64,000 bases of DNA from assembly GCA_038874435.1 (NCBI GenBank), contig JAVZCK010000004.1, positions 1-64,000 on the forward strand. Reading direction: 5' to 3'. Positions 1 through 64,000 of the stretch are shown here, in pieces. Position numbers and translations under genes: made by a program. The notes beneath the pieces were generated by a model. The model had not been told where the DNA came from. It worked only from the letters and a program-made list of their open reading frames with translations, and searched no databases. The DNA comes from Thermoplasmata archaeon (GTDB lineage: Archaea; Thermoplasmatota; Thermoplasmata; Lutacidiplasmatales; SKW197). The stretch's first letter is position 1; the number at the start of each line of letters is the position of its first letter.

Positions 1-145
1 ATACGAACCATTTAACAAATACATGAAAGTATGGTTTACTCCTCTGATTTCATTTTCTCTGTGGAAAATTGGTAAGGGACAGCGTAAAAGCTTGTGTGGC
101 TCATACCAACCTTCCGAAGTCATGGGGTGCTGCAATAATTCAAAA

Positions 146-156
146 CCTTATTATCC
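146..156 (+). promoter_or_regulatory. TATA-like box of the HPS-RraA gene
   Basis: The T/A stretch CCTTATTATCC is centred about 27 bp before the ATG at 178, the spacing expected for a leaderless archaeal transcript. No ribosome-binding site precedes the ATG. The bases before it (1-145) show no gene I can support. Confidence 0.5.
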
Positions 157-177
157 TCCATTGCCCTTCCTGTTATC

Positions 178-1476
178 ATGCATGAGAAACCAGTTCTTCA
201 GGTTGCTCTGGATATGGAAAACATAGAGCGAGCCCTTGAAATTGCAGGAGAGGCCGTGGCTGGTGGTGCTGACTGGGTGGAGGCGGGAACACCTCTAATT
301 AAAAGCCATGGACTTGATGCAGTTCGTGCCTTAAAAAGAAAATTCAAGGACAAGGTGATTGTTGCAGACATGAAAACGATGGATGTAGGCGGTTTTGAGG
401 TGGAGATTGCTGCAAAAGCAGGAGCGGATGTGGTCTGTGTTCTGGGTGTTGCAGATGATTCTACAATTACAGAGGCAGTAAAGGCAGGGCGAAAGTATGG
501 AGCAAAGATAATGTTGGATTTGCTTGGTGTGGAGAACAAGAAGAAGAGAATTGCTGAAGCAGCCAAGCTTGGGGTGGACTATGTCTGTCTCCATCTCGGA
601 ATCGACCAGCAGATGTCTGCAAAGAGTATTTTTGATGAGTTGAGGGAGATTGTGAAGATTGCACCAGTGCCTGTTGGCGTTGCGGGCGGCATTAACTCAG
701 AGACTGCAGCAGAAGCAGTAAATGCGGGTGCAAGCATAATCATAGTCGGAAGTGCAATCATAAAGGCAAAGGATGTGAAGGACGCAGCTGCAAAAATAAA
801 AGAAGCCATACTTTCAGGCATTCCACAACAAACAGAGGACTTCAAGAAATACAGCGAACAACAGCTTTTTGAGGCATTTTCAAAGGTGTCCACACCCAAC
901 ATCTCTGATGCGATGCATAGAAAAGGAGCGATGAAAGGCATCAAGCCGTGCATAAACCGCAATAGAAAGATGGTGGGCAGGGCGCTCACTGTTAGAACAA
1001 TCGATGGAGATTGGGCAAAGCCAGTGGAAGCGATTGATAGGGCTCGCAAGGGAGATGTGATAGTCATAGATGCGGGGAGTGGCACAACAGCGGTCTGGGG
1101 AGAACTAGCATCCTGGAGTTGTAAGGTGAAGGGGGTTGCGGGTGTTGTGATAGATGGAGCTGTGAGAGACATTGATACAATTCTGAATATTGATTTTCCA
1201 GTATTCGCAAGACATGTAGTTCCTTGTGCTGGAGAGCCAAAGGGATTTGGAGAAATTGGTGTGGAGATTGTTTGCGGAGGCCAGGTAGTTTCCACTGGTG
1301 ATTGGATCATTGGAGATGAGAGCGGTGTTGTTGTCGTTCCCCAGAAGGATGCAGTCCAGATTGCGAATCGTGCGGTTGAGGTAATGGAACGGGAAAATCG
1401 GCTCAGGGAAGAAATAAAGCAGGGAGGCACCCTCTCCTCAATCCAGAAACTTGAAAGATGGGAGAAAGTAGGCTAA
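178..1476 (+). CDS. 3-hexulose-6-phosphate synthase fused to RraA-like domain
   Basis: This 432-aa cytoplasmic protein joins two domains. Residues 1-210 form an OMP-decarboxylase-superfamily barrel with the D-x-K-x2-D catalytic motif (D64, K66, D69 in VADMKTMD) and the glycine-rich phosphate loop VGVAGGI. That is 3-hexulose-6-phosphate synthase, which interconverts ribulose 5-phosphate plus formaldehyde and hexulose 6-phosphate. In archaea lacking the oxidative pentose phosphate route it runs backwards to make ribulose 5-phosphate. Residues about 225-432 are an RraA-like domain with the RD-x2-D signature (GAVRDIDTI). RraA relatives include oxaloacetate decarboxylases/HMG aldolases; the role in this fusion is unknown. 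Such fusions are known in archaea. The partner isomerase lies far away at 53442. The 3' end overlaps the convergent next gene by 4 bp. Confidence 0.9.
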   Translation: MHEKPVLQVALDMENIERALEIAGEAVAGGADWVEAGTPLIKSHGLDAVRALKRKFKDKVIVADMKTMDVGGFEVEIAAKAGADVVCVLGVADDSTITEAVKAGRKYGAKIMLDLLGVENKKKRIAEAAKLGVDYVCLHLGIDQQMSAKSIFDELREIVKIAPVPVGVAGGINSETAAEAVNAGASIIIVGSAIIKAKDVKDAAAKIKEAILSGIPQQTEDFKKYSEQQLFEAFSKVSTPNISDAMHRKGAMKGIKPCINRNRKMVGRALTVRTIDGDWAKPVEAIDRARKGDVIVIDAGSGTTAVWGELASWSCKVKGVAGVVIDGAVRDIDTILNIDFPVFARHVVPCAGEPKGFGEIGVEIVCGGQVVSTGDWIIGDESGVVVVPQKDAVQIANRAVEVMERENRLREEIKQGGTLSSIQKLERWEKVG

Positions 1477-4046
1477 CCCATTTCTTTTTTAATTCGTTCA
1501 ATGAATTTTACTGCATGGGTTTTTTCGAAGTAATCAAGTGCAGTTTTAAAATGCTCCATAGCCCTTTCCATGTTTCCCTTTTCTTTCTCTAAAATTCCGA
1601 TCTCCAGATGCAGGGCTGCAATCTCACCTGCAGCATTCGTTAGCTTATAAATCTCCATGCATCTATTAAAACTCTCCTCTGCTTCCGTATACATCTTTCT
1701 CATTCTTTTGATGATGCCCTCTGAAAAGTAAACGGACGCTTCAACCTCTGGCGATTTTGTTTCGGCAAGGGCGAGCAATGCTCTTTGGATATATTCCTCT
1801 GCGCTTTCCCAGTTGCCTTCCTTTGCATGTACGAGGGCTAGATTTGCAAGCACTTTCACGGAGACCCTTCTTTCACCCAATTCTTCCGCTACAGCCAGTG
1901 CAATCTTATAAAATTCCTTTGCCTTCTCGTAGTCCTCCATGTCCTTGTAAAGATTTCCAATGTTGCTTGAAGAAACCAAGTATTCCCATTTGTTTCCTAA
2001 CTTTGTGTTAGTTTCAAAGTCCTTCTTGTAATACTCCATTGCTTTCTCCCAGTTTCCAGCATCGTGGTAAATCACGCCGAGATTATTGTAGATGAATGCC
2101 TGGCCTGTAACATCATGAGTTTTTTCAAAAATCTCCTTTGCCAGCGTATAATATTCCACTGCCTTCTCATTCTTGCCTTGCGTTGCATAGATTGCTCCGA
2201 TGTTGTTGTAGGTGTTCGCAAGGGGAGTGAGGAGATTGTATTTTTTTCTCACATCTGCGCATCTTAAGAGATATTCCTCTGCCTCTTTCACCTTTCCCAT
2301 CATGAACAAATTTGTTCCGTACCTGTGATAAACCTCTGCCATCTCGATTTCATCTTCGTATCTTTTACAGATTTCCAAGCTCTTAAGGTAGTAGGACTGG
2401 GCAGCTATGTAATCCCCTCTTTTCTCATAGACGAAGCCCATGCTCCTGTAAATTTTGCCCATTTCCTTGTTAAGATTTGCATCCTTTGCAATTTCAACTG
2501 CTTCGCTGAGAAGGTTCAGAGAGGCGTGGGGGTTGCCCCGTTTCTGCTCCACGAATGCATGTTTTAGCAGAGTTCCAATTTCAAGTGCATCATCTTTTAT
2601 CATTCTAGCCAATTTTCGCAATTCCATCAGGTTTTCTACCGCGACCTCCCAGGATGCCTGAAGAATTGCCGCTTCTGCGATGAGATTGTGCGTTTCAATT
2701 CTTAAATTTGGGTCATTTATTTTTGCCAGTTCTATGCATTCTTTTGCGCGTCTTGCAAGTGCAATCGCCTCATCAACTGCGAATTTTTCTAGCATTTTTT
2801 TTGCTAATACGATTGAGTAATTTGCACACTTCTGATAATTGCAGGAAATCCAGTAATGGGTCGCAACAGCATTTAATGTCGCCTCATTCTGCTCTATCTC
2901 TTCCTCCAGAATTTTTGCTGCTTTTTCATGTAGCATTTTTCTGCGGAGCCCAGTGTGTGTTCCATAGCTCGCTTCGTAAAATAGGTTATGAGAAAATCGG
3001 TATGTATCTCCTAGTCCTTTCTCTTCCACTAGATAGCCACTATTTACAAGCAATTCAAGCAGAGAAAGCAGTTCTTCCTCTGGTATTTCAGTTAATTTTT
3101 GTAAATCTTCGTATCTGAATCTTCTGCCTAGGACTGCTGCATTGGAAAGAAGTTTTTTGGCATTATCTGGCAGCATCTCAATTCTACCTTTAACAAGGTT
3201 TACAAGAGTTTCAGGGACAGCCAGCTCACTTAATTCCCTTTTTATTTTTCTTGTTCTCGGTTCATAGAAACCTTTGGTGATCACCACATGTGCGACTTCT
3301 TCAATGTAAAGTGGGTTTCCTTCTGTCTTTTCATAAATTATTTTCAGGAGCTCTGAAGGAATTTTCCATGTTTGAAGAAGGGCTTCAAGCAGTACAGCGG
3401 TTTCCTCAATTTTCAATGGTTCCAGTTTTACTGTATGCACTCCTTTTGCTCCCACAATTTTTTCAAGCATGCCATGGAGCGCTTTAGATTTTTTGAGGAC
3501 AATTATGTCATCTGGATAGGCACAGAAAATTGAAAATTTTTCATCCTGCACAAATTTAGAAAGATACATCAGAAGATTTAGGGATTCTGGGTCTGCCCAG
3601 TGCAGATCGTCTAGGATTATGAGTAGAGGGCGAGATTCAAGAAGGGTCTTTATCTTTTGGTGATATTCCTCATAAATCCTGTATCTTTCTCTAGTGACAT
3701 CGATTGTTTCTATGTTCTTTGTTGTTTTCTCCTCAAACATTGAAATTCCTATCGGGATTTTTGTATCCTCCGTTAAGTCAGGTATTTGTCTAAATGCATC
3801 TTTAAATGGAAGGTATGGGACCGAGCTTTCATCAAGTCCTCTACCTTTTAGTACACAAAATTCTTCAGCAATGGCATACTTCTCAATAATTTCCAGCAAT
3901 CTGCTTTTCCCGATTCCCACAGGACCAGTAATGAAAACAATGGAACCATGTCCATTCTTTGTTTCCTCAAGATAGCCAACGAGCTGTGCAATCTCCTTGC
4001 TTCTCCCCACGAATGGTAATTCCGTTGGAAAGTTCTGATTTACCAT
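1473..4046 (-). CDS. AAA/STAND-type ATPase with C-terminal TPR repeats
   Basis: A protein of 857 aa. The N-terminal third is an AAA_16/STAND-like NTPase that starts with the FVGR box, then Walker A (GPVGIGKSR) and Walker B (LLIILDDLHWAD). The C-terminal half is a run of about ten tetratricopeptide repeats (motifs such as GNWEKAMEYYKKDF, GDYIAAQSYYLKSLEI). This is the layout of MalT-like signalling ATPases, in which the TPR superhelix binds a ligand or partner, but no DNA-binding domain is visible, so the output is unknown. The frame stays open to a TTG at 4067. The ATG at 4046 is preferred because the TATA box at 4071-4080 is 29 bp upstream of it, fitting a leaderless transcript. It is transcribed in the same direction as the 5S gene behind it. 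Confidence 0.75.
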   Translation of the reverse strand: MVNQNFPTELPFVGRSKEIAQLVGYLEETKNGHGSIVFITGPVGIGKSRLLEIIEKYAIAEEFCVLKGRGLDESSVPYLPFKDAFRQIPDLTEDTKIPIGISMFEEKTTKNIETIDVTRERYRIYEEYHQKIKTLLESRPLLIILDDLHWADPESLNLLMYLSKFVQDEKFSIFCAYPDDIIVLKKSKALHGMLEKIVGAKGVHTVKLEPLKIEETAVLLEALLQTWKIPSELLKIIYEKTEGNPLYIEEVAHVVITKGFYEPRTRKIKRELSELAVPETLVNLVKGRIEMLPDNAKKLLSNAAVLGRRFRYEDLQKLTEIPEEELLSLLELLVNSGYLVEEKGLGDTYRFSHNLFYEASYGTHTGLRRKMLHEKAAKILEEEIEQNEATLNAVATHYWISCNYQKCANYSIVLAKKMLEKFAVDEAIALARRAKECIELAKINDPNLRIETHNLIAEAAILQASWEVAVENLMELRKLARMIKDDALEIGTLLKHAFVEQKRGNPHASLNLLSEAVEIAKDANLNKEMGKIYRSMGFVYEKRGDYIAAQSYYLKSLEICKRYEDEIEMAEVYHRYGTNLFMMGKVKEAEEYLLRCADVRKKYNLLTPLANTYNNIGAIYATQGKNEKAVEYYTLAKEIFEKTHDVTGQAFIYNNLGVIYHDAGNWEKAMEYYKKDFETNTKLGNKWEYLVSSSNIGNLYKDMEDYEKAKEFYKIALAVAEELGERRVSVKVLANLALVHAKEGNWESAEEYIQRALLALAETKSPEVEASVYFSEGIIKRMRKMYTEAEESFNRCMEIYKLTNAAGEIAALHLEIGILEKEKGNMERAMEHFKTALDYFEKTHAVKFIERIKKEMG

Positions 4047-4070
4047 TGATTGAGATAATCTTTTCAAAAA

Positions 4071-4080
4071 TAAATATTTA
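4071..4080 (-). promoter_or_regulatory. TATA box of the AAA-TPR gene
   Basis: TAAATATTTA, centred about 29 bp before the ATG at 4046. It sits just behind the 5S gene, so the 5S terminator and this promoter almost abut. Confidence 0.55.
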
Positions 4081-4086
4081 CCTCAT

Positions 4087-4098
4087 AAAAACCCAAAA
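4087..4098 (-). terminator. T-rich 5S terminator
   Basis: Immediately downstream of the 5S 3' end the minus strand reads GTTTTGGGTTTTTA, two short oligo-T runs as used by archaeal RNA polymerase for intrinsic termination. Confidence 0.45.
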
Positions 4099-4104
4099 CT
4101 CATG

Positions 4105-4227
4105 TGTCGACAGCGTTCCATGCTTCCCGCAGGCTCGCGCACTGGAGTACAACATGGAACGCGAGCAGGCTTAACTTCCGGGTTCGGAAAGAGACCGGGT
4201 GTTTCCCTGCTCCTATGGCCGTCGACA
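4105..4227 (-). rRNA. rrf: 5S ribosomal RNA
   Basis: The minus strand carries the conserved archaeal 5S core: the GGCCATAG 5' arm, then GGGAAACACCCGG, the loop B/C segment CCGAACCCGGAAGTTAAG, and GTACTCCAGTGCGCGAG. The ends TGTCGACGGCC and GGAACGCTGTCGACA pair to close the terminal helix (shared TGTCGACA palindromic ends), giving about 123 nt. No 16S, 23S or tRNA genes are adjacent, so the gene is an isolated transcription unit with its own TATA box. Unlinked 5S genes are typical of Thermoplasmata. Ends may be off by one or two bases. Confidence 0.95.
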
Positions 4228-4247
4228 GGGAAAGGGAGAAAGAGGGA

Positions 4248-4256
4248 TTATATAAA
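4248..4256 (-). promoter_or_regulatory. TATA box of the 5S gene
   Basis: On the minus strand the sequence TTTATATAA lies about 25 bp before the 5' end of the 5S RNA, a near-consensus archaeal TATA element. Confidence 0.7.
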
Positions 4257-4274
4257 GATTTTTGATGGTGTTTT

Positions 4275-6407
4275 TTACTCCCCTTTTGCCTTCTTCAGGA
4301 GTTCAATTACTTCAGGATAGTCAATTCCTAGTTCCTTCACTTTCTCGATAGTCGGAACACCATTCTTCGTCCAGCCACGCCTTGCATACACTGCATCACA
4401 GAGTTTTTGATACTGCTCTTCCCTGTACTTTCTCAGTTCCCTCATTTTCTCCTCAGTGCTCATTTTTTCCACATTGTAACCAAGTTGCCGCAACTGGTTG
4501 TCATATCTCTCCTTTCTGCTCTCGTATTCCTCTTTTGTCACAGGTCCGACAGACCTGTAGGGTGGCATGTCGTGTTCTCTTGTCCCAAAACCCATTCGCA
4601 AATTGAAAATTCTCTGGAAATTGTAGACAACCTCGCTCATCTTTATTAAATCGTCTGCACCCACTTTTCTACCAGTAACTGCTGAGAAATACTTGGCATA
4701 ACTTTCCACATGTTTCATAACTTTTGCTGGTTCCTTTGTCTGCGCATTATCAAGAGGCGTAACATCATTCCAGGGCAGTTTACAAAGTCCATTTAACCCG
4801 AACCAGGTCCTCCACATCGGGAACCAGTATAATGCCTCTGCTTTCTGTTCAAATGTGGGCATCAACTTCTTCACCATATCCAAGAATATGAGCCAGGCCT
4901 CATCATGCTGTGGACCTTTCAGTGCCAGGGCATAGCCACCCTGCTGGGCCAAGCTTTCCTTTGTAACATACTCTGAGTATTCAAGTCCCTTCACTTCCAT
5001 TCCAATGTCTTTCATGAGATTCCTGTCAGCTCCGAATTTTGCGAAATGCTCCTTCATTTTCCGTACACCCATGCCTAGAATCTTGCCAAAGCCCTCGCCA
5101 TTGCTCATCTGGTGGAGAATAATGAGCATTGCCTCTTTATTTCCAAATTTAAGTTCAAGTCCACCTGTGATTTCTTTGTTTATTAAGCCACGTTCGAAAC
5201 ACTCCATTGCAAACGCAAGGCTTGTTCCGAATGAGATTGTGTCTATGCCATATGTATCGCAATAAAAGTTGCCTTCAATTACTGCCTCAATATCAAAGAT
5301 GCCACAATTTGAGCCAATTCCTGCTATTGTCTCATACTCTGGGCCATCAACTAACACCGGCTTTCCAGCATACTTCCCTGTTTTCGGCACGAAGTTGTTT
5401 ACATGGTGAGAGCAGGAGAGTGCACAACCAATCCAGCAGGAATCGTTGTTTTTGTTTTTGCCAAAGTATTTTCTGAACTCCTCAGCATATAGGTTTTTTG
5501 CATCAGGGTGTGAGCCATACTGGAAGTTATGCACAGGTAGAAGGTCGAAGTCATTCATAATGCTCACGAGATGTGTAGTCCCAATTTCTCGCATCTGGTT
5601 TTGTTTTGGGTCAAGCTCTCGAATTTCAGACGAATGGTATTTTCCCGCCTCCATTAGTGCCTTCATGTCCGCAGGGTTGTTTGATTGGACTGTTACATTA
5701 GAGCATTTCACCACAATTGCAAGAATATTTTTATTTCGTAACACCGTGCCAGTTCCTCCTCTACCCGCCTGTTTCACCCTTACCTTATTCAGCACAGTGT
5801 CATACCAGGAGAAATTGAGGCAGCCGTAAAGAATGTACTTAGCCGCACTTCCACTTGAGACAACACTCACGGATTTTTTGTTGGTGCCTCCATACTTTGC
5901 AGTCAGCTCCTCTGCAAGCAAGTGGGTATCCTCATGCAGTCCAGCAGCATCTACAATCTCTACATATCCCTCATCCCCGTTTATGAAAATCACACATTCT
6001 TTTTCTGCTTTTCCCTGAACACAGAGTGCATCAAAACCAGAGAATTTCAGGTAGGGGCCAAAGTAACCACCAACATTTGAGTCAACCACAGAATCTGTAA
6101 GCGGTGAGATTGTTGTGACTATGGACTTCCCACTGCCTGGATAAATTGTTGTTCCGCCTAATGGTCCAGAAGCGATACAGAGGCAATTTTCTGGCATATC
6201 CCATTTTATCTTTTTATTCCATGGGAGTGCATGCCACATTAGGTAGAGGCAGAAACCTCTCCCACCAATGAATTTGTTTTTCATTTCTTCAGTAACTGGC
6301 TTTTCCTCGACCATGGACTTACTCAAATCAATGTATAAGGTTCTCCCAGCATAGCCCCTCTCAACTGGTTTTTTTGTATAGGTGTATTTGTGATACATGC
6401 CAACCAC
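4275..6407 (-). CDS. Aldehyde:ferredoxin oxidoreductase family tungsten enzyme
   Basis: A cytoplasmic oxidoreductase of about 710 aa in the AOR family, which oxidises aldehydes (or performs related low-potential chemistry) with a tungstopterin and one [4Fe-4S] cluster, passing electrons to ferredoxin. The N-terminal pterin-binding domain has GGRGFCLYLM (48-57) and the pterin-loop segment KQAGRGGTGTVLRNKN (212-227). Cluster cysteines are C324, C328 and C332 plus a late Cys in GLCKLPW near residue 550. The first spacing is C-x3-C rather than the usual C-x2-C. The substrate cannot be told from sequence. The GTG at 6407 lies 28 bp from the shared TATA box; an ATG at 6398 is the alternative. Divergent from the HhH-GPD-like gene. 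Confidence 0.85.
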   Translation of the reverse strand: MVGMYHKYTYTKKPVERGYAGRTLYIDLSKSMVEEKPVTEEMKNKFIGGRGFCLYLMWHALPWNKKIKWDMPENCLCIASGPLGGTTIYPGSGKSIVTTISPLTDSVVDSNVGGYFGPYLKFSGFDALCVQGKAEKECVIFINGDEGYVEIVDAAGLHEDTHLLAEELTAKYGGTNKKSVSVVSSGSAAKYILYGCLNFSWYDTVLNKVRVKQAGRGGTGTVLRNKNILAIVVKCSNVTVQSNNPADMKALMEAGKYHSSEIRELDPKQNQMREIGTTHLVSIMNDFDLLPVHNFQYGSHPDAKNLYAEEFRKYFGKNKNNDSCWIGCALSCSHHVNNFVPKTGKYAGKPVLVDGPEYETIAGIGSNCGIFDIEAVIEGNFYCDTYGIDTISFGTSLAFAMECFERGLINKEITGGLELKFGNKEAMLIILHQMSNGEGFGKILGMGVRKMKEHFAKFGADRNLMKDIGMEVKGLEYSEYVTKESLAQQGGYALALKGPQHDEAWLIFLDMVKKLMPTFEQKAEALYWFPMWRTWFGLNGLCKLPWNDVTPLDNAQTKEPAKVMKHVESYAKYFSAVTGRKVGADDLIKMSEVVYNFQRIFNLRMGFGTREHDMPPYRSVGPVTKEEYESRKERYDNQLRQLGYNVEKMSTEEKMRELRKYREEQYQKLCDAVYARRGWTKNGVPTIEKVKELGIDYPEVIELLKKAKGE

Positions 6408-6430
6408 CGAAAAGGCATAGAAAGAGGAAG

Positions 6431-6438
6431 ATATAAAG
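6431..6438. promoter_or_regulatory. Shared divergent TATA element
   Basis: ATATAAAG is centred about 28 bp from the AOR GTG (6407, minus) and 27 bp from the ATG at 6462 (plus). Its T/A core can be read as a TATA box on both strands, so the two genes may share or compete for one element. Confidence 0.5.
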
Positions 6439-6461
6439 ATATTGAGTTATTCTTGCTTTCA

Positions 6462-7148
6462 ATGGCCCTCAAATCCATTGTAGATGAATACATGCAAAAG
6501 GTTTATGGTCTAAAGGAGCATTGTGAACGCTGTCTTGCCACACAGCGGTGGCATGGCAGTGTTGTGCTGATGGTGATGGATGCGGCTTTTACTTCCATTG
6601 GCCTTAATTACTTCACTGCAGTCGTGCCAAAGGTTGTGGAATTTAAGAGGCGATTTGTGGATAATGGCGAAATTCAGTGCCTTGAAGATTTGGCGATGGC
6701 AAATGTGGAGGAGATGAGGAGTGTGTGGAAAAACCGTCGTTCCTTGCAGATGGCAAAGGAAATTGCAGCGTATCTATCTCAACTGGGTAAGAATGACAGA
6801 GAAGCGTTGCGAGAATGGGCACAGCAAAGTAGTTTGGAGCATTGGGAAAAAGACCCAATCGGGAAAATGCGTGGAGTGGGCTTAATCACTTACCAGTATT
6901 TGCGGATGATGGGAGGCATAGACACAGTAATGCCTGACAAAATTGTGAAAAGAGTTATCAACGAGATTTTAGTGAAGGCAGGAGAGAAGCCAGTCCAAGA
7001 AGATTTTGCATTTATCAAAAAATGTGAGGAAATCGCAATTGCTTGTGGCTATAGACCGATTGAACTCTGCTGGATGACCTGGCTCGTGCAGGAGCAGGGA
7101 AAAGTTGTGAGGATGGAAAAATACAGAGAAATCTTAGGTGAAATTTGA
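6462..7148 (+). CDS. HhH-GPD-like DNA glycosylase fold protein
   Basis: An all-alpha protein of 228 aa. Residues around 140-175 contain a helix-hairpin-helix-like segment (MRGVGLITYQYL) followed by GGIDTVMPDKIVKR, resembling the HhH-GPD module of the endonuclease III/AlkA superfamily, with an Asp in the usual catalytic position (PDKIV). The catalytic Lys of bifunctional endonuclease III is not present in the hairpin, and there is no C-terminal [4Fe-4S] cysteine set, so if it is an enzyme it would act as a monofunctional base-excision glycosylase. The family link rests on motif resemblance only. The start at 6462 is chosen for the TATA spacing; an upstream in-frame ATG at 6390 lies inside the divergent gene. 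Confidence 0.5.
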   Translation: MALKSIVDEYMQKVYGLKEHCERCLATQRWHGSVVLMVMDAAFTSIGLNYFTAVVPKVVEFKRRFVDNGEIQCLEDLAMANVEEMRSVWKNRRSLQMAKEIAAYLSQLGKNDREALREWAQQSSLEHWEKDPIGKMRGVGLITYQYLRMMGGIDTVMPDKIVKRVINEILVKAGEKPVQEDFAFIKKCEEIAIACGYRPIELCWMTWLVQEQGKVVRMEKYREILGEI

Positions 7149-10100
7149 CCTTCTGATCCACAGAGTAAAAGCTGCAAGGAAAATGATGGTGATGAAAGCG
7201 GAGTTTAACTCGGGTGCGGCACCTTCCAGAACCTGAATATAGTATTCCTCTGTTTTTGCTGTGTTGCCATTCTCATCCACAGCCACAATGTAGTAATCCA
7301 CACCCTCCATTGTCACTGAGGCTGCAGGAATCGTTGCAGTGTATCCTCCATTTCCATAGATCATTGGAACTGCCACAAAGCTGGATGTCCCATGCACTCT
7401 GTAGTAAAGGGTGACATTCACTATACCCGCATTGTCGGAAACAAAACAATTTACGGTTATTTCTGTGTTGTTGAAGGCAATTGTTACAGGAGTGTGCTCA
7501 ATTGTTGGTGGAACATTGTCCAGACTTTCCACGAAAGCAATATCCCATCGCTCGGCATTCGCAACACTGTCATAATAACTTGCATTTATCACATCACCGT
7601 ATGCCACTTTAAGCACACCAGTGGCATCCGTTGCAGAAAACTGGAGCTGGGCAATGAAAACACCAGTATTTGGCCCTGTTTCTGTGAGTGTGAGTGCCTC
7701 ACCACCTGGCTCACTCTCGCTTCTCACCAGCACACTTACCGTTTCAGCAACTCCAGAATCCACATTTTTCTTCCAATCACGGACCGTAACTGTCGCTATT
7801 GTTTCAAGCTGGGTATAACTTTTTCTATCCATCTTTATCGTTGAAACCCCAAACCAGTTGAGAATTCTCGCAGTTACTTCCACTGCCCCACTTGCATTCT
7901 CTACTTGCACTATATTGAAGCCAGTAAACACGGTTTTAAAGTTGTAAATGCTGCCATTCACGCATGTACCTATGTATTTACCAGTGTTGCCATCAATAAA
8001 AATCTGGAGGACATCACCGTATGAACTCACACCAAGGTTTACCACATCGTACATCTGCCTCCCTGGAACTGGCAAGAGATTTAGAGTAACTCCAGTCATC
8101 AATTCACCTGTCCCTGTAGCAGTCCCACCAGAGGTTTGCAAGGTTCTATCAAACATTGCTCCGAGGTAGTCACGTAAGAACACAGGGTCAACGCCTGGCT
8201 GTGCCTGAGAAGTGCTTCCAAGCCCCCCAGCAATTCTTGGAGAAGAAAACCAGACTTTTCCACCGTTGTTCAGATAAGTTTTCAACTCCGCAATATCTGT
8301 GAGGGTGAGCTGCCCCTGCATTCGTCCCGTTGAACCTGATTCCCAGAAAACTGCATCATAGCTCTGCATTAAACTGGCTGTAGCATGATTTTTTACAGTA
8401 TTCCAGGAATAACCAAGTGTATCAAGAATCCCTTGGTAGGTTCTTTCAAATTCAAAGCCATCATCATCGTCGACAATTAAAATCTGTCCTTTTCTCTCAT
8501 AAATTTTCCAGATGCCTTTTGCAATGTTGTTTGATTTCGTAACTTCTGATTGAGACATGTCCGCTTTAACCCAGATTTCAAAATCGCCCCATCTTGGCAT
8601 TGTTGCCTGAATTGTTGCAGTGGCATTTCCGTAGCCAGAAATTGAGGAGATTGTTGCATTACCAAGAAGATTTTCCTGGGAAATGTTGCCTGCGTAAAAC
8701 GATACATTCACATTGCTTACAGATGTTGGTGCATTGTTGTAAATCCTTGCTGAAATGTTTACAGTTGTGTTGTAAATGCAGGGTTCATCAAGAACTGGCT
8801 TATCAACTGCAATGTCCGATGTTGGAGAGAAGTAAACCTCAAAAGTTATGGTATTGCCTGGCTTTGAAAAGTTTGCAAAAACAATTCCAGATTTGGTGTA
8901 AGGGGAGTTGGCAGAAGAGTTTGGGGATGTAGCATCGCTCATTCCAGTTGTGTCATCACTCCAGAGGTCTGTTGGTTCTCCGCGATTCAGGTTAAGCTGC
9001 AACTCCTGGGTCCCATCTCTCCCATCAAATTCCTCTACATCCAGAAAATACCTTGCTGGATTTGTCTGAGAGCCGTAAGTGTCCAGATGCCAGATTATTG
9101 CACCACTTGCGAGTGCCAGGCGATCAAATTTGGCACCGCAGTTTGTGGTGATGTATTCAACATAGAACCATTGGGTGCCTGAGATGTTTATCTGGATAAG
9201 GGATTTTGCAATTTCTCTTGGCTGTAAGTTCACGACCTGGCTCTGAGAAATGTAAGTCGGGGTTATCCAGCCCTGGTGAGTTTTTGAGTAGGGGTTGAAG
9301 TGAAGCGGATTTGAGCCTGCGGGATTTCCATACCAGCAGCCACCAGCCATCACATCCCAATCTCCAGTCCCCATTGATTTGTAAGTAGTATCATAGAAAT
9401 CCATCTCGCCAATGCTGTGGCCCATTTCATGGACATAAACACCGATTGCAGCATCAACATCTGGACCAGTATTGCAGGCCCCAAGGTAAACGCCATCGTT
9501 TGTTTGCAGAGATGCCCAGGAAGCATGAGACCAAATGTGCTCTGCAGTGTTGGCGGTTGCAGCAGCATCTGGTCCAGCATGAATCACAATTACCATATCT
9601 ACATAGCCATCACCATCGTTGTCATAATTCGAGAAATTCACTGCGGCATCAGCCTGGGGAAGAATTTCCTCAAGCATGTCATCCACATATCTGCCAGAAT
9701 CCCAGGAATAATAACTCATTGTGTGATTTGAATGAAATACACCATACACATCAATAACTGGGTCAAAGGCACCAAATGAGTTTTCAAGGTAGAATTCCCT
9801 GAGAGAGCCTGATGGGAATGTGTTTAGGCTTGATAGCATATTCTGGAAGTAAGTGCTGTCATGCACAAAACTGCAATCAGTGAAATCCATCAGCAAGGCC
9901 ACATACTTTGCCTGGCCACTGCTACGGTGCTGGTAAAGGTAAGAAAAGAGGTTCTCTCTCACATCTTTACTATCTCCAATCCAGATGCTTGCTGTTCTTC
10001 CAATCCCTTTTTCTGCTGGTGGTAAATCACTGCCCACAATTCCACCAGGTACCAGTCCCTGCCTTGTTTTCTCTGCGTATTTCCAGTAGCCATCTGCATC

Positions 10101-10361
10101 CCTGACAACAGTATAGCCATTGTGCTCCAGTTTCCCGCCAATCTCAGCACCTGTAAGGTATGCCTCGAAACTGCTTCCATCAGGTTGTGTAAGAATTATT
10201 GGCTTGTTTATCGGTGGGACAAAATCGAACACACCATTCCAGGGCATAACTGGGGATACACTTGCTGTAGCCTTCATATTCAGAGTGGTTGTTGCAAGAA
10301 AACCGACGATGATTATTATCAGAACGGCACGCTTGCCCTGATAAAGTTCTCCAGATTTCAT
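7134..10361 (-). CDS. Secreted M6-family (immune inhibitor A-like) metalloprotease
   Basis: A large exported protease of 1075 aa. Residues 10-30 are a hydrophobic signal segment. The catalytic domain (about 150-480) has the zinc motif HEMGH (311-315) with Asp at 321, and an EF-hand-like calcium loop (NYDNDGDGYVD, 245-255), both typical of peptidase family M6. It is followed by a CARDB-like Ig domain (about 510-610), a segment opening with ILIVDDDDG that resembles ThuA/glutamine-amidotransferase-like modules, further beta-sandwich domains, and a C-terminal transmembrane anchor (FITIIFLAAFTLW) with a short basic tail. It is probably tethered to the outer face of the membrane and digests external protein. 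A TATA-like GATATAGG lies 25 bp before the ATG. It overlaps the convergent neighbour by 15 bp. Confidence 0.9.
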   Translation of the reverse strand: MKSGELYQGKRAVLIIIIVGFLATTTLNMKATASVSPVMPWNGVFDFVPPINKPIILTQPDGSSFEAYLTGAEIGGKLEHNGYTVVRDADGYWKYAEKTRQGLVPGGIVGSDLPPAEKGIGRTASIWIGDSKDVRENLFSYLYQHRSSGQAKYVALLMDFTDCSFVHDSTYFQNMLSSLNTFPSGSLREFYLENSFGAFDPVIDVYGVFHSNHTMSYYSWDSGRYVDDMLEEILPQADAAVNFSNYDNDGDGYVDMVIVIHAGPDAAATANTAEHIWSHASWASLQTNDGVYLGACNTGPDVDAAIGVYVHEMGHSIGEMDFYDTTYKSMGTGDWDVMAGGCWYGNPAGSNPLHFNPYSKTHQGWITPTYISQSQVVNLQPREIAKSLIQINISGTQWFYVEYITTNCGAKFDRLALASGAIIWHLDTYGSQTNPARYFLDVEEFDGRDGTQELQLNLNRGEPTDLWSDDTTGMSDATSPNSSANSPYTKSGIVFANFSKPGNTITFEVYFSPTSDIAVDKPVLDEPCIYNTTVNISARIYNNAPTSVSNVNVSFYAGNISQENLLGNATISSISGYGNATATIQATMPRWGDFEIWVKADMSQSEVTKSNNIAKGIWKIYERKGQILIVDDDDGFEFERTYQGILDTLGYSWNTVKNHATASLMQSYDAVFWESGSTGRMQGQLTLTDIAELKTYLNNGGKVWFSSPRIAGGLGSTSQAQPGVDPVFLRDYLGAMFDRTLQTSGGTATGTGELMTGVTLNLLPVPGRQMYDVVNLGVSSYGDVLQIFIDGNTGKYIGTCVNGSIYNFKTVFTGFNIVQVENASGAVEVTARILNWFGVSTIKMDRKSYTQLETIATVTVRDWKKNVDSGVAETVSVLVRSESEPGGEALTLTETGPNTGVFIAQLQFSATDATGVLKVAYGDVINASYYDSVANAERWDIAFVESLDNVPPTIEHTPVTIAFNNTEITVNCFVSDNAGIVNVTLYYRVHGTSSFVAVPMIYGNGGYTATIPAASVTMEGVDYYIVAVDENGNTAKTEEYYIQVLEGAAPELNSAFITIIFLAAFTLWIRRSNFT

Positions 10362-10382
10362 ACAAAAAATAATGCATCCTTC

Positions 10383-10389
10383 CTATATC
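10383..10389 (-). promoter_or_regulatory. TATA-like box of the M6 protease gene
   Basis: GATATAG on the minus strand, centred about 25 bp upstream of the ATG at 10361, again a leaderless arrangement. Confidence 0.45.
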
Positions 10390-10422
10390 AAATTTTTGGA
10401 AGGTGTTCAAAGCGCTCCAAGG

Positions 10423-11391
10423 TTATGAGTCTTTTCTTGAGACGACCAAACAAGCACCCATTAAGAGCATACCAAAAAAGCACATAAGTCCCCATATAAT
10501 CCACTGGTATGTCGCAAGAGAAAGAGAGGAGTTGGTTGCAAAACTTGGCCCTGCTGCAAGCATATGGAATAGAGAGTTCATGAGTTGTAAGCATAGAATG
10601 GCGCTAAGGATACCAGGAATTATGGCTAAGAAGAGAAGTTTTCGTCGTAGGTCTGATAAGATTGCACTTAGGAGAAGCACGGAGGTAGACCAGAAAACAA
10701 AAACACTACCTAAGTATAATATTGAAACGAGCGTCGTGAGTTGAGTAAATGGAGGATTGTTTTGGATGATGAAGCACTGACGCATGATATCAAACAGGAG
10801 AATAGAAACAAACATCGAAGAGATTACCCACACGGCAAAAAAAATACCTCCAATAGCTACTCGCTTCTGATGAACTTCCGAATATGCTCTTCGTCCTGCG
10901 ACAATAAAAAGCACACCTGCAACCGCAATTAGAACGCCGATGCTCTGCAGTCCAATAGTAGTGGATATTGCAGTAAGCAATCCAGGTGTAGTAGAGAGGT
11001 CCAGAAATGGCGGGAAAAATCCAACGGCATAGATAAGAAAACCAAATCCGAGAAGCAGGGAACCCTTTTCCGTCCTGTTTCTACCTATTTTCCGCTCGAC
11101 CTCCCACTCAATTTTAGGATATCTCTCTGTAAAGAAGAACCAGAAGTACAGCGGATAGGTGACAAATGGAAAAAGAATGCTAGCAACTATCCAGATTAGT
11201 CCATCCAATCCTCTATCTTCAATGTCCCTGTAAATAAAAAGGCCTATTAGTATCCCTCCAGTGAGATAAAACAAAAGGAAGGAAAGGAGGCATACTACAT
11301 CATCGTTTTCAGTGGCAATACTCATGTTCGCATTTAATAGCAAACTAATTCCAATCAAACCTCCTGTTATCCTACCAATTTGTGGTTTCAT
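10423..11391 (-). CDS. Polytopic membrane protein of unknown function
   Basis: A protein of 322 aa with about eight predicted membrane helices (for example VVCLLSFLLFYLTGGILIG, IWIVASILFPFVTYPLYFWF, LLLSAILSDL region) and a short Arg/Lys-rich loop after the third helix (ERKIGRNRTEKG). I do not recognise the family. The frame runs back to 11595, but the ATG at 11391 fits the TATA-like GCTTAAAATC at 11411-11420 and removes an upstream stretch that overlaps the divergent gene. Confidence 0.55.
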   Translation of the reverse strand: MKPQIGRITGGLIGISLLLNANMSIATENDDVVCLLSFLLFYLTGGILIGLFIYRDIEDRGLDGLIWIVASILFPFVTYPLYFWFFFTERYPKIEWEVERKIGRNRTEKGSLLLGFGFLIYAVGFFPPFLDLSTTPGLLTAISTTIGLQSIGVLIAVAGVLFIVAGRRAYSEVHQKRVAIGGIFFAVWVISSMFVSILLFDIMRQCFIIQNNPPFTQLTTLVSILYLGSVFVFWSTSVLLLSAILSDLRRKLLFLAIIPGILSAILCLQLMNSLFHMLAAGPSFATNSSLSLATYQWIIWGLMCFFGMLLMGACLVVSRKDS

Positions 11392-11410
11392 GTAATCACC
11401 AACATTGCCT

Positions 11411-11434
11411 GATTTTAAGCGGTCAAAATATTTA
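11411..11434. promoter_or_regulatory. Back-to-back promoters of two membrane protein genes
   Basis: GCTTAAAATC (minus strand, 11411-11420) is about 25 bp from the ATG at 11391. ATATTTAT (plus strand, 11427-11434) is about 30 bp from the ATG at 11462. The two elements lie side by side. Confidence 0.45.
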
Positions 11435-11461
11435 TTATTTTCCAATGCATATAACAATACT

Positions 11462-11824
11462 ATGAACAAAGTACTAGTGGTTTGGTTTTTTCTCTGGATT
11501 TTCGCCTCAATTGGTGTGTTTCTGCTATGCGTGATGCTGAAGAGCACAATGCTTGCAGGCATCTTTTTGTTTGCTGGTTTTATCATTGCAGCCATTGCTC
11601 AGCTTGCCTTCGGCACTGCGTCCTGGGGTTTTACAGGGAGGGGCCCTGCAGTCAGACCAATGCCGTATGTCACAAGATTTTCCACATTTATGAAAGGGAT
11701 TGCAAGAGATAGATACATGCTAGAAAGCCAGTACGAATGGAACATTGGTTTCGGGTTAACTCTCTTTGGCATCCTTATGTTTGTGGGAGGGCTTCTAGCT
11801 TCTGCATACCTCCGGGTGTATTAA
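11462..11824 (+). CDS. Small membrane protein, three helices
   Basis: A protein of 120 aa with membrane segments at about 5-25, 28-50 and 94-115 and a soluble loop between the second and third (GRGPAVRPMPYVTRF). No family recognised. The start is the ATG at 11462 with an upstream TATA box, not the longer frame beginning at 11405. It ends 1 bp before the convergent permease gene. Confidence 0.5.
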   Translation: MNKVLVVWFFLWIFASIGVFLLCVMLKSTMLAGIFLFAGFIIAAIAQLAFGTASWGFTGRGPAVRPMPYVTRFSTFMKGIARDRYMLESQYEWNIGFGLTLFGILMFVGGLLASAYLRVY

Positions 11825-11825
11825 C

Positions 11826-13442
11826 TCACAGATTCCAGGCAATGAACAGCGCATTCAGAATCCCAGTGATTATTGTTATGAGAACCACGGCAACCAAATG
11901 CTTCTGCATCACTCTGCTTTCCAGTGAGGCATCACCGTTTATTGTTACCACTGCATTGTTGATTTTTGAAGGCGTTATTGCACTTGCTATTCCGCCACCA
12001 TTTGCATGTGCAGCATAGGTTGTCAGGAACTGGCTGTCAGTCAACTCAATTTTCTGAGCTATGTTTTTCTGGATTGGATAGAACATCACATTTGAACTCG
12101 CCTCGCTACCACCCACAACTGCGCCAAAGAGCCCAAGCCAGGCAGCTACATAGACGAAAGAGGCCCCGAACACAGAGGCAAGGGAACTTGCAACGATAAC
12201 ATTCATGTTAAAGTCATTGTAGGCATCACCGGGCACAAGTTTTCCATCTACCACATGCATTGCACTCCAAGCCATTATGTAGGCAATTGCAAAGAAGAGT
12301 GAGTAAGCCAGGAACGGCTGGAGAATTCTACCAGCCCAGAGTTTTGTCACCTTCTTTACCTGTCCTGACTTCAATTTTAGCAACGGAATTGCAATCAAAC
12401 AAGCAAGGAAAATCCAGGTGTAAATTTGAATCAGCACATCAAAATCAACTGGCTTATCATAGATGTAGAACGCAGGGCCATCCACTGCCTTCAGTATCTG
12501 AGTAACCTGGGGCACGCTTATCACCAGTGCAAACGCAATTAGCACGAGCCATGGCGAGATTGCCCAGAGGAATTTTCTCGTGTCAAATTTTTCAGAACTT
12601 GTGTGCTTTGAGGCAGAGAGAATGTAAAGCACAAACATTGTGAAGGCACCAGCAAGTACACCTATGAGAAGCACAGGTGCACCGGCAAGCACAAAAACAA
12701 GGGCTGAAATGCCTATGGAAATCCCAGACACAATTGCGGAAAACCAGCCCTTTCTTACCGATTCAAAACCACCAATCATGTAGAGCATTGCAAACGAAAT
12801 TAGGGTTGAGAGTACTGGTAGATAGAGGCAGATTTTGTAGGAAAGGAGCACTGGGTCTATGCCGAACAGTGAAGCGGGTAGCGTTACTGGAATTGAGAGC
12901 AATGCGAAGGAAGTGGTGGCGTTGTAGCCAAGCACGGCAATGGAGACAGCGGAAAACGGGTCAAAGCCCATTGCAACTAGCAACGGAGGGAAAAGGGAAG
13001 GTGTCACGACACCCAGCGATGTGACAAACGAGCCAAATCCCACGCCAATAAAGATTGCCTGCTCCTCTTTAGTGGTGGCAACCCTTTTTATTGCAGCAGA
13101 AATTACATCGAGGGCGTTTGCCTCCTTCATCAGAAAAATGAGATACATTGTGAAAAGCACAGCGATAGTAATTCCAAACGATTTAATTATGCCATAGAGC
13201 GAGGCAGCAAGGGCAACATCTATGCCTGTGTGGAAGTAAGTGACTGCGAGCACGAGAGCCACAATCCAGCCAATTACTGCCATTGTTGCTCCGCTCTGCC
13301 GAAACATTATTATGCCGAGAAAAACAAGGATTAGAGGAAAGAGTGCAAGCGTCACTCCTGTGTAAATTACAGCACTGACTAAAATCGCCAGCGTGACTAG
13401 AAGAAAAATCACAAAATCTCTGTCCATCTTCATTTTCATCAC
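11826..13442 (-). CDS. L-lactate permease family (LctP) transporter
   Basis: An integral membrane protein of 538 aa with about 12-14 helices. It matches the LctP family in length and in conserved stretches such as GFGSFVTSLGVVTPSLFPPL, GYNATTSFALLSIPVTLP and the C-terminal AWLGLFGAVVGGSEASSNV, the family's characteristic Gly/Ser-rich loop. Family members take up lactate or glycolate with protons. Here it is the last gene of an operon with two aryl-acid CoA ligases (ATGA overlap with the one upstream), so it may import the acid that those enzymes activate; that substrate is inference. Confidence 0.85.
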   Translation of the reverse strand: MMKMKMDRDFVIFLLVTLAILVSAVIYTGVTLALFPLILVFLGIIMFRQSGATMAVIGWIVALVLAVTYFHTGIDVALAASLYGIIKSFGITIAVLFTMYLIFLMKEANALDVISAAIKRVATTKEEQAIFIGVGFGSFVTSLGVVTPSLFPPLLVAMGFDPFSAVSIAVLGYNATTSFALLSIPVTLPASLFGIDPVLLSYKICLYLPVLSTLISFAMLYMIGGFESVRKGWFSAIVSGISIGISALVFVLAGAPVLLIGVLAGAFTMFVLYILSASKHTSSEKFDTRKFLWAISPWLVLIAFALVISVPQVTQILKAVDGPAFYIYDKPVDFDVLIQIYTWIFLACLIAIPLLKLKSGQVKKVTKLWAGRILQPFLAYSLFFAIAYIMAWSAMHVVDGKLVPGDAYNDFNMNVIVASSLASVFGASFVYVAAWLGLFGAVVGGSEASSNVMFYPIQKNIAQKIELTDSQFLTTYAAHANGGGIASAITPSKINNAVVTINGDASLESRVMQKHLVAVVLITIITGILNALFIAWNL

Positions 13443-14725
13443 CTGTTATCAATCACCCGTTTCGCCTTGATTGTGTCCTTTGGAATCGTTCCTGGCTCCA
13501 GAATCTTCACTTCAGGTGTTAAAAGGAGCACAAGTTTGAGTTCATTCTGCAATTTCTTTTCAAGTTCCTGCTTCACCTCTTCGCTTAGCTTTTCCTTGCT
13601 CTCCACCTCTACGCTGAGTTTGTCCATATCTCCCTTCTTTCCAATCACAATCCGGTAATTTAGCCCTACCTTTTCATTTTGCATCAGCACATGCTCTATC
13701 TGTCCTGGGAACACATTTGTCCCGCTAATGATTATCATGTCGTCAGTTCTTCCCTTTATCTGACTATGCTTTATGTGGGTTCTACCGCACTCGCATTTTT
13801 TCACATCGTAAAGGAAAGCCAGGTCATGTGTTCTGAAACGAAGGATGGGCATACCTTCTTTTGTGAGAGTGGTAAGCACCAATTCTCCATACTCCTCCTT
13901 TTCCACTTCCTCACCTGTTTTCGGGTCAACACATTCTACAAAGAAATGGTCTTCCCAAAGATGCAAGCCATCATGGATATGACAGTCAGTTGAAACGCCA
14001 GGTCCACACATTTCAGTGAGTCCATAAATGTCATAAACATCCATATTCCACAACTCCGCAAGTTTCTTCTTCAAGCCAGGTGTAAACATCTCCGAACCAA
14101 AAATTCCTCGCCTTACCTTCAGCTCGGTTGCTGGGTTAATTCCCATGCTGAGTGCCACCTGGCCAAGATGGGCAGCATAGGAGACCACACCAGAGATGAA
14201 GGTTGTACCATAGTATTTCATCAATTGAATCTGCCGTTCACTTTGTCCCATTCCACTTGGAATTACCAGGGCGCCCACTTTCTGTGCCCCATAGTGGAAT
14301 CCAAAAGCTCCAGTGAAAGTTCCGTAGGGAATTGGATTCTGGAAAATATCTTTTTTTGTCATGCCCGCCATCACAAGGCATCTGGCCATCACCTCGCTCC
14401 ATACTTCCAAGTCGTTTCGAGTGTAGCACACAGTTACTGGCACACCTGTTGTGCCTGATGAGGCATGGAGTTCTACACACTCATCCAGTTTCACGGCAAG
14501 CATCCCGAAAGGTGCAGATTCTCGCAGGTTGTCCTTTGTAGTAAAAGGCAATTTTTTTATGTCCTTGAGTTTCTTTATGTCATCTGGCCTCACACCTGAT
14601 GCCTTCATTGCATTCCTATAGAAAGGTACCTTGTAGCACTGCCGAACAACTGCCTTCAACCTTTTCAGTTTCAATCTATCCAGTTCTGCCCTCTTCATTG
14701 TTTCGTATTTTTTGTTGAAAAACAT
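13439..14725 (-). CDS. Phenylacetate-CoA ligase family AMP-forming enzyme (second copy)
   Basis: An adenylate-forming ligase of 428 aa of the PaaK type: it joins an (aryl)acetic acid to CoA with ATP. The P-loop ELHASSGTTGVPVTV, the adenylate-binding DIYGLTEMCGPG and the RTHDL hinge motif are present, followed by the small C-terminal domain with IKGRTDDMIIISGTNVFPGQIE. The preferred start is the ATG at 14725, with AGGAGTGA four bases upstream; a longer frame to 14752 would overlap the preceding gene. It shares an operon with a clearly related ligase and the permease. Two PaaK paralogues side by side occur in archaea that ferment amino acids through aryl-pyruvates. Confidence 0.85.
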   Translation of the reverse strand: MFFNKKYETMKRAELDRLKLKRLKAVVRQCYKVPFYRNAMKASGVRPDDIKKLKDIKKLPFTTKDNLRESAPFGMLAVKLDECVELHASSGTTGVPVTVCYTRNDLEVWSEVMARCLVMAGMTKKDIFQNPIPYGTFTGAFGFHYGAQKVGALVIPSGMGQSERQIQLMKYYGTTFISGVVSYAAHLGQVALSMGINPATELKVRRGIFGSEMFTPGLKKKLAELWNMDVYDIYGLTEMCGPGVSTDCHIHDGLHLWEDHFFVECVDPKTGEEVEKEEYGELVLTTLTKEGMPILRFRTHDLAFLYDVKKCECGRTHIKHSQIKGRTDDMIIISGTNVFPGQIEHVLMQNEKVGLNYRIVIGKKGDMDKLSVEVESKEKLSEEVKQELEKKLQNELKLVLLLTPEVKILEPGTIPKDTIKAKRVIDNR

Positions 14726-14729
14726 GCTT

Positions 14730-16037
14730 TCACTCCTTTTTTCTGAGGTCAATCACATGTTTTGCCTTACCCTCAACTCTTGGCAGTGTGCCTGGTTGCA
14801 TCAATTCTACATTTGCATGAATGCTCAAAACACTGAGCAAATCACTTTCAACTCTCGCCTTCAGTTTTCCAAGGTCGTAGTCCTTCTTTGTTGCAATCTC
14901 TGGCTTTAGCTCAACCTGGACATTGAGACGGTCTAGTTTGTCATGGGTTACAAGAATTTGGTAGAATTCCGCAAGTTCGGGTATCTGCATGAGCACATGT
15001 TCTATCTGGCTCGGGAATACATTCACGCCACCGATGATGAGCATGTCATCGCTCCTGCCTTTGATTCTCATTATCCTAGGATGTTGTCTTCCACACTCAC
15101 ATTCTTCCCAAACAATTCTTGCAAGGTCTCTTGTCCGATACCTCAGAATTGGCATCGCCTCCCTGTTGAGCATTGTCACCACAAGCTCGCCTTCCTTCCC
15201 TTCCTCAAGAACCTCTCCAGTCTCAGGATTTATCGTCTCAATGTAAAATTCATCTCCCCAGACATGCAGTCCATTTTGCTCGGGGCATTCACAGGCAACG
15301 CCTGGCCCATAAAGTTCTGACATGCCATAACAATCAATTGCAAGCATTCCAAATGTATCCTGGATTTTCTTTCTGGCTTCTTCACTCCATGGTTCGGCAC
15401 CGAAAAGTCCAACACGGATTCGCAAGTCCTTTCTCGGGTCAAGTCCTTCTGCCCTGACTGCCTCACAGAGGTAGAGTGCGTAAGAAGGAGTACAAGCAAT
15501 TACGGTAGTTCCAAAGTCCTTCATCAGCATAATCTGGCGTTTGGTGTTTCCAGTTGCCGCAGGCACAACCATCGCACCTATTCTTTCAGCCCCATAATGG
15601 AACCCAAGTCCTCCAGTAAAAAGCCCATAACCATACATGTTCTGGACAATGTCTTTTGGTGTAATACCAGCACAGTCGTAGAGCCGTGCCATTAATCTTG
15701 TCCAGGTTTCGAGGTCTTTTCTTGTGTAATAAACAACCTTTGGTTTTCCAGTGGTGCCGGAAGATGCATGGATTCTTACAATTTTCTCAGGGTTCACAGC
15801 CATCAGTCCGAATGGGTAATTTTGTGCAAAATCCTCCTTTGTTGTAAACGGAATCTTTGCCACATCCTCAATTCTTTTTATGCTGTCAGGTGTTATACCT
15901 GCTGCCTTGAATTTCTGCTTTATCACAGGCACTCTTCTATAGGCGTAGTTCACAATCTTTTTCATCTTTCTTTCCTGGAGCTTTCGGATTTTGTCAGCAC
16001 TCATCAATTGTAAACTGCGTTCAAACATGCTAATCAC
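14730..16037 (-). CDS. Phenylacetate-CoA ligase family AMP-forming enzyme (first copy)
   Basis: A PaaK-type ligase of 435 aa, first gene of the operon. Motifs are RIHASSGTTGKPKVV (ATP/phosphate loop), CYGMSELYGPG, RYRTRDL and IKGRSDDMLIIGGVNVFPSQIE. It is closely similar along its length to the second copy downstream, so the pair arose by tandem duplication. They may differ in substrate, for example phenylacetate against indoleacetate, which sequence alone does not show. The GTG at 16037 is 28 bp from a TATA-like CTTTTAT at 16061-16067; an ATG at 16028 is an equally reasonable start. Confidence 0.87.
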   Translation of the reverse strand: MISMFERSLQLMSADKIRKLQERKMKKIVNYAYRRVPVIKQKFKAAGITPDSIKRIEDVAKIPFTTKEDFAQNYPFGLMAVNPEKIVRIHASSGTTGKPKVVYYTRKDLETWTRLMARLYDCAGITPKDIVQNMYGYGLFTGGLGFHYGAERIGAMVVPAATGNTKRQIMLMKDFGTTVIACTPSYALYLCEAVRAEGLDPRKDLRIRVGLFGAEPWSEEARKKIQDTFGMLAIDCYGMSELYGPGVACECPEQNGLHVWGDEFYIETINPETGEVLEEGKEGELVVTMLNREAMPILRYRTRDLARIVWEECECGRQHPRIMRIKGRSDDMLIIGGVNVFPSQIEHVLMQIPELAEFYQILVTHDKLDRLNVQVELKPEIATKKDYDLGKLKARVESDLLSVLSIHANVELMQPGTLPRVEGKAKHVIDLRKKE

Positions 16038-16060
16038 GAAAGAGCGGAAATATTGGTGGG

Positions 16061-16067
16061 ATAAAAG
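16061..16067 (-). promoter_or_regulatory. TATA-like box of the CoA-ligase operon
   Basis: CTTTTAT on the minus strand, 28 bp before the GTG at 16037 and 37 bp before the alternative ATG. Confidence 0.4.
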
Positions 16068-16132
16068 GTTTTACTTCGGTCGTTGAAAAACATTAAATAC
16101 CAGAAAATCCATATGTATTGATTGGTGACAGA

Positions 16133-16999
16133 ATGCTACAGAGAAAACTGTTTGTCTTTGGAACAGGCGTGCTTGTGCTGGCTCTTGCGTTCAGCGTTAT
16201 AGCTCTGCCTGCAACTGCCCAGCCCGTAAATGAGAAAGCAATTGTTGGTGGCTCCTACGCCCCACTGAAGAAGCCGACGCCACCACCGCCTCCGCCACCG
16301 CCGCCCTCACCAGGCGATGGCATTGTGAAGAGATATGCGGTTGTCGTTGGTATCTCAGATTACAAGGCAATAAGTGACCTATCCTACTGCGACGAGGATG
16401 CAAATGACTGGTACAGCTATCTAAACGCACATGGCTACACCGTGAAAGTTTACGGAGACCATACCTCTACATATCTCAGGTTTGATGGCGTTGCAAAGGA
16501 ATCCAATGTGAAGGCAGCAATTCAGAGCATGGTAGCTGCTGCTGACGGTGATGACATAATTGCCTTTGTCTCTAGCGGACATGGGACCACTATTTCGGGA
16601 ATGCAGGTGCTCTGCATGTGGGACATGAATGCGGGCGAGAACGGCGAGGACGGTGTCATCACGGACATAGAGCTGAAGAACCTGTTTGCTTCGGCAGTTG
16701 CTAAGGTCTTCATCTTCCTTGACCACTGCAATAGCGGAGGCATGAATGAAATCATGAGCAACAGCAATGCTGCAAATGTTTACATGACAACCACCTGCGG
16801 GCCAAGGGGCTATGGGTATGATGTGCCAGAGTACCAGAACGGCAAATGGACATACTGGTTCCTTGAGAAAGGCCTCATCGGACAGGGCTTTACCACGATG
16901 GAATCATGCTTCAGCTGGGCATACACCCAGTACAATGCACGCGGACAGGATGCTCCAATGCAGTTTGACGGCAACACCGCAGTGAACTTCACCCTCTAA
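16133..16999 (+). CDS. Secreted caspase-like (peptidase C14) protein
   Basis: A protein of 288 aa with a signal peptide (about 5-30, ending in PATAQ), a proline tract of about ten residues near 49-60, and a caspase/metacaspase fold. The catalytic dyad is visible: His150 in VSSGHG and Cys199 in FLDHCNSGG. YAVVVGISDY marks the first strand. Acidic residues around the first helix and the D/E-rich insert (NAGENGEDGVITD) suggest calcium binding, as in metacaspases. Metacaspases cleave after Arg/Lys. Export makes a role in cell-surface or external processing more likely than cell death. The start is the ATG at 16133 with GGTGA four bases ahead; CATTAAATAC at 16091-16100 is the probable TATA box. 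Confidence 0.87.
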   Translation: MLQRKLFVFGTGVLVLALAFSVIALPATAQPVNEKAIVGGSYAPLKKPTPPPPPPPPPSPGDGIVKRYAVVVGISDYKAISDLSYCDEDANDWYSYLNAHGYTVKVYGDHTSTYLRFDGVAKESNVKAAIQSMVAAADGDDIIAFVSSGHGTTISGMQVLCMWDMNAGENGEDGVITDIELKNLFASAVAKVFIFLDHCNSGGMNEIMSNSNAANVYMTTTCGPRGYGYDVPEYQNGKWTYWFLEKGLIGQGFTTMESCFSWAYTQYNARGQDAPMQFDGNTAVNFTL

Positions 17000-17023
17000 A
17001 CCTTTTTATAATTTTTTATTTTT
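17000..17023 (+). terminator. T-rich region after the caspase-like gene, with embedded TATA
   Basis: Runs of T (CCTTTTTATAATTTTTTATTTTT) directly after the stop codon can end transcription. TTTATAAT at 17004-17011 also lies about 21 bp before the next ATG and may be its TATA box. Confidence 0.4.
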
Positions 17024-17028
17024 GTGTG

Positions 17029-17847
17029 ATGGAAAGGGATATTAGCACGAGGATATTTGGTAAAGCGGTGAAATTGAATATGGGAACTAAAGTGGAAGCT
17101 ATAACAAACGTCCTTAAAGAATTGGGAGGGGTAGCAACATTAGATCAAATCTATAACAACATAGAAAAATTCTACCCTGCAGCTAAATCTAGTAGGGAGT
17201 GGAAAGCTGGAATTAGAGGTGTTATAAATAGAGAACTCGGACACAATAGAAATTTTAAAAGAATAGGTCTGGGAATATACGCGTTAAAAGAGTATGTGGA
17301 AGAACCGAAACCTACCATGCGAGAAAAGGAAAGGATGCATCCCTATATTGAAGGAATTTGTTTGACGATTGGGAAATATAAGGGATTTCATGTTTACACT
17401 CCAGATAAATTCGCGTTGTTCAAGGATAAGATCTTTTTGAAAGACCTTGTTACATTACCAGATGTGCCCCCTTTTACATATCCAGAAATAATTGAAATTA
17501 TCAAGAAAGTAGATGTGATTTGGTTCAACAAAGAGGGTTTTCAATTCCCAGTGTATGCACTTGAAGTAGTGGACTCAATTAACACTCTTTCAGAAGCTTT
17601 AAACAGATGTTTGCAATTGTTGTATTTCAACACTAATTTCTTAATAATTGGTCCTCCCCATTACCGAAAGAAGGTTTTAGCGAAATTAGAGAAAGAGCCA
17701 TATTTACAATTTAAGGAAAGGTTTGACTATAAAGATTATGATCTGGTCATCCAGTTATATGAAAGTTCAGTTAGACAGGACAAACTTGAGGAAGAATTTT
17801 TCAGGCATTCGATAGGAGGAGGAAAGTTATGTGTGCAATCATTGTGA
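17029..17847 (+). CDS. Winged-helix protein with possible PD-(D/E)xK-like C-terminal domain
   Basis: A protein of 272 aa. Residues about 20-85 resemble the HARE-HTH winged helix (GVATLDQIYNNIEKFYP, then IRGVINRELG and GLGIYALK), a domain seen in restriction, chromatin and transcription proteins. The C-terminal half has an alternating alpha/beta pattern with VDVIWFNKEG, then FPVYALEVVDSI and a hydrophobic strand (FLIIGPPHYRKKV). This is the layout of restriction-endonuclease-like proteins of the D...E-x-(V/K) kind, though the usual Lys is not obvious. The gene is distinctly A+T-rich compared with its neighbours, which suggests transfer. A small gene overlaps its 3' end. Confidence 0.5.
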   Translation: MERDISTRIFGKAVKLNMGTKVEAITNVLKELGGVATLDQIYNNIEKFYPAAKSSREWKAGIRGVINRELGHNRNFKRIGLGIYALKEYVEEPKPTMREKERMHPYIEGICLTIGKYKGFHVYTPDKFALFKDKIFLKDLVTLPDVPPFTYPEIIEIIKKVDVIWFNKEGFQFPVYALEVVDSINTLSEALNRCLQLLYFNTNFLIIGPPHYRKKVLAKLEKEPYLQFKERFDYKDYDLVIQLYESSVRQDKLEEEFFRHSIGGGKLCVQSL

Positions 17848-18068
17848 AAGCATATATGGTTGAAGTGAAGCAAAAGGACTTTGTTTTACTCCGAGGGAGA
17901 TTAAGAAGCACGGCTGAAGACGAAGAAAATATGATAGTGAATATGGAGGAATTAAGGAGTGCTTTTTATGAAATGGACACAGAGATTGAGGGTACAACGC
18001 AGAGGTTTTTAGAAGAGCTTATGGAGAAAATACCAGAAAATGTGGAGTACGTCTGGTTTCACTTATAA
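17829..18068 (+). CDS. Small acidic protein, partner of the winged-helix gene
   Basis: A 79-aa protein overlapping the previous gene by 19 bp. GGAGGAGG (17815-17822) sits just before the ATG, so translation is real and coupled. The sequence starts with a beta-strand-like MCAIIVKAYMVEV and then becomes acidic and helical (AEDEENMIVNMEELRSAF). No family recognised. The two-gene layout recalls toxin-antitoxin or defence pairs; that is inference only. Confidence 0.6.
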   Translation: MCAIIVKAYMVEVKQKDFVLLRGRLRSTAEDEENMIVNMEELRSAFYEMDTEIEGTTQRFLEELMEKIPENVEYVWFHL

Positions 18069-18103
18069 AATGAAAAATTCCCACATCCTCTTTTACTCTC
18101 TTT

Positions 18104-19045
18104 TTACAAATCCCATTCGGGCACAATGTCGCAGCTCTTGCATCGCAGGCACATTGTTTCCATGTCGGGTTTTAGCCCAGATTTTATCAGAATTTTCTTT
18201 TGTGCCTCAGCCATCTGAAGGAGGGAAAGCGGCGAAATGGAACCTCTGCCACGCACAAGCCTGAGGTTGGGAATAACACCCATGAAAGCAAGTTTTTCAA
18301 TTCCATCAAGTAAACCCTCTTGGCTTTCGCCCAAACCCACAAGCACATTTGTTGTCACTTTTCCTTCTCCGAAAACCTTCACTGCATGCTCAAGCAGAGA
18401 TAGTGTGTCTCGAAGGAATACAGGACATTCTCTCTCCAGCACGTGCTTATCAAACGAATGAATGTTTATCTTTATTTCAGTTGCACCTGCTTCATGCAAT
18501 TCTTCAATCTGTTTCTTCTGGCTCACAAAAGGTTCCACACCTATTGGCATGGAAAATTCTTTTCTTGCTGCTTCTACAAACGCTTTCATCAGTTTCACAT
18601 CTACATCGTTCTCTCCAACGCCAGAAGTCACTGCAATGCTGCGAATTTCTCCTGCTTTTCTTCGCATCAGCTCAACATATTTCTCAACGCACACAACATG
18701 CTTGCTTCCATACGGGAGATTGCAAAAACTGCAGTTGTATTGGCACCAATCGAGAAGGTTGAAAAATGCCATCTCTGGCGCATGAAAAACTGGCTTGAGG
18801 AAAGATATTGCTGTAACTTTTTTTTCGTTCTCAAACAGAAAAAATTTTCCGTTTTCCTCAGCAACTCTGAACTGCGAAGCCCCAATGCCCAACTTTACTC
18901 TGTGCCTCCCGAATTCCATAAAAACGGTTTTTTGCTCACCGTGTGGTCCAGCAACATCTCTGCAGACATACCCGGGGGGAAGTTTTGCCTCAAGTTTTAC
19001 ATTCCCAGCACAGAGCAGCGTTGCTTTCAACAGGGCATCAGACAT
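18104..19045 (-). CDS. Radical SAM protein
   Basis: A protein of 313 aa with the radical-SAM cluster motif C-x3-C-x2-C (C101, C105, C108 in WCQYNCSFC) preceded by about 95 residues of beta-rich sequence, and a C-terminal CLRCKSC that could bind a second metal or cluster. It has GVGEND-like and VLVGLGESQEG segments expected of the SAM barrel. The reaction is not predictable from sequence; archaeal relatives are mostly uncharacterised. It is the last gene of the long rib-cysS operon. The ATG at 19045 overlaps the end of cysS by 8 bp; an in-frame ATG at 19063 is possible. Confidence 0.8.
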   Translation of the reverse strand: MSDALLKATLLCAGNVKLEAKLPPGYVCRDVAGPHGEQKTVFMEFGRHRVKLGIGASQFRVAEENGKFFLFENEKKVTAISFLKPVFHAPEMAFFNLLDWCQYNCSFCNLPYGSKHVVCVEKYVELMRRKAGEIRSIAVTSGVGENDVDVKLMKAFVEAARKEFSMPIGVEPFVSQKKQIEELHEAGATEIKINIHSFDKHVLERECPVFLRDTLSLLEHAVKVFGEGKVTTNVLVGLGESQEGLLDGIEKLAFMGVIPNLRLVRGRGSISPLSLLQMAEAQKKILIKSGLKPDMETMCLRCKSCDIVPEWDL

Positions 19046-20402
19046 ATTTCCACTTTGTGCCATCCGCAGTGTCTTCTATTTCCACACCTAAGTTCCTCAA
19101 GCTCTCCCTTATTTTGTCCGCTGTAGCCCAATCCTTTCGCTTCCTGGCGTCAGTTCTCAACTCAACAAGCAATTCAATGAATTTGTCTGCTGTCCCTTCC
19201 TTCTCGAAATCAATCCCAAGGATGTTAGAAACTTCATCAAAGAAATGTAGAGCTAATGCAAGCGAGTTCATATCCAGCTTTTCCAACTTTTCATTGAGTG
19301 CTGAAACAAGTTCAAAAAGGACAGCAATTGCCTCCCTCGTGTTGAAATCCTCGTCCATTCTCTCAATAAATTTCTGGCGAAAGTTCTCCACATCTACAAC
19401 TTCAGTTCCAAACTCCCCTTTTTCAAGGGCAGTAAGAATGTTAGTATAGCAAGTCCGCAATCGCTTCAGGGCGGCCTTTGCTTCGTCAAGGGCAGCATCA
19501 GAAAAGTCAATGGGTGAGCGGTAGTGGGCGTATGCAATGAAAAAGCGAAGCACATCGGGCTCGTATCTTGCAAGCACCTCACGAATTGTGAAGAAATTTC
19601 CAAGGCTCTTTGACATCTTTTCCTTGTTGATTGTGAGAAATCCATTGTGCATCCAGTATTTTACAAATTGCTTGCCTGTGTATGCCTCTGCCTGCAGAAT
19701 CTCGCACTCATGGTGCGGGAACACAAGGTCCAGTCCTCCACCATGAATGTCAAAACTCTCGCCCAGGTATTTGATGGACATGACAGAGCATTCAATGTGC
19801 CATCCTGGCCTTCCATTCCCCCATGGACTTTCCCAGAAAATCTCGCCTTCCTTTGCTTTTTTCCATAACGCAAAATCCCAGGGCTCCTGCTTATCCTCGT
19901 TGACTTCGAGCGTTTTCATGTTTTCAAGGGACTGTTTTGAGAGCTTCCCAAACTCTTTTGCTTTTTTAACACTGAAATACACGCTGCCATTTGACTCATA
20001 GGCATAGCCATCGGCAACAAGCTTCTGAATTGTTGAAATTATTTCTGGAATGTGCTTTGTCACCCTTGGGTAGTGTGTAGCTGGCTTAACCTTCAGTTTG
20101 TGCATATCTTCAAAGAAGGCAGAGATAAATTTCTCTGCAAGTTTTCCCGGTTCAACCCCCGTCTCATTTGCTCTCGCAATAATTTTATCATCCACATCTG
20201 TAAAATTCTGCACAAAGGTAACTCTATAACCCTTGAATTCAAGGTATCTCCTAATTATGTCAAAACAGACATAAGAACGGGCATGACCCACATGACAGTA
20301 ATCGTAGACAGTGGGCCCGCAGACATACATTCTCACATGCTCCTTCTCAATCGGCTCAAATGGTTCGATTTCCTGGCTCAAGGTATTGTAAATTCTAAGC
20401 AT
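19038..20402 (-). CDS. cysS: Cysteinyl-tRNA synthetase
   Basis: A class I synthetase of 454 aa that charges tRNA-Cys. It has the HIGH-type motif HVGH (37-40), KMSKS (262-266), and the zinc ligands that sort cysteine: C28, C205, H230/H231 and the following C233/E region. The C-terminal helical domain is slightly short, as in other archaea. Its ATG directly follows the TAA of the small Cys-rich gene with no spacer, so the two are translationally coupled. Confidence 0.97.
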   Translation of the reverse strand: MLRIYNTLSQEIEPFEPIEKEHVRMYVCGPTVYDYCHVGHARSYVCFDIIRRYLEFKGYRVTFVQNFTDVDDKIIARANETGVEPGKLAEKFISAFFEDMHKLKVKPATHYPRVTKHIPEIISTIQKLVADGYAYESNGSVYFSVKKAKEFGKLSKQSLENMKTLEVNEDKQEPWDFALWKKAKEGEIFWESPWGNGRPGWHIECSVMSIKYLGESFDIHGGGLDLVFPHHECEILQAEAYTGKQFVKYWMHNGFLTINKEKMSKSLGNFFTIREVLARYEPDVLRFFIAYAHYRSPIDFSDAALDEAKAALKRLRTCYTNILTALEKGEFGTEVVDVENFRQKFIERMDEDFNTREAIAVLFELVSALNEKLEKLDMNSLALALHFFDEVSNILGIDFEKEGTADKFIELLVELRTDARKRKDWATADKIRESLRNLGVEIEDTADGTKWKYV

Positions 20403-20678
20403 TTATTTCGCCCCCAGCACTTTCTTTTTTTCTTCCTTCAGCGTATCCAGCCATTTAGTCATGTGTGCGTAGTATGCATAGGTGAGCATGCAGGGGAAGT
20501 CCTTGCAATCAGAACAGTGTTGCATCCCTCTTTTGGAGGCACAGCCCCTTATCGGGCACTCAGTTTTCCTGCCTCCACAATAACCCCGCCTGCAGCCCCC
20601 ACATCTACCCCATTTAAAATAAAGGCACCAGGCACACACATTGCCACATGGAGTTACTTTCTCAAAATCTGATGGCAT
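20403..20678 (-). CDS. DUF3795-like small cysteine-rich protein
   Basis: A 91-aa protein with 12 cysteines in a pattern typical of the DUF3795 family (CGNVCAWC near the start, CGGCRRGYCGG, CPIRGCAS, CSDCKDFPC), likely binding zinc or an iron-sulfur cluster. Function unknown. It overlaps the upstream iron-sulfur flavoprotein gene by 17 bp and abuts cysS, so it is part of the operon. Confidence 0.75.
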   Translation of the reverse strand: MPSDFEKVTPCGNVCAWCLYFKWGRCGGCRRGYCGGRKTECPIRGCASKRGMQHCSDCKDFPCMLTYAYYAHMTKWLDTLKEEKKKVLGAK

Positions 20679-21759
20679 TCACACCCACTTCTCTGCATCT
20701 GCTCATGCAAAGCCCGCAGCCAAAGCATTTTTCCACATCTACCTTGGCAACTTTTTCAACAATGCTCAACGCCTGATAAGGGCAGCTCATTGCACACAAC
20801 CCACAACCAATGCATTTTTCCTCATCAATTTTCGGTGGCACTGGATATGTGCGGAACTCCAGTTTCTGCATGTTTTTCAATGCTAAGCCCCGCATTTCCT
20901 CAACAGATGAATAGCCCTTTCTTGCCATGAATTCAGCAATCTCACCAGCAATCTTCCCGAATACCTTTGGACCCTGTAAAATTGCAGCAGTGCAAACACC
21001 CACAGCACTGGCTCCCGTCATAATAAACTCAACTGCATCATTCCCTGACTCCACACCACCTACTCCAATAACTGGCACATTTACAGTTCTCACGATGTCA
21101 TAGACGCATCGCAGCGCAATTGGCTTTATAGCACCACCAGAAAGCCAGCCATAGAATTCCCTGCTTCCCATGTAGGGCATTCCTGTTTCTATGTCAACTC
21201 CAAATGTTGGTCCAAAGGAGTTAACCGCAGTAATTGCGTCAGCACCAGCGCTTACAGCTGCCTTTGCAAACAGTTTAATGTCTGGTACATTCGGAGAGAG
21301 CTTAATTATTACTGGCAATCCAGTTTCCTTTGCCGCCTTGATTGCATTCTCTATTGGCTTTGTGTCACTTCCTAAATAGTGGGTGGAGAGTTCCAGCGCA
21401 TCGGCATATTGTTTCACCTTCGGCGCAAGCTCAGCAATTTGCTCTGCGGTGTAGCCCAAGCTTATTATTAAGGGAAGTTTGGAATTCTTTGCAATTTTGT
21501 ATTCTTTCTCAATCCATTGTTCTGGCGGTAATTCAGACCACAGCTCAGTGTTCAAAAACCCTGCCTTTGTCTTTGCCATACAGGGTCTTGGCACCTCTGC
21601 TGCCTTTATAGAAATTGTCTTGGTCACTATTGCACCAGCACCGCCCTTTGCACACTTCAGTATTGCATCTCCATTTCTAACTGGAGGGCCAGCAGCAGGA
21701 ATCACAGGGTTCCTGAACTTCAAGCCGGCTATTTCCACACTCAAATCAATCTCTTTCAT
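20662..21759 (-). CDS. PreA/dihydroorotate dehydrogenase-like iron-sulfur flavoprotein
   Basis: A protein of 365 aa. Residues 1-300 are an FMN-binding barrel of the dihydroorotate/dihydropyrimidine dehydrogenase family (NPVIPAAGP, VIIKLSPNV, PVIGVGGVESGNDA). Residues about 310-365 hold two [4Fe-4S] ferredoxin motifs (CIGCGLCAMSCP and CFGCGLCMSRC). Dihydropyrimidine dehydrogenase subunit PreA has this layout. However, where family members have the catalytic N-x-S-C-P loop, this protein has ELSTH (T126), so the usual base Cys is absent and the substrate may differ. Its ATG overlaps the stop of the upstream ssnA-like gene (ATGA), pointing to a shared nucleobase-related pathway. Confidence 0.75.
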   Translation of the reverse strand: MKEIDLSVEIAGLKFRNPVIPAAGPPVRNGDAILKCAKGGAGAIVTKTISIKAAEVPRPCMAKTKAGFLNTELWSELPPEQWIEKEYKIAKNSKLPLIISLGYTAEQIAELAPKVKQYADALELSTHYLGSDTKPIENAIKAAKETGLPVIIKLSPNVPDIKLFAKAAVSAGADAITAVNSFGPTFGVDIETGMPYMGSREFYGWLSGGAIKPIALRCVYDIVRTVNVPVIGVGGVESGNDAVEFIMTGASAVGVCTAAILQGPKVFGKIAGEIAEFMARKGYSSVEEMRGLALKNMQKLEFRTYPVPPKIDEEKCIGCGLCAMSCPYQALSIVEKVAKVDVEKCFGCGLCMSRCREVGVNAIRF

Positions 21760-23063
21760 GAATTCACCTCTTCCCAGATTTTCCTAGAGATTTTTATACT
21801 TTTCTCCAAGATTTTCTCCTCATCTATACCTTCAAGTTTTCCCTCTCTGAGCACAACCTTTCCGTTCACAACTACATCTCTTATGTAGGAGGCACCCATT
21901 CCGAAAATAAAGTGCCATGGTAGGTTTTGAGGACTGATATCTGTGTAATTATGGTAATCAAGAAGGATGAAATCTGCAGCGTATCCCTTCGCAATTTTCC
22001 CAAGTTTCACGCCAAAAAATCTCTCAGCCAGTTCTGTGTTTCTGGTGAGTATCTCCCACACAGTGCTCGCGGGCATTTCGCAGGGGTTTGCATTTGCAAA
22101 TTTGTGGAAAATATGGCAGACCTTTGCCTCCGTAAACATATCATGGGTGAAACCATCAGTCCCAAGATAAACCTTTAATCCCTTTTTCAACATAAGGGGA
22201 ATTTTCGGGTAACCCACTGCATTGTTCATATTTGATTCTGGGCAATGGACTACATTTGCACCCGCATGATGCAGTTTTTTGATTTCGCTCTCGCTTAAAT
22301 GAATACAGTGGATGCAGAGCGCTTTGGAATCCAGCAATCCGAATTTTTCAAGGCGAGAGACCACATTCATGCCGTAATTTTCTTTTGCATCCCTTTGGTC
22401 AACCTTGTCCTCAGCCACATGGATGTGAACCCCTGCCCCACTTGCATCCTTTACTTTTCTAATCCTTTCAAGCGTGGCATCTGAAACTGTGAAAGAGGCA
22501 TGAATTCCAATCGTGCCTGAGAGCATTGGAGTTTGCTTTTTCACGAATTGCTCATTTTCCTTAATTGCCTCCTCCGCCTTTGCCTCTCCATAACGGTCTG
22601 TGATTTCATAGCTGAGGTTTGCTCTCACTCCAAGTTTGGCTGCAACACCCGCAATAGTGTCAAGGGAGCCAGTGATAAATTTCGGGCTGGCATGATGGTC
22701 GAAATAAGTTGTGGTGCCGTGCTTGATGCCCTCAATAAGTGAAACCCAGGCAGAAAACTCCACCGCTTCTCTATCTAGCACAGAATCCAGTTTCCACCAG
22801 AGGTTTTTTAGAATGTTAGGGAAATCTGTGAGCTTGCCTTTAACACTCATTCCTCTAGCGAAGGCACTGTAGATGTGGGTGTGGGCACAAATAAGCCCTG
22901 GCATTAAAATTCTGCCCTTGCAATCATGGAATTCTCCCGCATGCTTCTGCTTGAGTGCTGCAGTGTCTCCAACCTCAATAATCACGCCATTCTGAACTGC
23001 TACGGCCCAGTCCCTGGCTATTGAACCATCTTCCCGCAGCACTCTTGCATTCCCGAAAAGCAT
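21756..23063 (-). CDS. ssnA: SsnA-type aminohydrolase (amidohydrolase superfamily)
   Basis: A metal-dependent hydrolase of 435 aa of the cytosine deaminase/TrzN branch. The metal ligands are HTH after PGLICA (about residues 61-63), HIHVAED, and a late Asp in GTDGFTHD. The stretches ILKNLWWKLDSVLD and FDHHASPKFITGSLDTI closely recall bacterial SsnA, which sits in selenium-linked purine/pyrimidine degradation clusters. In this window the next gene is a PreA-like flavoprotein, consistent with nucleobase turnover. The exact substrate is not established even for bacterial SsnA. Confidence 0.8.
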   Translation of the reverse strand: MLFGNARVLREDGSIARDWAVAVQNGVIIEVGDTAALKQKHAGEFHDCKGRILMPGLICAHTHIYSAFARGMSVKGKLTDFPNILKNLWWKLDSVLDREAVEFSAWVSLIEGIKHGTTTYFDHHASPKFITGSLDTIAGVAAKLGVRANLSYEITDRYGEAKAEEAIKENEQFVKKQTPMLSGTIGIHASFTVSDATLERIRKVKDASGAGVHIHVAEDKVDQRDAKENYGMNVVSRLEKFGLLDSKALCIHCIHLSESEIKKLHHAGANVVHCPESNMNNAVGYPKIPLMLKKGLKVYLGTDGFTHDMFTEAKVCHIFHKFANANPCEMPASTVWEILTRNTELAERFFGVKLGKIAKGYAADFILLDYHNYTDISPQNLPWHFIFGMGASYIRDVVVNGKVVLREGKLEGIDEEKILEKSIKISRKIWEEVNS

Positions 23064-23067
23064 GAAA

Positions 23068-23493
23068 TCACTTATCCATGCCCTTCAAAGCCCGTATCTG
23101 TTTTACTACACTTTCCACAGCGTTCTTTGCATTTTCAATTCTGTCCTCTGCCTGCAAGCGTGTCATTCCTGGACCAGAAATTCCAAGTCCTACTGGCTTC
23201 TCAAACTCCACACTCAAGTCCGCAAGCTTTCTTGCTGCATTCTGCATAATTATCTGGTCATGGTCGGTCTCGCCCTTTATCACTGCACCCAGTGCAACCA
23301 CACCATCAATGTCCTTCCTTTTCAGCAATTTTTTTGCAGCAATTGGCATGTCATACACACCTGGCATAGTCACAACCTCTGCAATCTCCACGCCAAGAAA
23401 CTCTGCATGCGCCTTTGCCCGCTCCAACATCATCATTGTGATGTCGTAGTTGAACTCGCTTACCACTATTCCAATTCTTATTTTTTCTGGCAT
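23068..23493 (-). CDS. ribH: 6,7-dimethyl-8-ribityllumazine synthase
   Basis: A protein of 141 aa; it condenses the ribityl-aminouracil with dihydroxybutanone phosphate in riboflavin synthesis. Diagnostic stretches are IGIVVSEFN at the N terminus, PGVYDMPIAAKKL, and ALGAVIKGETDHD with the catalytic His. Full length for the family. AGGAGGA lies 6 bases ahead of the ATG. Confidence 0.96.
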   Translation of the reverse strand: MPEKIRIGIVVSEFNYDITMMMLERAKAHAEFLGVEIAEVVTMPGVYDMPIAAKKLLKRKDIDGVVALGAVIKGETDHDQIIMQNAARKLADLSVEFEKPVGLGISGPGMTRLQAEDRIENAKNAVESVVKQIRALKGMDK

Positions 23494-23520
23494 TTTTATT
23501 CCTCCTATTTCATTCCTAAT

Positions 23521-24138
23521 TTACCTGTAAATTTCGTGGAGTTTTGGTCTCCTGACATCTCCATCGGTTTCCTCCTCATCTGTTTTCACACTTTCGCATC
23601 GCTTCTTTATCGGTCCAAAAAGCTTCTCTGCTTCCCCTATTGCGTCAAAGAACATGTTCTCGGCCCACTGGGGAATGATAGAAATGTTGTGGAATACATT
23701 TTCCATTACATAGGAAATTGTGAGTCGTTCGTACTTCTCATAGTATTGTTTGTATTTCTTTTTGATGAGCTTGACTATTTTTTCTCTCACCCTCTCTAAA
23801 TTTTCTGGTTTCACATTTATTTTTTTCTTCTTAAGTGATTCTAGTTCTTCGCCAATCACAAAATCCGCAAGTCTCTCTATTGAATCCTCATCAAACTCCC
23901 AGGGGTTCACATAAACAAGCTTAGGTTTCACTCTGAGTAGGACATCAAGAAAGTGGGGCCAGTTGTCAGGGTCTGAAAGGGATGCCCTTGTAAGTTTGTC
24001 TATATCTGGCAGATAACCCATCAAATATGGAATGTCCTCTTTTTTCAGAGTGTCTAGAATTTTGGGATAGATATCTTCTATCAATTCTGGTTGGGCCGCA
24101 ATTTCACATTTTATCCCTTTTCTTTCCTTCTTTTTCAT
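23521..24138 (-). CDS. Unknown protein in the riboflavin operon
   Basis: A 205-aa, charged, mostly helical soluble protein. The first 65 residues hold a possible alpha/beta region (LMGYLPDIDKL, KPKLVYVNPWEF). A lysine-rich middle follows (LKKKKINVKPENLERV), then helices with aromatic residues and an acidic tail (TDEEETDGDV). No family recognised. It starts 7 bases after the stop of ribC, has a GAGGTGA ribosome-binding site, and is followed 27 bp later by ribH, so it is co-transcribed with riboflavin synthesis. It might serve flavin chemistry, for example the archaeal dephosphorylation step whose enzyme is poorly defined, but nothing in the sequence demonstrates that. Confidence 0.65.
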   Translation of the reverse strand: MKKKERKGIKCEIAAQPELIEDIYPKILDTLKKEDIPYLMGYLPDIDKLTRASLSDPDNWPHFLDVLLRVKPKLVYVNPWEFDEDSIERLADFVIGEELESLKKKKINVKPENLERVREKIVKLIKKKYKQYYEKYERLTISYVMENVFHNISIIPQWAENMFFDAIGEAEKLFGPIKKRCESVKTDEEETDGDVRRPKLHEIYR

Positions 24139-24144
24139 TCATTT

Positions 24145-25052
<908 letters not shown>

Positions 25053-25758
25053 TTCGCCATGCCTCTATAATTTCCTTACCCTCAACAAATATTAAACCGT
25101 TTTGTTTTGCAAACATCCTTGCATCCTCCTTTTTCATAGCATGGCCATCATCAGCCATAATTTCACAAATTGCGGCAGAAGGGGTAACGCCTGCCATCAC
25201 CATAAGTGCGGTAGCAAGTTCAGTGTGACCTTGCCTTCTAGTGACCAAGCCCTTGCTCGCATTGAGCAATGGCACATGGCCAGGACTCCGAAAGTTGGCT
25301 TTAAGATTCCTCAAGCTCTCTTCTGGTTTGCGGTGGCGGAAGTACTCACCAACAGATTTCCCAAATTCTGAGATTGTAAGGGCTCTATCTCTATCAGTAA
25401 TCCCAGTAAAAGTTCTTCTGTGATTGATTGTTACTGAAAAAGAGCTTTTTGCATCGTACGGAATGTCATAGGGTTCAAGGGCTTTGAGGACACTGTAATC
25501 ATTCCAGCATCTGGAAAGAACATCCGTAAGATAGGGAAGTCCAACTGCCTCCCAGAATTCAGGTGGCACTGTAACGCAGATTAAGCCCCCTCCTTCTTTC
25601 CGCATTTGCCTCACATGCTCATGGGTGACAAACTGGCTACAGATGACAAAATCGGTTTCGTGTTCCCTATCATCTGCATCATATACCAGAACGAATTTGC
25701 CGCTTGCAATGGCTTCTATCGCCTCTTTCAGCATCGGAGGAAGTGTAAGAGAGAACGC

Positions 25759-25778
25759 ATAAAAAGGTTTGTATATTC
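25759..25778. promoter_or_regulatory. Divergent promoters of the rib operon and NosD protein 1
   Basis: CTTTTTAT on the minus strand (25759-25766) is 28 bp before ribB. GTATATTC on the plus strand (25771-25778) is 22-36 bp before the candidate starts of the NosD gene. No space remains for a riboswitch leader, so the rib operon is probably transcribed without a leader. Confidence 0.5.
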
Positions 25779-25795
25779 GAATTGCATCTTTTGAT

Positions 25796-28700
25796 ATGGT
25801 GAGAAGTGTGATGAATCTAAAGAGCAAAATTACACCGAGGGGTCTGCGAAGAAATTGGGAACATAATATCGGCCGCCCCACAAATAGAGTGACGAGTTTG
25901 TTTGGCACTGAGGAGTGGAGAAAGAAAGAACAAAACTTAGAGGAGCAAAGTTGCTGCAAAATTCTGGTCTTTTTTATTGTTATTATTCTTGTGATCAACA
26001 TGCTTATAGTTCTAATATGTCAGAGTAGAAATGTTGGCGAAATGAAAATTATTCAGAATAGTGAATGTGATAAGTCCAAGGCAGTGGATGAATCACTCAG
26101 TGAAATTAAAACTGAGGGCGTCCCACATGCACAAATCTACATAAATGGGAATGAAGGATTCAGTGCCATAAATGGAGTTGTTGGTGGCTCTGGAACACAC
26201 ACAGACCCATATATAATAGAGAAATGGAATATAAACGCAAATGGTAGCAACTACTGTATTTGGATAGAAAACACAAATGCGTATTTTGTCATTAGAGATT
26301 GTTATCTTCATGGTGCAGCAGCGGGAGATAATCCATACGGTTCTGGCATCGCACTTATTAATGTTACAAATGGAAAGATAGAAAACAACAAACTCAGTGG
26401 GAACTCCTATGGTGTTTATTTGTTTTCATCTAGCAATAACACAATAATATGCAACGATGCTTCAGGTAGCTTAGAGGGCATCTATTTATGTTCCTCTAGC
26501 AACAACACAATCGCAAATAACAACGTCACTAGCAACTACTATGGTATCTACTTAGTTTACTCATATAACAACAATATAACTTATAACGATATCTTTGGCA
26601 ACTCATGGAATGGCATCGGTTTGCAAGCTTCTACTGACAACTACATAATGAACAACAGAGTTTTCTACAATTGTTGGCATGGCATCTATTTAGATTCGAC
26701 TAGCGATGGCAACAGCATAACAAACAACAATGTCTCAGGTAATGAGAACGGTATATTTTTTACATCCTCAAACAACCAGATAGCAAACAATAAGGTCTCA
26801 AATAATTTCGGTGCAGGAATTCGTTCAGTGTGCTCTACCAGAAACAACATAACACACAACAATGTGTTTGATAATTGGATTGGCATCTATCTGGATTCAT
26901 CAAGCGATCACATCATCACAAATAACATTATGCAGAACAATAGCATCATGATATGGGGTTGCTCTCTTTCGCATTGGAATACCCACAACATTGATACAAC
27001 AAATCTAGTAAATGGAAAGCCAGTTTATTATTACAAAAATCAAACCACAGGGATGGTGCCATCGGATGCAGGGCAAGTTATTCTAGCGAATTGCACGAAT
27101 ATGACTGTAAATGGATTGAATATCTCTAAATCCTCTGTGGCTATTGAACTCGGTTTTTCCAGCTACAACACTATATCCAACAACAATGTTTCCGCTAACA
27201 ACTACGGCATCCTATTGGATGCCTCAACCTACAACACCGTAACAAACAACACCGCCTCAGTAAACGCATACTACGGTCTCTATTTGTATGGAGCTAGTAA
27301 TAATGACATAACAAACAACACGATTTATAATAACTTGGGCAATGGCATCTATTTGTTTGTTTCAAGTAATAGCAACAACATAACCAACAACTCTGTTACA
27401 GATAACTGCCAGAATGGTATTTCTCTAGATTACTTTAGCAACGACAACACCATAACAAGCAACACGGTTTCTGATAACGCATGGAGTGGCATATATTTGA
27501 GTTATTCGAACAATAACAGCATAATAAATAACAATGCATCGGGCAATGACTATGGTGTCTACACCGAATACTCAAGTAACAATACGCTGACAAACAACAT
27601 TATGTATGGCAATGGAATTATGATTTGTGGTCTGGGAGTTTCCTATTGGAACACTCACAACATTAACACGACAAACCTTGTAAATGGAAAGCCAGTTTAC
27701 TATTATAAGGACCAAACATCTGGTGCGGTTCCATCAAATGCTGGGCAAGTTATACTCGCAAATTGTACAAACATGACTATAAGTGGGTTAAGTGTGGACA
27801 ATGCTTCTGTTGGAATCTTACTTGGTTTCTCCAGTCATACTACCATAATAAACAACAATGTCTCCCACAATACTCATGGTATCTACTTGGTGTGCTCTCC
27901 CAATAATATCATAATGGATAACAATGCTACTTCCAACAGCTATGGTGTCTATGTTGAGTATTCTATAAGTAACCTTATCAAGACCAACAATGCCGCAGGT
28001 AACTACATAGGCATTTACTTGTATAAATCATGCAACAACACACTGACTAACAACACCATGCACCACGATGGAATTGTGATTTGGGGCGATGAGCTAGCCC
28101 ATTGGAATACCCATAATATTGATACAACAAATCTAGTAAATGGAAAGCCAGTTTATTATTATAAAAATCAAACCACAGGGATGGTGCCATCGGATGCTGG
28201 GCAAGTTATTCTAGCGAATTGCACGAATATGACCATAACAGGTTTAAATGTGAGGGATACTTCTGTTGGTATCTTGCTTATTTTTTCCCGTTACACTAAC
28301 ATAACAGACAACAATGTCTCGGGGAACAGCCATGGTATCTACTTGGGGAACGCATGGAACATCACAATAACAAACAACACTGTTACTGATAATAACTACG
28401 GCCTTTATTTAGAATACTCATGGAACATTACCATATCAGGCAATAATGCTTCTAACAACGAATATGGGGTTTATTTGCAGTACTCATCAAAAAACAAAAT
28501 AACGGATAACTGGTTTTGCAACAATGGGAACTATGGGCTGAGCATAATAATGGGTTCAAAAGAAAACTGCGTTTACCATAACAGGTTCATCGGTAATAAC
28601 GGTGCAGGCAAGGGGGTTTCAGGTAACAGCCAGGCGTACGATAGTGTTGGTGGTAACTACTGGTGTGACAATACTTTGCAGGAGGGTAATTATTGGAGCA

Positions 28701-28885
28701 ATTGGGATGGGAATGGCTGGGGTAGTGCGGCTGCATACCCGATAGATGGAGGTGCAGGAGCGAGCGATTGGTATCCACTCTCAAGCCCTGTCAACGAGGG
28801 AACAGCATTCTCCTTCTTGATGCTAGTTTTGGCATGTCTAATTATTGTTTCTAGTAATAGCAGAAAATTCCTCAAGTTTCCATAA
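25796..28885 (+). CDS. NosD-type beta-helix repeat surface protein 1
   Basis: A 1029-aa surface protein. A basic cytoplasmic N terminus is followed by a membrane anchor at about 60-85 (ILVFFIVIILVINML) and then about 850 residues of right-handed parallel beta-helix repeats of the NosD/PbH1 type, Asn-rich with N-x-S/T sites (units like GIYLYSSSNNTITNNNVSGN). A C-terminal block (GGNYWCDNT, NYWSNWDGNGWG, YPIDGGAGASDWYPLSSPV) leads to a final hydrophobic helix (FLMLVLACLIIVSS). The block is shared with NosD protein 2. Three copies of a 134-bp module are embedded. The fold usually binds or processes polysaccharide. The start is uncertain between 25796 and the ATG at 25811. Confidence 0.85.
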   Translation: MVRSVMNLKSKITPRGLRRNWEHNIGRPTNRVTSLFGTEEWRKKEQNLEEQSCCKILVFFIVIILVINMLIVLICQSRNVGEMKIIQNSECDKSKAVDESLSEIKTEGVPHAQIYINGNEGFSAINGVVGGSGTHTDPYIIEKWNINANGSNYCIWIENTNAYFVIRDCYLHGAAAGDNPYGSGIALINVTNGKIENNKLSGNSYGVYLFSSSNNTIICNDASGSLEGIYLCSSSNNTIANNNVTSNYYGIYLVYSYNNNITYNDIFGNSWNGIGLQASTDNYIMNNRVFYNCWHGIYLDSTSDGNSITNNNVSGNENGIFFTSSNNQIANNKVSNNFGAGIRSVCSTRNNITHNNVFDNWIGIYLDSSSDHIITNNIMQNNSIMIWGCSLSHWNTHNIDTTNLVNGKPVYYYKNQTTGMVPSDAGQVILANCTNMTVNGLNISKSSVAIELGFSSYNTISNNNVSANNYGILLDASTYNTVTNNTASVNAYYGLYLYGASNNDITNNTIYNNLGNGIYLFVSSNSNNITNNSVTDNCQNGISLDYFSNDNTITSNTVSDNAWSGIYLSYSNNNSIINNNASGNDYGVYTEYSSNNTLTNNIMYGNGIMICGLGVSYWNTHNINTTNLVNGKPVYYYKDQTSGAVPSNAGQVILANCTNMTISGLSVDNASVGILLGFSSHTTIINNNVSHNTHGIYLVCSPNNIIMDNNATSNSYGVYVEYSISNLIKTNNAAGNYIGIYLYKSCNNTLTNNTMHHDGIVIWGDELAHWNTHNIDTTNLVNGKPVYYYKNQTTGMVPSDAGQVILANCTNMTITGLNVRDTSVGILLIFSRYTNITDNNVSGNSHGIYLGNAWNITITNNTVTDNNYGLYLEYSWNITISGNNASNNEYGVYLQYSSKNKITDNWFCNNGNYGLSIIMGSKENCVYHNRFIGNNGAGKGVSGNSQAYDSVGGNYWCDNTLQEGNYWSNWDGNGWGSAAAYPIDGGAGASDWYPLSSPVNEGTAFSFLMLVLACLIIVSSNSRKFLKFP
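26972..27105 (+). repeat. NosD internal module, copy A
   Basis: Encodes the HWNTHNIDTTNLVNGKPV ... GQVILANCTNMT segment. Copy B at 28100-28233 differs at about 4 of 134 bases by eye, mostly silent. Copy C at 27643-27777 is more diverged. Confidence 0.85.
27643..27777 (+). repeat. NosD internal module, copy C (diverged)
   Basis: The same protein module with INTTNLVNGKPVYYYKDQT, clearly related but with many more silent and replacement changes than copies A and B. It lies between them. Confidence 0.75.
28100..28233 (+). repeat. NosD internal module, copy B
   Basis: Nearly identical to copy A over 134 bp, starting CATTGGAATACCCA and ending ACGAATATGAC. Confidence 0.85.
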
Positions 28886-29033
28886 TCTTTTTACGCTGCA
28901 GCAGGCGGATTCCTACTTTCGACACAGCGCACCATATCCTGGGACAGAGTTCTTAAGCTTTCATTTCCAGAAGCGAACTCGGACAAGCCCAAAACATTTT
29001 TATCCCAAATACGGTTCGGGGTGCGGTGAAACC

Positions 29034-31553
29034 ATGAAAAAGCAACTCCTGATGGCAATGGCAATTGTTTTGGGTTTATTTATGGCTCTGGGAACATCCA
29101 GTTCCACAGCGCAAGCAACTGATTTTCAGGCGACTGCGGAAATTGCATTTATGATCGAGGGTGGCCAGAGAGTACCAGCTCTCACTGAAGGCGACCATGT
29201 AACCCTGCTTGTGACCATAAACAATGTGGGTCTAAACGACATCATCCATCGGAATTTCACACTTTGGATTGGAACTACAAATGAGAACTGGACATTCAAT
29301 GAAACCATAACCATTTCAAAGAAATCCACAACTTCACTGAATTTCACATGGACAGTTCCCACCAATGGGGAATATACGATAAGAGCGTTTGTGGAAGACC
29401 ACGAGATTCCAATGAGCCCAGACACTGTGTTTGTAGGCGAGAAAAAGGCAGAATCACCACTCATTGCAGTAATACCAATTGCATCAATTCTCGGGCTCTT
29501 CATAGCTTTTGGAATGGCATACTGGGTTCTCAAGCAACCGTCAGGCACTGAAAAAATGAGAGCGGTAGCAGATGCAATCAGAGAAGGTGCAGATGCCTTC
29601 CTTAAAAGGCAGTATTCCACGATTTTCATGCTTTCAGCCATTCTTGCAGTCATAATTTTTGTCGTTGTGGGCTTACTTTCTTCTGAAGGATTCGCTCTTG
29701 GTGGAAAAATTGCAGGCGCATTCATCTTTGGTGCCATTTGTTCTGGAATTGCTGGCTATCTCGGAATGTATGTGTCTGTTAGAGCAAATGTGAAGGTGGC
29801 TCAGGCCTCAAGGAAGGATGCAAATCTAGCGTTGCAAATTGCATTGCGTGGGGGTTCAGTGACTGGCTTTGCAGTCGTTGCAATGAGCTTGCTCGGAGTT
29901 TCTGGTCTCTATTACCTCTATGGCTATGGTTCCGACCCAAGAGTTACGCCCTTCCTCATAGTCGGCTTTGGTTTCGGTGCCAGCTTTGTGGCTCTCTTCG
30001 CCCAGCTTGGTGGTGGGATTTACACAAAAGCAGCAGATGTAGGAGCTGACCTCGTAGGTAAGGTAGAGGCAGGAATTCCAGAGGATGACCCGAGAAACCC
30101 TGCGGTGGTTGCAGACCTTGTCGGTGATAATGTGGGTGATTGTGCAGGAAGAGGTGCGGACCTGTTTGAATCAACTGCTGCAGAAAACATCGGTGCAATG
30201 ATTCTTGGTGTTGCCCTTTTCCCATACTTTGGAGTAAATGGAATAATGTTCCCACTTGTGGCAAGAGCGTTCGGTATTTTCGCAACCCTGATAGGAATAA
30301 TGCTTGTAAGATTGCGGGGAAATGAAGACCCATTGAATGCCCTTAACAGGGGCTATTATGCTACTGCAACTTTTGCAGCGATTTTCTTTGGACTCGCCAC
30401 ATATCTAATGCTAGGTGAACACTGGCTGAACTTCTTCATTGCTGGTATCGTGGGAATAATGGCAAGCATTGCGATTGTTTACATCACGCTCTATTACACT
30501 GACAAGAAATACAGGCCAGTTAAGGAAATTGCTGAAGCATCAAGAACAGGTGCGGGCACAAACATAATCACTGGTTTTGCAGTTGGACTTGAATGCACGG
30601 CCTTGCCAGCAATCGTGCTGGGTATTGCACTCATTGTCTCCTTCAAACTCGGAGAATTTACTGGCTTGCCAAATGGGGGTCTCTATGGAACTGCAATTGC
30701 CACGATGGGTATGCTGTCAACAGCCGCCTACATCCTTGCGATGGACACATTTGGCCCGATAACTGACAACGCCGGAGGCATCAACGAGATGAGTGGGGAT
30801 GCACCTAAAGAGGCAGAGAAAATCACGGCAAGGCTGGATGCAATTGGAAACACTACAAAGGCACTTACCAAGGGTTATGCAGTAGGAAGTGCAGGACTTG
30901 CGGCATTTTTGCTGTTCTCAGCTTACCTTGATGAAGTCACAAAGTACACTGGTACAGTGTTCCATGTGGTAGACATAGCAAAAGTAGAAGTGTTTGTGGG
31001 TGCGCTCATGGGTGCGATGCTTGTTTACCTCTTCTCTGGGTTTGCGATAAGAGCAGTGGGCAAGACCGCGTCCTACATAATTCAGGAAGTGCGAAGACAG
31101 TTCAAGGAAATTCCAGGCATCATGGAAGGCAAGGCAAAACCCGACTATGCAAAATGCGTGGACATCACGACAAAAGGCGCTCTGAAGAACATGATTGTGC
31201 CAGGCATTCTTGCTGTTGCAGTGCCTGTTGCAGTTGGTTTGCTGGTGAAGTGGGCATATGTCGGTTATCCTGGAACACCAGGTGCTGAATCAGTGGCTGC
31301 CTTGCTCATGGTTGGTACGATTGCAGGAATAATGCTTGCAAATCTGATGAACAATGGTGGCGGTGCCTGGGACAATGCAAAGAAGTACATTGAGGAAGGA
31401 ATGTACGGCGGAAAGAAGAGCGATGCCCACAAAGCAGCGGTGGTCGGAGATACAGTGGGAGACCCATTCAAGGACACTGCTGGACCAAGCTTGCATGTGC
31501 TCATAAAGTTGCTGAGCACAGTAACGCTTGTGTTTGTGGTGTTGTATATCTGA
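29034..31553 (+). CDS. hppA: Membrane proton pyrophosphatase with N-terminal extracytoplasmic domain
   Basis: An 839-aa ion pump driven by pyrophosphate hydrolysis. Residues 1-28 are a signal sequence. About 35-137 form a CARDB/Ig-like beta domain (VTLLVTINNVGLNDII, NFTWTVPTNGEYTIRAFVED). The pump itself, about 15-16 helices, starts near 143. It has the PPi site DVGADLVGKVEAGIPEDDPR, the VGDNVGDCAGRGADLFE loop and a C-terminal VVGDTVGDPFKDTAGPS. The GNTTKALTKGY segment carries Lys where K+-dependent enzymes have Ala, which indicates the K+-independent, H+-pumping class. The N-terminal domain is unusual; typical enzymes are 660-770 aa. The start is the ATG at 29034 with GGTGA four bases upstream; TTTTTATCCC near 29000 is the likely TATA box. 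The spacer 28886-29033 holds nothing else I recognise. Confidence 0.95.
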   Translation: MKKQLLMAMAIVLGLFMALGTSSSTAQATDFQATAEIAFMIEGGQRVPALTEGDHVTLLVTINNVGLNDIIHRNFTLWIGTTNENWTFNETITISKKSTTSLNFTWTVPTNGEYTIRAFVEDHEIPMSPDTVFVGEKKAESPLIAVIPIASILGLFIAFGMAYWVLKQPSGTEKMRAVADAIREGADAFLKRQYSTIFMLSAILAVIIFVVVGLLSSEGFALGGKIAGAFIFGAICSGIAGYLGMYVSVRANVKVAQASRKDANLALQIALRGGSVTGFAVVAMSLLGVSGLYYLYGYGSDPRVTPFLIVGFGFGASFVALFAQLGGGIYTKAADVGADLVGKVEAGIPEDDPRNPAVVADLVGDNVGDCAGRGADLFESTAAENIGAMILGVALFPYFGVNGIMFPLVARAFGIFATLIGIMLVRLRGNEDPLNALNRGYYATATFAAIFFGLATYLMLGEHWLNFFIAGIVGIMASIAIVYITLYYTDKKYRPVKEIAEASRTGAGTNIITGFAVGLECTALPAIVLGIALIVSFKLGEFTGLPNGGLYGTAIATMGMLSTAAYILAMDTFGPITDNAGGINEMSGDAPKEAEKITARLDAIGNTTKALTKGYAVGSAGLAAFLLFSAYLDEVTKYTGTVFHVVDIAKVEVFVGALMGAMLVYLFSGFAIRAVGKTASYIIQEVRRQFKEIPGIMEGKAKPDYAKCVDITTKGALKNMIVPGILAVAVPVAVGLLVKWAYVGYPGTPGAESVAALLMVGTIAGIMLANLMNNGGGAWDNAKKYIEEGMYGGKKSDAHKAAVVGDTVGDPFKDTAGPSLHVLIKLLSTVTLVFVVLYI

Positions 31554-31568
31554 GACGAACGAGAAACT

Positions 31569-31617
31569 CTTTCTAATTTTTTTCCTCTTTTATTTGTTGT
31601 CTCTTTTTGTTTTCATT
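31569..31617 (+). terminator. T-rich terminator after hppA
   Basis: Several oligo-T runs (TTTTTTT, TTTT, TTTTTG, TTTTC) directly follow the stop codon and precede the TATA-like AATAAATAC (31637-31645) of the next gene. Confidence 0.55.
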
Positions 31618-31678
31618 TCCCGATAACCATCGTTAGAAATAAATACAAAAATACCATTACTGTTTTTGAGGGAATATT

Positions 31679-34312
31679 ATGAAAGAATTGAGCAAAACCA
31701 CGAAAGGAGTGGATATTAGAAATGGCAGAGACAACACCCGTGGTTTTACAAATGGGCTGACAAATGGATTCGCCAACGGGAATGGCTACAGGAATGGGAG
31801 AAAATTGAGAGAAAGCAAAAGCCATGGCAAAGTTCTGGTTGTTTTTGTGCTTGCAATGTTAGTGCTGAGCGTTGTTGCGTTTCTCACATGGCAAAGCAGC
31901 AATGCTGGTGTCATCAAAATAGATGGCAGTTTTGAGGACTGGCAGGGCGTTGAAAAGACCACGAAGGAAAGGGATTTTGGTGTGCCAGAGAACATTGACA
32001 TTGAGGAGTATGCAACAGCAGAAATAGGGAAAAATGTGGCGTTTTATGCAAAGGTTTATGGCAATTTGCTTGCTGGTGATGGTAGATACATTGTTGAGGC
32101 ACCATCAGAAAATCCAGTGTATGTTGCAAATCAAAGGGAGACGGCAATTCCGAATGCAAATGGCAGAGATGTGGCGTATGTGTTTATTGACACGGACAAC
32201 AACCCAACAACTGGCTTCAAGCCCTCTGTTAATTTTGCAGTTGGAGCTGACAAAGCAATAGAAATTGTGGGCAAGAATGGGAAGATAGAGGCAAGCAGAG
32301 TGCTTACATTTGCAGGTGTGGTGCAGCAGGAGTGGAATTGGCACATTTGCGAGAGTGTGGCTGCAGCAACAAATGGGAAGCAAGTGGAGACCATGGCTGG
32401 GAAGAACTTGCTTGGCATCGGTGAAAGTTACGCAGTTTACTTCTACATGATTGACTGGCAGAACATGGAATGCAAGGTCGGGAATGCGTTGCGGTGCGAG
32501 AATGCCAGATTTGCTGTGTCTGGGCTCTACTTTAACCCAGAGACAAGAACGCGAGTGCTTGGCACAGAAGTGGAAACAAAAGGCACACCACATGACCCAA
32601 TCCATATAGATGGGGATGAGGACTTTGCAAATCAGGCACAGATAAATGGTTGGGATGGTGATGGGAGCCAGGGAAATCCTTACATAATTGAGGGATATGA
32701 TATAGATGCGAATGGTGGAGGATATTGCATCTGGATACAGAATACGAACGTGCACTTTGTAATTCGCAACTGCAATTTAACAAATGCAACCCAGAGTAGC
32801 AACATTCCTGGTGGTTGTGGTATTGCACTAGATTCTTTGAATAATGGTACAGTGGAAAATAACAAGTTACTAGGCAACATATTTGGTGTTTATCTTGAAT
32901 TTGTGAATAACATTGTAATTTATAGCAATATTATATCGTCTAACACATTTTATGCTATTTATATTTTATCTTCAACTAATATTAGCCTTTCCGGCAATAT
33001 CATGTTAGCTTCTGGGATTATGATAGACTGTTACAATCTGGATGAATGGACCACACTAGAGATTGAGGAAAACAACATGGTAAATAATAAGCCAGTAAAA
33101 TTCTATAAAAACTGTGAGGGTATGACGGTCTCTGGTGAAGCAGGGCAGGTAATTCTAGCTAACTGCACTGATTGTGTGATTACTGGGCTTAACATTACCA
33201 ATGTGTGTGCTGGAATTTCTATGGGCTATTCAAATAACAATGAAATAACGGGAAATTGTCTAACAAGCAGTTACATGGGGCTGTACCTTATATGTTCAAA
33301 TTATAACAGTATAAGAAACAATACAATTGGCAACAATAGCGATGGAATTTACATATCGTGGTCCACAGAAAATAATGAAATAATGGAAAACAATGTTTCA
33401 AATAATTCAAATGGTATTTCTCTTGGTGTCTCAAAATACACCAAAGTTCATGATAATAATATATCCTGGAATAATCATGGAATTTATCTATTTAGCACAA
33501 CCGAAAGCGAAATAACATCAAACAGAATAATTAACAATAACTATGGTGTCTATTGCCAGTACTCCAGCAATAATATAACCAAGAATTACTTAGAGGGTAA
33601 CTACTATGGAATATTTGCTCGGGACTCTAGCTACAATAACATAACTGGTAACACCGCCGTTGGCAACAATTATTCTATATGTATAGAAAGTTATTGGGAA
33701 GAGTCAGGTTACAACAATATTTCCTCTAACACTGTTTGGAGTAACTACTGTGGAATCTACTTGTTGAATTTTTGGTACGAGTTATATTTCAACAGAATCC
33801 AATACAATAGCATCCGAGATAACTATTACGGAATTTACATAAGGAACTCTACTTTCAACAATATCAGTTATAACGATGTGAGTTCTAATAGATATGGAAT
33901 TTGTGTTAAAGACAATTCGTATCTGAACGAGATAACCTTTAACTGGATTTGCAACAACACAAAGTACGGCATGTACTTTTTTTCCGGGGCAACTTGTAAT
34001 TTTATCTGGTACAATAATTTCATCGGGAACAACGGTGCAAGCAAGGGTGTGAATGGCTCCTGCCAGGCATACGATAGTGTTGGTGGCAACTACTGGTATG
34101 ACACCACAACCAATGAAGGCAACTACTGGAGCAATTGGGATGGTCAGGGCAACGGCACATCAAATGCCTATCCAATTGATGGCGGTGCTGGTGCAAGTGA
34201 CTGGTATCCACTATCAAGCCCTGTGAGCGAGATCTCCTCTATACCGATCCCGGCATTCTTCATCTGCGTGATAGGGCTTGTAATGGCAGTGCGGAAAAGA
34301 CGGGACATATAA
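31679..34312 (+). CDS. NosD-type beta-helix repeat surface protein 2
   Basis: An 877-aa surface protein. The cytoplasmic N terminus has a short N-G repeat (GFTNGLTNGFANGNG), then a membrane helix (about 51-70, VLVVFVLAMLVLSVVAFL). The external part opens with a domain of about 200 residues resembling carbohydrate-binding/DOMON-type sandwiches (IKIDGSFEDWQGV, YVFIDTDNNPTTGF). Next comes HIDGDEDFANQAQINGWDGD and Asn-rich PbH1/NosD helix repeats, then the GNYWSNWDGQGNG / YPIDGGAGASDWYPLSSPV block and a C-terminal anchor (IPAFFICVIGLVMAV) ending in Arg/Lys. GAGGGA precedes the ATG. It shares its C-terminal block and helix modules with NosD protein 1. Convergent with hypF, 7 bp apart. Confidence 0.85.
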   Translation: MKELSKTTKGVDIRNGRDNTRGFTNGLTNGFANGNGYRNGRKLRESKSHGKVLVVFVLAMLVLSVVAFLTWQSSNAGVIKIDGSFEDWQGVEKTTKERDFGVPENIDIEEYATAEIGKNVAFYAKVYGNLLAGDGRYIVEAPSENPVYVANQRETAIPNANGRDVAYVFIDTDNNPTTGFKPSVNFAVGADKAIEIVGKNGKIEASRVLTFAGVVQQEWNWHICESVAAATNGKQVETMAGKNLLGIGESYAVYFYMIDWQNMECKVGNALRCENARFAVSGLYFNPETRTRVLGTEVETKGTPHDPIHIDGDEDFANQAQINGWDGDGSQGNPYIIEGYDIDANGGGYCIWIQNTNVHFVIRNCNLTNATQSSNIPGGCGIALDSLNNGTVENNKLLGNIFGVYLEFVNNIVIYSNIISSNTFYAIYILSSTNISLSGNIMLASGIMIDCYNLDEWTTLEIEENNMVNNKPVKFYKNCEGMTVSGEAGQVILANCTDCVITGLNITNVCAGISMGYSNNNEITGNCLTSSYMGLYLICSNYNSIRNNTIGNNSDGIYISWSTENNEIMENNVSNNSNGISLGVSKYTKVHDNNISWNNHGIYLFSTTESEITSNRIINNNYGVYCQYSSNNITKNYLEGNYYGIFARDSSYNNITGNTAVGNNYSICIESYWEESGYNNISSNTVWSNYCGIYLLNFWYELYFNRIQYNSIRDNYYGIYIRNSTFNNISYNDVSSNRYGICVKDNSYLNEITFNWICNNTKYGMYFFSGATCNFIWYNNFIGNNGASKGVNGSCQAYDSVGGNYWYDTTTNEGNYWSNWDGQGNGTSNAYPIDGGAGASDWYPLSSPVSEISSIPIPAFFICVIGLVMAVRKRRDI

Positions 34313-34319
34313 ACTCCCC

Positions 34320-36515
34320 CTAACCCAATTTTCCGCCAATCCCGCATTGCCCTACAGAGATTCCCATGTCTCCGTTTGGCACTCTGTCATGGAGTAGAAG
34401 TTCCAGTCCATGCTCTTTTACATGCCTCTCAATCATGCCCACAATAACCTCATTATAGGAAACGCCACCGCTCACACCTAACTTTTTGAATCCATGCTCT
34501 TTTGCAGCCCTACTGGCAATCTCTACAAGACCGTTCACCACAGCATCAACTGCAGCGAACGCAATATCTTCCCTTCTCTCCTTTCCCAGACACTCGAACA
34601 CCCTTTTAACAACAGGCAAAAGATTTACCACATGTTCCTTTCCAGCAAATTCCACAATGTCTTTGGGCATACTTGCTCCTGGTTTTCCATTCATCAGCAA
34701 AGTTTCAAGTTGCATTGCTGGCTCGCCATCGTAGGTTCGCTCTGTACAAACTCCAAGAATGTAGCTCAGCCCATCCAGAAATCTGCCCATACTTGTGCAT
34801 TTTACACTCTTGCTCATCAGCTTTCGCAAAATCGGTACATCATCACGATTCATTTCGCAGCCAGTAAGCTCTGCAAGTGCAAAGGCGATTCTTCCTATGT
34901 CATAAACAGCTTTCTCACCACCAATCAAAGGAAACTCGCTCAAGTGTCCCACTCGTTCAAATCCATTGTAACTGGCAACCAGCACTTCTCCTCCCCAAAT
35001 ACTGCCATCTGTTCCATAGCCAGTCCCATCCAGGGCAAGACAGACGCAGCCATTTTCCTCTGTATCCACAAGCAACGAGGTTGCATGGGCCCAATGATGC
35101 TGGACTTCCACAATTTCTGCATTCCAGATTTTAGCAAGTTCATAGCCGACCTTTCTTGTTGTATAGCCAGGATGCAAATCAACGGCAATAGCGTCCACTT
35201 TTTTTACATCGAAAAGCTTGAGGTAGTGGTTGAGTGCCTGTTTAAGATACTGGATTACCGCGTAATTTTCGCCATCACCAATGTATTGTGTGGTGTAAAT
35301 CCTTCCATTGCAGAGCAAACTTGCAGAGAGATTTTCCTGGGCACCGATACCAATACAGGTTTTTTCAGAGTTGAACGGAATTGGTTCTGGCACATAACCT
35401 CTGGACTTGCGAATAAAGAATTTCTTTGTCTTGTAGACACGAAGCACTGAGTCATCACATCTGTTGTAAATCTGGAGATTGTGCAGCAGGTAATAGTCCG
35501 CACCCAAGGAAAAAGCGTTCTGGTTTTCAATGTGCATTGGTTCACCAGCAGGATTTGCAGAGGTAGCAACAAAACCATCGGACTTGAGGTGCTGGAAAAT
35601 CAAGTAATGCACAGGGGCATAAGGGAGCATCACCCCAAAGTTTGGCAGCTTCGGAGACGCATTCTCAATTTTCTCATCAAACCCCTTCTTTTTAACAAGG
35701 ACTATGGGTCTGTTCTGTGACAACAGCAGCTTGCGTTCCTCCTTAGAAACCACGGCATACTTTTCTACTGTCTCAATATCCCTGAGCATCAATGCAAATG
35801 GCTTTGTCTTCCGTTTGTACCATTCTCTGAAATATGGAATACGCTCCAGCGAACAGACAAGGTGCATTCCACCATAGGTCTTGAGAACGCAGATAGAGCC
35901 AGCATCAACTAACTCTGCAAATTTTTTAAATGGATTTTCCAACTCAATGATTTTTCCATTTCTGTCATAGAGCGTGTACCGTGGCCCACATTTTGGACAG
36001 GAGATTGTCTGTGCATGGAACCTTCTTGCCTCAGGAGAACTGTATTCTTTCTTGCATTCCACGCACATCTGGAAGGCCTCCATCGTGGTGTTTGCTCTGT
36101 CAAAAGGCAGAGCTCTTATCACAGTAAACCTTGCTCCACAGTCAGTGCAATTTGTAAATGGATAATTGTATCTCCTGTTTCCTCTTTCGTTAAAATCCTT
36201 GAGACAGGCATCACACATTCCATAGTCAGGTGGTGGCGGAAAATCTTTTGTTCCACTGCTACTGGCTAAAATCACAAAATCCTCAGGGGGTGTAGTATCA
36301 AATTCCTCAATTTTTATTTCTGAAATCCTGGCATTTGGAGGCAGGTTCTTCCTCAACACTTCCAACAATTTCTCAGCATCCACATTCACCACAATCTCCA
36401 CATTTGAGCCATTGTTTTTTACCCAGCCACGCAAACCCATTGCTTTTGCAATCCTGTAAACCGTGGGACGGAAGCCCACGCCCTGGACTACTCCGTAAAC
36501 AATCAGTTTCTGCAC
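34320..36515 (-). CDS. hypF: Carbamoyltransferase HypF ([NiFe]-hydrogenase maturation)
   Basis: A 731-aa enzyme that makes the thiocarbamate used to form the cyanide ligands of [NiFe] hydrogenases. Domains in order: acylphosphatase (VVQGVGFRPTVYRIA), two zinc fingers (CDACLKDF...CTDCG and CVECKKEY...CPKCG), a YrdC-like domain (KRKTKPFALML, ATSANPAGEPM) and a Kae1-like carbamoyltransferase domain (VEVQHHWAHA, LALDGTGYGTDGSIWGGE, GGVSYNE). The frame extends to 36620, but GTG at 36515 begins the acylphosphatase domain and is 25 bp from the TATA box AGATATATTC. No hydrogenase structural genes are in this window, though it implies one elsewhere. Confidence 0.96.
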   Translation of the reverse strand: MQKLIVYGVVQGVGFRPTVYRIAKAMGLRGWVKNNGSNVEIVVNVDAEKLLEVLRKNLPPNARISEIKIEEFDTTPPEDFVILASSSGTKDFPPPPDYGMCDACLKDFNERGNRRYNYPFTNCTDCGARFTVIRALPFDRANTTMEAFQMCVECKKEYSSPEARRFHAQTISCPKCGPRYTLYDRNGKIIELENPFKKFAELVDAGSICVLKTYGGMHLVCSLERIPYFREWYKRKTKPFALMLRDIETVEKYAVVSKEERKLLLSQNRPIVLVKKKGFDEKIENASPKLPNFGVMLPYAPVHYLIFQHLKSDGFVATSANPAGEPMHIENQNAFSLGADYYLLHNLQIYNRCDDSVLRVYKTKKFFIRKSRGYVPEPIPFNSEKTCIGIGAQENLSASLLCNGRIYTTQYIGDGENYAVIQYLKQALNHYLKLFDVKKVDAIAVDLHPGYTTRKVGYELAKIWNAEIVEVQHHWAHATSLLVDTEENGCVCLALDGTGYGTDGSIWGGEVLVASYNGFERVGHLSEFPLIGGEKAVYDIGRIAFALAELTGCEMNRDDVPILRKLMSKSVKCTSMGRFLDGLSYILGVCTERTYDGEPAMQLETLLMNGKPGASMPKDIVEFAGKEHVVNLLPVVKRVFECLGKERREDIAFAAVDAVVNGLVEIASRAAKEHGFKKLGVSGGVSYNEVIVGMIERHVKEHGLELLLHDRVPNGDMGISVGQCGIGGKLG

Positions 36516-36535
36516 GGTTGAAAGGAAACACACCA

Positions 36536-36598
36536 GAATATATCTATATTTCTTTTGGGACAAACACAAAACACTAAGATATAGAAAAACCTTAAATA
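36536..36598. promoter_or_regulatory. Divergent promoters of hypF and purP
   Basis: AGATATATTC (minus strand, 36536-36545) is 25 bp from the hypF GTG. CTTAAATA (plus strand, 36591-36598) is about 24 bp from the purP ATG. Confidence 0.55.
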
Positions 36599-36618
36599 AA
36601 AACAGCCATTCTACCACC

Positions 36619-37770
36619 ATGGCTCAGATGAAGGATTTGAGGTATCTTATTTCTGGTTACGAGCAGGGAAAAATAAAGATTGGTGCAATCGCCTCGCATT
36701 CAGCCCTTGACATTTTTGACGGTGCGATTGAGGAAGGATTCGAGACCGTTGCCTTTTGCCAGAAGGGGCGAGAAAAAACCTATGCAAAGTATTTCAGGGC
36801 ATACAGGGAGGCATACACGAATGTTGTAAAAGGGCTCGTGGATTATCCATATGTATATGACAGGTTTTCGGAGATGCTCAACGACATTGAAAAGCTCCAG
36901 AACGAATGTGTTATTCTCATCCCCAATCGTGCCCTTTCCTCCTACATTCCTCTGGATATAATTGAGCAGGAATTAGCTCTCCCTATGTTCGGCAACCGAA
37001 TGATGCTCAGAATTGAGGAGCGAACAGAGGAAAAAAATTATTACTGGTTGCTTGAAAAAGCAGGAATTCCCACACCTGAAAAGATTGAGAAGCCAGAGAA
37101 AATCGACTCGCTAGTTATTGTGAAACTCCCGCATGCAAAAAAACGGCTGGAGCGTGGTTTTTTCACTGCAGCTTCATTTGAAGAATACTCTGAAAAGACC
37201 AGCATTCTGCTGAAGAACGGAATAATCACAAATGAGGACTTAGAAAAAGCCAGAATTGAGCGATACATCATTGGGCCAGTTTTCAATCTGAACTTCTTCT
37301 ATTCCCCCATTGTTGAAGATGGCGCTCCCTTGGAACTTCTTGGGATTGACTGGCGATTTGAGACATCGCTAGATGGGCATGTGCGTTTACCAGCAAACCA
37401 GCAGTTAACATTGAATGAAAAGCAGAAGTATCCAGAATATACTGTTTGCGGGCATAACAGTGCCACGCTTCGAGAATCGTTGCTGGAGAAGGCGTTTGAA
37501 ATTGGAGAGAAATTTGTGGAGGTCTCTCAAAAATACTACCCGCCAGGAATTATTGGGCCCTTCTGCATTCAAACCTGTGTTGACAAGGACCTGAATTTCT
37601 ATGTGTACGATGTAGCTCCGAGGATTGGGGGTGGAACAAATGTGCACATGAGCGTTGGGCATCCTTACGGCAATGCGCTCTGGCACGAACGGATGAGCAC
37701 TGGCAGAAGAATTGCAAGAGAGATTAGGATTGCAGTGGACAAGGGAATGCTGAGCAAGGTAGTGACATAA
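36619..37770 (+). CDS. purP: PurP: formate-dependent AICAR ligase (or close paralogue)
   Basis: A 383-aa ATP-grasp enzyme that formylates AICAR with formate and ATP in archaeal purine synthesis. Family markers are IGAIASHSALDIFDGA near the N terminus, GFETVAFCQKGRE, the ATP-grasp segment IIGPVFNLNFFYSPI, and YDVAPRIGGGTNVHMSVG with the metal ligands. Some archaea carry two PurP paralogues of differing activity, so the exact member is not certain. Leaderless start at 36619. Confidence 0.88.
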   Translation: MAQMKDLRYLISGYEQGKIKIGAIASHSALDIFDGAIEEGFETVAFCQKGREKTYAKYFRAYREAYTNVVKGLVDYPYVYDRFSEMLNDIEKLQNECVILIPNRALSSYIPLDIIEQELALPMFGNRMMLRIEERTEEKNYYWLLEKAGIPTPEKIEKPEKIDSLVIVKLPHAKKRLERGFFTAASFEEYSEKTSILLKNGIITNEDLEKARIERYIIGPVFNLNFFYSPIVEDGAPLELLGIDWRFETSLDGHVRLPANQQLTLNEKQKYPEYTVCGHNSATLRESLLEKAFEIGEKFVEVSQKYYPPGIIGPFCIQTCVDKDLNFYVYDVAPRIGGGTNVHMSVGHPYGNALWHERMSTGRRIAREIRIAVDKGMLSKVVT

Positions 37771-37801
37771 AATTTATTACTTGCTTAATCAATTAAGGCA
37801 C

Positions 37802-39229
37802 ATGGGCAAGGGGACGGTTTTTCTCTTCTGCTTTCTGTTTTTGCTCTCTCTTCTCAGTTTCACCCAGAATGTGAGTGCTGCAGTTACAATCCAGAATGTG
37901 CCCTACATCCATCAGGTCTATGACACGCCTGACTGGTTCAATGGGCACTGGGCTTGCGGTGCCACAAGTGCAATGATGGCAATTGCCTACTATGGAATTC
38001 TGCCTTACTGGGATTGCAATGTGTCTGTGCCTTATCCTCATGTGAGCCACTGGGGCAGATACATCTGTGAAATTTATACCTACAATGGCTACACCTACAA
38101 CATCGGAAGCGCTGACCCGAGTGGAAACATTGGTTATGGTGGTTATGGGTACATTACCCAGAATGACTGGGAAGATACAAAGGGGCATATGGCAGAGTAT
38201 TTTGTTAAGCATGGGCTTGGCTCCTCTGTGGATTGGTCTCCCACATGGGCGGAACTCAAGGCCGAGATTGATGCAGGACATCCAGTTGTGCTTCTCACCT
38301 CCCTTACAACCGCAGGACATTATGTGCTCGCAGTGGGCTACTACTCAAGCCAGTATTCGGTTATAGTTAATGACCCATACGGCAATAAGAATCAGGGATA
38401 CATGAACTACAACGGAGCTTATGTTACATATGACTGGCCTGGATACAACTATGGCAATGCCAACCTGAATACTGTTCACTGCTTCATTTATGCTAGAGGC
38501 AATCCACCATCGCCTGATAGCACACCTCCACAAATTCAGATTACAGCACCAGCAAACAACACACTGATTTCAGGCACCACTACAATCACTGCAAATATTT
38601 ATGAGAATGAGAGCGGGTTCAAATGGGCACGGCTCTGCATTGACGCACCCGATGACGCTCACACTGTGGTTTGGGACTCTGTTCCATCCCACGAGTTTAC
38701 TTTTGATTCCAGAAGTTACAGTGATGGCCTCCATCTGTTTTATGTCCAGGCAAAGGATAATGCAGAAAATATCGGTGTTTCAACCATTGAACTCACAATT
38801 GATAATACTCCCCCTGAAATCCAGCATGTGCCATTGATTTCCTGGCTGGCAAATGAACCTATTGTGGTCGAGGCAAATGTGAGCGATGCTAATGGTGTAA
38901 ACAAGGTTCTCGCGTACTACTCAACAGATAACAGTACCTACCTTGCCGTGAGCCTGTCCGAGACAGCACCAGGGCACTTCCAGTGTGAATTACCAGCCCA
39001 GCAATCGGGAACTGTTTACTACTACATTGTGGCTTATGACAATGCAGGCAATACATGTAGAACTCCAGCAGAAGGTGCCTACCTCATCACAATAGAACAA
39101 GTGCCTGAGCAGATGAATCTGGTAATCCTAATTCTGCTGACTGCAATGGTGTTTACATCGTTATTTATCTGGCAGAGAAGACAATTTAGAAGCAGTGAGA
39201 AGCGAAAAAGCGAATCCGAAACTATATAA
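37802..39229 (+). CDS. Secreted C39-like cysteine peptidase with Ig-like repeats
   Basis: An exported protein of 475 aa. The signal peptide spans residues 5-27. The papain-fold peptidase_C39-like domain (about 30-225) has Cys52 (WACGATSA), His173 (AGHYVLAVGY) and Asn190/Asp191 (VNDPYGN) as the apparent catalytic set. Two beta-sandwich domains of the type found in bacterial surface proteins follow (PPQIQITAPANNTLISG; PPEIQHVPLISW), then a C-terminal membrane helix (LVILILLTAMVFTSLFIW) and a charged tail. Probably anchored outside the cell and digesting peptides. The frame begins with TTG at 37781; the ATG at 37802 is chosen because TTTATTAC is 26 bp upstream. Confidence 0.85.
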   Translation: MGKGTVFLFCFLFLLSLLSFTQNVSAAVTIQNVPYIHQVYDTPDWFNGHWACGATSAMMAIAYYGILPYWDCNVSVPYPHVSHWGRYICEIYTYNGYTYNIGSADPSGNIGYGGYGYITQNDWEDTKGHMAEYFVKHGLGSSVDWSPTWAELKAEIDAGHPVVLLTSLTTAGHYVLAVGYYSSQYSVIVNDPYGNKNQGYMNYNGAYVTYDWPGYNYGNANLNTVHCFIYARGNPPSPDSTPPQIQITAPANNTLISGTTTITANIYENESGFKWARLCIDAPDDAHTVVWDSVPSHEFTFDSRSYSDGLHLFYVQAKDNAENIGVSTIELTIDNTPPEIQHVPLISWLANEPIVVEANVSDANGVNKVLAYYSTDNSTYLAVSLSETAPGHFQCELPAQQSGTVYYYIVAYDNAGNTCRTPAEGAYLITIEQVPEQMNLVILILLTAMVFTSLFIWQRRQFRSSEKRKSESETI

Positions 39230-39230
39230 T
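39222..39230 (+). promoter_or_regulatory. TATA box of asnS
   Basis: CTATATAAT lies across the stop codon of the C39-like gene and is centred about 28 bp before the asnS ATG. Confidence 0.6.
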
Positions 39231-39253
39231 CTCCCTTTATTTTACAAATTACC

Positions 39254-40552
39254 ATGGTGGAACCAATCAGAATTGCTGATGCGTTCAAGAAAGCACAGCC
39301 AGGCGATTATGTTTGTGTGAGGGGCTGGATTTACAGGACAAGAAGCAGTGGAGGAATTGTATTCACGGTGTTAAGGGACAGTACTGGTATTATCCAATGC
39401 ACAGTCATTAAGGGAGAGTTGCCCGACGAGGACTTTAAAAGTGCGGAAAAAGCCCTTGTTGAATCTTCCGTGATTGTGGAAGGTGTGCTTAGAGAAGACA
39501 AACGTGCACCTGGTGGCAGGGAAATTACTGCAAAAAAATTCAATGTGGTGCATTTTGCGGAGCGTTTTCCAATCTTCAAGGACCAAACAGAAGAATTTTT
39601 GCTGGACAATCGTCATCTCTGGCTCCGCTCTAGAGAAATGACTGCCACGATGAAAGTCAAGGCAATGATTTTGAGAGCCGCAAGAGAATGGTTCTTTGAG
39701 AATGGATTTGTGGAGACCACGCCACCAATTCTTACATCAAATGCCTGCGAAGGCGGTTCAACCCTGTTTGAGCTCAAATACTTTGAGAGAAAGGGATACC
39801 TTTCCCAGAGTGCCCAGCTCTATCTGGAAGCTCTCATTTTCTCGCTTGAAAAGGTTTGGTCACTTACGCCTTCCTTCAGGGCAGAGAAATCTAGAACACC
39901 AAGACATCTTGCAGAGTTCTGGCATCTTGAAGAGGAGGCGGCATGGGTCACACTCAAGGGAAACCTGGAAATTCAGGAGCAGCTTGTGAGCTACATATGC
40001 CAGTATCTCGCAAAGAATTGTAAAGATGAACTTGAATTTCTCGGAAGAAACCCAGAGGACCTTAAGGTGATTGAACCTCCCTTCCAACGAATTTCTTACA
40101 CAAAGGCGGTGGACATTCTGCGAGATAAGGGCTATGATTTCAAATGGGGCGATGATTTTGGCACTAATGAGGAAAGAGAATTGAGCTTGCTAGACACAAA
40201 GCCAGTATTTATCACAAACTATCCTGCAGAAATAAAGCCCTTCTACATGAAAATCTCACCAGACAATCCAAAAACTGTGGAAAATGCAGACCTGCTGGCA
40301 CCTGAAGGCATAGGGGAAATTATCGGGGGCAGTGAGCGTGAGACAGACATTGCATCAATGAAGGAACGGCTAATGCGAGAAAACGCAAATCTGGACAACT
40401 ATCAGTGGTATTTTGACCTCAGAAGGTTTGGTTCCGTGCCTCATTCTGGCTTTGGTCTTGGAATTGAACGGGTTGTAAGGTGGGTTGCAAAGCGTGAGCA
40501 CATCAGAGACACAGTGCCATTCCCAAGAACTGTCGCAAGGTTATCTCCATGA
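39254..40552 (+). CDS. asnS: Asparaginyl-tRNA synthetase
   Basis: A class IIb synthetase of 432 aa with an N-terminal OB-fold anticodon domain (YVCVRGWIYRTRSSGGIVF) and the class II catalytic core: motif 2 around SLTPSFRAEKSRTPRHLAEF, motif 3 HSGFGLGIERVVRW. The stretch APEGIGEIIGGSERE and YFDLRRFGSVPHSG mark AsnS rather than AspS. Having AsnS means the archaeon can charge Asn directly, not only through the Asp-tRNA amidotransferase path. The next gene overlaps its stop by ATGA. Confidence 0.95.
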   Translation: MVEPIRIADAFKKAQPGDYVCVRGWIYRTRSSGGIVFTVLRDSTGIIQCTVIKGELPDEDFKSAEKALVESSVIVEGVLREDKRAPGGREITAKKFNVVHFAERFPIFKDQTEEFLLDNRHLWLRSREMTATMKVKAMILRAAREWFFENGFVETTPPILTSNACEGGSTLFELKYFERKGYLSQSAQLYLEALIFSLEKVWSLTPSFRAEKSRTPRHLAEFWHLEEEAAWVTLKGNLEIQEQLVSYICQYLAKNCKDELEFLGRNPEDLKVIEPPFQRISYTKAVDILRDKGYDFKWGDDFGTNEERELSLLDTKPVFITNYPAEIKPFYMKISPDNPKTVENADLLAPEGIGEIIGGSERETDIASMKERLMRENANLDNYQWYFDLRRFGSVPHSGFGLGIERVVRWVAKREHIRDTVPFPRTVARLSP

Positions 40553-40854
40553 TTGAGGTTTTTAGGCAAACTATCTTTATACACAGAGACGAGAAACTTG
40601 TGCTCCTGGAGATTCTTGAGGAGAACAAAATAAAATACTTTGCCTACACCTATGTTGCAAGGGAGCGGCATGGAAACTGGATGCCTGTAGTTCGCTGGGA
40701 CAATTTTGAGAACATTCCACATGTGGAGAAATACGACGAGAACGGTGGGTTGATTGAGAGAATGGAAACAGAGCACAAAACCAGAAATGAAGTAATCCAG
40801 CTTGTGACCACATTCAGAAAAAACTTGCTGGCAATGAATCTGGGAGGAATGTGA
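40549..40854 (+). CDS. TumE/DUF6516-like putative toxin
   Basis: A 101-aa protein that overlaps asnS by ATGA. Its pattern (IHRDEKLVLLEIL, IKYFAYTYV, VRWDNFENIPHVEKYD) resembles the TumE/DUF6516 type toxins, which contain an RWDN-P-H-type segment and pair with a small winged-helix protein. The downstream gene fits that partner and abuts with no spacer. The toxin assignment is from this resemblance plus context; no activity is shown for this member. Confidence 0.55.
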   Translation: MIEVFRQTIFIHRDEKLVLLEILEENKIKYFAYTYVARERHGNWMPVVRWDNFENIPHVEKYDENGGLIERMETEHKTRNEVIQLVTTFRKNLLAMNLGGM

Positions 40855-41295
40855 GTGCAGATTGAATTAAAAAAAGAATATGGGCAGAAGGATGTTACTA
40901 AGCTTATTCAGGATTTTACTGAGAGGTATGGCTCTCTTGAAAAGTTGCAGCAGAGCATCGGCCTTTCAAAATGTACTAGGCCATTTGCAGTGGATGACTT
41001 TTTTATCTGGGAAGCCCTATCTCAAGGTGGAAGGTTTACTGAGACCACAGTGATAGCCTATACTGAGGTTTTCAATATTCTTACAGCAAGAAGAGTGGAA
41101 CTGCTTGAATATTTGCAAGCAAAGGCACCAACATCGATTAGGCAGATTGCAAAAGAGCTAAACAGAGATTACAAAAATGTCTACGATGACATCTCTGCAC
41201 TGGAGGATGCAGAACTGGTGGTGACTAAGAAGAAAGGAAGGAACGTATACATAACCTCAGCAGTCTCCTCAATTATAATTTCTTTTCAGAAATGA
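40855..41295 (+). CDS. HVO_A0114/TumA-like winged-helix antitoxin-type regulator
   Basis: A 146-aa protein starting at GTG directly after the TGA of the preceding gene, with GGGAGG seven bases upstream. Residues about 75-140 form a winged helix (RRVELLEYLQAKAP, TSIRQIAKELNRDYKNVYDDI, ALEDAELVV, GRNVYI), the pattern of the HVO_A0114 family of antitoxin/autoregulators. The N-terminal 70 residues are not recognised. It could bind the direct repeats found just downstream; that is inference. Confidence 0.65.
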   Translation: MQIELKKEYGQKDVTKLIQDFTERYGSLEKLQQSIGLSKCTRPFAVDDFFIWEALSQGGRFTETTVIAYTEVFNILTARRVELLEYLQAKAPTSIRQIAKELNRDYKNVYDDISALEDAELVVTKKKGRNVYITSAVSSIIISFQK

Positions 41296-41312
41296 GGGAT
41301 ACAAGAAAAATG

Positions 41313-41333
41313 TTTACTAATAACACCATAGAT
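41313..41333 (+). repeat. 21-bp direct repeat, copy 1
   Basis: TTTACTAATAACACCATAGAT, matching copy 2 at 18 of 21 positions (by eye). It lies between the winged-helix regulator gene and the promoter of the signalling operon. Confidence 0.7.
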
Positions 41334-41359
41334 TACTTTTTTAAACTCTGGCTCTAATA

Positions 41360-41380
41360 TTTACTAAACACACCATAAAT
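41360..41380 (+). repeat. 21-bp direct repeat, copy 2
   Basis: TTTACTAAACACACCATAAAT, 47 bp start-to-start from copy 1 and about 40 bp upstream of the TATA box of the next operon. Location and spacing suggest operator sites. Confidence 0.7.
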
Positions 41381-41419
41381 CATGCAAAAAACTGCTAAAA
41401 CCCTGTTTTTTCCGAAATC

Positions 41420-41427
41420 TATTTAAG
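41420..41427 (+). promoter_or_regulatory. TATA box of the KaiC-V4R signalling operon
   Basis: TATTTAAG is centred 28 bp before the ATG at 41452; the transcript is probably leaderless. Confidence 0.6.
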
Positions 41428-41451
41428 CATAAAAGTAATCCCAAATTACAG

Positions 41452-42042
41452 ATGTTGGAGAAAAAAGATAAAAATCAGGTTGAAGCGAAAAAATTTGCTG
41501 ATGTAGAATATAGAATTTCTCAAAAGATAGACCATTGCAAGCTAGACCTGTTGTGGAAGGAGGGGGGTCTTTTTCTCACACTCTCTGAGATCCTACTTTC
41601 TCACGGAGAGCAATACTATGTCATTCCGATTAAGGAAATAGAGCACATTTCTATCCTAAGCGAGAAACCTGTTAAAATTGTGCTGGAATTCGGAAACATC
41701 GAACTGGTATTTACAGGAGAAGCAGGACACAAACTCAGTGCATTGCGCCATCTCCTTCTACCTTACATCAAAAGTGCTGGTCAGCCCAGTGACAAAATGA
41801 AGGTCGTGTTGCTCTACTGGGCTATGGGCATCCAGTCAATCAAGGCACTCAGTGCTGCATTGGGCATAAGCGTGGAAGAGTGTGACATGCTCGTTGCAGA
41901 AGCAAAAGACAGAAAATACATTTCTAAGAAGGGTAAACTCACGAGGCAGGCGATGGAATTGTTTTCACCAGCGGAACGAGAGAAGCTTGACATTTTAATG
42001 AAAAGTTCAGAGAGCAAGAGGGGTGCTGATGACGATGAGTGA
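41452..42042 (+). CDS. CheF-like protein (PH-like domain plus winged helix)
   Basis: A 196-aa soluble protein. Residues 10-115 have the strand pattern of CheF, the archaeal adaptor linking chemotaxis proteins to the archaellum (LTLSEILLSHGEQYYVIPI, EIEHISIL, IELVFTGEAGHKLSALRHLL). Residues about 120-175 look like a winged helix (KVVLLYWAMGIQSIKALSAALGI, then YISKKGKLTRQAMEL), also as in CheF. No che or arl genes lie nearby, and this protein is shorter than typical CheF, so a chemotaxis role is not assured. First gene of a seven-gene operon. Confidence 0.55.
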   Translation: MLEKKDKNQVEAKKFADVEYRISQKIDHCKLDLLWKEGGLFLTLSEILLSHGEQYYVIPIKEIEHISILSEKPVKIVLEFGNIELVFTGEAGHKLSALRHLLLPYIKSAGQPSDKMKVVLLYWAMGIQSIKALSAALGISVEECDMLVAEAKDRKYISKKGKLTRQAMELFSPAEREKLDILMKSSESKRGADDDE

Positions 42043-42976
42043 AAAGACAGGAAAACCTGGTGAAGAAAGACCTGTTTTTCAGAGCTTTGCTGAAGCTATG
42101 AGCACCTTTGCGGAACTAACTAAACTTGAGACCGCAATAGAAAGTGGATTGAAGGAAGCACTCGTTCCCAATTATGAGACCAGGAAATTGCTTAGGGCAA
42201 TGAATGTACTAGAAGCGGAGGCGACACCACTGCTGCAGTTTATGGGGATGTTGTTTGAAAAGATTGGACTTGGGAAACTGAAGCTGGTAAAGAAAGACAT
42301 CTTTAGAATGGAGTTTACGGTTGAAGGATGTTCTGTTTGTAAGTTGTATAAAAATGCCAATAGTAAAACCTGTTACATTACCGCAGAAGCAATCTCAAAG
42401 TTTTTTACAACCGATTTAGAGGTTCCCTCTGCCTGTAAAGAAATGGAATGTGAAAATGCAGGCGCAGAAAAGTGTAAATTCCTGGTGGAGATGCAGCCCC
42501 TTGCTGTCTATCAGATTGCACTAGACAGCACTGATAATGAAATAATTGAAATTCTATTCAAAAAAAGCGGGGCACCGGTAACCTGCGAGCAGATTGCCGA
42601 GGAAATAGATATTCCAGACGAGGAGATAAAGTACAGGTGCGAGATTCTTGAAAAATTCAGAATTATTGATTCTAAGTTGAAATTGACTGAAATAGGAATC
42701 GCCTACAGAAAAAATAGGAGCAAGGTCCAGAGAGATGAAAAGGTGTTTCCGCCGCCCTGGGAAAATATCTCAAAAATCTCAGAAAATATTGCTGCAGCCG
42801 AGTCATTTGCGGAAGCAATTGCAAGGAGTGTAGAGAAGGAGGAGGAGATTGTAATTGACGAAAAAGATGTGATTAATCTCGCTGAAGAAGCAAAGAAGAG
42901 CAAGAGTTTTGCAGAATTACTGTTCAAAAAGATGAAGGAAGAAAATAAGGAGGAGGATAAAAATGACAGGAAATAG
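42029..42976 (+). CDS. V4R-domain sensor with winged helix
   Basis: A protein of about 315 aa. Residues about 45-165 form a V4R (4-vinyl reductase) domain, a small-molecule or metal-binding fold, with the family's Cys pattern (CSVCKLY, CKEMECENAGAEKCKFLVE). Next is a winged helix (about 175-230: IIEILFKKSGAPVTCEQIAEEI). The tail of about 90 residues is acidic and Lys/Glu-rich and may bind partners. It overlaps the CheF-like gene and the KaiC gene. GAGGGGTG precedes three closely spaced start codons (GTG 42023, ATG 42029, ATG 42035), so the exact start is unsure. Confidence 0.7.
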   Translation: MTMSEKTGKPGEERPVFQSFAEAMSTFAELTKLETAIESGLKEALVPNYETRKLLRAMNVLEAEATPLLQFMGMLFEKIGLGKLKLVKKDIFRMEFTVEGCSVCKLYKNANSKTCYITAEAISKFFTTDLEVPSACKEMECENAGAEKCKFLVEMQPLAVYQIALDSTDNEIIEILFKKSGAPVTCEQIAEEIDIPDEEIKYRCEILEKFRIIDSKLKLTEIGIAYRKNRSKVQRDEKVFPPPWENISKISENIAAAESFAEAIARSVEKEEEIVIDEKDVINLAEEAKKSKSFAELLFKKMKEENKEEDKNDRK

Positions 42977-43838
42977 AATAAAAACAGGAATATTTGGCCT
43001 TGATGCACTAATAGAAGGTGGACTGAGAGATAAAACTGCAATTGTGATTGTGGGCTCAAGTGGTACTGGGAAGACCACCTTTGCAATGCAGTTCCTGATG
43101 CACGGTATTGAGCTGGGGGAGCAAGGGCTGTATGTGACGATGGAAGAGAGTCCAGAGCAGATTATGAGAGAAGCGTCTTATATGGGCTGGGACATGAAAA
43201 AACACTACGAAAAGAATCTCTTCTTCATACATCTGAAGGGCAGGAACTTCAAGAAGATGGTGGAGGAACAACTGCCTCAGCTCGTGAAAGCAAGGAGCGA
43301 CTATGACATCAAGACCCGTGTGGTGATTGACCCGATGACACCAGTCATATGGGCAACTCAGGAGAAACTGGACCAACGAGAGTTGATTGGCAAGCTTTTC
43401 TACACTTTGAAGGAACTTGGACCCGTGATTGCGACTGTGGAAGAGCATGCAAGGCCGGGTGAGACAATTGGAGAGGATGTGTTATTGCCAATCTATCTTG
43501 CAGATGGCGTAATCCATCTTGAGTACTATCCAATAGGAGGTGTGTTCAACCGCACACTAAAGATTGTGAAGATGCGCGGGACGCATCATGGCGAAGGTGT
43601 GTATCCCTACATGTTTGCAAGGGGTGTGGGCGTTATCGTGAGAAGCTCTGCAGTGGAAGTGCCGAAAACTGCTACGAAACCCTACGATACCCTGTTTGCA
43701 GAGGCAATAAAGACCGCAGAGACCCTAAAAGCACCTCCAGGAATCATTGAGCGATTGAAGGCGATGAAGGAAAACTGGGACTATGAATTTTCGCCAGAGG
43801 AGGCATTGCAAATAATTCTCGAGTCACTGAAGAAGTGA
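42963..43838 (+). CDS. Single-domain KaiC-like RecA ATPase
   Basis: A 291-aa ATPase with Walker A GSSGTGKTT (31-39), the following VTMEESPEQI with paired glutamates, and Walker B strand TRVVIDPMTPV. IKTGIFGLDALIEGG is the typical KaiC/FlaH opening. Archaeal KaiC-like proteins act as ATP-dependent signalling switches, for example FlaH/ArlH in the archaellum. The C-terminal 50 residues form a helical tail. GGAGG precedes the ATG; it overlaps the V4R gene by 14 bp, so amounts of the two proteins are likely coordinated. Confidence 0.88.
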   Translation: MTGNRIKTGIFGLDALIEGGLRDKTAIVIVGSSGTGKTTFAMQFLMHGIELGEQGLYVTMEESPEQIMREASYMGWDMKKHYEKNLFFIHLKGRNFKKMVEEQLPQLVKARSDYDIKTRVVIDPMTPVIWATQEKLDQRELIGKLFYTLKELGPVIATVEEHARPGETIGEDVLLPIYLADGVIHLEYYPIGGVFNRTLKIVKMRGTHHGEGVYPYMFARGVGVIVRSSAVEVPKTATKPYDTLFAEAIKTAETLKAPPGIIERLKAMKENWDYEFSPEEALQIILESLKK

Positions 43839-43842
43839 GACC

Positions 43843-44643
43843 ATGGCTGCGGGCAAAACAGTGAAGAAAATTGAGAAAACAATGGAGGCGGAAACCGCCA
43901 GCTTGCTTAAAGACATAATTCTGATGGAAATGCGGAAGCTTGCTGAGACTACTGGCGTTGAAATAATGTTGTTTGTGGGTGTTGACGGCAGAAATTTCTC
44001 TTCAATAATTCCTCCGAGCTTAACACCACTCCAATTCCACATGTTCAACTTGCTCAAGCAGAACATTCCCTCAATTTGTTCGCAACTCAAAAACGAGAAT
44101 CTCATAGAATCAATCCAGATTTACGAAAACGGCACAATTTACATCACTGGCGTGGGGAGGAATCTGTTTCTTGCCAGCGTAAAGACAGGCAGTGTGAATT
44201 TCAACGAAAGCGTGGAGATTTCTAAAAAACTTGCATCTGGTGCAATAGTGCTTGAATACCTTACCAGCCAGAAACCTACAGATGAAAAATCGCTTGAAAA
44301 ATTGCCAGAGGATGTAAGAGCAGAAATCAAGCAACTCACAAGACAGTTGTTTGTTGAACGATTTGAGCAAACAAGGCAGTACAAGAAGAACATGGAAATT
44401 CTTGCTTACATTAAAGAGAAGCTTGCGACAGTGGTGGGCGTTGGGGCTGTGAATGAAATTGTAGAACTTACCTTCAACGAGATGGGAACTTCTGCACCCT
44501 ACATGAATGACACGCTCTGGCTTGCATTTGTTGAACGCTTGATTAAGGAGCATGTGAAACGCTTAAGCGGTGAGATTGTGGCAGAGGAATGCTACAAGAC
44601 ATGGGTACCAGAGATAGAGAAGAAGTTGAAGATGTTTGTATGA
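43843..44643 (+). CDS. Roadblock/LC7-like domain protein
   Basis: A 266-aa protein. Residues 20-115 have the helix-strand-strand-helix order of roadblock/LC7 modules (EIMLFVGVDGRNFSSI, SIQIYENGTIYITGV, LFLASV), which pair with small GTPases or ATPases. The rest is helical. No specific family recognised, so the roadblock call is tentative. AGTGA lies four bases before the ATG and it is four bases downstream of the KaiC stop. Confidence 0.5.
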   Translation: MAAGKTVKKIEKTMEAETASLLKDIILMEMRKLAETTGVEIMLFVGVDGRNFSSIIPPSLTPLQFHMFNLLKQNIPSICSQLKNENLIESIQIYENGTIYITGVGRNLFLASVKTGSVNFNESVEISKKLASGAIVLEYLTSQKPTDEKSLEKLPEDVRAEIKQLTRQLFVERFEQTRQYKKNMEILAYIKEKLATVVGVGAVNEIVELTFNEMGTSAPYMNDTLWLAFVERLIKEHVKRLSGEIVAEECYKTWVPEIEKKLKMFV

Positions 44644-44653
44644 GGTCGCAGCT

Positions 44654-46291
44654 ATGGAAGAAATAAAGAGCGGAGATAAGGGAACACAGGAAACCCAAAC
44701 CGTAGTTAATGATAGCCAAGAGCAACAGCCACTACAGACCGCTGAAGGGAGTATTCCCTCAAATGTGCAGCAAGAGCAAGCTGAGGGACAGCAACCAGGA
44801 CAAGGAGTGGAGCCACTAGAGAAAAATGAGATGCAAAAGAATGAGAAAAGTGCTGATGAGGAGAAAATAACTGAGTTGCTTGTTCGGATAGAAAATAACG
44901 AAAAAAAGCTGGGTGAGATTGAGGTTAAAATTGAAAAAATTGAGGAAAATTTTAGGGACATACAAGGAGCAATCAAAAATCTTGGCGAGACGATAAGGTC
45001 GGCAGGAGAATATGCAAACACAATTTTAGACACTGCCTTCAAGGACAAATTCTCAAATACTGCAAGAGAGATAGAGAAGTTAAATGAAAAAATAACGATG
45101 CTCATAGATGAGGTGGGGGCTGGTGAGGGCTTAAATGTGGGTAAGATTCCACCTACAATCCTTGAGATTGTTTATCAGAGCACACTGGACGATGTGGTGA
45201 ATGCAATTTTCAGGCATTTGGGGTATGCAGAGGCAGAACGAAGAATTACTGAGACGCTTGAAGAAATTCGTGAAAGAACGAGCGGAAGTGAACTTTTCAG
45301 ATTTGATGGGAAAAGAATTCGTGCCAGAGATGTGGCAAAGAGCATTGAGAAGAAACTTGTGTCTGCAAGGCAGATGCAGACCACATACGATGAGTTGTTA
45401 AGAAAGTTGCTTGAACTTGTGCCAGGCTACAAGCCGAAAAATTTCAGGGCGATGATAAAGCTGAAGAGCCAGGAATATAGTGTTGATAGTACAATTCATC
45501 TCACAGAACGGGTAGCAGAACTGGAGAAATGGACATCAAAGATGGAGGGCTTGCTCACTGAGGCGGACACCAGAGAGGCAGGTGTCCTGGAAAGTTTGAA
45601 CGAGCTTACAAAGCAGATTGAGGGCCTTAGGGGCATGATTGATGAGAGCGTCAGGACGCTACAGGCGAAAATTGAGGAATACAACATGCGGATTACGAAC
45701 ATAGAGGCAGAATCGGAAAGTAGCAAAGGGGAAAGCAGAGAAGTTCTTTCAGAACTCTTAGAGCGAATTCGGGTGATTGAGGAACGACTTGGAATTGTGC
45801 ATACACCCCCAGAGAAAACAGAGGAGATAAGGCCGGAGGAAGTTGAGGAAAAGCCGGAAATGGGTGAGATAAGTGGGGATGAAAGTTTCCTGTATTATGC
45901 AGTTGAAAATGAGAGAACATTAGCAGATGTAAAAACCACGCTTTCACTCATGTTCTCGGATGAAAAAATTGAGACATTAATAGAGAACCTAGTGAGGAAG
46001 GGCTATCTTGAGAGATTTGAGAAGGATGGAGAGGTTTATTTGAGAAGGGTTGAGAAGAAGGAAGAGAAGAGAGAGCAATCGTTGGAAGAGCAAATTCTTC
46101 AGACGATGGAAGATGGGTTTACATTTAGGAAACTCCAGCACAGGTTTAAAGATGTTGATAAAGGGACCCTCCAAGCGGCTCTTGAAAAATTGATTGACGA
46201 AGGTAAGATTTATGTTGAAGGCACGGAGCGAAGAAAAATTTACAGAATTTCCAGTCCATCTATGAACGATGAAAAAGATGGAGGTGCATAA
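44654..46291 (+). CDS. Coiled-coil protein with C-terminal winged helices
   Basis: A 545-aa cytoplasmic protein. The first 60 residues are Gln/Glu-rich and disordered. Coiled-coil segments follow at about 75-150 and 280-390 (ITELLVRIENNEKKLGEIEVKI; RIRVIEERLGI), separated by a globular part (RRITETLEEIRERTSGS ... GYKPKNFRAMIKL). The C-terminal 140 residues hold two winged-helix-like units (LADVKTTLSLMFSDEKIETL; EEQILQTMEDGFTFRKLQHR). A scaffold linking the ATPase and the sensors would fit, but this is inference. It overlaps the frame of the roadblock-like gene; the ATG at 44654 has GAGGT upstream. Confidence 0.6.
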   Translation: MEEIKSGDKGTQETQTVVNDSQEQQPLQTAEGSIPSNVQQEQAEGQQPGQGVEPLEKNEMQKNEKSADEEKITELLVRIENNEKKLGEIEVKIEKIEENFRDIQGAIKNLGETIRSAGEYANTILDTAFKDKFSNTAREIEKLNEKITMLIDEVGAGEGLNVGKIPPTILEIVYQSTLDDVVNAIFRHLGYAEAERRITETLEEIRERTSGSELFRFDGKRIRARDVAKSIEKKLVSARQMQTTYDELLRKLLELVPGYKPKNFRAMIKLKSQEYSVDSTIHLTERVAELEKWTSKMEGLLTEADTREAGVLESLNELTKQIEGLRGMIDESVRTLQAKIEEYNMRITNIEAESESSKGESREVLSELLERIRVIEERLGIVHTPPEKTEEIRPEEVEEKPEMGEISGDESFLYYAVENERTLADVKTTLSLMFSDEKIETLIENLVRKGYLERFEKDGEVYLRRVEKKEEKREQSLEEQILQTMEDGFTFRKLQHRFKDVDKGTLQAALEKLIDEGKIYVEGTERRKIYRISSPSMNDEKDGGA

Positions 46292-46294
46292 AAA

Positions 46295-46924
46295 ATGTTG
46301 GATATAGCGCTGGTATCGCTCATACAGGATATGAGCGAAAAGGCAGGTGTGGAAGGGACAATACAGTACTGGCTCAGAGTGGGCGAGAACTTGGCGAGAA
46401 GAATGGGAAAGGAGGCGTACATGGGCTGGCCTTCCTTTAATGTGGCGTTGCGCGAGGGAAGAACAGCGTTTTCCATAGAAGGCGATGTAAGTGCTCTGAC
46501 CGACTTGGCGATAACGGATGTGGATGGAGATGTGGTGGGCTACATTTACGCACTGAAGCGATGCGTGTTCCAACCCACAATATTGCGCATCCGTTACAGT
46601 GTGGGCGAACTGCCGCGAGCGGATAGACAGGTGGCAGACGAGTACAACAACACTGTGAGAAATTCTGCGGTCTGCAACTTCTGTGTGATTCACCAGAAAT
46701 TCAGAGAGGAAGTGGCAAAGAACATTACAGTTGCTGATCAGGTGCTGGAATGCTACCAGCTTGCAAATCGGGGCTTCCTTGGAGACACGAAGACAGACGA
46801 AGCAGCGTTAAAGAAAATCGGTGTGAATCCAGAGTATGTGCGGAGCTTGCTACGAAACTATGCATGTGTGTACGCATTGCTGATGAAGGGAGCAAGATTG
46901 AAAGGTGAGGAGGTGTCTAAATGA
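46295..46924 (+). CDS. Paralogue 1 of a Cys/His-motif pair
   Basis: A 209-aa soluble alpha/beta protein with GGAGGTG before the ATG. It is related to the next gene throughout: LARRMGKEAYMGWPSFNVAL against LARSMPEEEYKTWEEFRNAL; EYNNTVRNSAVCNFCVIHQKFRE against EYYNTTVKPSVVDTQCIIHQTFRS; LLRNYACVYALLM against ILRNNSCVWVLY. The shared C-x2-H-Q and C-terminal N-x2-C suggest a conserved metal, heme or redox site. I do not recognise the family, though the size and pattern recall V4R-like sensors. Confidence 0.65.
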   Translation: MLDIALVSLIQDMSEKAGVEGTIQYWLRVGENLARRMGKEAYMGWPSFNVALREGRTAFSIEGDVSALTDLAITDVDGDVVGYIYALKRCVFQPTILRIRYSVGELPRADRQVADEYNNTVRNSAVCNFCVIHQKFREEVAKNITVADQVLECYQLANRGFLGDTKTDEAALKKIGVNPEYVRSLLRNYACVYALLMKGARLKGEEVSK

Positions 46925-47541
46925 GCAAGGAAGGGCAGATTACACGACTCATTGAAGACAATCCATTCGTGGATGTCGCAGCGTATCTCTTCCTAGAAGA
47001 CATTGCGGATAAGCAAGGTCCTGCAGGAATGAACAACTACCTTGTGTCTCTTGCAAATTCGCTTGCTAGATCAATGCCTGAAGAGGAATACAAGACCTGG
47101 GAGGAATTCAGGAATGCACTTGCGTCAAACAGAAGCATTCTCACCACATTTGAGGATGTTGTGCTACCTACAGAGAACTGCATCGTGACCACGAAGTGTC
47201 CTTTTGGCAGGGGCTGGACTGAGTACACGAAACGGATAGGGAATTTTGCAAAAGTTCATACGGATGTAGCAGAGTATTACAATACCACAGTTAAGCCGAG
47301 TGTTGTGGACACACAGTGCATCATTCATCAGACCTTCCGTTCTGCAGCAGCGGAACGCATAAAGGTTGGAGGAAAGCGTGTGAAATATGCTCAGGTTGCA
47401 GCGGTTTCAGAGTATGGCGTGCGAAAAATCGTGCCAGAGGAATGGCTGCCAATTCTGTTGAATACAGCGAAGATTTCCAGAACAGAACTGAACATGATTC
47501 TGCGGAACAACTCCTGCGTCTGGGTGCTTTACACAGAATAA
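46921..47541 (+). CDS. Paralogue 2 of a Cys/His-motif pair
   Basis: A 206-aa relative of the preceding protein, with the same C-x2-H-Q-x-F-R core and the ILRNNSC tail motif. It adds an extra Cys pair (CIVTTKCPFGRGW). GGAGGTG precedes the ATG and it overlaps the previous gene by ATGA. Last gene of the seven-gene unit; oligo-T follows the stop. Confidence 0.65.
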   Translation: MSKEGQITRLIEDNPFVDVAAYLFLEDIADKQGPAGMNNYLVSLANSLARSMPEEEYKTWEEFRNALASNRSILTTFEDVVLPTENCIVTTKCPFGRGWTEYTKRIGNFAKVHTDVAEYYNTTVKPSVVDTQCIIHQTFRSAAAERIKVGGKRVKYAQVAAVSEYGVRKIVPEEWLPILLNTAKISRTELNMILRNNSCVWVLYTE

Positions 47542-47542
47542 A

Positions 47543-47557
47543 CTTTTTTCCCATTTT
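47543..47557 (+). terminator. T-rich terminator of the signalling operon
   Basis: CTTTTTTCCCATTTT directly behind the stop codon at 47541 is the only T-rich stretch between the operon and the next gene. Confidence 0.4.
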
Positions 47558-47560
47558 TAG

Positions 47561-48115
47561 GTGTTGTTTTTGCGACTCTTGAAAAAATCAGGTAATGTAG
47601 TTTATCTCAAAATTGAGGAGCCAGGCGAGATAGATAAATACAATGTGCCTCAGTATGCGATGAACAATGGATTTGAGTTTTTTAGAGGGCTTGGAGTAGT
47701 TGATTATCCAAAGACATTTAAATCCTGGCTTAGGAAATTTCCGAGACCAATCTTCATTGCTGCGGTGGAGAGCAACACAATTATTGGTTGGGTTTATATT
47801 GAGGAATGGGAGAAATGTGCAAAAGATGGTGAGCCAGTGCATGTGCTCCGTGCAATAGAGGTTCTGCCTGCATACAGAAGAGCTAAAGTTGGTTTTCGTT
47901 TGTTGCTTCTCGGTCTGCTTTTCGTTGTGGGCTATTTGATTACAAAGCCAATCACTGCAGAAGCCAGAAGGTTTTTCAAGAAATATGGATTCATGGAGGA
48001 AGCGGAGTTTCGTAGGGTGCCTGTGGACCTTACTTCCCATCCAGGTTATCTTATCCTTCCTCCTTTCAGAAGAAAGATGCTGCTTGAGAGTGTGAGTGCG
48101 TATTTTGAGGTTTGA
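47561..48115 (+). CDS. GNAT-like N-acetyltransferase
   Basis: A 184-aa protein with the core of GNAT acetyltransferases: IFIAAVESNTIIGWVYIEEWE (strands 2-3), AIEVLPAYRRAKVGFRLL (strand 4 plus acetyl-CoA loop) and ARRFFKKYGFMEE (helix 4 region). Acceptor unknown. Starts at GTG 47561, only 20 bp after the preceding operon, so it may be co-transcribed if termination is incomplete. Confidence 0.6.
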   Translation: MLFLRLLKKSGNVVYLKIEEPGEIDKYNVPQYAMNNGFEFFRGLGVVDYPKTFKSWLRKFPRPIFIAAVESNTIIGWVYIEEWEKCAKDGEPVHVLRAIEVLPAYRRAKVGFRLLLLGLLFVVGYLITKPITAEARRFFKKYGFMEEAEFRRVPVDLTSHPGYLILPPFRRKMLLESVSAYFEV

Positions 48116-48117
48116 GA

Positions 48118-48129
48118 TAAAAATATATA
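48118..48129 (+). promoter_or_regulatory. TATA box of the Gfo/Idh-SDR unit
   Basis: TAAAAATATATA, about 35 bp upstream of the ATG at 48158, leaving a short leader that contains GGTGA. Confidence 0.5.
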
Positions 48130-48157
48130 GGGGCAAATGTATTGAAAGGTGATTGGA

Positions 48158-49144
48158 ATGTTAAGAATTGGAGTGATTGGTACAGGTGTAATGGGGCAGA
48201 ACCATGCGAGGGTTGCGGCAACACTAAGAAAGGATGTGGTTTTGACTGCTGTTTCTGATTTGAATGAAGAAACTGGAAAAGCAGTGGCAAAAAGATTTGG
48301 TTGTGAGTATTTTAAGGATTTTAGAGAGATGAAGGATAAGGTGGATGCGGTTGTAGTGGCTACACCTACAAAGACCCATGAGCCAATTGCTGTTGAAATG
48401 TTGAATATGGGAAAGCATATACTTGTGGAGAAACCGCTTACGATTGATGTTGAGAGTGCAGAGAAGATTGTAAGGGTTGCTGAGGCCCAAGGTCTTACGC
48501 TTGCTGTAGGCCACATAGAGAGGCATAACCCTGTAGTAAAGTTTGTGAAGACCGCGATAACGAAGGGACAGTTCGGGCAAGTTTATGCTATGTATTCAAA
48601 GCGAATATCTCCGTTTCCTGCAAGAATCAACGATGTTGGGGTTGTGAATGACATCGGTGTGCATGAAGTGGATGTGCAGCGATATCTGGCAGATAGTGAG
48701 GTGGTAAGTGTTTCTGCGTTTGGAGGGAAGATGAATGGGGGGGCCCATGAGGACCATGCCAACATTTTGCTGGATTTTGCAAATGGTGTAAAGGGGACAA
48801 TTGTTGTGAACTGGCTTGCACCAATTAAGATAAGGAAGCTAGAACTGCTCTGCAGTAAGGTTTTTGTGGAATTGGATTACATTGAGCAGGAATTGAATGT
48901 TTCTACATCTCAAATCATGGATTTTGAGCCGGGCGATTCCTACCAGTACCCAATGGAATATAACATGCGACAGATTTATTTGAAGAAGCAGGAACCGCTC
49001 AAACTAGAACACGAGGACTTTGTAAATGCAATCCTAGAAAAGAAAAAACCACTCGTAGATGGCAGAGAAGGCGTGCAGAACATCAAAGTGTGCGAAGCTA
49101 TTTTGAAGGCGATGGAGAACAAAAAAATTGAGGTGGTTGAATGA
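48158..49144 (+). CDS. Gfo/Idh/MocA family sugar dehydrogenase
   Basis: A 328-aa NAD(P)-dependent oxidoreductase. The Rossmann motif GVIGTGVMGQNHAR is at the N terminus, EKPLTIDVESAE carries the family's E-K-P signature, and RHNPVVKF and NDIGVHEVDVQRYL hold the likely catalytic Lys/His region. Relatives such as WlbA oxidise UDP-GlcNAc derivatives at C3 in surface sugar synthesis, consistent with the polysaccharide genes downstream. GGTGA is five bases before the chosen ATG. Confidence 0.88.
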   Translation: MLRIGVIGTGVMGQNHARVAATLRKDVVLTAVSDLNEETGKAVAKRFGCEYFKDFREMKDKVDAVVVATPTKTHEPIAVEMLNMGKHILVEKPLTIDVESAEKIVRVAEAQGLTLAVGHIERHNPVVKFVKTAITKGQFGQVYAMYSKRISPFPARINDVGVVNDIGVHEVDVQRYLADSEVVSVSAFGGKMNGGAHEDHANILLDFANGVKGTIVVNWLAPIKIRKLELLCSKVFVELDYIEQELNVSTSQIMDFEPGDSYQYPMEYNMRQIYLKKQEPLKLEHEDFVNAILEKKKPLVDGREGVQNIKVCEAILKAMENKKIEVVE

Positions 49145-49887
49145 GAATGAAAAACAAAGTAGTTTTGATTACTGGGGGTACAAGAGGATTAGGAAAATGG
49201 TATGCTCATGCTTTCGCCAAAGAAGGAGCTATGTTAAGTTTGGTCTATAAATCAGATGAAAATATTGCTGTAGAGACGAAAAAAGAAATCACAGAAAAGT
49301 ATGGGCAGATAGTTGAAATCTACAGAGGAAATGTAGAAGATGAAAATGATGTGATGAACATTGTAAAACAATCTGTAGATAAATTTGGAAAGATAGATAT
49401 TCTTATAAACAATGCAGGGATTTTTAAGGATAGTATTTCATGGAAAATGGATAAAAAAGCATGGGAGGATGTTATCGCAACGAATCTCACAGGGACATTT
49501 TTGGTTACGAAACATGTGTTACCAATCATGAGAAATAACAACTGGGGTAGAATTGTGAACATTTCTTCAGTGGTTGGACAAATTGGCGTAGTCGGTGCTA
49601 GTAATTATTCGGCATCAAAATCTGGGTTATTTGGATTCACGAAAGCCGTGGCAAGGGAGGTTGCAAATAAGAACATCACAGTGAATTGTGTGGCACTGGG
49701 TTATTTTGAAGAAGGAATGAATCTGAGACTTTCTGAGGAGTTGCGAGCAAAAATTTTGGAACAAATACCTCTAAAAAGATTTGGTAAAGTGGAAGAAGCA
49801 TCCTCACTTATCTTGTTTCTATGTTCCGAGGAGGCAGGATATATTACAGGTCAGGTTATACACATTAACGGTGGAATATTCATGTAA
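49141..49887 (+). CDS. Short-chain dehydrogenase/reductase (FabG-like)
   Basis: A 248-aa SDR with TGGTRGLGK (NADPH site), NNAG, catalytic Ser in NISSVVG, and YSASK, ending in the family's GYITGQVIHINGGIFM. Such enzymes reduce 3-oxoacyl or sugar ketones. It overlaps the preceding gene by ATGA and is more A+T-rich. Together with the MaoC hydratase and the acyltransferase it could shape a hydroxyacyl or modified sugar group. Confidence 0.88.
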   Translation: MRMKNKVVLITGGTRGLGKWYAHAFAKEGAMLSLVYKSDENIAVETKKEITEKYGQIVEIYRGNVEDENDVMNIVKQSVDKFGKIDILINNAGIFKDSISWKMDKKAWEDVIATNLTGTFLVTKHVLPIMRNNNWGRIVNISSVVGQIGVVGASNYSASKSGLFGFTKAVAREVANKNITVNCVALGYFEEGMNLRLSEELRAKILEQIPLKRFGKVEEASSLILFLCSEEAGYITGQVIHINGGIFM

Positions 49888-49906
49888 TTTGGTCGGAGGG
49901 GAAAAA

Positions 49907-51049
49907 ATGTGTGAGATTAAATTCGGGAACGGCAAAATCGCTGATAATGTGAAAATCGGAAAAAATGTTAAAATTAATGCTAAAAATTTGATTATTGAAG
50001 AAGGCGTTGAAATTCTAGATTATACAGAAATTGTTGGAGAGGATATAGTAATTTCAAGAGATGTAAAAATAGGTGATGGTGTTGAGATAAGAAGTTGCCA
50101 TATAAATATTTCAGAAAAGACAAGAATTGATTCACATGCTAAGATTACTGCTTACGAGAAATTTTCTGTTGGGAGATGTAGTATTATTAGAAAAAATGCA
50201 TTATTTAAGGCTAGGGCAATTGAGATTGGAGAATTTTTCTACTCTGACGATAATCCAATTCCACTTATTATTGGAGGAGGCGGTTCGGATAGACCAACTG
50301 CAAGAATTAAGATTGGAAAAAGATGCGTTATTCACGATAGTTTCATAAATGTGTGCATGCCAGTAGAGCTCGGAGATAATGTTGGGATGAGTCCTGGATC
50401 TGCGATTATTACACACGGATTTTGGAATCCCGTGATTGAAGGATATTCTAGTGAGTTCGCCCCTGTGAGAATTGGAAATAATGTAATAATTGGCTATAGA
50501 GCATTGATATTGCCAGGGGTAACCCTAGGAAATTTTTGTTCGGTAGGTGCAGGTGCTGTAGTGACTAAATCTTTTCCTGACTATTGTGTGATAGGCGGTG
50601 TGCCTGCTAAAATTATTAAAACGAAGCCTGATTATCCAAAGTACCTAACGATCGAAAATAAAAAGGAGATTGTGGAAAAAATTCTTTATGAATATAGCAC
50701 ATTGTTAGAGGATAGGGTAGATGAGGTAAAGTACTCTAAAGATGATAGTTGCACAATAATATATGGAAAGCACAACAACACCGAATTTGAAATTATATTC
50801 AGTTTATCTATAAAAGAGATTGAACAAAATCTCGCGGATTCTAGCATAAGAAAAATTATACTTTCTTTCGATGATTGCGAGGCAACGGAGAAGGACTTCG
50901 TGATAAATCTTCGGGATTATTCCTGGAAGGGTTCGGATGATGAGATTAGTGATGACTTACGGGATTTTTTAAGGCATTATGGAATAAGAATTTTCTCGAG
51001 GCATTTCAGGTCTTTACCCCCGAAAATTAAGAAGAAATTATTTATATAG
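49907..51049 (+). CDS. Left-handed beta-helix acyltransferase
   Basis: A 380-aa protein of hexapeptide repeats (V-K-I-G-x-x patterns from residue 10 to about 245), with the acyltransferase active-site region GNNVIIGYRALILPGVTLG and SVGAGAVVTKSFPDYCVIGG typical of O- or N-acetyltransferases of sugars. About 140 residues of unrecognised C-terminal sequence follow (from about 250). The ATG at 49907 has GGAGGGG upstream; the longer frame from 49781 lies inside the SDR gene. Confidence 0.82.
   Translation: MCEIKFGNGKIADNVKIGKNVKINAKNLIIEEGVEILDYTEIVGEDIVISRDVKIGDGVEIRSCHINISEKTRIDSHAKITAYEKFSVGRCSIIRKNALFKARAIEIGEFFYSDDNPIPLIIGGGGSDRPTARIKIGKRCVIHDSFINVCMPVELGDNVGMSPGSAIITHGFWNPVIEGYSSEFAPVRIGNNVIIGYRALILPGVTLGNFCSVGAGAVVTKSFPDYCVIGGVPAKIIKTKPDYPKYLTIENKKEIVEKILYEYSTLLEDRVDEVKYSKDDSCTIIYGKHNNTEFEIIFSLSIKEIEQNLADSSIRKIILSFDDCEATEKDFVINLRDYSWKGSDDEISDDLRDFLRHYGIRIFSRHFRSLPPKIKKKLFI
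51041..51048 (+). promoter_or_regulatory. TATA box of the MaoC-like gene
   Basis: TTTATATA overlaps the last codons of the acyltransferase gene and is centred about 23 bp before the ATG at 51068. Confidence 0.5.
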
Positions 51050-51067
51050 ATTTCCTCATTTATTTGC

Positions 51068-51520
51068 ATGTGCGGGAAATTCTTTGAAGATTTTGAGCTC
51101 GGAGAGAGATATAGGTCACCGGGAAGAACAGTAACAGAGACAGATATTGTTACTTTTGCAATGCTAAGTGGTGACTGGAATAGTATTCATGTAGATGATG
51201 TGTATGCACAGGATTCTTTATTCGGAAAAAGAGTGGCTCATGGTTTGCTTCTGCTTTCAATTATGTCAGGTATGTGGGTAAGGCTAGGTGTCTTTGAGGG
51301 ATCCGTGATTGCATTTTATGGAATAGATCGTCTTAGATTTACAAAACCTGTTTTCAGTGGAGATACGATTCATCTTGAGATGGAAATCAAAGAAAAACGA
51401 GAAAAAGATGAAAAAGGTGGAATTCTCGTATGTAATAACAATATCATAAACCAGAAGGGGGACATAGTCCTTGTATGCGATACCTTACTTCTTATAAAAA
51501 AGAAAAGACCAAACTCATAA
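51068..51520 (+). CDS. MaoC-like (R)-specific hydratase
   Basis: A 150-aa hot-dog-fold protein. The hydratase 2 motif (catalytic Asp and His) is present as FAMLSGDWNSIHVDD, followed by RVAHGLLLLSIMSG. Family members hydrate trans-enoyl thioesters to (R)-hydroxyacyl-CoA. Its 3' end overlaps the convergent deacetylase-like gene by 6 bp. Confidence 0.85.
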   Translation: MCGKFFEDFELGERYRSPGRTVTETDIVTFAMLSGDWNSIHVDDVYAQDSLFGKRVAHGLLLLSIMSGMWVRLGVFEGSVIAFYGIDRLRFTKPVFSGDTIHLEMEIKEKREKDEKGGILVCNNNIINQKGDIVLVCDTLLLIKKKRPNS

Positions 51521-52249
51521 ATTAGGAAACACATCAATCTCCTCATATACCTTTTTCGCAAATTCTTCTTTTTGTTGCTTGCTGAACCCTACTGTCTTCT
51601 GGTTAAACCATTCGGTGATTCGCTCAACACCAGAAGCATGCTTCTCGCCCCACCAAATGGGATGCGTAAGAAACTGCAGAATCTTGCCCTTATGTTCTTT
51701 TATTACCCGGATTGGCTCACCAGCTCGAAATCTACATCTAGAATCAGAAATGTACCACTCCATAAGTTTAGCAGAATATGCGTTCACTCTGCCTGCAATG
51801 TGCTCACTTGAACGAAGCACCTGCTGTGGTGGTCTGTGAAAACTGATAGTTCTCACTTTCGTACCCAGCAAATCCTCCAAAATCCTACAGTCACTCGCCA
51901 CTTCTACACCAATCTTCTCAATAGATTGGATTTCTTTTCTGGAGAAATGGAGCCCAATATCATTCCCCATACCTAGTAATTTTTTGAGAACATCGCAATG
52001 TTCCTCCACATTGTATAGTGGTGAATTCACCATCACATAGTATGTGGAAACAAGCCCATGTTTTTGCTCAATCTCAGCCATTGCAATCGCCCTCTTGGGG
52101 TCAACATCAATATCATGACGAATGCAAACAGTGGGTTTTTCAATCTCCCTCTCTAGCACGTCCGCTAGCAATTCACACTTAAATTCACTGGAAAGCACAG
52201 ACAGAATTTTCCTGTAATAGTCAAAACTGAAGTCCGAGTTCCATTCCAT
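51515..52249 (-). CDS. Polysaccharide deacetylase-like protein
   Basis: A 244-aa protein with RHDIDVDPKRAIAM, the Asp/His metal motif at the start of NodB-like deacetylase domains, then DIGLHFSRKEIQSI as the second His region and SFHRPPQQVL as a later His-containing loop. It lacks a signal peptide, so it would act in the cytoplasm on a nucleotide sugar or lipid-linked sugar rather than on a wall polymer. A TATA box lies at 52270-52277. Confidence 0.75.
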   Translation of the reverse strand: MEWNSDFSFDYYRKILSVLSSEFKCELLADVLEREIEKPTVCIRHDIDVDPKRAIAMAEIEQKHGLVSTYYVMVNSPLYNVEEHCDVLKKLLGMGNDIGLHFSRKEIQSIEKIGVEVASDCRILEDLLGTKVRTISFHRPPQQVLRSSEHIAGRVNAYSAKLMEWYISDSRCRFRAGEPIRVIKEHKGKILQFLTHPIWWGEKHASGVERITEWFNQKTVGFSKQQKEEFAKKVYEEIDVFPNL

Positions 52250-52356
52250 AGTGGTGCATACATGGAATAGTATTTAACTTTTCTTCACCACAACTATAGC
52301 TACGGAAAGGCACTTATATAGGTTCGTTTTTGGTTGGAAGAAGTTGGAGGAATGCC

Positions 52357-53445
52357 ATGATTAAATTTGGTCCAGCAGGAATTCCGCTCTCATGTAAAGG
52401 GAGAACCTTGCGAGACGGAATTATTGATGTCCATTCTCTTGGTCTCACAGCACTGGAATACCAGATTCTCCGTGTGAATGTGGTTGAACGCTCACCTTAC
52501 GACGATGAGATAGGAAAACCAATGGCAGAAGTGAGTGAATTTGTGTTTGAAATCGTGCGTAAGGAAAAGAAGGGGACAACAGTGATTTCTGACATGACTG
52601 AGAAGATTCGTGGAAAGGACACACTGAGGATTCTGCTTACTGCCCCAACTAGGAATGTGGCAGACCTAAGAGAACTGAACAAACTCGCAAAGAGTATAGA
52701 TGTCTCACTCTCAATTCATGTGCCCTACTACATTGACCTCTGTAATTCGCCAGAAATTATCCAGAAAAGCATTTTTTACATGAAGCTAGGTGGAATAATT
52801 GCCAAAGAGCTAGATTGCAATCTTGTAGTAACCCATCTCGGGCCTTACCACCAGAGTAGGAGCAAGCGGGAGTCCTTAGCAATTGTGGAGAAACAAATTG
52901 CTAGCATCACAAAGTGGTATGCAGAACACGGGATCAAAGCCAAACTCGGACTGGAACCCAGTGGAAGAGAAGATATCATAGGCACAATGGACGAAATTTT
53001 TGGGTTGTGCAAGAAGGTTAAGGGAACACAGCCAGTGTTGAATATACCTCACCTTCATGCCAGAACTGGTGGCAAAATGAATGACAAAGGTGAAATTTAT
53101 CAACTTTTTGAGAAGGCGAGAAAATTTTCACCAGAACTCTACATTGTGTTTTCTGGTGTGATTGTGGAGGGCACCGCAGAGGTAAGAATGACACCAATAA
53201 AGGGTGGGACACTGAAATTTGAGCCATTAGCAGAGATACTAATAGACAACAATTACGATGCCACAATAATTTCAAATTCACCATTGCTCGAACATGATGC
53301 AATGTACATGAAGATAATGTATGAGCGTGTGTTTGCAAAGAAGGTGGCAAAAATAAAGGAAAAACTGGTGAAGAAAGAAGTCAAGAAGATGAAGGAAGTA
53401 AGGCAGAAGAAGAAAGTTGCCAAGGGAGGGAAGAAAGAGAAATGA
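52357..53445 (+). CDS. Endonuclease IV/xylose isomerase-like barrel protein
   Basis: A 362-aa TIM-barrel protein. Residues 1-290 resemble AP endonuclease 2/IV: IKFGPAGIPLSCKG, LSIHVPYYIDLCN, LVVTHLGPYHQ, LGLEPSGRED and LNIPHLHARTGG provide the metal-binding His/Glu residues. The last 35 residues are 17 lysines plus Ala/Val/Glu, a basic tail that could hold DNA. Endonuclease IV cuts 5' of abasic sites in base-excision repair. GGAGG is six bases before the ATG. Its stop overlaps the isomerase gene by ATGA, an odd pairing of DNA repair and sugar metabolism. Confidence 0.7.
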   Translation: MIKFGPAGIPLSCKGRTLRDGIIDVHSLGLTALEYQILRVNVVERSPYDDEIGKPMAEVSEFVFEIVRKEKKGTTVISDMTEKIRGKDTLRILLTAPTRNVADLRELNKLAKSIDVSLSIHVPYYIDLCNSPEIIQKSIFYMKLGGIIAKELDCNLVVTHLGPYHQSRSKRESLAIVEKQIASITKWYAEHGIKAKLGLEPSGREDIIGTMDEIFGLCKKVKGTQPVLNIPHLHARTGGKMNDKGEIYQLFEKARKFSPELYIVFSGVIVEGTAEVRMTPIKGGTLKFEPLAEILIDNNYDATIISNSPLLEHDAMYMKIMYERVFAKKVAKIKEKLVKKEVKKMKEVRQKKKVAKGGKKEK

Positions 53446-54014
53446 ATGCAACTGGTGAGAACCAGAAGAGCACTTTCCAGGAGGCAAAGAGTTACATTCT
53501 AGAGCGAGTAAAAGAAATTCTTGAAAATGGAGACATTGAGACGATAAATGTTGTGGTTGATAAGATTCTGAAAACAAGGCAGATTTTTGTTTATGGAGCT
53601 GGACGCTCTGGTATAGTGGGTAAGGCATTTGCGATGCGACTTGTGCAGATGGGGTTACGCGCTTACTTTATCGGTGAGACAATTACACCGATTGTGGAAC
53701 ATGGCGACCTCGTGTTTATTGTCTCAAACAAGGGCGAGACCTATTCTGCAATCCAGACCGCTAACATTGTGCGAAGAGTAGGTGGAGAGGTTGTAGTGCT
53801 CACATCCAACAGGCATTCAAAACTGGCATTGGCTGCAAACCACATTTTGGAACTGAAGATAGAACGAGATACAAAGCACAGAAGGTTTGCACCACTGGGC
53901 ACACTCTTTGAAGTTGCGGCATTCATATTCCTTGATGCCCTTGTGGCTGAGATCATGGAAAAGAAGAATGAGAATGAGGACACGATGAGAGCTAGGCATG
54001 CAATAATGGTGTAA
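53442..54014 (+). CDS. hxlB: 6-phospho-3-hexuloisomerase
   Basis: A 190-aa SIS-domain enzyme that interconverts hexulose 6-phosphate and fructose 6-phosphate. VYGAGRSGIVGKAFAMRLVQ (phosphate-binding start), YFIGETITPIVEHGDL and VVVLTSN are diagnostic for PHI. The usual ISGSGET loop reads VSNKGET here. It pairs biochemically with the HPS domain encoded at 178-1476, some 52 kb away, to make ribulose 5-phosphate or fix formaldehyde. Confidence 0.93.
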   Translation: MNATGENQKSTFQEAKSYILERVKEILENGDIETINVVVDKILKTRQIFVYGAGRSGIVGKAFAMRLVQMGLRAYFIGETITPIVEHGDLVFIVSNKGETYSAIQTANIVRRVGGEVVVLTSNRHSKLALAANHILELKIERDTKHRRFAPLGTLFEVAAFIFLDALVAEIMEKKNENEDTMRARHAIMV

Positions 54015-54018
54015 ATAG

Positions 54019-55029
54019 ATGATTGAGATAGATGGAAGCTATGGTGAGGGCGGAGGCCAGATTGTAAGGACTTCGGCAGCCCTTGCATTAATTACCCAAC
54101 AGCCAGTAAGAATAAAAAACATAAGGGCAAAGCGAGAAAGAGCGGGTTTAAGACCTCAGCACCTTTCAGCACTGAAATTACTCACTGAGTTAAGCGATAC
54201 GAAAATTAATGGGCTTAGAGTGGGAGCAACAGAGTTGGAGATTCTGCCTGGGAAACCAAGGGGTGGAAAAAAGAAAATTGACATAGGAACAGCAGGAAGT
54301 ATTGCACTTCTTCTTCAGTCAGTGCTTCTACCTTTTGTAGTTGGTAATGAAGAGCTTGAGCTGACAATAATCGGTGGAACAGATGTTACAAGGGCTCCGA
54401 CAATGGATTATGTAGCAAAGGTGCTTTTGTCTCTGATTAAAAAATTAGGTGTGGAAGCAGAGATTCATGTGGAACAGCATGGGTTTTATCCTGCAGGAGG
54501 TGGAATTGTTAATCTCAATCTGCGAAAATCACAGCTTCATTCATGGGTCTGTACGAAACCTGAAGGGGAACTTGAGTTGGTGGGGAAGATTGTTTGTGCC
54601 CATCTACCAGAACATGTGCCTTCAAGAATGAAGCATGCTGCTCTTAAAGTGTTTCTCGGCGAAGAGATGGCGGTAGAAATAGAATGGGTGCGCGCGAGAT
54701 GTCCTGGTGTGAGCATCACTCTGTGGGGGCAGTATGAGAACACCGTGCTTGGAAGTTCGGGTGTGGGAGAAAAGGGTGTGCCAGCAGAGCAGATTGGCGA
54801 GGAGTGTGCAGATGAGTTGAAGCGAAATTTGGCAAATGAGTGCACAGTGGACTCAAAAATGGCAGACCAGATTTTACCGTTTTTAGCGGTTGCAGAGGGC
54901 AGGTCTGAATTCACAACGAAGTATGTGAGCTTGCATGCAAGAACTGTTGCCTGGGTGATTGATAAATTTTTACAGAAAAAAATTGAATTTGTTGAGGAGA
55001 AGGAAAAGGTTGTGGTAAGGGTGAGTTAA
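54019..55029 (+). CDS. rtcA: RNA 3'-terminal phosphate cyclase
   Basis: A 336-aa enzyme that converts RNA 3'-phosphates to 2',3'-cyclic phosphates through an adenylated His. EIDGSYGEGGGQIVRTSAAL and IRAKRERAGLRPQHL are the family signature; the catalytic His lies in SLHARTVAWVIDKF near the C terminus. The stop codon directly abuts the ATG of top6A. Confidence 0.96.
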   Translation: MIEIDGSYGEGGGQIVRTSAALALITQQPVRIKNIRAKRERAGLRPQHLSALKLLTELSDTKINGLRVGATELEILPGKPRGGKKKIDIGTAGSIALLLQSVLLPFVVGNEELELTIIGGTDVTRAPTMDYVAKVLLSLIKKLGVEAEIHVEQHGFYPAGGGIVNLNLRKSQLHSWVCTKPEGELELVGKIVCAHLPEHVPSRMKHAALKVFLGEEMAVEIEWVRARCPGVSITLWGQYENTVLGSSGVGEKGVPAEQIGEECADELKRNLANECTVDSKMADQILPFLAVAEGRSEFTTKYVSLHARTVAWVIDKFLQKKIEFVEEKEKVVVRVS

Positions 55030-56112
55030 ATGGAGGCGGAAAAAAAGGAAAAGATGCTAAAAATCGTAGAAGAAATTTACAACCAGATTGCAAATGGTGA
55101 GATTCCAGCGATGAAGGTGTCTGTGAGGAGCAAGCAAAACATTTCGTTCTCAACCAAAACAAATGTCTGGAAGCTTGGGGAGATGCTTGGCACGAGAAGT
55201 GCAAAGAAACTTGACGGAGCTTTGATGCTGTTGCGAACGATGCATATGATTGAGTTTATTGAAGAGATGTTGAGGACTGGTAAGTCCTCTACCTTGAGAG
55301 AGCTTTATTACATTTCTGAGCAGTGGGAGATTGCAAAGTTTGGAAGCGAGGAAGAATCTAACAAGCTTGTGGAGGACCTTGAAATTGTAGCTTCTGCAAT
55401 GCGAGAGGACTTTCATTTGAGGCCGGAGGAGAATGGAGCTTCTGTGATAGGGAATTTGACAATAGAAGAGGTTAACCGAAAGGGTGAGAAGAAACGAATT
55501 AATTGCAGGGATGATGTGGGTGATGGTGGCTATGCTTTGCCTTACAATGTGGAAAAGGAAAAAATCAGTTTTGTGGAAGCGGATGCGAAATTTGTGATTG
55601 CAATAGAGTGCGGTGGTATGTTTGATAGATTGGCTGAGAATGGTTTTGATGAGGACTATGATGCGATTCTTGTTCATCTGAAGGGACAGCCAGCAAGAAG
55701 CACGCGGAGGTTCATAAAGCGGCTGAATGAAGAACTTGGGCTGCCAGTGGTGGTGTTCACAGATGGAGACCCTTGGTCTTTCAGAATTTACGCAAGTGTT
55801 GCATATGGTGCAATTAAGACAGCCCATATCAGCGAGTACCTGGCAACTCCTTCCGCTCAGTTTCTCGGTGTTACTGCTTCAGACATTGTTAACTACGATT
55901 TGCCTTCTGACAAACTCACAGATAAGGACATTGCTGCATTGCATGCTGAACTCACGGACCCAAGATTTAACGATGAATTCTGGAAAAACGAGATTGAACT
56001 TATGCTTAAAATTAACAAGAAGGCGGAACAGCAGTCACTGGCAAAGTACGGACTGAACTATGTCACAGACACTTATTTGCCTGAAAAGCTGCAGGAGATG
56101 GGGATAATTTAA
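55030..56112 (+). CDS. top6A: DNA topoisomerase VI subunit A (Spo11-like)
   Basis: The DNA-cleaving subunit of topoisomerase VI, 360 aa. The catalytic Tyr is in [12 protein letters not shown] (Y93/Y94) and the Toprim metal residues are E193 and DGDPWS (from D245). The enzyme relaxes and decatenates DNA with subunit B, which is not in this window, whereas B and A genes are often adjacent in euryarchaea. It shares the run with rtcA and hxlB, with no spacer to rtcA. The 3' end overlaps the convergent aglH-like gene by 4 bp. Confidence 0.96.
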
Positions 56113-57083
56113 AAGAAGGCCAGAGCGAGAATTCCAAAAGAGGCAGTAAGCACCATTGTGATGAGTGTCACCTGTTCTTCCTTCAATCTGAAGAAGTATG
56201 GGAAGAGCCAGGACAGATAGTATGGGTGAGGTACTTTCAGCGTTCCATCTTTTCTTACCTCTCCGAATTTCTGGTGAGGGTATTTATCTTTCTTGAAGTT
56301 AAGCCAATAAACTGAAAGGAGAAAATGCAGTGTCATTGGTATGAGCATCACAAAGCCAAAGCTGTAAAAACCGTTTACAACAATGAGAACCCCCACGGCA
56401 GCACCCATCATGTAATCGCCACAGTTACCTGGAAACACTCTTGCAGGATACCAGTTGAAGACAAGAAAACCGAGTACTGAACCTGTGAGAATCAAAGTTA
56501 GTGGTAATGTTTCGAATTTTTGCACAAGCAGACACTTTGCAATTATGAAGAGGAAACATAGAAAAACATTGCCTGCACTCTGGCCGTTAAAGTTGGAGAA
56601 GATATTTACAAGGTTGGCAACTACAACTACATAAAGTGGTGCCACGATGATTAAGAGCAATCCAAGTGAAAAGGAAATGTCAAATGGGAGATAAACTTCG
56701 GGTGGAGAGAGCAAAATTACAGGAAGGGCAAGCGGAAATGGAAAGAGGACCATTATTGCTTTTCTTATTCCAGAAAATTTTTTGCCACTGACTCCAAGTA
56801 AATCATCAAACAAGCCGAAGCCAAAAAAGGCAGTGATTACAAAGAGGGGGATCAGGAGGTAAACATCAAAAATTGTGTCAAAGGTAGCTAGGACTGAGAT
56901 TGTGATAATTGTGCCTGCAAAAATCCCCATGCCACCAAAATCCGCAATTTCAGGTTTGTTGGGCTTGTACATATCTCTTCCTTTGTAACCCTTAACCCTT
57001 AGTTTTCGAATTAAAAAAGGCATCAATCCAAGTGTAAAAAGAAAGGACAAAATTGGACAAAACACATAATACAGGGAATACAT
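56109..57083 (-). CDS. GlcNAc-1-phosphate transferase, AglH/DPAGT1 type
   Basis: A 324-aa membrane protein with about ten helices. Family motifs are [12 protein letters not shown] near the N terminus, [12 protein letters not shown] (metal-binding Asp pair), [13 protein letters not shown] and [14 protein letters not shown]. It transfers a sugar 1-phosphate, probably GlcNAc-1-P, to dolichyl phosphate, the first step of archaeal protein N-glycosylation. The Asn-rich NosD surface proteins here are obvious potential acceptors. Confidence 0.9.
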
Positions 57084-57200
57084 GACCTTACCACTTCCTT
57101 TACTTACTGGTCGTCTCTGTATCCAACAGCATGAATGAGAGACAATATAAAGGAGATGATAAGTTTTGCGGACAGATTGCTTTTAGCATACATAGATAAC

Positions 57201-57210
57201 TTTATTATCT
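57201..57210 (+). promoter_or_regulatory. TATA box of wecC
   Basis: TTTATTATCT, about 27 bp upstream of the ATG at 57232. Confidence 0.55.
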
Positions 57211-57231
57211 GCATTTATTCTCATATCATCC

Positions 57232-58509
57232 ATGTCAATTGCTGTTGTTGGTCTTGGTTATGTGGGTTTGCCTCTTGCCTGCAAATTTGCAGACAATGGG
57301 GAATATGTGTTTGGAATTGATGTCAACGAAGAAAAGGTCAACACAATTAATAAAGGGATTTTACCGTTTGGAGAAGATGAGCCAGGTTTAATTGAGCTGT
57401 TTGAGCGGGTCATAAAATCTGGGAGGTTAAAAGCTACAGATGATTTTTCTGTTTGCAGAGAGGTAGACGCAATATTTATCTGCACGCAGACACCCATTGA
57501 TGAGATAACAAAGGAGCCCATTTATGATGCACTAAAAAACGCAGTTTTAAATGTTGGAAAAAATATAAAACCAGGGATATTGGTTGTGGTGGAGAGCACA
57601 GTTGCGCCCTACACTATGGAGAAAATGGTTAAACCAATTCTAGAGGAAGCATCAGGCTTGAAAGTGGGGAAAGATTTACAATTAGTACACTGCCCTGAGA
57701 GAATTGCACCAGGTGTAACCCTACTTCACATAGAAACAATGCATCGTGTTGTGGGTGGTAACACAAAAGAGGGAATAGAGAGAGCTATCCAATATTACAG
57801 AAAGATTGTCAAAGGTGATTTGGATCCTACTGATTGGCTTACTGCGGAAGTGGTCAAAACTGTGGAAAACGCTGAGCGTGACCTCAAGATTGCATTTGCA
57901 AATGAAATTGCAATGGCATGTGAAGCAATTGGGATAGATTATTCACAAGTGAGAAAATTTGTGAACAAAGCACCATTAAGAGATTTGGTGTTTCCTGGTC
58001 CTGGTGTTGGTGGACATTGCATTCCGAAGGACCCATATCTGTTTATTTATGCCCTAAAAGGAAAATTTAAGCCAAAATTGTTGCTTACAGCGAGAAAAGT
58101 TAACGAGAAGATGCCAGAACATGTGGTGGAACTTGTAAAGAAAGCATTGAAAAAGAACAAAATCCAGATGAAGGATGCAATTGTGACAATTTTGGGATAT
58201 GCATACAAGGAAAACACGGACGATACAAGAAATACTCCTGCCGAGGAAGTTAGAAAGTTGCTGGAAAAGAAAGTGAAGGAAGTGCGAGTTCACGACCCGC
58301 ATGTAAATACAAAGTTTGTTGAGAAGGATTTGATTAAGTGCATTCAAGATGCTGACTGCCTTGTCCTTGTTACAGCCCACAATGAGTATAAAGAGTTATC
58401 ACCAGAGATTCTCACACAACATCTCAGACACAAAATTATTGTTGACACAAGAAATTTTCTGCCAGAAATGGAAGGTTTTACACAGATTTGCCTGGGTGTT
58501 GGAAAATGA
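57232..58509 (+). CDS. wecC: UDP-N-acetyl-D-mannosamine dehydrogenase
   Basis: A 425-aa enzyme that oxidises UDP-ManNAc to its uronic acid with two NAD. VVGLGYVGLPLACKFA is the NAD site; FVNKAPLRDLVFPGPGVGGHCIPKDP carries the catalytic Cys region; LGYAYKENTDDTRNTP is the C-terminal UDP-binding signature. Closely related UDP-glucose dehydrogenases differ in substrate, so UDP-GlcNAc or UDP-glucose cannot be ruled out. The next gene overlaps by ATGA. Confidence 0.9.
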   Translation: MSIAVVGLGYVGLPLACKFADNGEYVFGIDVNEEKVNTINKGILPFGEDEPGLIELFERVIKSGRLKATDDFSVCREVDAIFICTQTPIDEITKEPIYDALKNAVLNVGKNIKPGILVVVESTVAPYTMEKMVKPILEEASGLKVGKDLQLVHCPERIAPGVTLLHIETMHRVVGGNTKEGIERAIQYYRKIVKGDLDPTDWLTAEVVKTVENAERDLKIAFANEIAMACEAIGIDYSQVRKFVNKAPLRDLVFPGPGVGGHCIPKDPYLFIYALKGKFKPKLLLTARKVNEKMPEHVVELVKKALKKNKIQMKDAIVTILGYAYKENTDDTRNTPAEEVRKLLEKKVKEVRVHDPHVNTKFVEKDLIKCIQDADCLVLVTAHNEYKELSPEILTQHLRHKIIVDTRNFLPEMEGFTQICLGVGK

Positions 58510-59657
58510 ACATCTGCATGGTTGCTTATACTTATTACCCAAAAGATCCAAGAGTGCGAAAAGAGGCAGAGGCGCTTGCAGGAAATGGTTATAGCGTAGA
58601 TATAATCTGCATAAGGCAAAGTGGGGAAAAAAGGGAAGAGATAATAAACGGAGTTCGCGTGTTCAGATTACCAATGCAAACTGCACGAGAAAGCGGGAAG
58701 TTACGGTATGTCTACCAATACTTAATGTTTTTTTTGCTTGCTACATTTGCAGTATCTGTTTTCCATTTCCGAAAGAGATACCATGTTGTGCACACACATT
58801 CTCTACCTGATTTCATTGTGTTTGCTGGAATTTTCCCAAAACTCTTCGGTGCAAAGCTTGTTTTGGATTTGCATGAGTCAATGCCTGACATTTATCTATC
58901 CAAGTTTAATGCAAGAGAGGGTTTTGTTTACAAGCTTGTATGCCTTGCGGAGAGAATAAGCACCTCAGTTGCAGATGCTGTAATTACAGTTTCGGAATAC
59001 ATTGCGAAATTACTTGTTGAGAGAAGAACAAAAAAAGAAAAGTTAACAGTAATTCCAAATGTTCCAGATATAGATTTCTATCCGCCGAAATGCAGTGATG
59101 CAAAAGACATTGTTTTTGCTGGAAATCTCACAGAGTATCAAGATATAGATACTGTACTGGATGCAATGGTAAAACTTCCAGACTTTAAGTTTCATATTTT
59201 TGGAGATGGCATTCTGTTACCTCGGATAAAGGAAAAGATTGTGAAATTAAATCTGACAAACAGAGTATTTTTGTACGGATTTGTACCACAGAATGAGTTG
59301 AGGAGAAAGTTGATAACATCCGACTGGTTCATTGCTGTCCATCCGTGTAGAAACATAAGACTTGCCTGGATTGCATTGGGGAATAAAGCGCTAGAATATA
59401 CATTTTTGGGTTATGTAGTTGTTTCTTCAGACATGCCGGGAGTTAGAGAGGTATTTTCTGATGAGTGCTTTTATTATTATCTACCGGAAGATGCTGAGAG
59501 TTTAGCTAATGCAATTCGTCTTGCATATAGTGAGAAAGTAAAAACGATTGAAAAAATAAAGAAAGCTCAGGAAGTTATAAGGAGGAAAGGGATGAGTTGG
59601 AGTGATGTAAAAGGGAAACTCTTTCAGCTTTATTCTAGGCTTACTGCAGAAAGTTGA
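58506..59657 (+). CDS. Glycosyltransferase, GT4-like
   Basis: A 383-aa GT-B glycosyltransferase. N-terminal MNICMVAYTYYPKDPRVRKEAEALA is typical of GT4; the second domain has IVFAGNLTEYQDIDTV, LYGFVPQNELRRKL and the donor-site GNKALEYTFLGYVVVSSDMPGV. It transfers a sugar from a nucleotide donor onto a lipid-linked or growing glycan, exact linkage unknown. The ATG overlaps the wecC stop, so the uronic acid may be its donor. Confidence 0.85.
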   Translation: MNICMVAYTYYPKDPRVRKEAEALAGNGYSVDIICIRQSGEKREEIINGVRVFRLPMQTARESGKLRYVYQYLMFFLLATFAVSVFHFRKRYHVVHTHSLPDFIVFAGIFPKLFGAKLVLDLHESMPDIYLSKFNAREGFVYKLVCLAERISTSVADAVITVSEYIAKLLVERRTKKEKLTVIPNVPDIDFYPPKCSDAKDIVFAGNLTEYQDIDTVLDAMVKLPDFKFHIFGDGILLPRIKEKIVKLNLTNRVFLYGFVPQNELRRKLITSDWFIAVHPCRNIRLAWIALGNKALEYTFLGYVVVSSDMPGVREVFSDECFYYYLPEDAESLANAIRLAYSEKVKTIEKIKKAQEVIRRKGMSWSDVKGKLFQLYSRLTAES

Positions 59658-59700
59658 AGATAGAACAAATTAGGCAGTTCTCAATTGGTTGTAGTTCTGC

Positions 59701-60168
59701 CTACCCATGTTTCTTCCCGGGTGTAAGAATCCAGTCATATGGAATTTCCTTTGTGTCGGGTGGTAAGCGGTATTCATCTGGTTGCTTGCGATTGTATGGT
59801 TCTGTTGGAATGTTAATAACTATCGCTTCAGACTCACTCACACATTTCCAACCATGGTAAACTTCATTTGGAATAGCAACAAGCAATGGATTGTATTCTC
59901 CGATGAAAAATTCGTTGATTTCACCTTTTGTGGGAGAATTTGGTCTTGAGTCATAGAGAGCTAACTTTATCATCCCCTTGAGACAGCAAACATAGTCCGT
60001 CTGGAGCTTGTGATAGTGCCAGGCCTTTACAACACCAGGCAATGTTGTGGTCATGTAGACCTGCCCGAACTTGAGAAAAATTTCATCATCAGCACGCAGA
60101 ATCTCCATCAGGCGACCTCTCTCATCTGGAATGACACGCAAGGACTTTGTTTTTACACCTGAAATCAT
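59701..60168 (-). CDS. RmlC-like cupin (dTDP-sugar epimerase family)
   Basis: A 155-aa cupin. IPDERGRLMEILRADD, AWHYHKLQTDYVCCLKG and NPLLVAIPNEVYHGWKC match the dTDP-4-dehydrorhamnose 3,5-epimerase family, with the His of WHYHK in place. Shorter than classic RmlC (about 180 aa), as in the related ketoisomerase and uncharacterised cupins, so the activity is uncertain. TATA box AATAAATA (60190-60197) lies about 25 bp before the ATG at 60168; the GTG at 60183 is the longer alternative. Confidence 0.75.
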   Translation of the reverse strand: MISGVKTKSLRVIPDERGRLMEILRADDEIFLKFGQVYMTTTLPGVVKAWHYHKLQTDYVCCLKGMIKLALYDSRPNSPTKGEINEFFIGEYNPLLVAIPNEVYHGWKCVSESEAIVINIPTEPYNRKQPDEYRLPPDTKEIPYDWILTPGKKHG

Positions 60169-60197
60169 GGGTGAGGCATACACTTAAAGGTATTTAT

Positions 60198-60465
60198 TGA
60201 TTATGAGAACCGGGCTGCAGAAAAATCATAAGTGCCAGCAATTTTTCAGAGCATCCAGTAGTTTATTCATTCTATACCTTCAGAATGGGCTTACACCACA
60301 CATTTGTGAAACTGCTTTATCCTCCTCAAACAGGATGTGCACTAATTTGGTTTGCGCTTTGGAGAAAGGTATCTGTCCTGCAAGGGATAAACAACTTAGT
60401 GCACAATTACATCCTTGGTGTTTTCTTAGAAATATTGATTAGAGAGTTGCACTTACAGTTGACTA
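60198..60465. other. Intergenic region without recognisable gene
   Basis: This A+T-rich stretch between the cupin and the next glycosyltransferase contains only short overlapping open frames with no family resemblance, no tRNA and no clear repeat. It probably holds the promoter of the glycosyltransferase at 60466. Confidence 0.5.
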
Positions 60466-61671
60466 ATGAAGATAATCTCTATCGGAAACACACCTCTCAC
60501 AAATTTACAGTACGGTGGGACCATCGGAATAATTTTACATCTTACAGCACTCTCTAGGTTTGCCGATGTAACTTACATTAATTGTTCCAGGTTTCCTGAA
60601 GTGAATCCCAAAAGCCTCCCATTTGAGGTGTTAAATGTGCCTATCTCTTCAAAAGGTTATCTAGTCCAGAAAGGAATTTCAGGGATTTTAAGGCCTTTCA
60701 CAATTATTCCCTCTGTGCCTATTGTGAACGAAATTAATATGTTTTTGAGTCCTAACACAAGAAAAAAAGTAAAAACTATTGTTGCCGACTATGCTAAAAG
60801 GGTTGGTGAAATCGCAATATTATTTGAATCTCCAATGGGGAATACTTTAGTTGATTCTCTTCACGATTATCCAAAAGTTTTGAGGGCACATAATTTTGAG
60901 GCAGAATACTTCAGAAGTCACACCAAACCTACCTACTACTTTAATAAACTGTTTTATAACTATTTTGAAGGTCAATTTGCAAAAAAATGTAATCTAATCT
61001 TTTCTATTTCTAAAGAAGATATGATCGGAATGTCCGAATACTATAAAATAGAAAAAAATAAATTCATCTATGTTCCAGCTAGTATTGACACAAAAAAAAT
61101 CAAACCATTTACTGAAGAGGAGAAACAAATTGCAAAAGCAGAACTTGACTTGGTTGGAAAAAAAGTCGCTGTCTTTATTGGAGGAGGAAGTGTACGGGAT
61201 AGGGTACTTGCTGTTCCTACAATCACCAGGCTTGCAGAGAAATTTGAAAATTTATATTTTTTAATTGCAGGTAAAATCTCAAAATTATTTACTCCGAGAA
61301 AAAATCTTAGATTGATGGGTTACATTGATGAGGAAACAAAAAAACTTTGCCTTGCTGCTGCTGATTTTGCCCTAAACCCAACAGCTTTTGGCACTGGCAT
61401 GAATATAAAGATGTTAGAGTATCTTGCTTATGGGTTGCCAGTAATCACAACGCCAGAAGGAACAAGAGGATTTTCTCTCATTCATGGCTCAAATGCATTT
61501 GTATGTCATGTAGAGTCCTTTGAAGAGGTCATAGAAACCATCATTCACGAAAGGATTGACTGTGTAAAAATTGGTAAATCTGGTCGTACTCTCGTTGAAA
61601 AAGAATACGATGCGGCTATTGTAGGAAAACGAGCCGTGGATGCTATTCTCAGATTGCTGAAAAGAGATTAG
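60466..61671 (+). CDS. Glycosyltransferase, GT4-like
   Basis: A 401-aa GT-B enzyme. Landmarks are VFIGGGSVRDRVLAVPTI (start of domain 2), YFLIAGKISKLF, LRLMGYIDEETKKLCLAAADFALNP and the donor-site TGMNIKMLEYLAYGLPVITTPEG. The acceptor domain (first 200 aa) contains RAHNFEAEYFRSH. The base composition is A+T-rich, as in the rest of the right-hand surface cluster. Sugar and acceptor unknown. Confidence 0.83.
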   Translation: MKIISIGNTPLTNLQYGGTIGIILHLTALSRFADVTYINCSRFPEVNPKSLPFEVLNVPISSKGYLVQKGISGILRPFTIIPSVPIVNEINMFLSPNTRKKVKTIVADYAKRVGEIAILFESPMGNTLVDSLHDYPKVLRAHNFEAEYFRSHTKPTYYFNKLFYNYFEGQFAKKCNLIFSISKEDMIGMSEYYKIEKNKFIYVPASIDTKKIKPFTEEEKQIAKAELDLVGKKVAVFIGGGSVRDRVLAVPTITRLAEKFENLYFLIAGKISKLFTPRKNLRLMGYIDEETKKLCLAAADFALNPTAFGTGMNIKMLEYLAYGLPVITTPEGTRGFSLIHGSNAFVCHVESFEEVIETIIHERIDCVKIGKSGRTLVEKEYDAAIVGKRAVDAILRLLKRD

Positions 61672-61755
61672 GATTTTGACAGAGGTTAGAGGGGACGCTT
61701 AGCCCTGCAAAAATTTTCTTAAGTTGAAGGAGTATCCCTTGAACTACTCGCAACT

Positions 61756-61763
61756 GATATATA
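61756..61763 (+). promoter_or_regulatory. TATA box of the GT-C-like gene
   Basis: GATATATA, centred 27 bp before the ATG at 61787; this decides that start over the TTG at 61724. Confidence 0.5.
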
Positions 61764-61786
61764 GAAGGAAGTATCTTCTCCTGACA

Positions 61787-63691
61787 ATGAAGAAAGACGC
61801 AAGAATATTTGTTACTTTATCACTGATTACGGTCTTCTTTATCGCTGTTTTAGTGCGTTATCCTTTTGTAGATTATCCACCTGGAAACACAGATACGTAC
61901 GCATATGTGTTTATGAGCGCACCAATAATAGATACTTCGCGAGTTCCATGGCTTCTTCATCCATTTTTATCCTTTTTTGGTTTGTATCCCGCATCAGATA
62001 CTTCGGGTCCTATGATACTTGTTGCAACAACCTATGCCGTTACGAATGTTCCTAATTTATTTGCCGCATGCACAATTCTCGACTCTTTTATTATTCTAGT
62101 TTTTCTCATCTCTGGGTACCTGTTAAGTTCATATCTGTCCAGAAACAAATTGTTATGGGTTCTCCCTCCCTTGTTTATTATTGTTTGTCCCACTTTTGTC
62201 CTGGAAACCAATTTTTTTACAGTAGGCTCTAGGTTGCTTGCTGTGATGTTCTTTATGTGTTATTTTCTTTGTTTTTTTTACTTCTTGTTTAAACATAGTT
62301 CAAAGAGAAAAAAATTGAAAATATTTTTACTAGCAATTGTGTTTTTTATAGGAGGAATTGCCTCTCACCTTATGGGACTATTTTTTGCATTCTTCCTATT
62401 TTTTCCATTTTTACTCACACCTCTGTTTTATAAGCTCTCTGATTTATTAATAAGAAATCTTCATCCAACCTTTCCGAAGATTGTAATCAAATACGGATGG
62501 GTGTTTTTTACAAGTGTAATTTTTGTTATACTTGCTCTTGTCTATTTAGGATTGGCACCAGTAAAATTTAGAGAATTTTATGCTTCTGAACAAAGCAGTG
62601 TCATTAGTGGTAGAATTCTCGGGCCACTTGCGCAAAATCCCTTTGTTGTAGTATTCCTGGTCTACTTTTCAAAAATCGGGTTTTTTGTCCCTCTTTCAGC
62701 ACTAGGCATCTATGCTCTCTTAAAAAGAGGATATAATAAGAGACTCAAAATCTTTTTTATGGTGGCTGTATCCACAATACTTCTTTTTATTTACGAAGCT
62801 GGGTATTTTCCATATGTAACAACTATTGTCTTGACATTATTATCACTGATTGGAATAGATTTTATTCTGAGAAATAAAAAGAAGATAAGTATGTTCGTTA
62901 TCGCCATTAGTGTATTGTTAATTTCAATGACTTTTTACTTCTACTATTCTATCTTTAATGATGATTATAGAAGTTATTACGCTGCAATGTGTGGAATTTT
63001 TATAGTTATTACTTTTCTACATATATTTCTCTATCGTTTGTGGAAAACTACGAAAGAAATGCGAAAGAGCATCATAAAAGAAAAGGCTACAGTTCTTGCT
63101 CTTTCTTGCCTTCTTGTGTTTTCTGTAGCGTACGGAATTTACAGCCCTAATTTTGATCTAGCAGGTGATGCTGAAGGAAAAAGTATGCGAATGACACCAC
63201 ATTATGCACCTTTGTCCATAGTAGAAATCGCGTACTACTCTAAATTTATTTGCGAGTCAAAGCGTGTTCTTTTTCCTACATATGGGGGGAATACACAATT
63301 TTCTGCGATAACCGGAAAAACATTGTATGCTGAGACCCTCACAGAATCCCCTCTTTTTGTAGAGAGTCTCTCAATTCAACCTGTAGATTCTTACGACTAT
63401 CACAACCCAAAAACCCTTTATATTGGTAAGAGCTCAGACTTTCCAAATATTCAGGCAGGGTTATCTGGACAGGTAGTGATTATGACACTTTACTTTACTC
63501 CTTCTGTTTCTACACTAGATGTAAGAAAAAAATATGATATTAATTATACTGTGGAATTCTTGCCTTATGAGGGGCAGTATGTTTCGTATGGTTTCAAATG
63601 GACCTCCGCAAAATCAATCTTCCTAAAAGAATTGAATGGTAGTTCTTATGTGACATTTATGAACTCTCAGTTTCGGATGTACTATTCATAA
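61787..63691 (+). CDS. Polytopic membrane protein, GT-C-like
   Basis: A 634-aa protein with about 12 membrane helices in the first 460 residues and a soluble outer C-terminal domain of about 150 residues with a few N-x-S/T sites. After helix 1 is an acidic loop (PFVDYPPGNTDTYAYV), in the place where GT-C glycosyltransferases and oligosaccharyltransferases carry catalytic Asp residues. Position in a glycan cluster agrees with a lipid-linked sugar transferase. No clear WWDYG-type motif of AglB is present, so it is not the main oligosaccharyltransferase. Confidence 0.6.
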   Translation: MKKDARIFVTLSLITVFFIAVLVRYPFVDYPPGNTDTYAYVFMSAPIIDTSRVPWLLHPFLSFFGLYPASDTSGPMILVATTYAVTNVPNLFAACTILDSFIILVFLISGYLLSSYLSRNKLLWVLPPLFIIVCPTFVLETNFFTVGSRLLAVMFFMCYFLCFFYFLFKHSSKRKKLKIFLLAIVFFIGGIASHLMGLFFAFFLFFPFLLTPLFYKLSDLLIRNLHPTFPKIVIKYGWVFFTSVIFVILALVYLGLAPVKFREFYASEQSSVISGRILGPLAQNPFVVVFLVYFSKIGFFVPLSALGIYALLKRGYNKRLKIFFMVAVSTILLFIYEAGYFPYVTTIVLTLLSLIGIDFILRNKKKISMFVIAISVLLISMTFYFYYSIFNDDYRSYYAAMCGIFIVITFLHIFLYRLWKTTKEMRKSIIKEKATVLALSCLLVFSVAYGIYSPNFDLAGDAEGKSMRMTPHYAPLSIVEIAYYSKFICESKRVLFPTYGGNTQFSAITGKTLYAETLTESPLFVESLSIQPVDSYDYHNPKTLYIGKSSDFPNIQAGLSGQVVIMTLYFTPSVSTLDVRKKYDINYTVEFLPYEGQYVSYGFKWTSAKSIFLKELNGSSYVTFMNSQFRMYYS

Positions 63692-64000
63692 TGAGAGCAA
63701 GCCACTCAAAATACCATGCCAGTATGTCGTTAACATTTTCAGTGTGTATCTTAAGTTTTTTGTCCGTATTATTAACTTTAAAAAAAATCGAAATGGAGTG
63801 TAAAAAAACCAGTAAATGATGTATGTAAGCCAGAATCTACAATGTTTTTTTGCAAAAAATACCGAGTTTCGATTATTAAAGAAGAGAATATGAGGTTTCA
63901 TCTCCATCAATGACTTTGTCACTCCTTTATGCCATATACAACTAGCAGGCACATACAATAGATTGTACCCCTGCTTTTTTGCCCTGATACACCAATCACT
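63686..64000 (-). CDS. GT2 glycosyltransferase, C-terminal part, runs off the window
   Basis: The frame is open from the window edge (64000) to a stop at 63686, giving 104 codons without the start. It begins DWCIRAKKQGYNLLYVPAS, the D-x-C-x-R-x3-x-G-Y pattern after the catalytic region of GT2 rhamnosyl/glycosyltransferases, followed by WHKG and then PHILFFNNRNSVFFAKKH and a membrane-associated tail, as in that family. The N-terminal catalytic domain lies outside. It overlaps the end of the convergent GT-C-like gene by 6 bp. Confidence 0.8.
   Translation of the reverse strand, partial: SDWCIRAKKQGYNLLYVPASCIWHKGVTKSLMEMKPHILFFNNRNSVFFAKKHCRFWLTYIIYWFFYTPFRFFLKLIIRTKNLRYTLKMLTTYWHGILSGLLSL

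Follow-up and report, generated by a model that had tools for sequence, protein, structure and literature searches.

Seven genes (P01 to P07) in the 64,000-nucleotide window analysed here, which opens contig JAVZCK010000004.1 of a Thermoplasmata archaeon, make up one conserved operon that encodes a KaiC ATPase together with a fixed set of partners. Archaeal genomes encode many KaiC ATPases, the partners of which are mostly unknown, and these ATPases have been proposed to form archaea's own signalling network. Across at least 16 Thermoplasmata families, mostly uncultured, 106 loci show the same order of genes, and gene losses separate a core of four proteins from a sensory layer. We read the operon as a KaiC-centred sensory switch, in which a V4R and winged-helix layer for input and output has been added to a core of KaiC, a roadblock protein and a heterodimer of cysteine proteins, and we place this reading slightly short of an even chance.

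A conserved operon of seven genes

All seven open reading frames are present and co-directional between positions 41452 and 47541 (+ strand; Table 1), with successive gaps from P01 to P07 of −14, −14, +4, +10, +3 and −4 bp. These results, together with the order kept in the 106 loci, bear out an earlier note on this DNA, which had taken seven tightly spaced genes on one strand for one operon, and show that the order extends beyond the source genome. The strong GGAGG sites that the note saw nearly throughout were confirmed as GGAGG-type sites 5′ of P03, P06 and P07, but the sites of P02 and P05 are shorter, that of P04 is weak and P01 has none. The absence of such a site at P01 and the presence of a BRE/TATA element, CGAAATCTATTTAA, 39 bp upstream fit a leaderless start. 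Of 29 loci, 20 have the same promoter element 5′ of P01/P02, against 0.5 expected from shuffles.

Table 1. Positions of the operon genes, their internal motifs and the adjoining features in the window
Feature	Positions	Strand	Basis
P10 (DUF7718/TumE-like) and P08 (HVO_A0114 wHTH), conserved upstream pair	40549–41295	+	profile matches, synteny
BRE/TATA promoter element, CGAAATCTATTTAA	41413–41426	+	39 bp 5′ of P01
P01, N-terminal beta-rich domain (possibly CheF-N/PH-like), C-terminal winged helix	41452–42042	+	PF24409 wHTH, 3.4e-8
P02, sensor with V4R domain, winged helix and a C terminus that is probably disordered	42029–42976	+	V4R, 1.1e-9
P02 N-terminal motifs SFAEA and TFAEL	42083–42118	+	motif count
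P02 C-terminal motifs SFAEA (42803–42817) and SFAEL (42905–42919)	42803–42919	+	motif count
P03, single-domain KaiC ATPase, conserved 65-aa C-terminal tail	42963–43838	+	PF06745, 7.6e-47
P04, N-terminal roadblock/MglB fold (43891–44265), new helical domain (44284–44634)	43843–44643	+	predicted structure
P05, coiled-coil protein with a conserved domain at its centre (residues 155–275) and C-terminal winged helices	44654–46291	+	alignment
P06, family without known relatives; C90, C127, C130, C191 and H133 invariant	46295–46924	+	residue conservation
P07, P06 paralogue with degenerate Cys/His site	46921–47541	+	hhalign probability 99.7% to P06
P09, GNAT acetyltransferase carrying an FKxWLRKFPRP motif; the cluster's conserved final gene	47561–48115	+	PF00583, 4.7e-7

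The clustering goes beyond chance. In addition to the shared order, dN/dS between two species of the genus was 0.007–0.076 where calculable, which indicates purifying selection, and P04 and P06 occurred together in 58 of the 65 positive genomes (p = 2e-53, a value that ignores shared ancestry). The seven exceptions were incomplete genomes, and because the contigs that were read break inside the cluster, we did not accept P04-only or P06-only genomes as counter-examples. The reordering seen in some loci was an artefact of open reading frames with starts extended upstream and was not taken as real.

A core of KaiC, P04, P06 and P07

In two families (f25 and f28), only KaiC, P04, P06 and P07 remain; P01, P02 and P05 are missing, and P05 and P02 are absent rather than relocated elsewhere. 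These four genes form the core, which is able to exist without the others. P06 and P07, which had been treated as peripheral, belong to this core and are the best-conserved part of the module; few of its proteins match the conservation of P06 (60–98% identity across 38 loci).

Judged by its sequence, P03 belongs to the KaiC-family ATPases, as first proposed, and keeps all catalytic residues: K37 of Walker A, E61, E62, D123 of Walker B, K203 and R205 were invariant in 38 sequences. Residues L175 and P176 align with the KaiC CII phosphosites S431 and T432, leaving no Ser or Thr at these positions. Against the ArlH equivalog model of NCBIfam, P03 scored 52.8 for a cut-off of 215. The roadblock-like protein of the earlier note also held up: P04, for which we found no Pfam match and nothing in a sequence search of solved structures, gave an AlphaFold2 model (pLDDT 87) with the alpha-beta-beta-alpha-beta-beta-beta-alpha roadblock fold, and its best Foldseek matches were MglC, MglB and Asgard roadblock chains (E = 5.4e-5).

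P06 and P07 matched no Pfam or NCBIfam family, and their striking conservation suggests an important function. They had been described as two Cys/His paralogues; the paralogy is clear (Table 1), but the Cys/His site of P07 has been lost in many relatives and only P06 keeps the full set. P07 is likely to be the heterodimer partner of P06. A sequence search of solved structures returned nothing for P06 and, for P07, only weak matches to a designed helical protein. The P06 structure model was of moderate confidence (pLDDT 73), and its top Foldseek matches (TRAPPC3, Bet3 and DmpR; E = 0.05, TM about 0.25) were not significant. Comparison of the pair with the V4R profile by hhalign gave 0.3%, from shallow alignments (Neff 1.6–2.2). 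A V4R/TRAPP identity for P06 and P07 was significant by neither fold nor profile.

The conservation of P06 is enzyme-like, with more than 70 invariant positions that include acidic residues, Arg, Cys and His, and core-only genomes retain exactly KaiC, P04, P06 and P07. Both observations would fit a metabolic enzyme formed by P06 and P07, a heterodimer with a metal or Fe–S site, for which KaiC and the roadblock protein would serve as ATP-dependent activase or chaperone instead of forming a signalling device. We consider this explanation unlikely, though the strongest of the alternatives, as the V4R, winged-helix and coiled-coil subunits of the full version point to sensing and regulation, and roadblock proteins in known systems are regulatory partners.

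An added layer of V4R and winged-helix proteins

P02 passed the gathering score of PF02830 (38.7 against 31 bits), in keeping with the V4R–winged-helix sensor previously placed in the operon, and its V4R domain matched the C terminus of MsvR (NCBIfam, 1.6e-8). The Cys/Glu metal-site residues C115, E138, C141 and C149 were kept in 29/29 sequences. The three-Cys site is intact, and its spacing of 26 and 8 equals that of the DmpR V4R cysteines Cys151, Cys177 and Cys185 (PMC7264223). P02 also carries a repeated motif, [ST]FA[EDK][ALMIV], which occurred 57 times in 29 P02 orthologues compared with 0.38 in shuffles, and was absent from seven further cluster proteins.

For P01, earlier called CheF-like, the Pfam search gave no match to PF04283 (CheF), so the assignment fails at family level; what remains of it is a P01 HMM that picks a divergent CheF-like open reading frame at 16.3 bits, a weak bridge for the N-terminal domain. 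A paralogue in the same genome (P0011) has P01 fused to a P02-like protein, so P01 and P02 probably act together. P05, for which profile searches gave only weak winged-helix matches, is likely to be a scaffold.

The winged helices of P01, P02 and P05 and the match of P02 to MsvR, a known regulator, raise the further alternative that the operon controls transcription, with KaiC and the V4R domain setting the DNA binding of these three proteins at target promoters. This seems improbable to us, because families f25 and f28 lose all winged-helix subunits yet keep the core. Since P01, P02 and P05 are absent where the core is kept, sensing and DNA binding appear as an added layer. Our results support the earlier view of one signalling module of KaiC, roadblock and V4R proteins; its reading as a single unit of ligand sensing, ATPase switching and DNA output has to be revised, as whole families have the core without P01, P02 and P05.

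A possible mechanism

In the KaiC-centred sensory switch that we favour, KaiC would form an ATP-driven hexamer, which P04 would couple to the P06/P07 heterodimer. The P06 half may bind a metal or an iron–sulphur cluster through its Cys/His set, as suggested by residue conservation only in a pair with no known relative, and could thereby report redox or metal state, or do chemistry. P02 would bind a hydrophobic ligand and use its repeated SFAE motifs to dock on the core, and P01, P05 and the winged helices would relay the signal onwards, to partners or DNA. As core-only lineages have no obvious sensor or DNA output, signalling by the core itself is putative. A more speculative extension, which we regard as possible but doubtful, is that P06 and P07 are a new metal- or Fe–S-binding heterodimer family worked by a KaiC hexamer through the roadblock adaptor, making up an undescribed signalling or activase machine that is ancestral to much of Thermoplasmata and has a detachable V4R/winged-helix layer. 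Because this KaiC comes with a fixed set of partners and natural gene losses split the core from the sensory layer, the proposal of an archaeal signalling network formed by KaiC ATPases is directly testable in vitro.

Comparison with known systems

The cluster matched no described system among those tested, and the set of P04, P06/P07 and P05 was not met in the literature searched, to which the 2017 survey of archaeal KaiC proteins did not belong. The archaeal KaiC 'signal transduction hubs' of that survey (Makarova, Galperin & Koonin 2017, as cited in PMC5847659) are alike, as far as the citing paper describes them, in that a KaiC-family ATPase is encoded with input and output domains. P03 has in common with cyanobacterial KaiC the ATPase fold, Walker A, the catalytic Glu pair and the KxR finger, but it has a single domain and other partners, lacks Ser/Thr phosphosites and occurs in genomes without KaiB. 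P04 has the roadblock fold of MglA/MglB and Asgard roadblock proteins, whereas the NTPase of its operon is KaiC rather than a Ras-like GTPase, and P04 has an extra helical domain. P02 shares its V4R domain with DmpR, MopR, PoxR and MsvR; unlike these, it is a separate protein with SFAE repeats, and its ATPase is KaiC in trans rather than a fused AAA+ domain.

KaiC proteins have been linked to archaella and type IV pili (PMC4858521), and the operon might regulate such surface structures, as ArlH and other KaiC proteins do. P01 weakly resembles a divergent CheF, and the archaellum of the source genome lies on another contig, 20 kb from the P01–P02 fusion. However, ArlH exceeded its cut-off in 6 of 65 module-bearing and 23 of 235 other genomes (p = 1.0), CheF did so in 0 of the 300 genomes of the class sample, and no arl or pilus genes were found in the flanks examined. 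This explanation is therefore quite improbable, and we rejected both archaellum linkage and a family-level relation to CheF or chemotaxis, in agreement with the earlier note, which saw no che, arl or histidine kinase genes nearby; the proteins of the operon have no one-to-one match to such loci. Two further readings, a clock of the KaiABC type and defence against phages, to which KaiC homology and the upstream pair reminiscent of toxin–antitoxin genes might point, are very improbable: KaiB (PF07689) was found in 0 of 14 module-bearing genomes (the Synechococcus control was positive), the phosphosites lack Ser and Thr, PADLOC matches were weak, partial and mostly to generic winged helices and P-loops, the viral contigs and plasmids searched held no match, and the cluster has a single-copy, highly conserved distribution.

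Neighbouring genes

The seven genes originally delimited do not span the whole cluster. In nearly all loci with P05, the GNAT gene P09 follows P07, and the wHTH/TumE-like pair P10/P08 is found upstream in about 40% of loci. This pair, which is divergently oriented in some lineages, is probably a separate transcription unit; it resembles a toxin–antitoxin pair.

Seven closely spaced genes in a conserved order

All seven open reading frames that the earlier note claimed for this cluster (P01–P07) were present at its location on the + strand, separated in the window, in order, by −14, −14, +4, +10, +3 and −4 bp. Across loci, median gaps ranged from −4 to +16 bp within P01–P07, versus 36.5 bp before P09, a downstream GNAT gene. 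Of 29 loci, 20 had a BRE/TATA element upstream of P01 (or P02), versus 0.5 in shuffles. This element and the tight spacing place the operon start at P01; P09 could either be part of the transcript or lie outside it. The order P10-P08-P01-P02-KaiC-P04-P05-P06-P07-P09 recurred, whole or cut by contig ends, in 106 loci, among which P01 or the upstream pair was lost in particular lineages. That pair is toxin–antitoxin-like, comprising P10 (DUF7718, TumE toxin-like; best E value among relatives, 5e-6) and P08 (HVO_A0114 winged helix), and is inverted in some lineages. Downstream of the cluster in 14 loci (L053, L055–L064, L046, L049 and L025), a gene of up to ~2,200 aa (STT3-like N terminus, CarboxypepD_reg repeats) and a CARDB protein gene lie in convergent orientation; a translin-family gene often lies upstream in these flanks.

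Locations of the cluster and related features
Feature	Location	Strand	Description
P10/P08	window 40549–41295		upstream pair
P01–P07	window 41452–47541	+	seven-gene cluster
P0011	L150:9500-10780 (G000:C8:23503-24780)		426 aa, P01-like and P02-like halves
CheF-like protein	L145:1222-2052 (G093)		divergent, close to archaellum genes

P01 and P02

P01 matched a Pfam winged helix (PF24409, 3.4e-8), and P02 matched Pfam V4R (1.1e-9) and, in NCBIfam, the C terminus of the regulator MsvR. The V4R cysteines of P02 share the spacing (26, 8) of the DmpR zinc ligands (PMC7264223). P02 orthologues contained 57 [ST]FAE-type motifs, versus 0.38 in shuffles, and seven other cluster proteins tested contained none; these may be docking motifs. 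In the paralogue P0011, from the same genome, the two halves are fused in operon order, indicating that P01 and P02 very probably function together as a single unit; in the sample examined, this fusion was found in this genus only. A DUF835 gene (inactive KaiC-like) is found close to P0011, and the archaellum operon is ~20 kb away. The CheF-like protein of another genome, G093, scored 23.6 bits with Pfam CheF and 16.3 bits with the P01 profile.

A constrained four-gene core

P03 matched Pfam KaiC (7.6e-47) but fell below every curated NCBIfam KaiC cut-off, and thus appears to represent a separate KaiC subfamily. K37, E61/E62, D123, K203 and R205 were kept in 38 of 38 sequences. P03 aligned with cyanobacterial KaiC over both domains, with no Ser or Thr at the CII phosphosites, and has a conserved 65-residue C-terminal tail. 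Neither P04, P06 nor P07 matched any Pfam family over the cut-off. In the AlphaFold2 model of P04 (pLDDT 87), the N-terminal half adopts a roadblock fold, which Foldseek matched to MglC and MglB (E 5.4e-5); the helical C-terminal half resembled nothing found.

These four genes alone make up the loci of two families (f25 and f28). When 12 such genomes were searched with profiles, no P05 orthologue turned up (G138 gave a single weak match, confined to a winged-helix segment) and all V4R matches were weak and generic, so the P05 and V4R subunits are missing rather than relocated. The strongest constraint acts on the core: between the window's genome and a congener, dN/dS was 0.007–0.015 for KaiC, P04, P06 and P07, versus 0.039–0.076 for P01, P05 and P09 (P02 was saturated).

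P06 and P07 are paralogous (hhalign 99.7%). C90, C127, C130, H133 and C191 of P06 were present in 38 of 38 sequences; their counterparts in P07 vary, and the invariant residues C87 and H113 are particular to P07, a pattern suggesting a heterodimer with one active half. Fold matches of P06 (TRAPPC3, Bet3 and DmpR) were not significant. We tentatively favour a model in which KaiC, P04 and P06/P07 would form a switch or activase driven by ATP, P02 (together with P01) would deliver a hydrophobic-ligand signal through V4R, and P05 and the winged helices would provide scaffold and output. The main alternative, in which P06/P07 would be an enzyme and KaiC would serve it, seems less likely. Archaellum, chemotaxis, clock and defence readings were each tested and none was supported. 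KaiC-based signalling in archaea has already been proposed (Makarova et al. 2017, as cited in PMC5847659), which makes the P01–P07 system a new version of a known proposal; the literature searched, which did not extend to Makarova et al. 2017 itself, yielded no description of this gene set.

Distribution

Among 300 genomes of the class, P04 occurred in 60, P06 in 63 and both in 58 (P = 2e-53, not corrected for common descent). All seven genomes with only one of the two are incomplete; where contigs were read, the break falls inside the cluster, and in G161 and G201, whose contigs were not among these, the P06 match is cut off by the end of a contig. The cluster was present in at least 16 of 33 families seen and absent from sampled genomes of two sister families of the same order (f2 and f3). 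A phylum-wide sample of 390 genomes added one, from another class, in an assembly with 7% contamination. Named relatives in an 84,980-species scan, including DHVE2, SG8-5, Saliniplasma and soil lineages, were all Thermoplasmata-type MAGs, bar one contig. This contig (L066), assigned to a MAG labelled as a Leptolyngbyaceae cyanobacterium, contains P05-P06-P07-P09 with a P06 87% identical to that of the window, and is probably a misbinned Thermoplasmata contig.
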